From: Patescibacteria group bacterium
GTDB lineage: Bacteria; Patescibacteriota; Minisyncoccia; Phycocordibacterales; Phycocordibacteraceae
Assembly: GCA_004322365.1 (NCBI GenBank)
Contig: SCTS01000007.1
Coordinates: 82,266-122,051, forward strand
Direction: 5' to 3'
Length of the DNA stretch: 39,786 bases
This document shows positions 1 to 39,786 of the stretch, piece after piece. The notes under the pieces were generated by a model, which saw only the letters and a list, made by a program, of their open reading frames with translations, ran no database searches and had not been told where the DNA came from. The stretch's first letter is position 1. The number at the start of each line of letters is the position of its first letter. Both the position numbers and the translations under genes were made by a program.

Positions 1-537
1 TTTTTCCAGAAAACGTGAATACTGTTCAAACGCGTGATCTTCAAAAAGATAATTGAGCTCTAGTGAACTCTTTGGACTAAAAATATATAGACAATATGCC
101 GCCCAAAAATAGAAAAAGGCAAAGAGCATGGGAATGGTTGTGTGCACAAACATGTTGGACTTCTGCTCAGCCTTGGCAAGTGCCGAAATTACTACAACAT
201 GCATCGTTTCATTGTCTGCTGCCAAGCGAGAAAATTGTGAGAGATTTGCAAGGCGTATAGCCTTATTCTCATTTTGATAAAACATGGTGAGCAAGGTAAA
301 TGCGGCAGAATCCCACGAATGATACGGAACGCGAGCAATCACTTCCACCGCCCTGAACTTTAAATACGAAGGCTCTTTCCCATATACAGTATTTCCACAC
401 CAAACGAGTATGCGCCCAAGAATGCGCGGGAGTAGGTGGGGTTTGTAACTATCGTGTGGTTTTTTATATTCTTCGAGAACGACAGAATCATTGAGCGACT
501 GGTTTAATGCTTCCATTTCCAAATCAACCTGTTCCAT
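1..537 (-). CDS. Alternative oxidase (AOX)-like di-iron membrane protein, C-terminus truncated by window edge
   Basis: Manual translation of the minus strand from ATG at 537: MEQVDLEMEALNQ...FRAVEVIARVPYH...SRLAADNETMHVVVIS...YIFSPKSSLELNYLFEDHAFEQYSRFLEK. Matches the AOX layout LETxAxVP / NERMH / LEEEAxxxY in order and spacing. Absent from the ORF track because it runs off the edge. Confidence 0.75.
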   Translation of the reverse strand, partial: MEQVDLEMEALNQSLNDSVVLEEYKKPHDSYKPHLLPRILGRILVWCGNTVYGKEPSYLKFRAVEVIARVPYHSWDSAAFTLLTMFYQNENKAIRLANLSQFSRLAADNETMHVVVISALAKAEQKSNMFVHTTIPMLFAFFYFWAAYCLYIFSPKSSLELNYLFEDHAFEQYSRFLEK

Positions 538-619
538 ATGTACTGCATTGTAATCTAACAAACAACAAATCAGTAGGTAGACTCTTCGAGTCTTTAAAAA
601 TGGCGTTATACTGGGTGGG

Positions 620-1081
620 ATGGAAAATAAAGTACTCGTGAGCTGGCAAGCGCGGGAATATGAATTCCGGCCTAAAGAACGGCAGTGGTATTGGACGGTT
701 GGTATCGTCGCTGTTGGTGTTGCAATAGCATCATTTATTTTGAGTGATTATTTGTTTTCTCTCATCGCTCTCATTGGTGGCTTTACTGTTATACTCATCG
801 GATCAAGAAAACCCCCGCGACACAAGTATAGTTTGACGGAACGGGGATTTTTAGTTGGTGCCCATCTCATTCCCTATGATCATATAAAGCGCTTCTCTAT
901 ACATGAAGATGAACCAAGAAGGTTGAGTATTGAAACAAAGCGTCTCACAGGAACCATTAGTGCCCCTCTTGGAGACACAGACCACCGACTCATCCGTACA
1001 GAGCTAAAGAACAGAAATATTGAAGAGGTGGAAGCGCTCGACTCATTCATTGACGGTCTATCGAGAGGAATGGGGCTCTAA
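620..1081 (+). CDS. Small membrane protein with two N-terminal TM segments and a PH-like/DUF C-terminal region
   Basis: ORF; hydrophobic hairpin WTVGIVAVGVAIASFILSDYLFSLIALIGGFTVILIG followed by a soluble domain. Confidence 0.6.
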   Translation: MENKVLVSWQAREYEFRPKERQWYWTVGIVAVGVAIASFILSDYLFSLIALIGGFTVILIGSRKPPRHKYSLTERGFLVGAHLIPYDHIKRFSIHEDEPRRLSIETKRLTGTISAPLGDTDHRLIRTELKNRNIEEVEALDSFIDGLSRGMGL

Positions 1082-1242
1082 TTATCGATTAGTGTTTAAG
1101 GGGAACACAGGGAGTGCTGTTTTTCGCTATTTTGTGCTAGATTTGTGAAACTGTTCGTTGGTGCTCGCTCTTGGAAGCATAGCTTTCAAGGGCTCACTCG
1201 AAGAGTATCAAAATGCTAGCATTTTGATGTTCCTTCTCGCTC

Positions 1243-1314
1243 GCTCTTGTCGTTCAACGGATAGGACACTCCCCTGCGAAGGGAGAAATGCAGGTTCGAT
1301 TCCTGCCGAGAGCA
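1243..1314 (+). tRNA. tRNA-Arg, anticodon GCG (1276-1278)
   Basis: Complete cloverleaf: acceptor GCTCTTG/CGAGAGC, D stem GTTC/GGAC, anticodon arm CTCCC-CTGCGAA-GGGAG, T arm GCAGG-TTCGATT-CCTGC, discriminator A; CCA not encoded. Confidence 0.88.
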
Positions 1315-1318
1315 CAGC

Positions 1319-1356
1319 TATAGAAAAAGTCGGGATTATTCCCGACTTTTTCTATA
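1319..1356. terminator. Bidirectional hairpin terminator after tRNA-Arg
   Basis: 17-bp perfect stem TATAGAAAAAGTCGGGA / TCCCGACTTTTTCTATA with TTAT loop and T-tracts on both strands. Confidence 0.8.
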
Positions 1357-1363
1357 CTCTAAA

Positions 1364-1387
1364 TGTGCTCTCGGCAGGAATCGAACC
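1364..1387 (-). repeat. Inverted copy of the tRNA-Arg 3' part (24 nt), possible tRNA remnant
   Basis: TGTGCTCTCGGCAGGAATCGAACC is the exact reverse complement of 1293-1316. Upstream sequence on the minus strand does not complete a cloverleaf (3 of 5 T-stem pairs mismatched). Confidence 0.8.
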
Positions 1388-1490
1388 GCGGGCCGCAGCC
1401 CTCGAGGAGAGGGCGTAGGTTTCGAGCATACCAATGCGAGAGGCGATTCCTGTCAAGATTTCTAGCTAATCCCTCTGCTAAAATACCTCC

Positions 1491-1922
1491 ATGCAAGAAA
1501 TTCCTTCTGAACACTTTGTAGGCAAAGTGGCATCAAAAGCAATCATCACTCGGGGTGATGAAGTTCTTATTGCTTTTTGTCATACAAGAAATGAAAACAA
1601 ACTTTGGGATATTCCGGGTGGAAGAGTGCACCATGGAGAAAAACCGGAAGATGCAGTAGTGCGCGAAGTAATGGAAGAATTAGGTGTATCTATAGAGACG
1701 CGCTCAATTATTTTGATGGAGCAATTTCTTCACTCTGAAGGCCCTACCCTTCTCATTGCATACGAAGCTGAACTCAAAAATCCCGAGGCACCGTTTTTGT
1801 TGCCTACCGATGAAATCGATGAGGTGCGTTGGATAACAAAAGAACAATTACATAAACAAGAAATATTCCCCGTATGCTTACAAGCAATCGAAACATACTT
1901 CAAAAGAAAAACAGCAACCTGA
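1491..1922 (+). CDS. NUDIX hydrolase
   Basis: Nudix box GGRVHHGEKPEDAVVREVMEELGV. Confidence 0.9.
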   Translation: MQEIPSEHFVGKVASKAIITRGDEVLIAFCHTRNENKLWDIPGGRVHHGEKPEDAVVREVMEELGVSIETRSIILMEQFLHSEGPTLLIAYEAELKNPEAPFLLPTDEIDEVRWITKEQLHKQEIFPVCLQAIETYFKRKTAT

Positions 1923-1942
1923 AGGTTGCTGTTTTAAAATCT

Positions 1943-2209
1943 TTATTTAACGCTTGATCTCTTGAGAAGTGCCGAGAGACGAGCTTTCTTACGAGACGCG
2001 GTGTTCTTTTTGATAACACCTCGCTTTGCTGCCTTATCGATAACGCTGTAGGCCTTTGCAAGCTCCGCCATCTGCTCTTTCTTATCTTTCCCAACAAATG
2101 TGCGAGCTACTTTGACACCCTCTGCCATAGCGCGCTTGCGTCGAATATTGAATACACGCTTCCGGAGGGATGCGCGATGTGCCTTTTTTGCTCCTTTTGT
2201 TATTGCCAT
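1943..2209 (-). CDS. rpsT: 30S ribosomal protein S20
   Basis: MAITKGAKKAHRASLRKRVFNIRRK... typical S20 composition and motifs. Confidence 0.92.
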   Translation of the reverse strand: MAITKGAKKAHRASLRKRVFNIRRKRAMAEGVKVARTFVGKDKKEQMAELAKAYSVIDKAAKRGVIKKNTASRKKARLSALLKRSSVK

Positions 2210-2240
2210 TGTGTTCGCAGGCTACCACGAGTCGATACAG

Positions 2241-2296
2241 GATTCAAGATTCAGGTTTTAAAAGCTGACAGCTGGAACCTGACACCTAAAAGCTCC
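2241..2296. repeat. Heptad-period intergenic repeat array (8 units)
   Basis: GATTCAA GATTCAG GTTTTAA AAGCTGA CAGCTGG AACCTGA CACCTAA AAGCTCC. Confidence 0.7.
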
Positions 2297-2312
2297 CTGC
2301 TACAATAGCCCT

Positions 2313-2885
2313 ATGATTGGCTCTTTAGACGGCACCGTGCGAGGCATAATTCGTGACTCTATCATCCTTGAAATAAACGGGGTTGGTTATCGTGTTTCTG
2401 TACCTATAGCAACGCTCACTGGAGCTAAAGAAGGTGACCATCTTTTCCTCTGGATACACATGGCAGTGCGCGAAACTGCACAAGACCTCTACGGATTTGA
2501 AACTCAAAATGAACTTTCTTGGTTTGAACTTCTTCTTTCTGTTTCAGGTGTTGGGCCTAAATCAGCGCTCGGCATTATGAATGCGGTAGACACAAAATCC
2601 TTGGAGAAAGCAATCGCAAGAAACGATGCTTCCATTCTTTCAAAATCATTCGGTGTAGGGAAAAAGACAGCAGAGAAAATAGTTCTTGAGCTTCGAGAAA
2701 AAGTGGGTTCAGTCGAAGACAAGGGCACTGAGAGCGGGTCTGATGGTGATGTTGTTGATGCACTTGTCGGCCTGGGCTATTCACTTCGGGAAGCTCGTGA
2801 CGCAGTGCATGCTGTTTCAAAAGACCTTGTAACGCCCGAGGCACGCCTCCGTGAAGCAATCCGTATTGCATCACGCTCTCGTTAA
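2313..2885 (+). CDS. ruvA: Holliday junction DNA helicase subunit RuvA
   Basis: MIGSLDGTVRGIIRDSIILEINGVGYRVSVP...LLSVSGVGPKSALGIM...FGVGKKTAEKIVLELREK. Confidence 0.95.
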   Translation: MIGSLDGTVRGIIRDSIILEINGVGYRVSVPIATLTGAKEGDHLFLWIHMAVRETAQDLYGFETQNELSWFELLLSVSGVGPKSALGIMNAVDTKSLEKAIARNDASILSKSFGVGKKTAEKIVLELREKVGSVEDKGTESGSDGDVVDALVGLGYSLREARDAVHAVSKDLVTPEARLREAIRIASRSR

Positions 2886-2890
2886 ACACT

Positions 2891-4159
2891 ATGGTACGGA
2901 TACTAAAAAAGATACTAGAGAGACTCATACCGTCTTTTATTTTTTCTCGCATGATAGTTGCCTATCATTTTCTTTTATCACTTTTCAGCGCCCTCATTGC
3001 GGGGTTTCCCTCTCGTAAACTTTTTGTCATAGGTATCACTGGCACTAAAGGCAAGTCATCCGTATCTGAAATGATGAATGCAATACTTGAAGAAGCTGGT
3101 TATCGCACGGCACTTGCAAACACCATTCGTTTTAAAATAGACAAAGATTCAAGGCGAAACCTTTTCAAAATGACCATGCCGGGGCGTGGATTTTTACAAC
3201 ATTTTTTAAAGGAGGCAAAGAAAAAAGATTGCACCCATGTAGTATTTGAAATTACCTCAGAAGGCGCGCGTCAGTTTAGAAATGCCTTCATAGATCTTAA
3301 TGCACTGATATTCACCAATATCGCCCCTGAACATATTGAGTCGCACGGCTCATACGACGCGTACAAAAAAGCAAAAGTTTCAATTGGCATGTCTATACTT
3401 CGCTCATCAAAACGACCTCGCATCATTGTGGCAAATCCAAATGACGAAGTTGGAAAAAAGTTTCTAGCAATCCCTGCTGAGAAAGTCATTCCCTTCCAGC
3501 TTGACGACGCAAATCCATATCAAACCAATCCAAATAAAGTTTCAATGACTTTCAAAGGAGTCACCTTTGATGTGCCCTTCCCTGGTACCTTCACTATTGA
3601 GAACGCGCTCTCTGTTGCAACACTTGCTGACGCCATCGGCATTAGCCCTGAAGTAATAGGACGAGCACTTCAGCATATGCGACCGATTGAAGGCAGAGTT
3701 GAAAGAATTGAAATGGGGCAAAAATTCACTGCCGTGGTTGACTACGCCCACACGCCTGATTCTCTAAAGGCACTCTACGGCGCATTCCCACAGGTGCGAA
3801 AAATCTGTGTTTTAGGAAACACCGGTGGCGGCCGAGATACATGGAAGCGCGGAGAAATGGGTGCCATAGCAGATAAGGAATGCGATATCGTAATTCTCAC
3901 CAATGAGGATCCATACGATGAAGACCCGGTGAAGATAGTTGAAGCAATGCGAGCTGGCATGGCGCGCGCCCCTCTTGTAATTATGGATCGTCGTGAAGCT
4001 ATTACTCATGCGCTCCACCTTACACAAAGTGGAGACGCTGTACTTATAACAGGCAAAGGAACAGACCCTTACATAATGGGTGCCTCCGGAGAGAAAACCC
4101 CTTGGTCCGACTCTGGCGTTGTGCGAGAAGAGCTTGAAAAAATACTGCACAAAAAATAA
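2891..4159 (+). CDS. Mur ligase family protein (MurE-like) with N-terminal hydrophobic segment
   Basis: GTKGKSSVSEMM P-loop, Mur central and C-terminal motifs (GNTGGGRDTWKRGEMG), EDPYDEDP at the MurE specificity-motif position. Confidence 0.85.
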   Translation: MVRILKKILERLIPSFIFSRMIVAYHFLLSLFSALIAGFPSRKLFVIGITGTKGKSSVSEMMNAILEEAGYRTALANTIRFKIDKDSRRNLFKMTMPGRGFLQHFLKEAKKKDCTHVVFEITSEGARQFRNAFIDLNALIFTNIAPEHIESHGSYDAYKKAKVSIGMSILRSSKRPRIIVANPNDEVGKKFLAIPAEKVIPFQLDDANPYQTNPNKVSMTFKGVTFDVPFPGTFTIENALSVATLADAIGISPEVIGRALQHMRPIEGRVERIEMGQKFTAVVDYAHTPDSLKALYGAFPQVRKICVLGNTGGGRDTWKRGEMGAIADKECDIVILTNEDPYDEDPVKIVEAMRAGMARAPLVIMDRREAITHALHLTQSGDAVLITGKGTDPYIMGASGEKTPWSDSGVVREELEKILHKK

Positions 4160-4191
4160 CAAAGTGCATTTGAGGTAGTATTATTCAATCT

Positions 4192-5172
4192 ATGGGCAAC
4201 GCAAAAGGTGATCTTTTAATAGTCATCCTACTTTTAATAGCGCTCGGCATTGCGTGGGTTATGACTGGTGGCCCTAGAAACACCATAGCTCATCAAAGCG
4301 GACTCTTCAGTGCACCTTGGCCTTTGGGGAATAATGGCAATGCATACAAAGTGCCATTAGTTCCGCTAGGAACGGGTGACGCATCTTCAAGTGACACATC
4401 CGACACCTCTAGTACGCCAATACCAAGCAACACAAAGACGAGCGTCTTTGATTCTTTCTTTGGATATCGCCCCGGAGTTGGGCGCGCAACAGACCCAAGC
4501 ATGTCACCTTATGCTGAGTTCGTTCGACTCGATCGCGGAAATGCAACAAGTCAAGACGCCAAAAATGAATATGTCACCATCCGCATTTCAGGTTCTCCAA
4601 AAAACAACTTAATTCTCACAGGCTGGATACTTCAAAGCAGTACAAATAGCACCAAGGTTGTCATTGGTCCCGCGGCACAAACTCCGTCACTCGGCAATAT
4701 AAATACCGATACATCAATCTCGGTAAATTCTGGCGCCACAATTCATGTGACCACAGGGAGATCACCAAACGGTGCGTCATTTCGAATCAACCAATGCACA
4801 GGGTATTTTGAACAGTTCCAAGATTTTTCTCCTGCGCTTCCACAAGACTGTCCACGACCACGAGATGAAATGTACTTATTCCCTGAGAAAACCGCAGGAA
4901 ATGCTGAGTGTGAAGCCTTCATTAATACACTCCGCCAATGCACACTTACCGTAACAGAAATTCCTGGGAAAATTGGCAACAACTGCCAAGACTTTGTCCT
5001 CAACAATCTTTCGTATAACGGATGTGTGATCAAACACAGAAATGATGCTGACTTCTATAAGAATGAGTGGCGAGTATTTTTAGGGCGCGATCAAGAGCTC
5101 TGGGGCAATAGCCATGACAGAGTTCTTCTCCTTGATGAGAACGGAAGGTTAGTTTCCTCAGTGAGTTATTAG
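4192..5172 (+). CDS. Membrane-anchored exported protein with lamin-tail-like (LTD) domains
   Basis: N-terminal TM, then EYVTIRISGSPKNNLILTGWIL... and ELWGNSHDRVLLLDENGRLVSSVSY, typical of LTD folds. Confidence 0.6.
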   Translation: MGNAKGDLLIVILLLIALGIAWVMTGGPRNTIAHQSGLFSAPWPLGNNGNAYKVPLVPLGTGDASSSDTSDTSSTPIPSNTKTSVFDSFFGYRPGVGRATDPSMSPYAEFVRLDRGNATSQDAKNEYVTIRISGSPKNNLILTGWILQSSTNSTKVVIGPAAQTPSLGNINTDTSISVNSGATIHVTTGRSPNGASFRINQCTGYFEQFQDFSPALPQDCPRPRDEMYLFPEKTAGNAECEAFINTLRQCTLTVTEIPGKIGNNCQDFVLNNLSYNGCVIKHRNDADFYKNEWRVFLGRDQELWGNSHDRVLLLDENGRLVSSVSY

Positions 5173-5208
5173 ATTTCCCCTACTGCTACATAGTAGGTTT
5201 TTGAACTC

Positions 5209-5421
5209 CTATGTTTGGCTAGCTTCTTCCTTAATCAAACTCATAGTGTCGCTTTCCATAAATGTAACCTTCCCTCCTGGACGACGAATCCCTATTGAAT
5301 ATCGGAGAATTTCAATAACATCAAACAAGATACCGCCACGACGAACCTGGTCTCCCACCCCTACTTCGCCTCCCTGGACTTTCGCCCGTTCACGCTCAGG
5401 TTGTCGATCGTGCCGTCCCAT
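5209..5421 (-). CDS. Small hypothetical protein (possible KOW/SH3-like)
   Basis: 70-aa ORF in line with the downstream end of the minus-strand methyltransferase; GDQVRRGGILFDVIEI. Confidence 0.4.
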   Translation of the reverse strand: MGRHDRQPERERAKVQGGEVGVGDQVRRGGILFDVIEILRYSIGIRRPGGKVTFMESDTMSLIKEEASQT

Positions 5422-5447
5422 CGCGCGATACTAATACTGCGCGAACT

Positions 5448-5936
5448 CTATGTCAAAGATTCTGATGCCTTGAAAAGAATAATCCCTGCCGCTACTGACA
5501 CATTCAAAGACTCCTTCGCTCCTCGCATAGGAATCTCAACTACTTCATCGCACACACGAAGAATCGCGGACGACACTCCGAGCACCTCGTTGCCTAAAAT
5601 AATCGCGAGAGGAAATTTTGGCTTCCATTTCGTGCAAGAAACTGCGCTTGGTGACTGCTCCCCTGCAACAATGTGCACACCACTCTTTTTTAATCTTTTT
5701 ATAAGTGCACCAACACTTTTACAAGATTCCCAGGGAATGATTTTTTCAGCACCGAGCGCGGTCTTTGCTATCTTATTGTCCGCACGGTTGAATCGATCAA
5801 GCGGAGCGGGAGTATAGCCAGTAAGATATATCTTCTGAATTCCTACTGCGTCAGCGGTACGAAATATCGCACCAACATTTTGTGCGCTCCGAATATTGTG
5901 GAGAATAAGAAAAAATTGTGCAGAGTTTAAATTCAC
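5448..5936 (-). CDS. TrmH/SpoU family RNA methyltransferase
   Basis: LHNIRSAQNVGAIFRTADAVGIQKIYLTG...LAIILGNEVLGVS...EIPMRGAKESLNVSVAAGI. Confidence 0.92.
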   Translation of the reverse strand: MNLNSAQFFLILHNIRSAQNVGAIFRTADAVGIQKIYLTGYTPAPLDRFNRADNKIAKTALGAEKIIPWESCKSVGALIKRLKKSGVHIVAGEQSPSAVSCTKWKPKFPLAIILGNEVLGVSSAILRVCDEVVEIPMRGAKESLNVSVAAGIILFKASESLT

Positions 5937-5990
5937 AATGCATACCGTAGCATTTTGAAGCCAAATGCTCCATGTGCTACCATTTGTTGT

Positions 5991-6338
5991 ATGGAAAGTT
6001 TATTCCCCAGCCTCTTCACCTTCTCGTATTTCGCACCACTTATATTGCGTATCGCTATTGCAGTAGTCCTCTTTGAAGCTGCTCGTGGTACTTGGAAACA
6101 ACAAAAAAAGGGCAAGGTGGCATCTTTTACTTCCGCAATATTAGGTATTGCTCTCGTCTTTGGCGCATTTACACAACTTACTGCCATATTGGGGATTATA
6201 GAGATCGGCATTCTTACCGCACAGAGAGGTGTTCCTTCCATATTTCACAGAAGAGCTTTTGCGCTTCTTGTTATCGCAATTCTTCTTTCACTCTTGATCA
6301 CCGGCCCTGGGGCAATGGCAATAGACTTGCCGTACTAG
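5991..6338 (+). CDS. DoxX-like small integral membrane protein
   Basis: ORF 5955..6338 with likely internal start MESLFPSLFTFSYFAPLILRIAIAVVLFEAARG; multiple TM segments. Confidence 0.6.
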   Translation: MESLFPSLFTFSYFAPLILRIAIAVVLFEAARGTWKQQKKGKVASFTSAILGIALVFGAFTQLTAILGIIEIGILTAQRGVPSIFHRRAFALLVIAILLSLLITGPGAMAIDLPY

Positions 6339-6358
6339 TAAGGAAAATATCGGAAACA

Positions 6359-6384
6359 AAAAACAGCACGGATGTGCTGTTTTT
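6359..6384. terminator. Hairpin terminator AAAAACAGCAC/GTGCTGTTTTT
   Basis: Perfect inverted repeat with flanking A/T runs; first of three similar hairpins. Confidence 0.75.
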
Positions 6385-6451
6385 AAAAGCTGTGCGGACA
6401 CAAATAAATTTCCTGGAAATTTTTCGCTGAGTCCCTTTTGTGGTCACCCGT

Positions 6452-6492
6452 CACTAAGTATTTTTCTTCGGAAACTTGAAAAATACTAAGTG
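6452..6492. repeat. 15-bp inverted repeat (one mismatch) hairpin
   Basis: CACTAAGTATTTTTC - TTCGGAAACTT - GAAAAATACTAAGTG. Confidence 0.7.
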
Positions 6493-6554
6493 CGCTCGAC
6501 CCCGCCTCGCCCGTCGCAAAGCGACATGGCTCCGGCACGCACCACAATATAAAA

Positions 6555-6572
6555 ACGGCACGCAGGTGCCGT
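6555..6572. terminator. Hairpin ACGGCAC-GCAG-GTGCCGT with flanking A/T runs
   Basis: Second of three similar hairpins; lies next to a 19-nt copy of the tRNA-Lys 3' end (6585-6603). Confidence 0.65.
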
Positions 6573-6715
6573 ATTTTATTTGTGGTGCGCCCGCCTGGGC
6601 TCGCTTCTTACAGAAGCCTGTACAGGTTTCATATTCACTTCGCTTACGCTCATTCATTTATTTAACCTTTCGAACCCAGGACGCATGCAACAGTTTGCAT
6701 GCTCGGTCGCACAGC

Positions 6716-6742
6716 AAAAACAGCACCTGCGTGCTGTTTTTT
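6716..6742. terminator. Hairpin terminator AAAAACAGCAC/GTGCTGTTTTTT, downstream of tRNA-Lys
   Basis: Perfect stem with T-tract, directly 3' of the minus-strand tRNA. Confidence 0.8.
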
Positions 6743-6748
6743 AAGCTG

Positions 6749-6821
<73 letters not shown>

Positions 6822-7051
6822 AAGCGAGAAGGAAAGTGTCTGCGAAGCAGTGTTTTTGGAGCGGAGGGACAGAGGAAAGTTTTACTTTCATTCTGACTCG
6901 ACGAAACAAAAACAAGAGCGCTAGCGAACTTTCTTAGAGTGACCCGCCCGAAAGCTATGCTTACGGGTCAAAGTTTCCCCTCTTCTTCTTCAGATTCCAT
7001 CCTCGAGCATCGTTGCCCTTGGACAGATTCGTGGATTATGCTCTAAAAACT

Positions 7052-7744
7052 CTATTTTTTCAACAAGAACGCCTCGAGTAGATCTCCTAAGTTTCCTCCA
7101 CCCATACGAGAGTGGTGCACCATACGCACCAACTCCCGAGAAACTTCTTCACATCCGGCTTCCCCTAACCGCGATGCCGCTTTTTTTGCTTTGGAATAAA
7201 CGAAGGGGTGAATCCCTGTTCCTGCAACGGTTTTTGTTTTGGAAGCCAGCACCATCGCTCGTGCTTGCGATGTAAGCGTCCCGTGGATCTGTTCCGGCGC
7301 TGAACCAGATTCTATGAGTCTCCGATACACGATCCATGAATTTTTCCTGTCCCCTATCGCGAATGCGTCAGTCAGTGCAAATGCATTTGGTGCTGGTTTT
7401 ATCAGCTGTTCTTTATAATCAAACTCTTCAACCTCTGCATTAGTCCTCAAGTTCTTAAGAACTTGAGGACTAATCTCTGGCTGAATAATAATCACCAATG
7501 CGTCGCCTTCGGCTAAATCTTTCGCATGCTCGGCTAGCAGGAGTTTTCCATCATCGTCCTCAAGAGGCCTATCGAGAAGTAGCGTTGTCTTTGGAGCAAA
7601 AAGTCCACGGGCACTACGGTATCGAAGTACGCTCGTAAATAGTTCTCCCCCTTCACCAAAGCGCACAAGTTCAGACCCTTCCGCGAGCTTCATCGCGCGT
7701 GCCTTTGCTTTGACTACATCAGACCCAAGAAGAATGTAGAGCAT
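7052..7744 (-). CDS. holA: DNA polymerase III delta subunit-like (HolA-like)
   Basis: MLYILLGSDVVKAKARAMKLAEG...LLLDRPLEDDDGK...TLTSQARAMVLASK...RLGEAGCEEVSRELVRMVHHSRMG: divergent HolA-type architecture. Confidence 0.6.
   Translation of the reverse strand: MLYILLGSDVVKAKARAMKLAEGSELVRFGEGGELFTSVLRYRSARGLFAPKTTLLLDRPLEDDDGKLLLAEHAKDLAEGDALVIIIQPEISPQVLKNLRTNAEVEEFDYKEQLIKPAPNAFALTDAFAIGDRKNSWIVYRRLIESGSAPEQIHGTLTSQARAMVLASKTKTVAGTGIHPFVYSKAKKAASRLGEAGCEEVSRELVRMVHHSRMGGGNLGDLLEAFLLKK
7439..7474. repeat. Perfect 36-bp palindrome without spacer, inside the holA-like CDS
   Basis: ATTAGTCCTCAAGTTCTT|AAGAACTTGAGGACTAAT is self-complementary. Confidence 0.95.
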
Positions 7745-7757
7745 TTTAATAGAGTAC

Positions 7758-7780
7758 AGGTTTCGGGTTTCGGATTCCAG
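7758..7780. repeat. Heptad-period repeat (3 units)
   Basis: AGGTTTC GGGTTTC GGATTCC AG. Confidence 0.5.
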
Positions 7781-7796
7781 TTTTTCTTGTTTTTAA

Positions 7797-7838
7797 CTGT
7801 ATAGTATAACCTAACGATCGTTAAATTATACTATACAG
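7797..7838. promoter_or_regulatory. 42-bp near-perfect nested palindrome between the holA-like gene and polA
   Basis: CTGTATAGTATAA-CC-TAACGATCGTTA-AA-TTATACTATACAG: 13-bp arms around an inner 12-bp palindrome. Confidence 0.6.
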
Positions 7839-7920
7839 CTCTTTCCCCTTTATTTTTATTTGGTTTAAGAAAGTGAAAATCTAAAAATTAGATGCCCCTG
7901 TGGACCCGAAGGAGTGTCGC

Positions 7921-10347
7921 CTATACCCCTAGCTCTGTCATCTCTCCCCAATTAGGACCTGCCTCTCCAGAAACGAGAATGGGTATGCCTTTCATTTCAG
8001 ATGCAGGAATGACATTCTCCATTGCATGCCGTATTTCTTTTGCGACATCAGTAAGGATTGATTCTTTAACTTCAAAAATCAGTTCGTCATGAATCTGCAA
8101 CACAATCGCTGCGTCCGTGGCAAATTTTTCTTTGAGGACTTTAGCAATGCGCGCCATTGCAATCTTAATAATATCTGACTGCGTTCCCTGTAGTGGCGCG
8201 TTAATAGCCATGCGTTCTGCCATGGCGCGTACATACGGAATTTTTGAGCGGATGCCAGGGAAAAACCTACGGCGACCAAAATGAGTTGTGGTGTAGCCAA
8301 GTCGTGCAGCTGTTGCCCGTGTTTGCGTTAGGTATTCTGCAAGACCTGAAAATGTTTCAAAATAGCGATTATAAAATTCTTGCGCTTGCGCTCTGTCTCC
8401 ACCTAAATTTTCTCGAAGAGCATTCACCCCCATACCGTAGAGAATGCCGAAGTTAATAACTTTGGCACTTCGCCTCATATCATACGTAACCTCTTTTTGC
8501 GGAACACCGTACACTTCTGCCGCTACCGCAGAATGCACATCTTCACCTCGTTTAAAAATATCGATTAATTTTTCATCTCCTGAAAGAAACGCAGCGAGTC
8601 GAAGTTCTATTTGTGAGTAGTCGAACGCAGCAAGCACAAAACCCTTTGGCGCAATAAACCCTCGTCGAATGCGACGACCGAGTTCGCTCTTAACGGGGAT
8701 ATTTTGGAGGTTTGGATTATGCGATGAAATGCGCCCCGTTGTTGTCCCTGTTTGTATAAACGAAGTGTGGAGTCTATTGTCGCTGGCCAGAAGAGGTGGA
8801 ATTGCATCGATGTAGGTTGAAAGAAGTTTTTGGAGTTCTCGATGGGACAGTATGTGTTCAATGATTGGGTGCTCCCCTTTTAACTTCACAAGTTCGGACT
8901 CGCGTGTTGAGAGTTGCCCTGTGGCAGTTTTCTTTTGTCGTTTCCCAGCAATACCAATACCTAATTTTGTAAATAAAATTTCTCCGAGTTGCTTTGGAGA
9001 ATTAATATTAAATTCTTCCCCTGCTGCATCACAAATTTTCTTAGCAAGCGCATCTAATTCTTTGTGATATTCCTTTGAGAGATTCGCTAGATACTCCTTA
9101 TCCACCAAAACACCGTGCGCATTAATCGCTTCAATAACAGGAATGAGCGGTTTCTCAATATTTTCAAAAACCTCTTTCAATTCTTCTTTTTCTATCAGAG
9201 CAGTAAGTTTCGCGTGTGCCTCTGGTACTGTCTTTGATTTGGTGTTTGCAAGCACATCATCGAGCGTCGGATTCGTAATATCTGACTGCGTAAGCCACAG
9301 CATTATCTTCGCTTCCGCAAACAACTTCTTTTCTGCGTCAGGCACTGTTTCTATTGAGGATAGGGATTGTTGTCGGGGGGCATCACCTTCTTCCCCCGCA
9401 TCAGTCTTTGTATTTTTTTGTGGCTTTGATGAAAGAGCGCTCATTCTCGGCACCAAGGAACGAAATCCGAGGTCAGTGAAAAGGCTGGTGGCATGAGCAA
9501 CATCAAGTGTATCTGCAAATGATTTTTCCGGTTCCTTGAAAGCGACCGGCGCATCAGTGCGTATGGTCGCCAAAACTTTAGAAAATTCGGCTTCATCTTC
9601 ATGGTCACGGAGCAAATTAAGGTTACGGGGAGATATTCCAACTTCTTTCCATTTCTCCTCTGTCCATTTTTTATTATGTACCGCCTTATACACACCTTCC
9701 ATGGAATCAAATTCTTGTAGAAGCTTCGTTGCGGTCTTTTCGCCAATCCCAGGAATACCAATGATGTTGTCTGAGGGGTCACCGGCGAATCCTTTGTAGT
9801 CAGGGATTCGTACTGGCAAAAATCCATATCGAGCTAGTACGGCTTTCTCGTCATAAAGAATGGTGTCTTGAATACCTTTACGAAGCGTAAAAACCCGAAC
9901 ACGCTCATCATCAACTAACTGCAAGGTATCCATATCTCCTGAGGCGATGATGACATCAAAATTTTTCTTTGCATTTACAGCAATTGTGCCAATAACATCA
10001 TCAGCTTCAAACCCTGGCATTTCATAAATAGGAATACTAAAAGCTGACAAAATATCTCGTGAGCGATTAATTTGCGTTATGAGCGAATCATCAATTTGTG
10101 GTCGTTTTGCTTTATATTCTTTGTATACTTCGTGGCGATGTGTTGGCCCCGGTAAATCGTACGCTGCGACAACATGGTCAGGCTTTAAGTCCTTGATGAT
10201 TTTAATAAGCATCGCCGCAAGACCATACACCGCATTCACAGGCTCACCCGATGGAGATGTCATCTCAGGAATTGCATGATACGCACGATGAATAATCGCG
10301 TGCGTATCGAGGAGAATAAGGGTTTCTTTTTTCTTTTTTGAACTCAT
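7921..10347 (-). CDS. polA: DNA polymerase I
   Basis: N-terminal 5' nuclease (LILLDTHAIIHRAYHA...GIPGIGEKTATKLL) and family A polymerase motifs (DYSQIELRLAAFLSGD, RRSAKVINFGILYGMG, QIHDELIFEV). Confidence 0.96.
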   Translation of the reverse strand: MSSKKKKETLILLDTHAIIHRAYHAIPEMTSPSGEPVNAVYGLAAMLIKIIKDLKPDHVVAAYDLPGPTHRHEVYKEYKAKRPQIDDSLITQINRSRDILSAFSIPIYEMPGFEADDVIGTIAVNAKKNFDVIIASGDMDTLQLVDDERVRVFTLRKGIQDTILYDEKAVLARYGFLPVRIPDYKGFAGDPSDNIIGIPGIGEKTATKLLQEFDSMEGVYKAVHNKKWTEEKWKEVGISPRNLNLLRDHEDEAEFSKVLATIRTDAPVAFKEPEKSFADTLDVAHATSLFTDLGFRSLVPRMSALSSKPQKNTKTDAGEEGDAPRQQSLSSIETVPDAEKKLFAEAKIMLWLTQSDITNPTLDDVLANTKSKTVPEAHAKLTALIEKEELKEVFENIEKPLIPVIEAINAHGVLVDKEYLANLSKEYHKELDALAKKICDAAGEEFNINSPKQLGEILFTKLGIGIAGKRQKKTATGQLSTRESELVKLKGEHPIIEHILSHRELQKLLSTYIDAIPPLLASDNRLHTSFIQTGTTTGRISSHNPNLQNIPVKSELGRRIRRGFIAPKGFVLAAFDYSQIELRLAAFLSGDEKLIDIFKRGEDVHSAVAAEVYGVPQKEVTYDMRRSAKVINFGILYGMGVNALRENLGGDRAQAQEFYNRYFETFSGLAEYLTQTRATAARLGYTTTHFGRRRFFPGIRSKIPYVRAMAERMAINAPLQGTQSDIIKIAMARIAKVLKEKFATDAAIVLQIHDELIFEVKESILTDVAKEIRHAMENVIPASEMKGIPILVSGEAGPNWGEMTELGV

Positions 10348-10775
10348 GCTTTTTTTTCTTCAATATTCCTAACGTTTTCGCCTATTACGGTAAAATTCAA
10401 AGTGTGTGTCCCTGTAGGTATTCCTCCTGGAGCTCTATCAACCCACTCTACGAGAACCAAATTTTTCGGATCATTCAAAAAATCTTTCCACCCAATGGTG
10501 TCGGATTCCCCACTTAGAAGACGGTATGCATCGATATGCACAAGACGCTCGAAAGGCTGGTGATTGATTGTATATGTTTGAGCAATAACAAAAGTTGGGC
10601 TTGTTACACTCCGAGCGATACCAAGTAGTTTGGCAACTTCTTGTACAAACGCCGTTTTACCCGCACCAAGTTCTCCCAAAAGCCCCACAACATAAGCCTT
10701 TGTTCCGAGCTCTTTTGGCAAACTCTCTACAAACTGCTTTGCATAAGCTGGTAATTCTTCCAATGCTACTTTCAT
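10344..10775 (-). CDS. tsaE: tRNA threonylcarbamoyladenosine biosynthesis ATPase TsaE
   Basis: LLGELGAGKTAFVQEVAKLLGI...VTSPTFVIAQTY...HIDAYRL; likely internal start MKVALEEL rather than ORF start 10832. Confidence 0.9.
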   Translation of the reverse strand: MKVALEELPAYAKQFVESLPKELGTKAYVVGLLGELGAGKTAFVQEVAKLLGIARSVTSPTFVIAQTYTINHQPFERLVHIDAYRLLSGESDTIGWKDFLNDPKNLVLVEWVDRAPGGIPTGTHTLNFTVIGENVRNIEEKKA

Positions 10776-10818
10776 ATTTCTTATATCAGTATAGTGCGGT
10801 TTCTTAGATGTTCCCAAA

Positions 10819-10853
10819 CTAACCCCTAGCACCTAGAACCTAAAACCTAGCTT
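10819..10853. repeat. Heptad-period CTAG-rich repeat array (5 units)
   Basis: CTAACCC CTAGCAC CTAGAAC CTAAAAC CTAGCTT. Confidence 0.8.
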
Positions 10854-10870
10854 TAAGGTACTATTGCTCT

Positions 10871-12544
10871 ATGGCACAAACTGACGACACCGATAATCGA
10901 CTTAAAGAGCTCCAACTTCGAGAAGAAGAGGAGCTCGCCCTCATCCTCTCGCACAGGTATAACATTCGATATCTCGACCTGACGCGCGTCTCAATTAATT
11001 CTGACGCACTCCGACTCATAGAAGAACCTGTAGCTCGTCTCGCTGAAATCGCAGGCTTTGACATTGTAGGTAAAAAACTAACCATCGCTGTTCGCTCACC
11101 ACAACATCCTAAATTGCCTGCAATCCTTGAAGACTTAGAGAAGCGCGGATACACAGTAGAACAGGTGTTGGTATCGCGCGCATCCTTAGCGAGAGCTTGG
11201 GAGCACTACAAAGATCTTTCATTTGCCGTTGAATCAAAGCAGGGCGTTTTAGATGTCTCCCCAACGGAGCTGAAAAAAGTACTTGAAAGTATTCATACGA
11301 TTGAGGATATCCAAAAAGCAGTCGCCAGTGTTACTGAAATGAAACGAGCCTACCGTGTTTCAAAAATTCTGGAAGTAGTACTCGCCGGAGCATTTGCAGT
11401 TGACGCATCGGACATTCACATCGAACCTGAACAAAATCAGGTGCGCTTGCGCTATCGCCTTGACGGTGTGTTGCATGATGTCATTAACTTTGACCTCGAT
11501 ACAGCAAATCTTCTCTTGTCACGACTAAAACTTCTTTCTGGTCTTAAACTGAATCTAAAAAATCGTCCACAGGATGGCAGATTCAGCCTTGTTATGGATG
11601 CAAAAGAGATTGAGATTCGTGCTTCCGTTATTCCTGGTGCGTACGGTGAGACTGTCGTGATGCGCCTCTTAAATCCCGACACCATTTCCGTTCCATTTGA
11701 AGCTTTGGGTATGGAGCCAAAATTGCGAGCACTTATTGAGCGCGAAATTGGTAATCCAAATGGCATGCTTTTAAATACAGGACCTACAGGAAGCGGTAAA
11801 ACAACCACGCTGTATGCGTGCATGAAAAAAATTAATTCTTCAGAAATTAAAATTATTACCATTGAAGACCCTGTGGAATACCATGTTGCCGGATTGGTGC
11901 AGACACAGGTGGATGAAAAAAACTACACATTCCTTCAAGGGCTCCGCTCCGCACTCCGTCAAGATCCCGATGTCATCATGATCGGAGAAATCCGCGATGA
12001 AGAAGTCGCAAAAACGGCAATCGACGCGGCGCTTACGGGACACTTCGTATTTTCAACACTCCATACCAACGATGCTGCAGGGTCCTTCCCTCGACTTGTT
12101 GATCTTGGTGTGGATCCAAAAGTATTTGGTTCCGCAATCAATATCGCCATGGCACAGCGCTTAGTAAGAGTCTTATGTAAGCAATGCAAAAAAGAAGTCC
12201 CTCTTGAAGGTAAGAACAAAGAGCGTGTTGATAAAGTGCTCGCAGGTCTTCGAGATAAGACGGCCATCCCCGCTGACATTTCCAAAGTATTTGAGCCTGC
12301 TGGGTGCTCTGTCTGCAACAACACTGGATTCAAGGGCCGTATTGGTGTTTTTGAGGCAGTCGTTATTGATAGCGAGATGGATGCACTTCTTCGCACTTCC
12401 CCTTCAGAACATGAAATACAGGCACTCCAGCATAAAAAAGAAATACTAACGATGGTTGAGGACGGCATCATGAAAGTCTTAACTGGAGTTACTTCACTTG
12501 ATGAACTAAATCGGGTTGTCTTAATCGAAGAAACACTCAAATAA
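10871..12544 (+). CDS. GspE/PilB-type secretion/pilus ATPase
   Basis: GPTGSGKTTTLYACMKKIN, Walker B/His box IMIGEIRDEEVAKTAIDAALTGHFVFSTLHTNDA, zinc-binding CKQCKKE...CSVCNNTG. Confidence 0.95.
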   Translation: MAQTDDTDNRLKELQLREEEELALILSHRYNIRYLDLTRVSINSDALRLIEEPVARLAEIAGFDIVGKKLTIAVRSPQHPKLPAILEDLEKRGYTVEQVLVSRASLARAWEHYKDLSFAVESKQGVLDVSPTELKKVLESIHTIEDIQKAVASVTEMKRAYRVSKILEVVLAGAFAVDASDIHIEPEQNQVRLRYRLDGVLHDVINFDLDTANLLLSRLKLLSGLKLNLKNRPQDGRFSLVMDAKEIEIRASVIPGAYGETVVMRLLNPDTISVPFEALGMEPKLRALIEREIGNPNGMLLNTGPTGSGKTTTLYACMKKINSSEIKIITIEDPVEYHVAGLVQTQVDEKNYTFLQGLRSALRQDPDVIMIGEIRDEEVAKTAIDAALTGHFVFSTLHTNDAAGSFPRLVDLGVDPKVFGSAINIAMAQRLVRVLCKQCKKEVPLEGKNKERVDKVLAGLRDKTAIPADISKVFEPAGCSVCNNTGFKGRIGVFEAVVIDSEMDALLRTSPSEHEIQALQHKKEILTMVEDGIMKVLTGVTSLDELNRVVLIEETLK

Positions 12545-12545
12545 A

Positions 12546-12580
12546 CAAAAAACCCGAGGATGACCTCGGGTTTTTTGTTT
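12546..12580 (+). terminator. Rho-independent terminator after the GspE/PilB gene
   Basis: AAAAAACCCGAGG-ATGA-CCTCGGGTTTTTT. Confidence 0.85.
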
Positions 12581-12597
12581 CGTGCCAAAATAAAAAA

Positions 12598-12726
12598 TCG
12601 CACCCCTCTAAACAACGCTTGCAGTGAAGGTGGAACAAATGATGAGGAGACTCCCAGAGAATAACCGAGGTCAGACTTCCAGCAGATCCTTACAATGATG
12701 CCACGGCGTTGCTTAGATGGGCACGA
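12598..12726 (-). ncRNA. Candidate structured ncRNA (~129 nt), family not identified
   Basis: 12598-12618 and 12706-12726 form a bulge-free 21-position terminal helix with A6/T6 flanks. Three of four plus-strand mismatches (C.A, A.C, A.C) become G-U/U-G on the minus strand, giving 20/21 pairs. Confidence 0.6.
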
Positions 12727-12785
12727 TTTTTTAGAATAAAACCCCTTTCGGGGTTACAATGGTACGATAGCATACGCTTTTATAT

Positions 12786-13817
12786 ATGTCAAGTACTCAA
12801 TCAAAGAAGATTCATTCTGAGGAAGAGGGGCCAAAAGAAGCTGGGGAACGCGTCCTAGACCAAACTCTACGACCGGAGGCTTGGGAGGAATACGTGGGAC
12901 AAGAAAATGTAAAGGAAAACCTCCGCGTACTTATAGCAGCTGCGAGAGAAAGAAACCATGCGCCTGAACACACACTCCTCTATGGTCCTCCTGGGCTTGG
13001 GAAAACAACCCTGGCACACCTTGTGGCGAAAGAGCTTGGTGCAAACATGCGAGCAACGGCAGGGCCTGTTATTGAGCGCGTAGGTGACCTCGCTGCAATT
13101 CTCACCAACTTAGAGCCTGGGGATGTATTGTTTATCGATGAGATACACAGGCTCAATAAAACAATCGAGGAAGTTCTCTACCCCGCCATGGAAGCTGGGA
13201 AGCTGGATATCATTATCGGTAAAGGTCCGTCAGCTCGCACTATTGAGCTAGCACTTCCCTCTTTCACACTCGTTGGTGCAACGACACGCATAGGACTTAT
13301 TTCTGCACCACTTCGTTCTCGTTTTTCAGGCGGAGTATTCCAACTTGATTTTTATTCTGAAAAAGAAATTGAACGAATTCTTGCTCGTTCTGCAAAAATT
13401 CTTGGCATTGAAGCCGATGTCGATGCTCTTCAAGAGATTGCAAAACGCTCTAGAAAAACTCCACGTACTGCAAACTACCTTCTAAAACGCTCCCGTGATG
13501 TTGCACAGCTCGACCGCACAACACTCTCAAAAGTAGCGGCAGAAAAAGCACTCGCCATGATTGGCATAGACACAGCTGGACTTACTCCGTCAGACAGGCG
13601 CATTCTTGAGGCGCTCATAACAAAATTCGCAGGGGGTCCCGTGGGTGTAAAAACTCTTGCAGCTGCTGCAGCCGAAGACGAACAAACTATTGAGGATGTC
13701 TATGAGCCGTATTTAATGCAGGAAGGATTTTTGGAACGCACTCCGCGAGGTCGCATCGTTACAGCTCGCGCACGCGAGCATTTAGGAAAACAAGGTGTAC
13801 AAAAAAAACTTATATGA
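12786..13817 (+). CDS. ruvB: Holliday junction DNA helicase RuvB
   Basis: [19 protein letters not shown]...[17 protein letters not shown]...[38 protein letters not shown]. Confidence 0.97.
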
Positions 13818-14149
13818 CATTACTCTCCGACACATTGAAAGCGTGGGTAACAAAACAAGAGTCGATTATTTGGCAGACTCAAAAGAAAGAGCGGGGTGAC
13901 GCGTCTCACTTACTCGCCTACACCGTTAAACTTGGCGAGGAAGTTGGCGAACTTGCGGAACAAGTACTTGCTCGTTTTGGATATCAACGCAAATCAAAAA
14001 TAATGGCAGCTGGAAATGATGAGCTTGCTGACGAGTGTGCGGACGTGATTATCGTCTCACTCTTTCTTGCAGAAGCAGCTGGCATTGATATAGAAAAAGC
14101 ACTGACACGAAAAATGGAGAAATTGGAAGTCCGTAATAAAGAAAAGTAA
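13814..14149 (+). CDS. MazG-like nucleotide pyrophosphohydrolase
   Basis: [20 protein letters not shown]...[24 protein letters not shown]. Confidence 0.8.
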
Positions 14150-14154
14150 TAAAA

Positions 14155-14667
14155 ATGCCCTCTCTGAAAGCTGAAACCGGAAAAACAAAACCTACTGTCA
14201 TCGCTGTCGACCCTGGGTACGACAGAGTGGGCATTGCCGTGATGGAAGGAACTGCTCTTATTTTTTCTGAATGCTTTATTCCTCCTAAGGGAGCTGTCCC
14301 CATTCGCCTTGGTGCAGTATTCCAGCACCTTGGAAAAACAATAAAAAAATACAAACCCGATGCACTGGCGATAGAAACACTCTTCTTTACAAAAAATCAG
14401 AAGACGGCAATCCATGTTGCAGAAGCACGTGGAGTTATAACTCTTGCGGGAGTTGAGGCCGGTATTGAGGTTTATGAATATTCTCCTCAGGAAGTGAAAA
14501 TTGCAGTGACAGGCTCAGGAAGTGCAGACAAAAAGAGTGTTATGCGGATGGTAAACATGTTGATTCCCATGGGAAACATGAAGCGTCACGACGATGAATA
14601 TGACGCCATAGCACTTGCAATAGCCCATCAATCAAGCTCTAAATTCAGACAAACGCGAAATATATAG
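14155..14667 (+). CDS. ruvC: Crossover junction endodeoxyribonuclease RuvC
   Basis: VIAVDPGYDRVGIAV...ALAIETLFFTKNQKTAIHVAEARGV...HDDEYDAIALAIAH. Confidence 0.92.
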   Translation: MPSLKAETGKTKPTVIAVDPGYDRVGIAVMEGTALIFSECFIPPKGAVPIRLGAVFQHLGKTIKKYKPDALAIETLFFTKNQKTAIHVAEARGVITLAGVEAGIEVYEYSPQEVKIAVTGSGSADKKSVMRMVNMLIPMGNMKRHDDEYDAIALAIAHQSSSKFRQTRNI

Positions 14668-14684
14668 AGCAGTGCAGAAGCCTG

Positions 14685-14693
14685 TTATCCACA
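14685..14693 (+). promoter_or_regulatory. Consensus DnaA box TTATCCACA
   Basis: Exact 9-mer match, isolated from the dnaA region. Confidence 0.4.
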
Positions 14694-14763
14694 CGCCTCT
14701 GACGCATCGCTTGCCAATAGGTAGCATTTTGATACAAATAGGGCGTTAGAAGCTATATCCAAT

Positions 14764-14907
14764 ATGAGTAACGACCCAAAAAAACACAAAGGATTTGAAG
14801 ACGAGGAAGACGCAGATGCGCCGGTGGTTCCTCCCGTTGATGAGGAAGACATGCCTGACGAGGAAGAAGATGCCGACCCGTTTAGTGATGATGATGACAT
14901 GATGTAA
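14764..14907 (+). CDS. Small highly acidic protein (47 aa)
   Basis: ATG..TAA: MSNDPKKHKGFEDEEDADAPVVPPVDEEDMPDEEEDADPFSDDDDMM, followed by a terminator hairpin; below the ORF-track length cutoff. Confidence 0.6.
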   Translation: MSNDPKKHKGFEDEEDADAPVVPPVDEEDMPDEEEDADPFSDDDDMM

Positions 14908-14913
14908 ATAATA

Positions 14914-14941
14914 AAAAACCTCGCGAGCGCGAGGTTTTTTA
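14914..14941. terminator. Bidirectional terminator between the acidic ORF and tyrS
   Basis: AAAAAACCTCGCG/CGCGAGGTTTTTT perfect stem. Confidence 0.85.
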
Positions 14942-16150
14942 TTATTTATTTTTTATCATTTTGGCAATTCTGCGCTTACCAATTCGTAAGATTTCACCCT
15001 CAACAGGTTCGTTATTCATATCAGCAATCGCTTCCCCTGTCGTAACTGAGGTTACTGCTCCGGCAGAAACCAATCGGCGTAGTTCTGTTCTAGAAGCAAC
15101 AAGGCCTGCGTGTACCAATGCATCCGCATATGTTTGCCCTTCACTGAATAATGCTGGTGTGGCATCCTCTTCAGAAATCTCACCTTTTGAAAAAACGGAA
15201 ACGAATCGCTCCCCTGCTTTTTTACTTTCGACATCACCGTGATACATACGAACAATTTCTAACGCCAGATCAAACTTTGAGTCTCGAGGGCTTTTTGTGA
15301 GAATATTCTTCACTACATTTAACGGTACTCGTGTGCAGTGAACGAAATATGTTTCGATGAGCGAATCAGGAATACTCATTACTTTCCCAAACATATCTTG
15401 AGGTGCATCATTAAGATTAATGGTGTTTCCCCAGCTTGAACTCATCTTTCTTCCATCAGTACCCAAAATGAGCTCGCTCATCACAATGTGTTGCGGAGAT
15501 TGGCCTGCCTTTCCTTGGAGTACTCTGCCTGCAAGCAAATTAAACCTCTGGTCTGTTCCACCAAGCTCTACATCTGCCTTTATGGCAACGCTGTCATACC
15601 CTTGCATTAAAGGGTAGAGCACCTCTCGCAGGGAAACCCTTTTGCCTCCATCCAAGCGGCGCTTAATATTGTCTCGAGATATGAAATCGGCTACAGAAAA
15701 CGCATCAGCTTGATCGCCAATAGCAGAGTAGTCTAACTTCAAAAGCCACTCAGAATTTCTCCGTACCTCCAAAAGATTTGGGTCAAGAATTTTTTTGGCT
15801 TGAGAAACATACTCTGTGAGATTTTTTTCAACATCAGCTCGACTGAGCATTGGGCGTTCACTTTCTTTGTCCGAAGTATCACCTATTACACCCGTTGCAT
15901 CTCCAATAATAAAAACCACCGTGTGCCCTAAATTTTGAAAATCTCGAAGCTTAAGAAGTGCCACCGCGCGTCCAATGTGAATATTTGGGCTTGTAGGGTC
16001 TATTCCGAGCTTGATACGCAGTCGCTCTCCTAACAATAGAAGTTTTCGGAGTGATTCGTCTGAAGGAATTATTTCAACAACACTCCTCGTCAAAAGAGTT
16101 TCTATCTTTTCAGGATCAGTGTTAACTGAGGCTTTGATTTTAAAAAACAT
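14942..16150 (-). CDS. tyrS: Tyrosyl-tRNA synthetase
   Basis: GIDPTSPNIHIGRAVALLKLRDFQNLGH, KMSSSWGN, C-terminal S4-like domain; likely internal start MFFKIKASV. Confidence 0.92.
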   Translation of the reverse strand: MFFKIKASVNTDPEKIETLLTRSVVEIIPSDESLRKLLLLGERLRIKLGIDPTSPNIHIGRAVALLKLRDFQNLGHTVVFIIGDATGVIGDTSDKESERPMLSRADVEKNLTEYVSQAKKILDPNLLEVRRNSEWLLKLDYSAIGDQADAFSVADFISRDNIKRRLDGGKRVSLREVLYPLMQGYDSVAIKADVELGGTDQRFNLLAGRVLQGKAGQSPQHIVMSELILGTDGRKMSSSWGNTINLNDAPQDMFGKVMSIPDSLIETYFVHCTRVPLNVVKNILTKSPRDSKFDLALEIVRMYHGDVESKKAGERFVSVFSKGEISEEDATPALFSEGQTYADALVHAGLVASRTELRRLVSAGAVTSVTTGEAIADMNNEPVEGEILRIGKRRIAKMIKNK

Positions 16151-16276
16151 ACAATAAACTCTACCACGCTCGGTATTAGGGTCTACCGCCATTAATGTAT
16201 CTGCCACCTCTCCGGCCATACGCTCATATAGAGAAACACCTAGCAAGTAGACCATTCCCTTGCTACGATTTAGAGC

Positions 16277-18388
16277 ATGCGAAGACGGCGCTTGATTAAA
16301 AATAAGAAATCTTTTTTCCTCATTATTAGTGCGCTTGCACTATTTAGTATAGGGGCTCTACTCATTTGGGCAGTGTCATTAAAAATCCCCGATATCAAGT
16401 CTTTGGAGACTAGAAAAATTGAACAATCAACAAAAATCTACGACCGCACAGGCACTGTTTTGCTCGACGATTTGAGCCAAAACATGATGCGCACTGTCGT
16501 TCCAGAGAGTGAAATTTCTCCGTACATAAAACAAGCAACCGTTGCAATAGAAGACACAGAGTTCTACCATCATGCCGGTGTACGCCCGTTAGCATTTCTT
16601 CGAGCAACGATTGTTAATGTTCTTTCTCTAGGTTTCGAGCAGGGTGGTTCAACAATTACACAGCAGGTAGTAAAAAACTCTATCCTCACTGCCGATAAAA
16701 CTATCGCGCGAAAGGTAAAGGAGTGGATTCTTGCAATAAAACTTGAGCAAGTGCTAACCAAAGAACAAATTCTCGAGCTCTACCTCAACGGGAACCCCTA
16801 TGGTGGTCTTATTTACGGTGTAGAGGAAGCGAGCGCGCAATACTTCACTAAACACGCAAAAGATGTAACTCTCGCCGAAGCGGCGTACCTCGCTGCCCTA
16901 CCCCAAGCCCCTACGTACTTTTCGCCGTACGGCAATCATCGCGATGACTTAGATAACAGAAAAAATCTTGTGCTCTCGCGAATGAAAGACTTGAAATTTA
17001 TATCTGAACAAGAATACACGCTAGCAAAATCTGAGGTTGTGGCTTTTGCTCCTCAAGCAACGGCTGGTATTCGCGCACCACATTTCGTCTTCTATGTTCG
17101 CGGGCTCTTGGAACAAGAGTTTGGTACGAGTGCATTAGAACAGTCTGGCTGGCGCATTATTACTACACTTGACGCCGACCTTGAAGCCAAAGCAGAAGAG
17201 ATTGTAAAGAAAAATGCTCTTGAAAATAAGAAGAAATTTAATGCTGAGAACGCGAGTATCGTCGCCATTGCACCAAAAACGGGAGACATTCTTGTGATGG
17301 CTGGATCCCGAGATTATTTTGATCCAGAAATAAACGGCGCCTACAACATAGCCTTAGCGAAACGCCAACCAGGTTCTTCATTCAAACCATTTGTGTACGC
17401 AGCCGCCTTCACTAAAGGATACACAGCAAACACCGTGCTCTTTGATGTGCCGACACAGTTCTCAACTGAGTGCCCGCCAGCAAGCTTGAGCGATACACCT
17501 CCTTGCTATGCACCAGGAAACTACGATAGTAAATTTAATGGGCCAATGACCTTGCGAGATGCACTCGCACAATCAAGAAATATCCCCGCAGTGAAAGTGC
17601 TCTATCTTGTGGGAATAAACAATGCACTTTCGCTTGCACGGTCACTTGGTATCACCACACTCGCCGGATCAGACCGCTACGGGCTAACTTTAGTTCTTGG
17701 TGGTGGCGAAGTCACCCCGCTCGACATGACAAGCGCATACGGTGTTTTTGCAAACGAAGGTGTGCGAAATCCATACCGCGCAATACTTCGTATTGAAGAC
17801 AAAAACGGAAATGAGGTAAAGTCATACACACTAACACCCGAAAGAGTGCTCGACGCCAATATCGCACTCTCCATCTCCGATATCCTTTCTGATAACGTTG
17901 CCCGCACTCCTGAGTTCGGAGCAACTTCCGCATTAAATTTCCCAAGTCGTCATGTTGCAGTAAAAACAGGAACAACAAACGATTACCGTGATGCTTGGAT
18001 TTTAGGCTACACACCCGACATATCCGTAGGGGCGTGGGCAGGCAATAATGACAACAGCCCTATGGCAAAAAAAATAGCCGGATTCATTGTGGCTCCTCTC
18101 TGGCATGAGTTTACACAATATGCTCTCACTAAATTCCCTAATACCCCCTTCCCTGAAGCAACTCCTTTAGAGGACCCGTCCGATAAACCAGTGCTTCGTG
18201 GTGTATGGCAAGGGAGCGACGGCACCGTTTCTGTGCACTCAATTCTCTACTGGCTTGATAAAAATGATCCGCGGGGAGCTCGCCCAAGTAACCCCAACAA
18301 TGATCCACAATTTGCTCGATGGGAGTGGGGCGTTAGAGACTGGGCAAGCCAACATGGCTTTGTAGATGGAACTCCGTTCACCCAATAA
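16277..18388 (+). CDS. Class A penicillin-binding protein (transglycosylase/transpeptidase)
   Basis: Glycosyltransferase motifs (EDTEFYHHAGV, GGSTITQQVVKN) and transpeptidase motifs (RQPGSSFKPFVY, SRN, KTGTTNDYRDAW). Confidence 0.95.
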   Translation: MRRRRLIKNKKSFFLIISALALFSIGALLIWAVSLKIPDIKSLETRKIEQSTKIYDRTGTVLLDDLSQNMMRTVVPESEISPYIKQATVAIEDTEFYHHAGVRPLAFLRATIVNVLSLGFEQGGSTITQQVVKNSILTADKTIARKVKEWILAIKLEQVLTKEQILELYLNGNPYGGLIYGVEEASAQYFTKHAKDVTLAEAAYLAALPQAPTYFSPYGNHRDDLDNRKNLVLSRMKDLKFISEQEYTLAKSEVVAFAPQATAGIRAPHFVFYVRGLLEQEFGTSALEQSGWRIITTLDADLEAKAEEIVKKNALENKKKFNAENASIVAIAPKTGDILVMAGSRDYFDPEINGAYNIALAKRQPGSSFKPFVYAAAFTKGYTANTVLFDVPTQFSTECPPASLSDTPPCYAPGNYDSKFNGPMTLRDALAQSRNIPAVKVLYLVGINNALSLARSLGITTLAGSDRYGLTLVLGGGEVTPLDMTSAYGVFANEGVRNPYRAILRIEDKNGNEVKSYTLTPERVLDANIALSISDILSDNVARTPEFGATSALNFPSRHVAVKTGTTNDYRDAWILGYTPDISVGAWAGNNDNSPMAKKIAGFIVAPLWHEFTQYALTKFPNTPFPEATPLEDPSDKPVLRGVWQGSDGTVSVHSILYWLDKNDPRGARPSNPNNDPQFARWEWGVRDWASQHGFVDGTPFTQ

Positions 18389-18404
18389 CTGCAAGTGCTC
18401 GCTT

Positions 18405-18467
18405 CTAGGGACTAGGTGCTAGGTGTAAATCCAGAAAGCTAAAACCTAGCACCTGACACCTATAACC
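18405..18467. repeat. Heptad-period CTAG-rich repeat, two opposed arrays
   Basis: CTAGGGA CTAGGTG CTAGGTG ... AGCTAAA ACCTAGC ACCTGAC ACCTATA ACC. Confidence 0.85.
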
Positions 18468-18470
18468 TTC

Positions 18471-18734
18471 CTATCGGATATCCCTCACAGTATTTCGCGC
18501 TTTCGGCATCTCTTGGAAAAGCTCATTGAGAATGGCGCCACGAGCAACCTGAATGGCGCTTTTTGCAACCGAAGAACAGCGAATAAATGCCACGGAATTT
18601 GATATGGACACATCTTCTTTTTTCACAGGAACTTTCGCAACAAAAAAAACAGCTGAAGCAACCGCGCGACGCACAGCATCATCTGGTGGTGTTAAGTTTT
18701 GGAAACGGGCAAGAAAATCATTTACGAGTTTCAT
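18471..18734 (-). CDS. Hypothetical 87-aa protein downstream of dnaN
   Basis: ORF with plausible composition between two heptad arrays; no firm family. Confidence 0.5.
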   Translation of the reverse strand: MKLVNDFLARFQNLTPPDDAVRRAVASAVFFVAKVPVKKEDVSISNSVAFIRCSSVAKSAIQVARGAILNELFQEMPKARNTVRDIR

Positions 18735-18740
18735 AAGGTG

Positions 18741-18802
18741 CTAAGTGCTAGGTGCTAGGTGCTAGCTTTTAAAGCTAGAAGCTAGTCCCTAGAACCTATA
18801 AA
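18741..18802. repeat. Heptad-period CTAG-rich repeat forming an imperfect inverted repeat
   Basis: CTAAGTG CTAGGTG CTAGGTG CTAGCTT TTAAAG CTAGAAG CTAGTCC CTAGAAC CTATAAA. Confidence 0.9.
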
Positions 18803-18806
18803 CTAA

Positions 18807-19907
18807 CTAACGATTCATCGGCATCACTAAGTATGTGAAGCCTTTATTAGGGACATCATTCATAACCATCGGCTTCCCAGCACCAGCTACAGAGAAAGTA
18901 ACGCTATCACCCACCACTATCGAAAGAGCATCAACAATATATTTTGCATTGAAATTAATATCAATATCTTCACCCTCAAGAACTGCTGGAATATGGTCAA
19001 TAGTTTCTCCCACCGAGGCATTCACCGCACGAACAGTGAATGTCTTTTCAGAAGCCTTTAATGAAATGTGTACCTGATTGAAAGAGTCCGTAAAAATTGA
19101 AATTTTTCTAAAAGCGCGTGACGCATCCTCTTTTAAACATGTCGCCGAAGCAACATAATTACGCGGAATAATTGCCTGATAGTCTGGGAAAGATCCATCT
19201 ATAGTTCGAGAAGTAATGTGCCCAAAATCAGATATAAATGAACACTGATTGTCCCCAACACGAACCTCAACATCAACACCTGACTCAATTGCCCTTAATA
19301 TATCAGGAACATTTCGTGCTGGTATTAGTACAGAATTAAATGAATTTTTTGTTTTTATAGGTATTTTTATTTCAGCAAGACGAAATGAATCTGTTGCCAC
19401 AGCAACAAGCTCCCCTTTTTCTAAAGTAAGGGAGATACTTGAAAGTTCTGGTTTTACACTAGAGGTTGACGCTGCAAATGAAACCGACTTCAATGCTGTT
19501 ATAAATTCTCGAACAGGTAAAGTTGCGGAACTCCCAACCCCATCCTTAACATATGATAATGTTGGGAATTCAGATGGATCAATAAGTGCTATAGAGGTAG
19601 TTCCCCTTTCACCATCAATAACAAGATTATTTCCTGATGTTTTTAATAATAATTTCTGATCAGTAAGTGCTGAAGTAGTTTGTGCAAGTATGTGTGCAGG
19701 AATAGCAATAATTCCATCTTGGATTATTTTTGCTTTAAGAATAACTTCTACACTTAAATCAAGGTTTGTTGCGCGAAGTACTGCCCTATCACCCTCAACA
19801 ACAATTACCACACAACCAAAAACAGGTAGTGAAAGATTTTTATTACTAACCTTAGATGCTATAGCAACAGCTTTCTCTAAGTTCTCTCTTAAAATTTCAA
19901 TTTTCAT
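18807..19907 (-). CDS. dnaN: DNA polymerase III beta sliding clamp
   Basis: MKIEILRENLEKAVAIASKVSNKNLSLPVFGCVVI... ending YLVMPMNR. Confidence 0.95.
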   Translation of the reverse strand: MKIEILRENLEKAVAIASKVSNKNLSLPVFGCVVIVVEGDRAVLRATNLDLSVEVILKAKIIQDGIIAIPAHILAQTTSALTDQKLLLKTSGNNLVIDGERGTTSIALIDPSEFPTLSYVKDGVGSSATLPVREFITALKSVSFAASTSSVKPELSSISLTLEKGELVAVATDSFRLAEIKIPIKTKNSFNSVLIPARNVPDILRAIESGVDVEVRVGDNQCSFISDFGHITSRTIDGSFPDYQAIIPRNYVASATCLKEDASRAFRKISIFTDSFNQVHISLKASEKTFTVRAVNASVGETIDHIPAVLEGEDIDINFNAKYIVDALSIVVGDSVTFSVAGAGKPMVMNDVPNKGFTYLVMPMNR

Positions 19908-20094
19908 ATTTTATTTTAATTAAGAGGATCCACTCATTCTAATACACTGTGGACTGTGTGGGTAGCTTGAAAGTCTTTTATTTAAGCTGTATTTATGGAT
20001 TTTTTTTAGAAGAAACTGTTTAAAAGTTTGTTTTGTATTGTGAATATTGAATGTTTTAGTTACTAGTCGCTTTGGTGTAATTGTTTTCAACATA

Positions 20095-20103
20095 TTATCC
20101 ACT
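20095..20103 (+). promoter_or_regulatory. DnaA box-like site TTATCCACT in the dnaN-dnaA intergenic region
   Basis: One mismatch to TTATCCACA. Confidence 0.35.
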
Positions 20104-20139
20104 AGTAATCCCAACAAGTTATTCATACTGTTTTCAACA

Positions 20140-21486
20140 TTATTTCAACATACCCCTAATTTCCTCAATTTGTGTCTTTAGGTCAGTGTCAGTTGTTATT
20201 CCCCCGCGAACCTTTTCACAAGCATGAATAACAGTAGTGTGGTCACGCCCACCAAAAACTGTCCCAATTGCTGGGTATGATAGGTGAAAATCCTCCCTAA
20301 GGATATACATCATTATTTGGCGTGGACGAACTACCTCACGACGCCTTGTTTTTGCATACATACTTGCCTCATCGATATTGTAGAACTCAGCAATCCTTGA
20401 AATAACATGTTTAACCGAAACAGCCCTCTTTGGTCTCGCTGTTGTTTTTATTAGGTCCTTAATTTGATCTTCAGAAAGTGTTCCCTTGAGTTGTATTTGG
20501 CACAAAATAGTATTAAGCATCCCTTCTATTTCACGAATGTTCCCTGGAACAGCTATGGAGAGGTTCTCGATAGTTAAATCAGAAAGTGTGAGATTCATCG
20601 ATTCAGCTTTTGTTTTAATGATTGCCATACGCGATTCATGGTCAGGTTCATTTATTGCAACAGCCATACCCGCAATAAAGCGAGACTTTAAGCGCTCAGT
20701 AATGTCAGGGATTAAATTTGGGTGCTTATCAGATGAGCAGACAATTTGCTTATTGGCATCATGGAGGGTATTGAATAGATGAAAGAATTCTTCCTGAATG
20801 GTCCCTTTTTTAGAGAAGAATTGTATATCATCAATAATGAGGACATCGTACGAGCGGTATTTATCTTTAAATGAAGGAATACTTCGGTTATTTATGGCAT
20901 TCATAAACTCAAACCCGAATCGCTCCGCAGTTAAATAGAAAACTTTCTTTGAAGGGTAGGCCTTTTTAATCTGATTTCCAACAGCTTGAGTGAGGTGTGT
21001 CTTTCCTCTCCCTGTTTCGCCATACACAAATAGCGGGTTGTAGGCAATTCCTGGGTTTTTTACAACCACTTGCCCTGCAGTAAAGGCTAGTTCGTTAAAG
21101 GGTCCCACGACAAAGGTGTCGAATGTATAGCGTGGATTTAAATTGTCCGATCTATTTATGTAATAGTCGGAGAGAGGAAGCTCTGATTCCGGTCGAGTTT
21201 CTACGATGACTTTTTCAGGGACTCGTTTTGGGCTTTCTTTTGAAACAATATATTCAACGCCACGCAAAGTATCAACAAAACCCCTGATTGTTTTTAAAAC
21301 GAGTTTACCAAACCGTTCAGAAACCCACTCTTTTGTTAGTTGATTAGGGACACCAACGAACACAACGCCGTCTTCTATCCGTACGATGTGGGTTTCCCCG
21401 AACCACATTTTGAAACTTGCCGGCGATATTGAAAGCTCTATGTTCGTTAGTGTATTTTCCCAGAGCTGTTTTGTGTCGAGTTCCAT
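20140..21486 (-). CDS. dnaA: Chromosomal replication initiator protein DnaA
   Basis: NPLFVYGETGRGKTHLTQAVGN...VLIIDDIQFFSKKGTIQEEFFHLFNTL...FGGRDHTTVIHACEKV. Confidence 0.98.
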   Translation of the reverse strand: MELDTKQLWENTLTNIELSISPASFKMWFGETHIVRIEDGVVFVGVPNQLTKEWVSERFGKLVLKTIRGFVDTLRGVEYIVSKESPKRVPEKVIVETRPESELPLSDYYINRSDNLNPRYTFDTFVVGPFNELAFTAGQVVVKNPGIAYNPLFVYGETGRGKTHLTQAVGNQIKKAYPSKKVFYLTAERFGFEFMNAINNRSIPSFKDKYRSYDVLIIDDIQFFSKKGTIQEEFFHLFNTLHDANKQIVCSSDKHPNLIPDITERLKSRFIAGMAVAINEPDHESRMAIIKTKAESMNLTLSDLTIENLSIAVPGNIREIEGMLNTILCQIQLKGTLSEDQIKDLIKTTARPKRAVSVKHVISRIAEFYNIDEASMYAKTRRREVVRPRQIMMYILREDFHLSYPAIGTVFGGRDHTTVIHACEKVRGGITTDTDLKTQIEEIRGMLK

Positions 21487-21519
21487 GTAAAATTACTGAA
21501 AGTTCAGTTATTATACCTG

Positions 21520-21589
21520 TGTGGAGAAAACAGCAAACTTGCGGAAAAGGCACGCTCGTGTTAATAAACTGTGAGATACTTGTGTATAA
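21520..21589. promoter_or_regulatory. Putative DnaA-binding region between divergent dnaA and rpmH
   Basis: TGTGGAGAA (21520-21528) and TGTGTATAA (21581-21589), each one mismatch from the reverse DnaA box TGTGGATAA. Confidence 0.4.
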
Positions 21590-21601
21590 CATTCAGCGAA
21601 T

Positions 21602-21757
21602 ATGAAAAGAACATACCAACCTAAAAAAAGAAAGAGAGCTACAACCCACGGTTTCTTAGTCCGTACGGCCACCACCTCAGGCAGGAAGGTTTTAAAGAAT
21701 CGTCGTCGTAAGGGTCGCGCAAAGCTCACTGTTGTAAGCAAAGTAAAAGGAAAATAA
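21602..21757 (+). CDS. rpmH: 50S ribosomal protein L34
   Basis: [51 protein letters not shown]; below the ORF-track length cutoff. Confidence 0.97.
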
Positions 21758-21813
21758 GGCAGAGATAGTTAGTGTTTAGGATGATTTTCACGTCTTAGTT
21801 TTCTGAATTTAAG

Positions 21814-21846
21814 CTAGCGCCTAGTCCCTTGAAGCTAGAACCTATC
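21814..21846. repeat. Heptad-period CTAG-rich repeat array
   Basis: CTAGCGC CTAGTCC CTTGAAG CTAGAAC CTATC. Confidence 0.8.
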
Positions 21847-21852
21847 GTTTCA

Positions 21853-22167
21853 ATGTTGTCGAAAAAAGAACGGGTTTCAAGGCTTACTTTCCAAAAGCGA
21901 CCTGTGCGAACGGGTCGCTTTATATATGGCTCTATAAAAGGGTTTGAGGGGCATCCGTCAGGTGCAGTTGTTGTGTCAAAAAAGGTTTGCCCCACAGCGC
22001 CCGAGCGAAACAAGCTTAGACGGCGCATTTATAACATTATTCGACCCCTTATCCGCACTGGAGCGATTGCCGGTGTGGTGGTCGTGTATCCAAACTCAGC
22101 GGCCCGCACAGCGAAGTTTAGTGAACTTAAAAGAGAACTGGAGAAGGTTCTAGGTGTTAGGTTATAG
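21853..22167 (+). CDS. rnpA: Ribonuclease P protein component
   Basis: MLSKKERVSRLTFQ...GAVVVSKKVCPTAPERNKLRRRIYNIIRPL; syntenic between rpmH and yidC. Confidence 0.92.
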   Translation: MLSKKERVSRLTFQKRPVRTGRFIYGSIKGFEGHPSGAVVVSKKVCPTAPERNKLRRRIYNIIRPLIRTGAIAGVVVVYPNSAARTAKFSELKRELEKVLGVRL

Positions 22168-22273
22168 CTTCTAGCTTTGAATTTAGAATCTGAATTTTCC
22201 CCGCAGCACAGCTGCGGGGTTTTTGATTTCAGAAAAAGCTAACACCTAACACCTAGTCCCTAGAACCTTTTAG
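22150..22273. repeat. Opposed heptad arrays flanking a GC-rich hairpin
   Basis: CTAGGTG TTAGGTT ATAGCTT CTAGCTT ... CCCCGCAGCACAGCTGCGGGGTTTTT ... CTAACAC CTAACAC CTAGTCC CTAGAAC CTTTTAG. Confidence 0.9.
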
Positions 22274-22297
22274 CCTCCTAGGCTACAATGCGATGAA

Positions 22298-23032
22298 ATG
22301 GCATCTTTTTTCCACACAGCAATCTATCAACCAATTTACAATGCGCTCGCTTTTATTATTGGTGTTGTACCAGGAGGTGATATAGGAATTGCCATTGTTC
22401 TCATCACGATACTTGTACGTCTCATCCTGTTCCCTCTCTCGATGTCTGCGATTAAAACACAGATTTCGATGCGTTCCATTGAGCCACAATTGAAGGAGCT
22501 CCGGGAAAAATTAAAAGACAACAAGGAAGAGCTGGCCCGTCGCACAATGGCACTTTTTAAAGAAAATAATATCAACCCCTTTGCAAGCTTTCTTCTCATA
22601 TTAATTCAACTTCCAATAATCATTGGGCTGTATCTCGTACTGGAGCACGAAAGCAAGGCGGTCTCATTTGACCCCAGCATTCTCTACGCGTTTGTGCAGG
22701 TTCCTGACCAAGCGTCGTTACTATTTCTTGGCTTTGTAGATCTTGCAGGCAAAAGTATTGTTCTCGCTATCATAGTGGCTATTACGCAGTTTATTTATGC
22801 TCGTCTTATGATGCCAGCGCTACCCCCTAAAAATACTTCAGGAAGCAAGCCTTCTTTCCAAGATGACCTATCGAGAAGTATGAATCTCCAAATGAAGTAT
22901 GTTTTCCCCGTTGTTATTGGCGTGGTTGCATATGCGGCGTCGTCAGCAATTGCGCTGTACTTTCTTGTAGGCAATCTTTTCAGTATTGGGCAAGAGTTAG
23001 CAATACGCCGAATGCACAATGGAAAAAAATAA
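22298..23032 (+). CDS. yidC: YidC/Oxa1 membrane protein insertase
   Basis: YNALAFIIGVVPGGDIGIAIVLITILVRLILFPLSMSAIKTQISMRSIEPQLKELREK. Confidence 0.93.
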   Translation: MASFFHTAIYQPIYNALAFIIGVVPGGDIGIAIVLITILVRLILFPLSMSAIKTQISMRSIEPQLKELREKLKDNKEELARRTMALFKENNINPFASFLLILIQLPIIIGLYLVLEHESKAVSFDPSILYAFVQVPDQASLLFLGFVDLAGKSIVLAIIVAITQFIYARLMMPALPPKNTSGSKPSFQDDLSRSMNLQMKYVFPVVIGVVAYAASSAIALYFLVGNLFSIGQELAIRRMHNGKK

Positions 23033-23495
23033 AGTCATCGCCGTTATTAAGGAGTTGGTTGCTAAAATGGGTTTAGACCTCAAAGATGTTGTTGTGTCTG
23101 AAGTCGCGGGGCATACCCTCTTCACGCTTCTCTCAGAAGATTCTGGGGCGCTTATTGGTACAGGGGGAGAAACGCTCCACGCCTTTAATCATGTGGTGAA
23201 AAAAACACTCGAAGCTGGTTCGAAAGGCGATGAACCATTTCGTTTTGTTGTTGATGTAAACGGATACCACTTGAAGCACATAAAGATGCTCGAGGCACAG
23301 GCACTTTCACTTGCAGAGCGTGCGCGTACTTTTAAGCACGATGTCGACATGAGCCCTATGAGCCCGTATGACCGTTTGATTGTGCACGCGTCTCTCCAAG
23401 GTTCCCCTAGTATCAAAACAGAATCAGAGGGCGAAGGTAAGCTTCGACATATTGTGATTCGCTATAAAGGTGAGGGGGTGCCAACGCCCCAATAG
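23019..23495 (+). CDS. jag: Jag/KhpB-like RNA-binding protein (KH-R3H)
   Basis: LLSEDSGALIGTGGETLHAFNHVVKK...VDVNGYHLKHIKMLEAQALSLAERA...MSPYDRLIVHASLQG. Confidence 0.88.
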   Translation: MEKNKVIAVIKELVAKMGLDLKDVVVSEVAGHTLFTLLSEDSGALIGTGGETLHAFNHVVKKTLEAGSKGDEPFRFVVDVNGYHLKHIKMLEAQALSLAERARTFKHDVDMSPMSPYDRLIVHASLQGSPSIKTESEGEGKLRHIVIRYKGEGVPTPQ

Positions 23496-23502
23496 CCTTA
23501 TT

Positions 23503-24717
23503 TTATTGATCCCTATTTAAGTCGAGTGACCACACACTGAGGTCATTTTTGTTTATGAAGAGAGCAAATCTACCGTCGGCAGAAACGGTCGGATTGAGAA
23601 CATCAATGGAGGTGTTTGCTATTTCCTGAAGATATCCTAATGAATGTGCGGTATTTTCAATGGGGCGAATAATCCATACAGAGTCACTAAAAGATATTTT
23701 ACCGAGGAGCCAATCATCCGGGAGTGTTGCTGTTCCCCCTCGCAAGGGATCTGATATTGCACAGAAAACACGCGGAGCGTCTTCTGAAATCCACGCACAC
23801 TTTGTTGCAAGGGTTTTTAGAGGAAGTGTGTAGTTTTGTCCGGTTTTTGTATCGATCATTCCAAGAAAAACCTTTACCCCTGTTGCTCCGCTGTAGAGAA
23901 TATAACGCCCTGTCGGGCTTGGTACTGAAAGAAGTCCAGGGATATCGCTCAATATTTTAGTAAGACCACCGTTGCTTTTAATTTCATATAAGAACCCCGA
24001 AGCTCCTGAAGAAGGAGCGCTCTGTATAAAAAAACGACTGTCTCCCGCGAGTGGCACCCATGAGCGAATTGGGGAAAGGAGAATTGTGCGAGATTTTGTG
24101 CCGTCGGGTTGCATAAGTTCAATTTGTGAACCTCGTAGAACTTCAGTAACCGTCATCATACTTAATCCGTTTTTGGCTACCGCAACGCGCTGGAATCCTT
24201 TGAGAGCGGATGTATTGAGAGATTGTTGTGAGCTCGTTGCATTGAGCACGCCAAATGCGTTTGAAATAGTTTCCGTGCCGGTTAATGTACGGAGGAGAAG
24301 GGCGGTGTCGTTAACTACAAGAAGCTCCTGCATGAGAGGAATTGTGGTATTAGAAATTCGTAGTTCCGCGTATGAGTCGGTAGGTGTTTCAAATATGTGC
24401 CCTGTTGCTCTCTCTGTAAACCGGATATGAGGTGGAGTTGTTGTTCCTGATGGAGAAGTAAACCACGCTCCTGCAGTGGGACGCGCACTCACCTGACGGA
24501 TACGAGCAGTTACTTTTTGCGCCGACTCCCCCGACGCTTCGTTTGTAGGTTTTTCTGAAGCTCGATTTCCTTGCCCGAATGGGAAAAATGCACTGAAGAA
24601 ATCTTTCGGTGCTCCAGCGGTGTTGCTGTCTGTTTTTTGAAACACGAAAAAGTATCCAACAGCAAAAAGTGCGACAGCAAGCAGTCCCAGACCAGAAATG
24701 ATAAGCGTTCGTCGCAT
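23503..24717 (-). CDS. Membrane-anchored hypothetical protein, possible beta-propeller ectodomain
   Basis: N-terminal TM LIISGLGLLAVALFAVGYFFVF; repeated SPTGRYILYSGA / VSADGRFALFIN segments. Confidence 0.6.
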   Translation of the reverse strand: MRRTLIISGLGLLAVALFAVGYFFVFQKTDSNTAGAPKDFFSAFFPFGQGNRASEKPTNEASGESAQKVTARIRQVSARPTAGAWFTSPSGTTTPPHIRFTERATGHIFETPTDSYAELRISNTTIPLMQELLVVNDTALLLRTLTGTETISNAFGVLNATSSQQSLNTSALKGFQRVAVAKNGLSMMTVTEVLRGSQIELMQPDGTKSRTILLSPIRSWVPLAGDSRFFIQSAPSSGASGFLYEIKSNGGLTKILSDIPGLLSVPSPTGRYILYSGATGVKVFLGMIDTKTGQNYTLPLKTLATKCAWISEDAPRVFCAISDPLRGGTATLPDDWLLGKISFSDSVWIIRPIENTAHSLGYLQEIANTSIDVLNPTVSADGRFALFINKNDLSVWSLDLNRDQ

Positions 24718-24721
24718 AGTG

Positions 24722-25666
24722 TTAACGAATTGAGCTACAACCAGATTGTGTGCTTAATGGTTGCCCGCAGTTACAAGGAAAGTTACTTGTTATTGTTAGT
24801 GTCGGATTTTGATTCATGAAAGTCGTAAGAGATGCATCACACTGAGAAGAGTTACTGAATGGGCCAGCCTGTCTCGTAATTCTTGCCCCAGTACCATTAG
24901 GAGGTTGTAAAAAGTCACCTCGCCAGCCGTACTGCACAGTTGTTGGTGATGCAGGCTGAGCTCCTCCTGGAGTAGGAGTAGCAGGTGCTGATGGACTTCC
25001 TGCTGGTGTTGCAGGTGAAGTAGGAGGAGTTGCGGAAGCGGGACAGCGTTGCACAGCGTCACCCGTTGTGCACTCGCCCCCAGTTGGTGTTAAGAATGCA
25101 TTATCAAGCCAACATGTTAGGGTACACCCAGCGCTCAATGTTCCATCGTACGCTCGCAATTCAGTTCCGCTCGGCAAAGCGCTTGGGTTAAGGGCACCAG
25201 TGGCTCCTGTTGCTCCGGTACTACCAGGAGGGGGTGTTGCTCTGCTCGAACTGCTTCCCCCTAAACCGCGTATGTTGTCATTGAGCGATTTTATATTGAG
25301 TATTTGGGGGTTGATGACGTTGAGCAGGATATACGATAATAAAAGTAAAACCAATCCTATGGCCGCTCCTTGGAGTCCTTCAATTGCGGCTTTTTTTGTC
25401 CCGATAGCATCGGATGTCATGTAGCGGATACCATCAAAGGTAATCATGACGACCCCAAGAATCGTGGCGACAGCAATGGTAAGTACGAATATTCCATTTA
25501 AGTAATCAGTGAGCGATGTTTCAGCCCCAACAGCGCCCCCAGTAGGGAGAGGTACCGATACAATTGGTTGAAATTGAAACTGAGGTGGAGCTTCAGCATG
25601 GGCCGGAGTTGCCACCACGAAGAGTGAAATGAGAATGAGCGAAAAGATGAAAAGTGTGCGTGGCAT
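24722..25666 (-). CDS. VirB2/TrbC-like pilin family protein with Pro/Thr/Ala-rich C-terminal extension
   Basis: Signal peptide, paired TMs (LNGIFVLTIAVATILGVVMITFDGIRYMTSD...AAIEGLQGAAIGLVLLLLSYILLNVINPQIL), then TPPTSPATPAGSPSAPATPTPGGAQPASP. Confidence 0.65.
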   Translation of the reverse strand: MPRTLFIFSLILISLFVVATPAHAEAPPQFQFQPIVSVPLPTGGAVGAETSLTDYLNGIFVLTIAVATILGVVMITFDGIRYMTSDAIGTKKAAIEGLQGAAIGLVLLLLSYILLNVINPQILNIKSLNDNIRGLGGSSSSRATPPPGSTGATGATGALNPSALPSGTELRAYDGTLSAGCTLTCWLDNAFLTPTGGECTTGDAVQRCPASATPPTSPATPAGSPSAPATPTPGGAQPASPTTVQYGWRGDFLQPPNGTGARITRQAGPFSNSSQCDASLTTFMNQNPTLTITSNFPCNCGQPLSTQSGCSSIR

Positions 25667-25671
25667 GGTAA

Positions 25672-26640
25672 TTAAAATGTGAGTTGAAATGTAGTATCTC
25701 CGCGCTCTAAGAATTTTTTCATATTTTCAAATGAGACACTCACCGTATGTGTTCCTTTACCACCTCCAACCTTCCTAAATGTAGCATTACGAGGCCGTGC
25801 AGGGTCAACTGCAAATGGAGAGGTGTCGAGGTTCCATGTATAGGACACATCATTCATATTGCTCACAAAGAGCGGGTACGCAACGAATGATACCTCCTCG
25901 TTAATAAATGGGAATAGTCCCGCCTCGGCTTTATTGAAGCGCACGCCAAGAAGTGGTGCGTCCTCATAAATAATAAGAGATGGTGTTTGTGGTTGGATGA
26001 GAACTGAATTTTCTGCGACTACTGTTCCGCTTTTGTTGCTCACAAGAACAGAAACAGTAAAAGCAGAACCAAAGCGCGGAGGAGTTACTGCGATGCTTGA
26101 TTTCCCGTAGCCTGATTGTTTTTGTAAAGTAACCCCACCCATTTTCCATGAATAGATAAGAGATTCAGGTTCAGCCTCAATACCGTTTATAGGAAGATGA
26201 GGGATAGCAATAACCGTAACTATACTTTGTGCGGTAGGAAGTGGGCGCCCAATATACAAAGGAGGTGTGTAGGTATCCCCTTCCCATATAATATCTACCG
26301 ACGCTGGTCGAATGATGGTCACGGCATCGCCTCTAGCAACATCATTTTCAATAGCGATAACGCGTATGGTTTCAGCCGTTCCTTCTCCTCTTGCCGTGAT
26401 AGAAATTGATTTGTGCCCGATGCCCTGATCAACCATTCTGTCGTTTACTAACCACATGTACGCCGTTGTACCCACCTCTTCCTGCGGGTCGGAGACCGTT
26501 AGTGTTACTTGATTGCCTGCGCGTGGGTGCTCGGGGCTTACCCCTATTTCTAGAGGTGAGCCAAAGCTTGGTAGCATAGCCGCTGAAGCAAAAATGGGCG
26601 CTAAGGTTAATAGAGAAAGCACGAGTATTCCACGGAGCAT
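25672..26640 (-). CDS. Exported protein with Ig/PKD-like domains
   Basis: Signal peptide; repeated EHPRAGNQVTLTVSDPQEEVGTTAYMWLVN..., YSWKMGGVTLQ..., YTWNLDTSPF....GTHTVSVSFEN. Confidence 0.6.
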   Translation of the reverse strand: MLRGILVLSLLTLAPIFASAAMLPSFGSPLEIGVSPEHPRAGNQVTLTVSDPQEEVGTTAYMWLVNDRMVDQGIGHKSISITARGEGTAETIRVIAIENDVARGDAVTIIRPASVDIIWEGDTYTPPLYIGRPLPTAQSIVTVIAIPHLPINGIEAEPESLIYSWKMGGVTLQKQSGYGKSSIAVTPPRFGSAFTVSVLVSNKSGTVVAENSVLIQPQTPSLIIYEDAPLLGVRFNKAEAGLFPFINEEVSFVAYPLFVSNMNDVSYTWNLDTSPFAVDPARPRNATFRKVGGGKGTHTVSVSFENMKKFLERGDTTFQLTF

Positions 26641-26664
26641 AGTTCTTATTATAAGGGACGGGGA

Positions 26665-26692
26665 AGCTTTCAGCTTTCAGCTTTCAGCTTTC
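26665..26692. repeat. Perfect 7-nt tandem repeat (AGCTTTC)x4
   Basis: AGCTTTCAGCTTTCAGCTTTCAGCTTTC. Confidence 0.95.
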
Positions 26693-26704
26693 AGGGGGAC
26701 ATTG

Positions 26705-26790
26705 TCAGAGGGTAAGGTTGGCCTCCGGTCTCTAGCCTTTAGGCGACACCTCTGATGCTTCATCACCCTGTCGAGGGTTCGGATCCGGAG
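26705..26790. ncRNA. Candidate structured intergenic RNA element
   Basis: TCAGAGG/CCTCTGA (26705-26711/26749-26755), inner GCC-TTTA-GGC, hairpin ACCCT-GTCG-AGGGT, and crossing CTCCGG/CCGGAG (26723-26728/26785-26790). Confidence 0.35.
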
Positions 26791-26806
26791 AGATCACAGG
26801 AAGCGG

Positions 26807-26872
26807 AGCTAGGAGTTAGGGGGGTTGGAAGTTAGAAGCTGAAACCCGACAGCTAGAAGTTTGAAGCCAAAA
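26807..26872. repeat. Heptad-period repeat array
   Basis: AGCTAGG AGTTAGG ... AGTTAGA AGCTGAA ACCCGAC AGCTAGA AGTTTGA AGCCAAA AGC. Confidence 0.8.
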
Positions 26873-26873
26873 G

Positions 26874-28685
26874 CTATTCCGATGCTTCCCTCTTTTGTTG
26901 GGCTATTGCAAGAAGTTGAGATGGGTCTGAAGTAATTATTTGGTCTTCAGTGTAGGATGCAATTATTTTTATGGCGACATGTTTGAGCCCCGCGAAGAAA
27001 ATTCCCTCACCCACATCAGATTCAAGCAGAAGATATTTTTCCTCCTCCGTGAGGTTGAATGTTTTTTGTACGGCATCTATGGATGTTGGTGACTGCTTCA
27101 AAAGAATTTGGATTGATGAGTTAGTGAGCATTGGCAGTCCGTAGGGTGACTTTAGGAAGTCCTCAACATCTTGAGTGATGGTAGCGAGACCAAGATAGTA
27201 TTTTCTTCCGCGCTTTGCCATTCCGTAAAGGAATGCAGCGGTATCTTCTGATTTCATCATCCACCATGCCTCATCAATAACAAGAAGTCGTTTGCGCAAA
27301 TCTTTTCTCACCGCATTCCAAATGAAGTGCGTAATGATATACATCGCAATTGTCTTCAACTCATCTTCCATGTTTCGAACTGAGAACGCGACGAACTTTT
27401 TGTTGATGTCGACATTGGTTGGTCGGTTGATAAAGCCAGACCATGTGCCCTTGGTGTATTTTGTAATTCTCTGAACTAAAGACTCGCTTCCTTCCATACC
27501 GGCAAGCACTAGCTCGAAGTCAGAAAGAAGTGGTGGTTCCATGTTGGTGAAATCGTTCGCACCAGTGATGTCTTTGAGTGCGTATGTTTCCGTAATGGCG
27601 CGGTCAATAATCGCATCCTCTTCAGGAGTGAGCCCCCCAAGCATTAAGCGAAATAGTCCCACAAGGTTGATGATGTTTGAGCGGAGAATATCAGCTGGCG
27701 ACTCGTCTTCACGAGCTACTGGCAAGTCGAAAGGATTGATGCGGTTTTCTGATGAGAGTGAAATATTGAAAAATCTTCCACCTACAGCATTTGCAAGATA
27801 TTCGTATTCACTCTCAGGGTCGATGACGATAACCTCTGTGTCGAACATCAGCGTTCGCAAGATTTCAAGTTTTGTACCATATGATTTTCCTGAACCCGAT
27901 TTTGCAAAGGTGACTGAGTTGTAGTTTTCAAGAGAAAATCGATCAAAGAGAATTAATGACGAGTTGTGTCTGTTTATACCGTAGAGAATTCCTTTGTCGC
28001 TCGTAAGGTCGAAGGATATAAATGGGAAGAAGCTTGAGAGTGGAGCAGAATTCATTTTCGAGTTCACCGCTAACTGGTCATCCCCTATTGGTATGACACT
28101 CTTGAATCCTTGTTCTTGCTGGAATAGCGCAGGCTTTATGTAAACGAGTTTTGAGTCAAGGATTGAGCGCATCTCTGCTTCGGTTTTGTCCAATTCTTCT
28201 TGATCTGTGCCGTAAATTGAGATATAGAGACCTACATCAAATACTCGCTCTTGCGCCTGCTGGAGTTGATTTCTAAGTTGCTCAATGTCTTGGTAGGCCG
28301 TGTCGAGCATAGGGTCTCGTACCATGCCTTTTTCTTGACGGGTCATGATTTGGCTCTGCACCTCGGCAACTTTTTTCTGAAACTTGCGGAGAATTGCTGC
28401 TGTGTCTACAGGATGAATGAATATGGAAATATCAAGCACGCGGTCACGGTTAATAATTGGAGCAAACCAAGTGCCTGACAGAAAGCGCGGATATGAAATT
28501 ACATAGAAGGTGCGCACCAGCTTATCGCCCAAGTTCATTTCACGCGGAGTAATCTTTAACGCTGATGGAGCGATGATGTCTGCAAAATCGAGTTTTGCTG
28601 CTTCATAAATATCCTTAGGTAAAAAAGGAGTCAGCGTCTCCTTCTTTTTTCCAGCGTTACCTAAAAATGTATCGAAGATTCCCAT
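26874..28685 (-). CDS. VirB4/TraC-family conjugative ATPase (ATPase domain part)
   Basis: FAKSGSGKSYGTKLEILRTLMFDTEVIVIDPESEYEYLANAVGGRFFNI...LLVIDEAWWMMKSEDTAAFLYGMAKRGRKYYLGLATITQDVEDFL. Confidence 0.93.
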   Translation of the reverse strand: MGIFDTFLGNAGKKKETLTPFLPKDIYEAAKLDFADIIAPSALKITPREMNLGDKLVRTFYVISYPRFLSGTWFAPIINRDRVLDISIFIHPVDTAAILRKFQKKVAEVQSQIMTRQEKGMVRDPMLDTAYQDIEQLRNQLQQAQERVFDVGLYISIYGTDQEELDKTEAEMRSILDSKLVYIKPALFQQEQGFKSVIPIGDDQLAVNSKMNSAPLSSFFPFISFDLTSDKGILYGINRHNSSLILFDRFSLENYNSVTFAKSGSGKSYGTKLEILRTLMFDTEVIVIDPESEYEYLANAVGGRFFNISLSSENRINPFDLPVAREDESPADILRSNIINLVGLFRLMLGGLTPEEDAIIDRAITETYALKDITGANDFTNMEPPLLSDFELVLAGMEGSESLVQRITKYTKGTWSGFINRPTNVDINKKFVAFSVRNMEDELKTIAMYIITHFIWNAVRKDLRKRLLVIDEAWWMMKSEDTAAFLYGMAKRGRKYYLGLATITQDVEDFLKSPYGLPMLTNSSIQILLKQSPTSIDAVQKTFNLTEEEKYLLLESDVGEGIFFAGLKHVAIKIIASYTEDQIITSDPSQLLAIAQQKREASE

Positions 28686-28687
28686 GG

Positions 28688-29359
28688 TTATATAAGTGGC
28701 GCGTTAGCCTGATCCATAACGATTGGTTTTTCCAACTCCCCAGGGTTGAACTCTTTGTAGAGAAGCTCTATCACCTCTTCAGTACCAAGAGGAACGGTTC
28801 GTACCCCTGTGCGTGCCAACCCTTGTTCCACCACCCCCATTCTCTGCTCCAACTGTGTACGGTGTTCCTCAAAACCAATAGCATTCTCATCTCTCGATGA
28901 CAGATTTGTCTTCCCAAACACTTTATTTTGCACTGCTTTTTTTATATCAAGAGCTGGTGGAGAGTATGGAACAACAATAAAGAAATGTTTACTCATAATG
29001 TTCGCTCTCTCAATGAATGTTTTGATGAACTCTATATATTCGCGCACCTGTATTTTCATCAACTCCTCCGTCTGTGCCTTTAGTCGTTCTTCCAGAAGTG
29101 CTATGTAGGGTCTGATATCGAGTTTTCGCGATTGTATGAAAAACTGAACACTGAAATCAAGCGAATTCATAAAGCTCTGAAATTGCGAGAGTATGGCGTT
29201 TTGCTCGTCCTCTGACTTCAGTGCAAAGTTAATACTTGAAGCAAGCATGACCCCGACGAGTGTGCCATTTTTCATTACCATCACACCGCCACGAACTTCC
29301 TTCACTGGAACGAAGTCCTGAGCCGCTTTTGTTTTTGTTGTTTTTTGGTCGCCAGACAT
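28688..29359 (-). CDS. TraC/VirB4 N-terminal-like subunit
   Basis: DFVPVKEVRGGVMVMKNGTLVGVMLASSINFALKSEDEQNAILSQFQSFMNSLDFSVQFFIQSRKLDI; directly upstream of the VirB4 ATPase ORF. Confidence 0.75.
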   Translation of the reverse strand: MSGDQKTTKTKAAQDFVPVKEVRGGVMVMKNGTLVGVMLASSINFALKSEDEQNAILSQFQSFMNSLDFSVQFFIQSRKLDIRPYIALLEERLKAQTEELMKIQVREYIEFIKTFIERANIMSKHFFIVVPYSPPALDIKKAVQNKVFGKTNLSSRDENAIGFEEHRTQLEQRMGVVEQGLARTGVRTVPLGTEEVIELLYKEFNPGELEKPIVMDQANAPLI

Positions 29360-29374
29360 ATTGTTGGGAGGGTT

Positions 29375-29402
29375 CTAGCTTCTAGGTGCTAGGTTTTAGC
29401 TT
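29375..29402. repeat. Heptad-period repeat array on one side of the four-helix-bundle gene
   Basis: CTAGCTT CTAGGTG CTAGGTT TTAGCTT. Confidence 0.9.
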
Positions 29403-29784
29403 TAAGACTCGCAATGATAGCAACGAGCATCTTCGAAACTTCCTGTAGCGCCGCTACTATTTCATTATAGTCGACTTTTTCTCCGTACTCTAAGCGTTTT
29501 GCTATTTCAAGCTGTGTTTCTAGTTCAGATACAGAACCTAAAGCAATGTGCAGGAATTGGGCGAAGTCTTTTCTGGTACTTCTCGATCTGCCCTCCGCTA
29601 TGTTGGAAGAAATTGAAACCGCCGCTCGTCTCATTTGATTAATGAGACCGAATTTCTCTTCAGACGGAAACTTAGAAGTAAGTTTGTAAATTATAATCGC
29701 TAAATCTATCCCCTTCTGCCACACAATAAGGTCTTTATGAGAATAGATTTTAGTCTTATTTGTTTGCATTTTAAAAGCTGGCAC
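29389..29784 (-). CDS. Four-helix-bundle protein (S23 / 23S rRNA intervening-sequence protein family)
   Basis: YSHKDLIVWQKGIDLAIIIYKLTSKFPSEEKFGLINQMRRAAVSISSNIAEGRSRSTRKDFAQFLHIALGSVSELETQLEIAKRL is diagnostic of this family. Start may be internal (MQTNKTKI). Confidence 0.93.
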   Translation of the reverse strand: MPAFKMQTNKTKIYSHKDLIVWQKGIDLAIIIYKLTSKFPSEEKFGLINQMRRAAVSISSNIAEGRSRSTRKDFAQFLHIALGSVSELETQLEIAKRLEYGEKVDYNEIVAALQEVSKMLVAIIASLKAKT

Positions 29785-29806
29785 CTAAAACCTAGTCCCT
29801 AGCACC
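29776..29806. repeat. Heptad-period repeat array on the other side of the four-helix-bundle gene, opposite orientation
   Basis: AGCTGGC ACCTAAA ACCTAGT CCCTAGC ACC. Confidence 0.85.
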
Positions 29807-29809
29807 TTC

Positions 29810-30247
29810 TTATCTCTGTTTCTTGTCCGAATACATACTCTCTTTTATGTCCAAGCTCCACGCTAAGTCTTTAATCTTGTTTGAAGTGGCCGAAGGTGCG
29901 TATTTTGCCGGATCTTCAGCGGGTGTTTGCCCAGGAAGAGTAATTTCGTCAGGGAGGACAGTCTTTGATTGTTTCTTCTCCCAAATGTAGAGTTTTGTGC
30001 GAAAAAGGTATTGGAAGCCAGATTCAAGTGCATTTATGAGAGGGCGGTCGTTGATTTTGTAGAATGCGAGTGCAGCACCTAAAAGTGCAATTGGCCCACC
30101 AATAACTATTGCAAGCCAGTGCGGCATAACAAACCACAGCGCTACGAGGAATCCTCCTCCTCCGACGAGGTATATAAATTGTACGGCAGTTAGAGGACCG
30201 AAAATTTTGTCTTCAACTTCAACGAACTGAGGAACTTGGAATTGCAT
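29810..30247 (-). CDS. PrgI family T4SS-associated membrane protein
   Basis: MQFQVPQFVEVEDKIFGPLTAVQFIYLVGGGGFLVALWFVMP...IGGPIALLGAALAFYKINDRPLINALESGFQYLFRTKLYIWEK. Confidence 0.88.
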   Translation of the reverse strand: MQFQVPQFVEVEDKIFGPLTAVQFIYLVGGGGFLVALWFVMPHWLAIVIGGPIALLGAALAFYKINDRPLINALESGFQYLFRTKLYIWEKKQSKTVLPDEITLPGQTPAEDPAKYAPSATSNKIKDLAWSLDIKESMYSDKKQR

Positions 30248-30260
30248 ACTAGTAAGGGTA

Positions 30261-30294
30261 TAGCGTTTAGTGGTTAGCGTCTAGGGTTTTAAGG
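30261..30294. repeat. Heptad-period repeat array
   Basis: TAGCGTT TAGTGGT TAGCGTC TAGGGTT TTAAGG. Confidence 0.75.
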
Positions 30295-30325
30295 AGAATA
30301 AAAAACTTCCTTAATTTAATGTATG

Positions 30326-30348
30326 TGTGGGATTTCGTAAATCCCACA
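30326..30348. terminator. Hairpin TGTGGGATTT-CGT-AAATCCCACA
   Basis: 10-bp perfect stem, 3-nt loop; one of three similar hairpins in this locus. Confidence 0.55.
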
Positions 30349-30403
30349 TGCATGCGTCAAGAGTCCCCTATTTGAATTGTTTCTATATATGGAAATTTTT
30401 ACC

Positions 30404-30437
30404 ATTCCTATATACCAGTTAACTGGTATATAGGAAT
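30404..30437. repeat. Perfect 34-bp palindrome without spacer
   Basis: ATTCCTATATACCAGTT|AACTGGTATATAGGAAT. Confidence 0.95.
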
Positions 30438-30541
30438 TAACGCTCTGCGGAGGTCCGACATTTGCACTCTCTACATATCCGATGAAGCGTCCTCACCGCT
30501 TCATTCTCGCGACCCGGTTGTTGTTATTAGTAAGTATGTCA

Positions 30542-30955
30542 TTAGAAGGTTATTCTGATGTGCGCCATTTCCCCACGTGAGATCCACCCACCCCCGTTGG
30601 GACCCTTTTCGCTACGTTCTCCAGGGAAGAGTGAAAACTTAAATCCGTTCTCAGTACAAAATTTTTTAATTTTTTTAAATGCTTGGAATTTCTCCATGTC
30701 CACTAATTCCAAATGTCCACTAAGGTTTTGATTAATATGTGTTCCTCCTCTGCTAGCTGCTTCTAGTATCTTTTGGTGTAGATTATGATAAAAGACCTCT
30801 AGTGAGTCTGCGATCTCAGGGTATTTTTTTTCCTGTACCTGCATACGTTCTTCTTCTTTTTCTTTCTCTTCTTTCTCAACACGAAGTCTTATTCTATGTT
30901 CCTCAATCATTCGCTGTAGCGACAAACCTTGTGGGGATTGGGAAGATTTTTCCAT
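30542..30955 (-). CDS. Uncharacterised cassette protein, copy 1 (charged coiled-coil N-terminus, alpha/beta C-terminus)
   Basis: Likely start MEKSSQSP at 30955; ORF-track start at 30991 is a TTG inside a -35-like TTGACA. Paralogous to 31248..31763. Confidence 0.6.
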   Translation of the reverse strand: MEKSSQSPQGLSLQRMIEEHRIRLRVEKEEKEKEEERMQVQEKKYPEIADSLEVFYHNLHQKILEAASRGGTHINQNLSGHLELVDMEKFQAFKKIKKFCTENGFKFSLFPGERSEKGPNGGGWISRGEMAHIRITF

Positions 30956-30963
30956 ACCCAAGC

Positions 30964-30991
30964 ACCCTACGCTGAATATTCTTTTTGTCAA
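30964..30991 (-). promoter_or_regulatory. Promoter-like TTGACA-N16-TAGGGT directly upstream of ATG 30955
   Basis: -35 TTGACA (30986-30991), 16-nt spacer, -10-like TAGGGT (30964-30969); same arrangement as copy 2. Confidence 0.5.
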
Positions 30992-31013
30992 ACAGCAATG
31001 ACAAACACCATCC

Positions 31014-31027
31014 CTAAACGCTAAACC
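31014..31027. repeat. Heptad-period repeat, two units
   Basis: CTAAACG CTAAACC. Confidence 0.5.
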
Positions 31028-31083
31028 CCACCCTCCTACTTCACCCTACTGGTTCTCGGAGATCGCATACAGTCGTCTGAATG

Positions 31084-31117
31084 TAGCCAGTGACTTGATA
31101 TATCAAGTCACTGGCTA
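31084..31117. repeat. Perfect 34-bp palindrome without spacer
   Basis: TAGCCAGTGACTTGATA|TATCAAGTCACTGGCTA. Confidence 0.95.
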
Positions 31118-31171
31118 GTCATATTTTTTAGGTTACTCTTCTTTCCTCTTCGGGTAGTTCCTTAATTTACT

Positions 31172-31196
31172 ACATGTGGGACCTACGAGGTCCCAC
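31172..31196. terminator. Hairpin ATGTGGGACCT-ACG-AGGTCCCACAT
   Basis: 11-bp perfect stem, 3-nt loop. Confidence 0.55.
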
Positions 31197-31247
31197 ATCA
31201 GCATCTCTTACTTCTGCAATCTGTTTTCTACTACGACGAGCGCGCCG

Positions 31248-31763
31248 TTAGAAAAGTATGCTGATAATGTGATTTGTAGGTGGGGTTCGCCATGACGGAA
31301 ATTCCCAGTCAAGATATTCTGTTCTAGAGTTGTCGGAATAGTGCAATTTTAGTCCATACTTGCTACAAAATGTTTTGAGGTCTTTAAATGCCTTCAGGTT
31401 CATCAGTGTATCTTTAGGTAAGTCCCATATGGAAACCTCGGCCATAACTGAATGGTGGCCTTTTTCGGTAGCCTCTAATATATTTTCATATGCGCTTGCT
31501 AAGAAATCTTCTAAGGTGTTAGAGGCGTTTAAACATGCTTCTGCTACTCGACGTTGTTCCTCCTCTTCCTTCTTGCGCTTTTCCTTCCGGTTTTCTTCAT
31601 CTCTTCCCGCACCCCTCGCATCTCTTGTTTTGTCGTAAATGGTTCTACGTTCGCTTATCATTTCTCGTAGCGACCCATCAGGTGGAGATTCATTCCATTC
31701 CGTATTTTTTTGTCCCGAAGCTTTTCTTCCCCAGAACTCGTCCCAAAATGATACTTTTTCCAT
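31248..31763 (-). CDS. Uncharacterised cassette protein, copy 2
   Basis: Likely start MEKVSFWDEF at 31763; shares LKAFKDLKTFCSKYGLKL / FQAFKKIKKFCTENGFKF and a terminal HIxIxF-like strand with copy 1. Confidence 0.6.
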   Translation of the reverse strand: MEKVSFWDEFWGRKASGQKNTEWNESPPDGSLREMISERRTIYDKTRDARGAGRDEENRKEKRKKEEEEQRRVAEACLNASNTLEDFLASAYENILEATEKGHHSVMAEVSIWDLPKDTLMNLKAFKDLKTFCSKYGLKLHYSDNSRTEYLDWEFPSWRTPPTNHIISILF

Positions 31764-31771
31764 ACCCAAGC

Positions 31772-31799
31772 ACTCTACGTTGAGTGTTTGCTTTGTCAA
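31772..31799 (-). promoter_or_regulatory. Promoter-like TTGACA-N16-TAGAGT directly upstream of ATG 31763
   Basis: -35 TTGACA (31794-31799), 16-nt spacer, -10 TAGAGT (31772-31777), then GCTTGGGT-ATGGAAAAA as in copy 1. Confidence 0.55.
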
Positions 31800-31807
31800 A
31801 CAATAAT

Positions 31808-31828
31808 GTTGGGTTTCGTAAACCCAAC
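31808..31828. terminator. Hairpin GTTGGGTTT-CGT-AAACCCAAC
   Basis: 9-bp perfect stem between the stop of 31831..32592 and the copy 2 promoter. Confidence 0.6.
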
Positions 31829-31830
31829 GT

Positions 31831-32592
31831 TTATTCTACTGGTTCGCGGTATGGGTCGACACCTCCTTTGTAGGCTGGCTTCGGTGTTTCAGTTGCTTGT
31901 GGTTTTATTGGTGCAGGAGTTTCAGTCGGCGCAGTCTTTTTAGTTTCTTCTCCTAGTTTTTCTTCTGAGATTGGCGTTACTGGTACACCCGTTTCGTCTG
32001 TTTTATTTTCGTTAGGTACATCTGTCACCAATCCTAGTTTTTCCGCAACAATACTCGATGGAGACAGGTCAGCCGTCTCTTCTGGTGTTACTACAGGAGG
32101 ATTGAGTCGTTCCTGCTCTGCTTTGGCTCTGTCTGCTTCGTCAGGGTCTTTCCAACCATCAATCTTTTCTTTTTCGGCGAGAGCATCCAACGCTTCATCG
32201 GAAAGAAGAAGAGGATCATTTTCTTCAGGTTTTTTCCCTAACTCTTCTTCGTCCCACACAGGCTCTGGTGCCACAATGTTTTCTTGCACGCGTCTTCGGG
32301 CCTCTTTAAAGAGACGGTCGTTTATATCAGCCACTAGTTCGTGAGTCGCTGCATTTGAGAGTTCCGGCAACATTTGATGAAGATTAGTTTCAAGTACTGC
32401 CTCTGACTCTAATCCCATGAGGGTTGCGTTGGCAATGTCACTTACCAAACCTGCCTGATTAAAGTTTAGTTTGTATTTAGCAAATATGCCTCGATATATT
32501 GCAATAAGCTCCTTCGAGTCAAAAAAGTCGTTTACAGGCTTCGTTAGTTTTTTTCTTGCTTCAATATATTCGTCTCGCGTGTAATTTTTCAT
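31831..32592 (-). CDS. Hypothetical T4SS-locus protein with disordered Pro/Glu/Thr-rich tail ending YKGGVDPYREPVE
   Basis: Helical N-terminus, low-complexity C-terminus, short conserved-looking terminal motif. Confidence 0.6.
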   Translation of the reverse strand: MKNYTRDEYIEARKKLTKPVNDFFDSKELIAIYRGIFAKYKLNFNQAGLVSDIANATLMGLESEAVLETNLHQMLPELSNAATHELVADINDRLFKEARRRVQENIVAPEPVWDEEELGKKPEENDPLLLSDEALDALAEKEKIDGWKDPDEADRAKAEQERLNPPVVTPEETADLSPSSIVAEKLGLVTDVPNENKTDETGVPVTPISEEKLGEETKKTAPTETPAPIKPQATETPKPAYKGGVDPYREPVE

Positions 32593-32612
32593 AATGGGTA
32601 TAAGAGAATTAT

Positions 32613-35600
32613 TTAAGACCCCTGTTCATTTTCAATTTCATCAACAGATGGTAGTCCAAGTCTCGCACGTTCTTTTGCTACTTCTTCCCAGTCAACTGAA
32701 TAGCTTTTTCCGCTCGGAGTGGTTCGTAGCCAGTTTAGGGTTTCTGGAGATCCATAGATTGCCATGGCCAACGCCTGTTTGTCTTTCCACGCCTGATCTT
32801 TATGGCTCGCCATCAGTTGTTCGGCACTCATGTATTTACCCACAAGGCGAAGACCGTACGCCTCTTGTTTAAGTTCTGAGTCAATTTCCCCGTCGGATTT
32901 ACCTTCAAAGTAGTTTCTACTCTGTTCGTCGGCGCGTTTACGTAACCACGCTGCGTAAAATATCTTACCTTCATTTGTTGCGGTCCCTCCAAGTTTTTCT
33001 AACTTCTCTTCAAAATCTTCATATGAAATTGTACCTTCAGTAATAGGGTCTGTAACCATTGCCATGGCCGCATCTCGTTGAACCTCGCTTGTGACACCCG
33101 CACCTTCAAAAATTTCCATCGCTTCAGTATCCATAGTATCTGCGTCAATAACACGCTTACGTTTGTATGCTCTCATGTCACGTTTCTCACCGTAGGAAAT
33201 TTTGTTACTTTTTTGCAAAGCCTGTCCGACGCTGTTTTTAACTGCATCTATGAAGACTTTATTTTTTCGCATTCCATTTTTAATACCCTCGTCTGATTCT
33301 ATATAATCAATAACCTCTGCGTCGTTTTCATATTTCTTAAATGATTGGTGTAGTTTTACTCGAAACTGATGATATTCATTGCTTCCACGCAACACTTTCC
33401 CTACACGCTTTTCTTTAGACATTTTTTTCCATGCGTCGAGTTCCACAACTTTCTCTTCAAAGTCTCGGGCTTCTCGCATGATGGTGCCCAAACGTACATC
33501 GCGGACCTCATTTTTAATTGTACGACTGATGGAGTCGTCAGCTTTCATTTGTGCCCACTGATCATCTGAGAGCGACATGGCGATTTTAGGTAGAAGAGCA
33601 TGGTCTCTTCGAATTTCTTCCTTCAGTGTGCTGTATGAAATTTCAACAGCAGCGGAACGCATTTGATCCAGAGCGCTTTGGTATGTAATTTTTTCCTTAC
33701 CGGCCTCTCGTTCTTCTTTAGTACGGAGGTCTACATCCTTGCGTAGACGGTCGCGATACTCCCAATCTCCCTCGACACCCCATGTTTTCTTGTCCTTGTC
33801 GTATAACCACAAACGACCCTGCCATCGCCCGTCTTCTTTTGCTCGTGCAAGAAGATCTTGGCGCTCTTTATTATCGAGATCCCCCCAACTTTTTCCTTTG
33901 TATTTTTCATCGTTAGTTGTAAGAGTATCTAGGCTTTTACCTAGCTCTGAATCTTTCCAACGACTGTCTGCCATCACCTCATTTTTTTGCTTATCAGATA
34001 GACTATCGAAGTCTTTTTTAAACTTCTCTTTAGCAATGACATTAGCTAACTCTCGATGTTCTTTATCCTTAGCTTCAACAGCCTCTTTTCTTTCTTTGAC
34101 ATCATTATGTTGATCAACAAGCCCTCCTGCCCCTTTCAGTTTCTTTAAATTTTCTTGCGAAGTCTTTACGTCGCCAAGTCGTGTTTTTCGCTTCTCAGCC
34201 TCCTCAATTCTTGTTAGGTACCCTTCTTTTCCTCCGAATTTTGCGTCCGCCACAGTCTGGAATCCTTTTTGTATACCACGATCAATTCCACTCCCCGCCA
34301 AGAGTTTCGGTATACGTCCATCAGATGCAATCCACTTCTCGTACCCACGCCCTAGACGGTCAGCTAAAAATCCGGCAGTGCCCGTTGCTGCGCTACTTCC
34401 CATGTATTTGAGACTACTTGTGTATACCTTTGGCATCCAGCCGGCAAGTTTGTCGGATGTTTTGTACACATCAGTAAGTCGTTTTGAGGCCTCACTCATG
34501 CCTTTGGCGATTTTGAGCGACTGCAACATGAAAACTGTTGCCACCATGAAGGTGAGCAGACCACCAATGAGATTAGTGTCGTTCCCGCTAAATGCGCCAT
34601 TAGAATTATCAAGAATGGTGAGAGAAAAACCTACGAGAAGAAAGTACACTGGCGCAAAAAATGCCTGACTGAAAAGCGCCTCCCACCACTCTTTTGCGTA
34701 TTTGCTTATTTGAGGAATGGCCATGCCCGCGATACCTATGGGGGATGTGATGAGAATAAGGATGAGTGCAACAAAGCGCCCTAAGAGTAATGATGCAGCA
34801 GACAGAAATACGAATATTGTTACTGCAATAAGTACGACGCTTAAAATATCTTGCAAAACTCCCATCCATTGGCTGTCTTGTTCTCCGCCTCTAAGACCCT
34901 CAACCCTACCTTGTAGATACTCTGCTAAGTTTTTATGTGGACTTTGGATAACTCGCTCAAAACGATCAACAATGGTACAGGCCTCTGCACATCTTTCAGT
35001 TTGGATAGTTGCTCTATAAATAGTGGTCGCAAGAAAATTTGAGGAATCTATAATCGCGCCTGCGAAAAAGAAACTGAAGTTTACTAAGAGAGCCGCAATA
35101 ATGAGGCGCACTAAAAGTTTTTGGGCGTTTATAGTTGCAAGATGCAGAATAGTGCCAATGGCAGTTGCAATAAGTCCACCAATGATGGCGAGGTTTGCAA
35201 GGTCACGCATAATGCGCCACGCGATTTGTATACCCACAGCGTCTGAGGAGGTAACAAAGCTACCCATATTCACAACAAGTTGTTCTACGAAAAAATTCAA
35301 AAATAACCCTACAAAATAAAGAATAACTTCCGCTAGCTTTAGAAGCATTGAAGTAAATACACGGATGATGCTCGCGAGGCAGTCATCTGCTTTCGCAGCT
35401 CCAAATATTGGAATAGCTGCCGATGCGCAATCGATAGCGACATCTAGACCTCTTTGAACTCCAGGGGAGTTTGCTATTGCCGCACCAGCTGCACCTTGCT
35501 GTGCTGAGTAGGTGGCTTCTGCAGTTTGCTGAGCTGCCGCAGCTTCAGGCGCAACAGTTGCGAGGCCACCAGCCGCCCCGCTTTCTCCTGCTTCTCCAGC

Positions 35601-35675
35601 GAATGCGAGATGTGAGGGCACCACAAACCCAGCGAGAGTAATGGTGAGCAAAAGAATTAAAAAAACTTTCTTCAT
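32613..35675 (-). CDS. VirB6/TrbL-like polytopic membrane protein with ~600-aa soluble C-terminal extension
   Basis: Signal peptide, multiple TM helices in residues ~100-400, then long charged helical region to residue 1020. Confidence 0.7.
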   Translation of the reverse strand: MKKVFLILLLTITLAGFVVPSHLAFAGEAGESGAAGGLATVAPEAAAAQQTAEATYSAQQGAAGAAIANSPGVQRGLDVAIDCASAAIPIFGAAKADDCLASIIRVFTSMLLKLAEVILYFVGLFLNFFVEQLVVNMGSFVTSSDAVGIQIAWRIMRDLANLAIIGGLIATAIGTILHLATINAQKLLVRLIIAALLVNFSFFFAGAIIDSSNFLATTIYRATIQTERCAEACTIVDRFERVIQSPHKNLAEYLQGRVEGLRGGEQDSQWMGVLQDILSVVLIAVTIFVFLSAASLLLGRFVALILILITSPIGIAGMAIPQISKYAKEWWEALFSQAFFAPVYFLLVGFSLTILDNSNGAFSGNDTNLIGGLLTFMVATVFMLQSLKIAKGMSEASKRLTDVYKTSDKLAGWMPKVYTSSLKYMGSSAATGTAGFLADRLGRGYEKWIASDGRIPKLLAGSGIDRGIQKGFQTVADAKFGGKEGYLTRIEEAEKRKTRLGDVKTSQENLKKLKGAGGLVDQHNDVKERKEAVEAKDKEHRELANVIAKEKFKKDFDSLSDKQKNEVMADSRWKDSELGKSLDTLTTNDEKYKGKSWGDLDNKERQDLLARAKEDGRWQGRLWLYDKDKKTWGVEGDWEYRDRLRKDVDLRTKEEREAGKEKITYQSALDQMRSAAVEISYSTLKEEIRRDHALLPKIAMSLSDDQWAQMKADDSISRTIKNEVRDVRLGTIMREARDFEEKVVELDAWKKMSKEKRVGKVLRGSNEYHQFRVKLHQSFKKYENDAEVIDYIESDEGIKNGMRKNKVFIDAVKNSVGQALQKSNKISYGEKRDMRAYKRKRVIDADTMDTEAMEIFEGAGVTSEVQRDAAMAMVTDPITEGTISYEDFEEKLEKLGGTATNEGKIFYAAWLRKRADEQSRNYFEGKSDGEIDSELKQEAYGLRLVGKYMSAEQLMASHKDQAWKDKQALAMAIYGSPETLNWLRTTPSGKSYSVDWEEVAKERARLGLPSVDEIENEQGS

Positions 35676-35677
35676 GT

Positions 35678-37702
35678 CTAATAGGTTCTACACAGAGTGA
35701 GTTGTGTGTTTGCAGTTGCAGACATTTCCGCGAGGAGTGTTTTTGATGCATCACGGTCATTTGTAAGAGAGGCAAGATTGTTTTGTGTATGTATAGGACC
35801 GTATGTTTTGAGAGAGTTGAATGCTTCAGCGAGAGCATTAATTTCAGTAGAAGTTTCAGCACTACCCACCTCCGATTGGAGCGCTTCAAGTGATGAGGAG
35901 GTACTGTCAGAATTATCAAACGCAATTGAAGCTAATTCTATTTGTGGAGTGAGCGTAGTATTAACCGTTGAAGATGCCTGATTCATTTTTGTGGTTGCCG
36001 TTGCAGAGTCAATACCTAGCCCTCCGCCCTTAGTAACGAGGGCTAGGTAGCAAGCTTGCACAGAAGCGTAGCCACTTTTTGTATTCTCTAGATTAACAAT
36101 CATGTCGGCAAGAGTTGCTTGGTATGCGTATTCGATTACCAGCGATTTTTCTATGTTGTCATTTAAAGTAAGCTTCGCTTGATTCGCGGCGTTTGCTCCT
36201 GTGTTTTGAGTGAGATTATCAAGGTATGAGCCACTCCCTGTTGAACTTTTATTAGACAGTCCAACTAACCCCTTCAAACTCGTGAGAGCTTGCTGGCCAA
36301 GTTGTGCAAATAAAGAATTTACCAAGCTCCCGATATCATTCGCGTTTTGTTGTTGGCGTGCACCGCTCAACTGTGTGTCGGTGTGTACATCTTTTTGATC
36401 AACACCTGGCGTTGCAACTGCGTATGTTTGTAATATTAAACACTCTTCCTCTGTGCTTGCCGTACTCCCGTCGCTACAAGTTACCTTCGGATAGAATCCT
36501 TGACCTCTTTCGAGCTGCTGTTCTCTGTCGGCACTAGCAAGGGCGTTTCGTGTCTGAATGTAACTTTGGGTGATGGCGGTCACTCCCTCCGCAGTGCAAC
36601 CATCAGTGAGAGTAATGGTGAGACGGTTGGCACGCCTCTCGTCACCTGTTGACCCACATTTTGTAATATCTTTTCTGCACGCAATGACATCTATCTTTTC
36701 TGCAAGAGGACATTTCACTTGTTCAGCGAAGCTCGTTTGACGCCTCGTATCAGCAACAATAGTTCTTTGTACTACAGGAATAAGGGCTGGGACAATCCCG
36801 CTGTTTGTTAGTAGATTATTAACAACCTCATTAGTAATGACGCTGTTGGTTGTATTAGTGATCTCTACTAAGGATCTGTTTTCAAAGATTGGCCCACCGT
36901 CTCTGCCGGTAGTTGTGTACCTGGTATTTTCTTCAGCGAGTCGTGCTGTCGCGTCTATACGAGTTTTGCGCACCAAGACATTTTGTATACAGGTTACTTC
37001 AAGTTGCGTATCTTGATCAGCTTGAATTTGTTTTGTATTACCTTGGATTTTTTGGTTAACCTCGTGGATTTTTTGAGTGTTGCTTTGCACTGTGCTGTCG
37101 CTCACTGGCACGGCACCCATTCCTCCGCCTATCATTCCCAAAGCACCACCAGCAATACCTCCAAGACCACCGCTTCCGCCAAGCAAGCCCCCAATGGAGC
37201 CACCAATCCCACTGCTACTCCCGCCAAGTAATCCACTCACGGCGCCACCTATACTGCTTCCGCTACTTCCGCCGAGTAAGTTTCCAACTACATTTCCCAA
37301 GCCTGAGCTACTGAGAATACTGCTTATGTTTCCATTGCTACCGAGGAGACTTGAAATGATTTGCCCAGTCTGACTTCCGCCAGTAATGCTACTGATGATT
37401 CCACTTATGTTACCGCCCTGTGCACCGCTCAAAAGAGAGCTGATGTTACCTCCTTGGAATAACGATCCTAGTATTCCTGATATGGAACCAAGAGAACCTT
37501 GGGAGTTTGATTTACATCCTGCGACCTCGGCAGATTTACTGCTGTCGGTATCTGTGCCTGATGAAGAGATATTAATATCGTTCGGTAATCCTGGAAGTAG
37601 TGTTGGATTGGTATCAACAGTTGTTGCTTGTATGACTTCTTCAGCTGATACATACATCGGAGCAAGAGCAAGCAACAAAATTATGAGGATTATTTTTTTC
37701 AT
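35678..37702 (-). CDS. Exported T4SS-locus protein with glycine-rich GLLGGS-type repeat region
   Basis: Signal peptide MKKIILIILLLALAPMYVSA; GNLLGGSSGSSIGGAVSGLLGGSSSGIGGSIGGLLGGSGGLGGIAGG; conserved-looking C-terminal half. Confidence 0.65.
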   Translation of the reverse strand: MKKIILIILLLALAPMYVSAEEVIQATTVDTNPTLLPGLPNDINISSSGTDTDSSKSAEVAGCKSNSQGSLGSISGILGSLFQGGNISSLLSGAQGGNISGIISSITGGSQTGQIISSLLGSNGNISSILSSSGLGNVVGNLLGGSSGSSIGGAVSGLLGGSSSGIGGSIGGLLGGSGGLGGIAGGALGMIGGGMGAVPVSDSTVQSNTQKIHEVNQKIQGNTKQIQADQDTQLEVTCIQNVLVRKTRIDATARLAEENTRYTTTGRDGGPIFENRSLVEITNTTNSVITNEVVNNLLTNSGIVPALIPVVQRTIVADTRRQTSFAEQVKCPLAEKIDVIACRKDITKCGSTGDERRANRLTITLTDGCTAEGVTAITQSYIQTRNALASADREQQLERGQGFYPKVTCSDGSTASTEEECLILQTYAVATPGVDQKDVHTDTQLSGARQQQNANDIGSLVNSLFAQLGQQALTSLKGLVGLSNKSSTGSGSYLDNLTQNTGANAANQAKLTLNDNIEKSLVIEYAYQATLADMIVNLENTKSGYASVQACYLALVTKGGGLGIDSATATTKMNQASSTVNTTLTPQIELASIAFDNSDSTSSSLEALQSEVGSAETSTEINALAEAFNSLKTYGPIHTQNNLASLTNDRDASKTLLAEMSATANTQLTLCRTY

Positions 37703-38439
37703 GTTTTATTTTGAAATGCCATCACCGCTAAGAGTAGTGTATCAACGCTCCCCTCAGTGTAGCTCTTTGCTTTATTAAATGTGTCCACATCGGAAAGAGC
37801 TTCTATAGGGTCGCCTTTCCATGTCGCCATGTTCTCAACGGCTCTTGCTAATGCCCCAACACTTTTCACTACTTCGAGGTGTTCTGTGGCGAGTGTTTTC
37901 GGCACCTCCATTATTAGTAGCGATGCTCCTATTTTTTTATATAAATCAGCCGTTGACTGAAGTGCAGGTGTTCCATAAATGTTGTCGTTCATGACACTTT
38001 GCGTGAAAACCGTTACCTCGTATTTTTTCACTTGATTAGCTTGGCTCAAAATGACTACCAGTAGTTTGGAGTATGTGTCTAGTGAGGCTGTGTCACTGAT
38101 ATTTAAATCAACAAGATTGATGTTTGGCACTATAGCTGGACTGACCACTCTTTGTTTTACTAGCGAGGCAATAATGACATCGCGCTCCCTTGCACTGTAG
38201 TTTGTATTTTCTGCAAGTTTTGCATATAGGTCCTCCGAAAGAGATCCTGTAAGACTGTTATCTGAGGACTGTGTCACCGTACTTGAAACAGATTGCCAAC
38301 CTGTCATTGTTTCCCCACCAGGGATTACCGCTATTCTTTTTGGTTGATGTAGAAAGGAATACGCAGAAGATCCACCTATAACAACGACTGCAAATATCAC
38401 TGCCCAAAAAGCACCCCCCCATTTATTTTGGGTTTCCAT
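37699..38439 (-). CDS. Single-TM membrane-anchored hypothetical protein of the T4SS locus
   Basis: N-terminal TM; 4-nt ATGA overlap with the next gene supports co-translation. Confidence 0.6.
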   Translation of the reverse strand: METQNKWGGAFWAVIFAVVVIGGSSAYSFLHQPKRIAVIPGGETMTGWQSVSSTVTQSSDNSLTGSLSEDLYAKLAENTNYSARERDVIIASLVKQRVVSPAIVPNINLVDLNISDTASLDTYSKLLVVILSQANQVKKYEVTVFTQSVMNDNIYGTPALQSTADLYKKIGASLLIMEVPKTLATEHLEVVKSVGALARAVENMATWKGDPIEALSDVDTFNKAKSYTEGSVDTLLLAVMAFQNKT

Positions 38440-38572
38440 CGTACCGTTAGTATAACCCCAGCTATAAAGGACTATTGTCCTTTATACGTGCTTGTGGGGA
38501 TTAGAAGTGTGGTGTTAAAAATAAAAAATATCCGTCTCCTTGGCGGACGTTTCTTAGGGAGAAGATTTTTCA

Positions 38573-38896
38573 CTACTCAGGGCGGTAGGGAGCGTATTGT
38601 GATTCAAAATCTCGCACGAGAGCTTTAATTTCATAGATAGAAAGACGGTGATGTTTCTCTGCCGGCTCCGCCTGAGTTTTGGTATCTTGAGACAAAAGTA
38701 CCCCAGAAGCCACTACGAGCCCCAAAGTAGTGAAAAATTCTACCAAAGAAATTTTCCCCTCTCTTTTTACTCCGCTTTTCTCACTTTGGTGCATATTTTC
38801 TTTGATTTTTGATGAGCATACCATAAGCCTTTGTGGGGTGGGGGCATGGTTATTGGGTTGTTGTGTTAAAAATCTAGGATAGTGGCTCATGAGCAA
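38573..38896 (-). CDS. Hypothetical small single-TM protein (start uncertain)
   Basis: ISLVEFFTTLGLVVASGVLLSQ TM, C-terminal IKALVRDFESQYAPYRPE. Confidence 0.45.
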   Translation of the reverse strand: MLMSHYPRFLTQQPNNHAPTPQRLMVCSSKIKENMHQSEKSGVKREGKISLVEFFTTLGLVVASGVLLSQDTKTQAEPAEKHHRLSIYEIKALVRDFESQYAPYRPE

Positions 38897-38910
38897 GTTA
38901 TAGTGTTGTT

Positions 38911-39786
38911 ATGTCTCGATTTAATGCTATTCCCTACCTCGCTTTCACCTCTATACTGCTCATTCTTTTACCGTTCGCTGTTCGAGCGAGTGAACCAGCA
39001 CAAGTAAAGCAGGCGTCATTTGAAGGTACGGTGCTCGAGGTTATTCCCTGCACAAACATTTCAGGGTCTCTGGTTACGATTGGATCTTCTGGTTCCCAGT
39101 TTATATATAGAGGAGGTATTTCAAAATCAGCTCCTATCAATGCTTCGCCTGCCGTAGGAAAAGAAGTCTCAGGAGTGTTATTCCCGTCGTTTGTTGATTG
39201 CGAAGTAGGAAATGGAGCGGAGGCAATCACCTTTAAACGACAATCCATACTTTATTACGCTTCCGCGCGCACTGTATATGCAGAGCCTTCACAAGCATCA
39301 GCGCCTAGGTCACCCAATCAATCTCCTAGTCCATCGTCCGGCGAGTCTTCTTTTGGTGGATTTTCTGGTTTGTTTTCAAAACTTCAGAGTTCTTTCTCAT
39401 CATTATTTTCTGGAAGTTCTGGGCAAACTCAATCAACTGGTGCCTCAACCCACACGACATCAAATTCAAACACCTCTGCCGGTAATATTAGTAACGCTAA
39501 CACGTCTGGGGGAGCATCATCCGCAGGAGGGATAAGCATTAGTCAGCCATATGGCGGGATAGTGCTCGCAGCAATTCCTTGTACCTGTAGTGCGGGAGAT
39601 TTTCTGATCACTCTCGGGCCTCCTTCGGCAGGTACGTACCTTTTTAGCCCAACGAGTGTTCCAACAATTTATCCCTACGGGTTAGTTATTGTTCCTGGAG
39701 TTCATCATCTTGGGTTTTATCGCCCCTTCGGACTTTGTTGGATGATTGCATATCCATGCACTTCTATTCCGGCAACAAAAGGCACT
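38911..39786 (+). CDS. Secreted protein with duplicated IPCT-type Cys domain, truncated by window end
   Basis: Manual translation: MSRFNAIPYLAFTSILLILLPFAVRASEP...GTVLEVIPCTNISGSLVTIGSSGSQFIY...Ser-rich linker...GGIVLAAIPCTCSAGDFLITLGPPSAGTYLF...; open to the edge. Confidence 0.75.
   Translation, partial: MSRFNAIPYLAFTSILLILLPFAVRASEPAQVKQASFEGTVLEVIPCTNISGSLVTIGSSGSQFIYRGGISKSAPINASPAVGKEVSGVLFPSFVDCEVGNGAEAITFKRQSILYYASARTVYAEPSQASAPRSPNQSPSPSSGESSFGGFSGLFSKLQSSFSSLFSGSSGQTQSTGASTHTTSNSNTSAGNISNANTSGGASSAGGISISQPYGGIVLAAIPCTCSAGDFLITLGPPSAGTYLFSPTSVPTIYPYGLVIVPGVHHLGFYRPFGLCWMIAYPCTSIPATKGT

Follow-up and report, generated by a model that had tools for sequence, protein, structure and literature searches.

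A divergent clade of alternative oxidases in Patescibacteria with a complete di-iron site

The window analyzed here, a stretch of 39,786 nucleotides (G000:C6:82266-122051), begins inside a gene whose product, AOX-B, is well supported as a member of the alternative oxidase (AOX) family with a complete di-iron site. AOX, an enzyme of plants and fungi, transfers electrons from quinols to oxygen, and most CPR bacteria are held to be fermenters without respiratory chains. AOX-B is not the oddity of a single genome, as it represents a lineage, hereafter clade B, that recurs in at least 70 loci. The explanation that we favor, with moderate confidence, is that AOX-B acts as a non-pumping quinol:O2 oxidoreductase on quinol that the cell does not make itself, mainly for the removal of O2 and the reoxidation of a flavin dehydrogenase.

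The AOX-B Gene and Its Family

The minus-strand ORF at 1-537 is present as an earlier sequence-only reading had described it, with the motifs VEVIARVP, NETMH, and FEDHAFEQY all found in that order. The contig continues to the left of the window, and the ORF extends 165 bases beyond the edge on that same contig. The complete ORF with its stop codon (L002:10102-10803, minus strand, ATG start) encodes a protein of 233 aa (P0002). An in-frame TTG lies upstream of the start, at window position 561, but most relatives start with an ATG at about the place of the one at 537. The genome, G000, amounts to 787 kb in 8 contigs and is scored as 100% complete and 0.43% contaminated. Its nearest relatives are Ca. 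Kaiserbacteria and Parcubacteria, in agreement with the earlier description of a CPR-type chromosome, and the window is Kaiserbacteria-like. The features of the gene are as follows.

1..537, minus strand: first 179 of the 233 codons of the AOX-B gene (ATG at 537; Pfam AOX)
G000:C6:82101-82265 (L002:10102-10266), outside the window, minus strand: remaining 54 codons and stop of the AOX-B gene
358..360, minus strand: Lys60, aligned with Arg118 of trypanosome AOX (TAO), a basic residue in the quinol site; Lys in 28 of 28 clade-B rows, an invariant column
343..345, minus strand: Glu65, metal ligand (TAO Glu123 by alignment), in VEVIARVPYHSW; invariant in 64 relatives
199..213, minus strand: Asn109-Glu110-Thr-Met-His113, with the second and third ligands (TAO Asn161, Glu162, His165)
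79..135, minus strand: hydrophobic helix IPMLFAFFYFWAAYCLYIF, residues 135-153; hydropathy 1.79 over 19 residues
19..42, minus strand: Glu166 (fourth ligand), His168 (PTOX-type, TAO Glu215), Ala169, and Tyr173 (catalytic Tyr220)

Completion of the ORF on its own contig, beyond the left window edge, allowed the C-terminus to be read. The C-terminal region (...RNDEIIHRNKSIEE...) includes RSVRNDEIIHRN, the R-x-D-E-x-x-H that is absent from the truncated ORF, and the protein ends with ...NQYDFFRSVRNDEIIHRNKSIEEIEKLGARG, its last helix bearing this motif. The fourth-helix D-E-x-x-H is therefore present.

Against a curated cut-off of 22.7 bits, the Pfam AOX model (PF01786) matches residues 60-220 of the whole protein with 45.5 bits (E=9e-12) and meets no competing family; the truncated 179 aa reach 29.7 bits (E=6.5e-7), also with no other family. 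A search of NCBIfam with the window protein returned no matching model, and a sequence search of the PDB with the protein or a profile gave no usable match. Structure was approached through a homologue, L036, which is 81% identical to the window protein and whose AlphaFold model has a mean pLDDT of 91.5 and a pTM of 0.89. When this model was compared with the PDB by Foldseek, the first 14 matches were all trypanosome AOX (prob 1.00, TM 0.63-0.70, E from 4.5e-4 to 1.5e-2), followed by a clear fall to COQ7 and ferritins (prob at most 0.85). The demethoxyubiquinone hydroxylase COQ7 has a di-iron helical bundle and quinone chemistry in common with AOX, but its fold match is much weaker (prob 0.85, TM 0.37) and it shows no sequence match. 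Neither a lack of the fourth-helix ExxH ligands nor a better-scoring unrelated family, the two results named beforehand as arguing against an AOX, was thus encountered, because the C-terminus has R-x-D-E-x-x-H and Pfam gives AOX only. The fold and the di-iron site are well supported, and AOX-B likely works as a quinol oxidase.

Di-Iron Site and Membrane Features

The six di-iron ligands Glu65, Glu110, His113, Glu166, Glu215, and His218 are spread over four helices in the order E, ExxH, E, ExxH. Together with Asn109, Ala169, Tyr173, and Asp214, they are invariant in 64 relatives drawn from species genomes, which are 44-68% identical to L036. In an alignment with TAO that took in 28 clade-B rows, the ligands correspond to Glu123, Glu162, His165, Glu213, Glu266, and His269, respectively, and the four other residues to Asn161, Ala216, Tyr220, and Asp265. 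The canonical motifs LET, NERMH, and LEEEA are replaced by VEV, NETMH, and FEDHA in AOX-B, and only RxDExxH agrees. The substitution of the RMH Arg and of parts of the third motif, which had been noticed earlier, is real but does not amount to a defect: cyanobacterial and phage PTOX-type oxidases share it, being without the RMH Arg and having His at the place of mitochondrial AOX Glu215. Among the residues of the TAO quinol cavity, Arg118 is changed to Lys, Leu122 to Val or Ile, and Thr219 to Gln in clade B.

The hydrophobic helix at residues 135-153, whose place is covered by helix 129-153 in the L036 model, is likely the membrane-facing helix of a monotopic AOX. Five of the 64 clade-B relatives (L042, L045, L049, L060, and L066) have an added C-terminal hydrophobic helix that resembles a tail anchor.

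Phylogenetic Position

In a maximum-likelihood tree of 53 sequences, clade B forms a single group (100/99), a long-stemmed clade of its own that bears out the earlier suggestion of a divergent subfamily. A split with the same support (100/99) places clade B, cyanobacterial AOX, cyanophage PTOX, and family f32 on one side, and mitochondrial and proteobacterial AOX with the canonical AOX of Patescibacteria on the other. Clade B has a very long stem (3.35 changes per column, with a long-branch warning from the program), so that the exact sister group could be misplaced; a position of clade B on the PTOX side is likely. Apart from the tree, clade B, cyanobacterial, and phage proteins share Phe119 and His215, and Tyr at 247 is common to clade B and the cyanobacterial proteins (TAO numbering). 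The best matches beyond Patescibacteria in the collections searched are cyanobacterial or PTOX-type (Nostoc, 27.6% identity, E=2e-15).

PTOX is a plastoquinol:O2 oxidoreductase, and an insert before the last helix is its hallmark. Clade B resembles the cyanobacterial/PTOX proteins (Nostoc plasmid AOX, cyanophage ptoX) in the IARVPY region, in His215, Phe119, and Tyr247, and in D-E-x-x-H. It differs from them in that identity is 25-29%, the VEVIARVPYHSW and DNETMH signatures are its own, it has a six-residue insert before NExxH, Lys at 118, and Gln at 219, and its hosts are not photosynthetic. The cyanobacterial insert before the last helix is absent from clade B in the alignment, which is why we class clade B as a relative of PTOX and not as PTOX. 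With the mitochondrial and proteobacterial enzymes (trypanosome, Azospirillum) clade B shares the fold, the six ligands, Tyr220, Asn161, Asp265, and Ala216, whereas LETVAAVP, ENERMH, and LEEEA are altered and identity in the structural alignment is about 15%.

Distribution in Patescibacteria

The count of at least 70 clade-B loci was obtained by searching 84,980 species genomes for exact short peptide patterns from the clade-B alignment, and for this reason is a lower bound from which absence elsewhere is not provable. All loci with informative titles belong to Patescibacteria, several others being titled only "bacterium," and the groups represented are Kaiser-, Nomura-, Adler-, Yonath-, Moranii-, Wolfe-, and Giovannonibacteria as well as unnamed Parcubacteria/Paceibacterota. 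PF01786 exceeds its cut-off in 3 of 380 genomes sampled from the phylum, G000 among them, and in 29 of 397 genomes of the order. Within the order, clade B occurs in 19 genomes, with about 33-50 bits, and canonical AOX in eight, with 212-258 bits. Routine annotation may miss clade B because of these low Pfam scores and because the window protein has no NCBIfam model.

The canonical, proteobacterial-type proteins (L007-L014, from G471, G447, and family f157) include one, L008, that is 57% identical to Azospirillum AOX, and they apparently represent a separate acquisition. A PTOX-like form is found in two genomes of another family, f32 (L003, L004). At least three separate AOX-family forms within Patescibacteria are implied. 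Two further proteins of about 122 bits (L015 and L016, from G506 and G545 of family f217) have Thr in place of the helix-4 Glu and are decayed or repurposed forms; in one of them the last His is also replaced by Asn. A protein annotated as alternative oxidase on plasmid pTAD1 of Chelatococcus daeguensis (L187) has two of the six iron ligands replaced, with Gln at 162 and Ala at 213 (TAO numbering).

Relation to Known Oxygen Use

Patescibacteria are abundant in oxic groundwater and lakes although most of them have no respiratory chain, and their way of dealing with O2 is still being worked out (PMC12577380, PMC8672522). A minority of them is reported to have cytochrome o and bd quinol oxidases, and in a few CPR such terminal oxidases, of types other than AOX, have been interpreted as O2 scavengers (PMC9166423, PMC9938205, PMC5220378). 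The role proposed for these enzymes, O2 scavenging without a full chain, is the one proposed here for AOX-B, but the proteins are unrelated. A 2025 groundwater study of oxic adaptations, Kaiserbacteria included, named cytochrome o and several oxygenases, and "AOX" has no occurrence in its main text (PMC12577380). Judging by titles and counts, none of the open-access papers searched ties alternative oxidase to Patescibacteria, CPR, or Parcubacteria in a relevant way. As far as checked, clade B is a complete AOX subfamily that is new as a variant, a novelty that is provisional because the search covered open-access papers. A single-subunit, heme-free oxidase so widely encountered would be a simple, testable answer to the handling of O2, and it directs attention to the source of its quinol.

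Gene Neighborhood and Electron Supply

Within the window, the neighbor of AOX-B is a divergently transcribed DUF5673-type membrane gene (620-1081, plus strand). Beyond the left edge lie EamA-like transporter, riboflavin-kinase-like, and aldo/keto-reductase-like genes, the first and last of these being named by eye only. Neighbors of AOX-B are common to the independently assembled L036, L040, and L048, and AOX-B is therefore no assembly artefact. A gene neighborhood universal to clade-B loci was rejected, as none is common to all.

The one neighbor that is informative about metabolism is a FAD dehydrogenase (PF01565+PF02913). Seven loci have it close to AOX-B and in the same orientation; it precedes AOX-B by about 20 bases in L075, L081, and L086 and follows it in L073, and the adjacency perhaps reflects two events. 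The best NCBIfam likeness of the dehydrogenase is to the D-2-hydroxyglutarate dehydrogenase YdiJ and to GlcD, all under the equivalog cut-offs. In G000, the FAD (GlcD-type) dehydrogenase (about C7:10944-12641) is unlinked to AOX-B. By Fisher tests that ignore relatedness, the dehydrogenase is found in 27 of 29 AOX genomes versus 172 of the 368 others of the order (p=4e-7), and in 18 of 19 for clade B alone versus the same 172 of 368 AOX-free genomes (p=2e-5). It is near-universal in families f1 and f5 with or without AOX, so that the association is a lead and not a proof, and we regard the link between flavin dehydrogenase and AOX-B as weak.

Neither COX1 nor cytochrome bd was detected in the 29 AOX-bearing genomes (controls positive in 8 and 10 of 14, respectively). 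UbiA exceeded its cut-off in two of these genomes, G726 and G736 (controls 14 of 14), and both matches were rejected as quinone enzymes, their best NCBIfam likeness being to a carotenoid-type prenyltransferase and a decaprenyl-phosphate phosphoribosyltransferase. Because both resemble other enzymes, a quinone prenyltransferase was found in none of the 29 genomes, G000 included, in a search that covered UbiA among the genes of quinone synthesis. The sequence-only reading had suggested that the protein scavenges oxygen or depends on a host for its quinol, a possibility that fits the lack of a quinone-type UbiA and of another terminal oxidase. Since no quinone source was found, the substrate of AOX-B is uncertain.

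Other candidate donors were considered. G000 yielded no dedicated quinone reductase (NDH-2, complex I), and NDH-2 was rejected as donor, the recurrent second Pyr_redox_2 match being a HI0933/BaiN-type flavoprotein (TIGR00275). An NqrB-reductase fusion accompanied by FMN-binding and ApbE genes was rejected as a universal partner, as it is full length in only 6 of the 19 clade-B genomes (G431, G442, G653, G736, G741, and G757), and the fusion is absent from G000. A divergent dihydroorotate dehydrogenase (PyrD), under all class cut-offs, is present in G000 and G692. The G000 gene (L196:1462-2577, contig C5) adjoins pyrB and pyrE, and its product, which resembles class 1 and quinone-type models to about the same degree, is perhaps a second candidate donor.

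Proposed Function and Alternatives

AOX-B would be a membrane-bound di-iron oxidase of a Patescibacteria clade grouped with cyanobacterial/PTOX-type oxidases. Its two irons are predicted to be held by Glu65, Glu110, His113, Glu166, Glu215, and His218, and the hydroquinone would sit near Lys60, Ala169, and Tyr173 at the membrane face. Tyr173 would join in O-O cleavage, O2 being reduced to water with no pumping of protons. As quinone synthesis was not detected, the quinol is probably borrowed, the pool probably coming from neighboring cells. The electrons would most likely be delivered by the flavin dehydrogenase (GlcD/D-lactate type) and, in G000 and its genus, perhaps also by the divergent PyrD. 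The gain would lie in O2 removal and reoxidized flavins, our best guess for the physiological role, and not in energy capture. On this view, bacteria with AOX-B would dispose of oxygen by means of electron carriers that they borrow. More tentatively, clade B could be an old, Patescibacteria-specific oxidase that operates without quinone of the cell's own making, using quinols from the membranes of host or neighboring cells, or a flavoprotein directly, and that lets fermenters consume O2 with one enzyme.

The same lack of a quinone prenyltransferase in the 29 AOX genomes can be read as pointing to an AOX-fold oxidase that does without membrane quinols, being reduced directly by a flavoprotein such as the adjacent GlcD-type dehydrogenase or oxidizing another phenolic or lipid substrate. 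The changed residues of the quinol cavity and the operon-like pairs of AOX-B and flavin dehydrogenase favor such a reading, but the cavity changes are mostly conservative or common to PTOX-type proteins, the hydrophobic helix and the tail-anchor-like ends suggest a membrane, and every AOX/PTOX characterized to our knowledge uses quinols; we consider it unlikely, while giving it some weight. A minimal internal chain from dehydrogenase through quinone to AOX, chiefly for dumping electrons of lactate, NADH, or dihydroorotate instead of removing O2, would account for the excess of GlcD/D-lactate-type dehydrogenases in clade-B genomes, for the NqrB-reductase fusions that some of them carry together with FMN-binding and ApbE genes, and for the divergent PyrD next to pyrB and pyrE in G000. 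Nevertheless, phylogeny confounds the co-occurrence, no one donor occurs throughout, and no quinone synthesis was found, making this chain improbable.

Two further explanations were considered. Non-catalytic, decayed forms seem to exist in the order, as illustrated by L015 and L016 without the helix-4 Glu, and the Pfam score of AOX-B is low compared with typical AOX; yet the invariance of the ligands in 64 diverse relatives and the intact ORFs in many lineages make a relic very improbable. Contamination of the G000 assembly, or a very recent foreign gene transfer into it, has a precedent in the AOX gene of a presumed anaerobe, one alphaproteobacterium, that was earlier attributed to contamination (PMC6431628). 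With the same gene and shared neighbors in the independently assembled L036, L040, and L048, and with clade B monophyletic, this explanation is hardly credible for AOX-B.

Other Redox Genes in AOX-Bearing Genomes

In G741 (L163:8656-13611) and G431 (L164), an NqrB/RnfD-like membrane domain is fused to a flavin reductase and accompanied by FMN-binding, ApbE, and GlcD-type dehydrogenase genes. Dozens of the order's genomes contain long matches to the fusion, and the cluster is possibly an NADH-driven membrane electron-transfer module in Paceibacteria. In G718, a genome with canonical AOX, a gene (L165:6673-7926) scores above the NCBIfam cut-off for type III sulfide:quinone reductase, selenoprotein subtype, and a pairing of sulfide, quinone, and AOX in a Patescibacterium is possible. 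Finally, PTOX serves carotenoid desaturation in plants. In the clade-B genome G736, a CrtI-family phytoene desaturase gene adjoins a UbiA-type prenyltransferase gene (L169:5498-7860), suggesting that this bacterium makes carotenoids.

Follow-up and report, generated by a model that had tools for sequence, protein, structure and literature searches.

Our analysis shows that P1 and P2, two proteins encoded next to each other in one slot of a T4SS locus, are tandem paralogues of an orphan family that evolve fast, and we take it, with moderate confidence, that they are accessory proteins of the T4SS. They mark the end of a hypervariable block in a locus that is otherwise frozen between two related genomes. 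So sharply bounded a block points to the T4SS parts most likely to touch something variable, and it is the part of the locus worth following.

The T4SS locus and the P1/P2 slot

The window, i.e. the whole stretch of 39,786 nucleotides that was analysed, corresponds to bases 82266-122051 of contig 6 of the 787-kb genome (G000) of an ultra-small bacterium and contains dnaA, dnaN and yidC together with the T4SS locus. The locus genes lie on the minus strand: T4SS_pilin (24722-25666), VirB4 (26874-28685), a TrsD-like gene without a Pfam match, named by its position and PMC12102498 (28688-29359), PrgI/VirB3 (PrgI below; 29810-30247), the gene of a 253-aa protein with a conserved DPYREPxE C-terminus and a hypervariable N-terminal half (31831-32592), and the TrbL/VirB6-like gene (32613-35675). 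In minus-strand reading order the 253-aa gene is followed by P2 and P1, and the slot ends at PrgI on the P1 side, so that the placement inside the T4SS locus given in the earlier note was right. The passages of PMC12102498 on the chromosomal MPF-FATA-like T4SS of Patescibacteria describe the same VirB4, TrsD-like, PrgI/VirB3, T4SS_pilin and TrbL/VirB6-like genes near dnaA and make no reference to P1/P2 or to hypervariability of the VirB6 tail; a study cited there reported that the T4SS is essential to one Saccharimonadia strain for its epibiotic growth. P1/P2 are present in only two of the ten genomes of the genus, the window genome and G005 (Parcubacteria bacterium Greene0714_7), which served for comparison, and thus are not a constant part of related T4SS loci.

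The slot between the 253-aa gene and PrgI is empty in G008, G001 and G002, is occupied by a 23S-IVP gene in G006 and G003, and in G007 contains part of the 253-aa gene for a second time, so that P1/P2 are an insertion. The copy in G007 (L058:1208-1558, 116 aa) repeats the N-terminal domain of the 253-aa protein, which makes it a further case of tandem duplication in this slot. The 23S-rRNA-IVP/four-helix-bundle gene of the T4SS locus (29389-29784, minus strand, and L027:13107-13502) shifts position between species, lying in the PrgI-TrsD gap in the window genome and before PrgI in G006 and G003; in G005 it is bordered by CTAGGTGCTAG-type inverted repeats. In G009 (L056) PrgI and TrsD come after the 253-aa gene, apparently in the opposite orientation, owing either to inversion of this segment or to faulty assembly.

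P1 and P2 are paralogous orphan proteins

P1 and P2 each correspond to an uninterrupted minus-strand ORF. P2 (31248-31763, ATG at 31763) encodes 171 aa and is the copy closest to the 253-aa gene, while P1 (30542-30955, ATG at 30955) encodes 137 aa. They had been noted earlier as related uncharacterised proteins, and both parts of this description hold. BLASTP aligned them with E = 9e-7. Because coiled coils can mislead, the C-terminal domains were also scored alone, which resulted in a score of 79 against 23.5 ± 4.0 for shuffled sequences, with 0 of 1000 shuffles equalling it. P1 and P2 are therefore true paralogues. AlphaFold predicted the same topology for both proteins, with a long helix, a second helix and a C-terminal β-α-β-β domain, in models built on four sequences only and with mean pLDDT of 74 and 79.

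Searches of Pfam, NCBIfam, PHROGs and PADLOC with P1/P2 resulted in no convincing family, the T4SS families of Pfam and NCBIfam included, and the weak matches were mostly to coiled coils. ZapG-like, PDC-S49 and phrog_7296 matches were rejected, as they lie mainly within the coiled coil. The single weak PADLOC match (E 0.0026, 14.6 bits) covers P1 residues 17-100, largely coiled coil, and is absent from the other three copies. A PDB sequence search gave no significant match, nor did a Foldseek search of the models against PDB give a significant fold match (best E 0.13 for P2 and 0.054 for P1). By eye no signal peptide or membrane segment is obvious in P1/P2, which are therefore predicted to be cytosolic.

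Among 196 relatives, clear homologues of P1/P2 were recovered in G005 alone. A profile of the four proteins searched against 397 genomes of the order was convincing only in the window genome and G005, with one marginal match in G159 (E 0.002). In 387 genomes of the class the profile gave 11 weak matches besides G000 and G005 (E 0.002-0.05), and these were rejected, as about 19 were expected by chance. The G159 match and the first weak BLAST matches were also discarded, being mostly coiled coil or otherwise marginal. Neither tblastn of P2 against named phages nor tblastn of the G005 copy A against named plasmids found a match. The family thus looks like a lineage-restricted orphan, found in two genomes.

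Promoter-like elements and leaderless initiation

That each copy has its own promoter-like element was confirmed. For P2 the element (31764-31799, minus strand) consists of TTGACA (31794-31799), a 16-bp spacer and TAGAGT (31772-31777), from which 8 nt lead to the ATG, so that it looks leaderless. The P1 element (30956-30991, minus strand) has TTGACA at 30986-30991, again a 16-bp spacer, TAGGGT at 30964-30969 and 8 nt to the ATG. A 54-bp block spanning promoter and start is 83 % identical between the two, and the pattern TTGACA-N16-TAG(A/G)GT-N8-ATG occurs exactly twice in the 787-kb genome. The alternative of reading the region upstream in frame as part of the protein (LTKRIFSVGCLG-M) was rejected because the changes in it are mostly non-synonymous and what is kept are the TTGACA and TAGNGT boxes. 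The possibility of a toxin-antitoxin pair was dropped as well, because the two genes are paralogous and have separate promoters.

We compared this spacing with 160 ATG-initiated ORFs of at least 150 aa from sampled stretches of the genome (the window and L076-L085). TANNNT peaks 6-8 nt before the ATG, with 44 matches over these three positions against approximately 4-5 per position elsewhere. For Shine-Dalgarno-like words, the same ORFs have no such peak before the ATG. Leaderless initiation thus seems to be common in this genome, and the arrangement at P1 and P2 looks like its ordinary leaderless style. Each copy would accordingly make its own leaderless mRNA, a reading that fits the promoter spacing, with the -10 box ending 8 nt from the ATG, and from it a protein would be produced that is cytosolic and combines a long coiled-coil helix with a small α/β domain at the C-terminus.

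The hypervariable block and the role of P1/P2

Compared with G005, the T4SS proteins of the window genome are strongly conserved at the amino acid level (VirB4 99 %, PrgI 97 %, TrsD-like 97 %, a 246-aa protein 98 %, pilin 92 %), most neighbours falling within 90-99 %. In contrast, identity is 45 % for P1 and its counterpart A, 53 % for P2 and its counterpart B and 56 % for the 253-aa protein, in line with the earlier suggestion that the proteins are diversifying. In TrbL identity is 97-100 % over residues 61-420 and drops abruptly to 11-34 % from about residue 420 on, leaving the C-terminal ~600 aa (32613-34415, minus strand) unrelated in sequence between the orthologues. Neither tail matches the tail of the other genome at E <= 1e-6, and elsewhere there are marginal matches at most. 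A chimeric assembly is unlikely, given that both genomes have an unbroken TrbL ORF.

The dN/dS ratio is 0.65 for P1/A and 0.36 for P2/B against 0.01-0.13 in conserved neighbours, values that come from few codons, gapped alignments and one pair of genomes. The TrbL tail and the N-terminus of the 253-aa protein show high synonymous change, as after a replacement, and P1/P2 a level near the locus background, which argues against P1/P2 having been exchanged as a whole for genes of a distant donor. We read this as two processes, with allele replacement in the region of the TrbL tail and fast protein evolution in place for P1/P2.

In the explanation we favour, P1/P2 would be accessory partners of the T4SS, such as an adaptor or a regulator, and, less certainly still, they would change along with the hypervariable soluble C-terminus of the TrbL/VirB6-like protein and with the 253-aa protein. 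What ties them to the T4SS is their position, and since the family occurs in two genomes, its covariation with TrbL concerns one pair. P1/P2 may instead be loosely constrained and unconnected to TrbL, their synonymous change being near background unlike that of the TrbL tail. The main rival to the accessory-partner reading sees weakly constrained lineage-specific duplicates without a T4SS function, sitting in an intergenic slot that tolerates insertions; the IVP genes, the partial 253-aa duplicate and the empty slots of the other genomes fit it, as does the ratio of P1/A. However, all four copies have kept a full ORF and an intact promoter-start block despite 45-53 % protein identity, and third codon positions in P1/P2 change more than first and second positions, with dN/dS below 1, so that we regard passengers of this kind as possible but rather unlikely.

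A more far-reaching version of the accessory reading would make the stretch from TrbL residue ~420 to P1 an exchangeable specificity module of the T4SS, in which closely related species exchange the soluble tail wholesale and the 253-aa protein, P1 and P2 are retuned or reshuffled with it, perhaps to match different hosts; we consider this doubtful. The abrupt switch in TrbL, the mutually unmatched tails and the diverged small genes downstream, in a locus otherwise conserved at 92-99 %, could also indicate an effector/immunity or polymorphic-toxin module, exchanged as a block between strains, with P1/P2 as immunity proteins or small effectors matched to the variable TrbL C-terminus. Immunity genes typically are small, lie downstream and occur in tandem copies. 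Such a role, proposed in the earlier note, gained no support from the searches: no Pfam domain, and no toxin, nuclease or immunity domain, was detected in either TrbL tail, and for P1/P2 there was no toxin, immunity or defence domain above chance in Pfam, PHROGs and PADLOC. Moreover, in other members of the genus P1/P2 are absent and the TrbL tail is of another kind, and P1 and P2 have promoters of their own. We therefore find this module improbable. P1/P2 offer a small, testable protein pair.

Duplication history

In G005, too, the slot is occupied by two copies, A followed by B. Protein scores match P1 to A and P2 to B, hence the order is swapped between the species. P1 and A share their 3' flank (score 52 against 14.5 ± 2.3 shuffled), and the 3' flank similarity of P2 and B, whose protein identity is 52-57 %, is weak, being equalled by 131 of 2000 shuffles. 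Copy B of G005 is preceded by a repeat of the 253-aa gene's end (72 nt at 88 %). The window retains just 14 nt of this repeat, a remnant of the 3' end of the gene (its REPV tail) between P2 and P1 (31046-31059, minus strand; 93 % to 31836-31849), which we interpret as the scar of a tandem duplication.

It had been claimed that the noncoding parts were duplicated with the genes; this is demonstrable for the promoter/start block and for the tail of the 253-aa gene that lies upstream, and fails for the palindromes and hairpins (see below). The duplication unit comprised the 253-aa tail, the promoter belonging to the unit and the gene itself. Because it includes a piece of the adjacent gene, it arose by tandem duplication in place, and the orthologue pairs together with the tail repeat in G005 date this before the split of the two species, which differ in the order of the units. 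The swap suggests recombination inside the tandem array rather than mobility of a cassette, and a change from A-B to B-A would follow if the array was duplicated and then trimmed by recombination.

The 12-mer TTCCTTAATTTA, which adjoins a REP-like hairpin at both sites, is the longest word common to the two 3' flanks and probably a shared remnant, as only 8 of 2000 shuffles reach 12. Its first copy is at 30307-30318, as originally given; the second lies at 31158-31169 (C6:113423 is window position 31158) and not at 31156-31167.

Hairpins and palindromes as dispersed repeats

The palindrome and hairpin that had been assigned to each copy exist. One 34-bp perfect palindrome, with the core AGTTAACT, is at 30404-30437 and the other, with the core TGATATATCA, at 31084-31117; REP-like hairpins are found at 30326-30348 (TGTGGGATTTCGTAAATCCCACA) and 31174-31198 (ATGTGGGACCTACGAGGTCCCACAT), and a divergent one upstream of the P2 promoter at 31805-31831 (AATGTTGGGTTTCGTAAACCCAACGTT, with TGTTGGGTTTCGTAAACCCAAC at 31807-31828). 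What did not stand is that they are parts of a gene unit. Both kinds of element are dispersed genome-wide, and the hairpins are palindromes of 20-40 bp that are mostly extragenic. The two 34-bp palindromes are unrelated in sequence and belong to separate families, whose members have conserved cores and covarying arms: the first has a relative at L084:4368-4402, directly next to a GAACGAC hairpin and 91 % identical over 35 bp, and the second has relatives at L078:15098-15122 (CAGTGACTTGATATCAAGTCACTG at 15099-15122) and L083:9471-9506. Relatives of the divergent hairpin are located at L078:6792-6815 and L085:9400-9422 and, in G005, at L090:7567-7593. The TGTGGGA...TCCCACA hairpin occurs seven times in the genome, hairpins of all types, with terminators counted in, reach about 21 per 100 kb of sampled sequence, and hairpins with arms of at least 10 number 13 here against 0-1 in shuffled windows.

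Around copies A and B of G005 there are no TGTGGGA hairpins and no 34-bp palindromes, so those of the window were probably inserted later, after the duplication. The different order of palindrome and hairpin at the two copies, correctly noted before, fits such independent insertion and not parts of a cassette. An autonomous mobile cassette, in which gene, promoter, palindrome and hairpin move as one, was suggested by promoter, gene, hairpin and TTCCTTAATTTA each being present twice in the window. This reading is largely refuted and in our view very improbable, given the bare G005 copies, the lack of further gene copies elsewhere in the genome, the unrelated palindromes from separate dispersed families and the fragment of the adjacent gene in the duplicated unit. 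The hairpins and palindromes are better described as dispersed repeat families, of the RAYT/REP type in the hairpins and perhaps also in the palindromes.

RAYT-linked palindromes are present in this reduced 0.8-Mb genome. It carries two RAYT-like Y1_Tnp genes, which match NCBIfam REP_Tyr_transpos with E 2.7e-8 and 5.5e-7 and stay below its cut-off. The C7 RAYT sits between a GAACGAC hairpin and ATGTGGGACATACGATGTCCCACAT, an TGTGGGAC-type hairpin, and the C5 RAYT between two perfect GTGCAACCTCCGGAGGTTGCAC palindromes. Two of the repeat families thus flank the RAYT genes, among them the hairpin type at 30326-30348, which lies 3' of one gene, and neither gene is flanked by relatives of the two 34-bp palindromes. 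REP elements have been defined by a conserved unpaired GT(A/G)G head beside an imperfect palindrome and usually exceed 100 copies per genome (PMC2817692). The elements here resemble them in being palindromes of 23-36 bp, mostly intergenic, with covarying arms, which flank both Y1_Tnp genes, and in the GT(A/G)G of the TGTGGGAC and TGTAGGG types. They differ in that GTGG/GTAG occurs solely within the paired stem of a perfect palindrome, copy numbers are low (seven for the TGTGGGA type), some elements lie in frame within genes, and the RAYTs fall below the NCBIfam equivalog cut-off. As two classical features of REPs, the free head and the high copy number, are lacking, we call the elements REP-like only.

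REP-like hairpins or palindromes in frame were noticed in a TrmD ORF (L082:10438-10462), a Dus ORF (L078:6791-6819) and a RAYT (L084:8946-8974), and within a holA-like ORF at window positions 7439-7474. Rickettsia palindromic elements are palindromic repeats inserted in frame in conserved genes. The in-frame repeats in trmD, and possibly in dus and holA, are similar to them but belong to another lineage. Dispersed intergenic repeats of a degenerate GTTTAGNG/TTAGNG type were also present at 30256-30290, 31013-31030, L083:16472-16521 and L085:14037-14073. The TrmD hairpin coincides with a 7-residue insertion relative to a solved bacterial TrmD.
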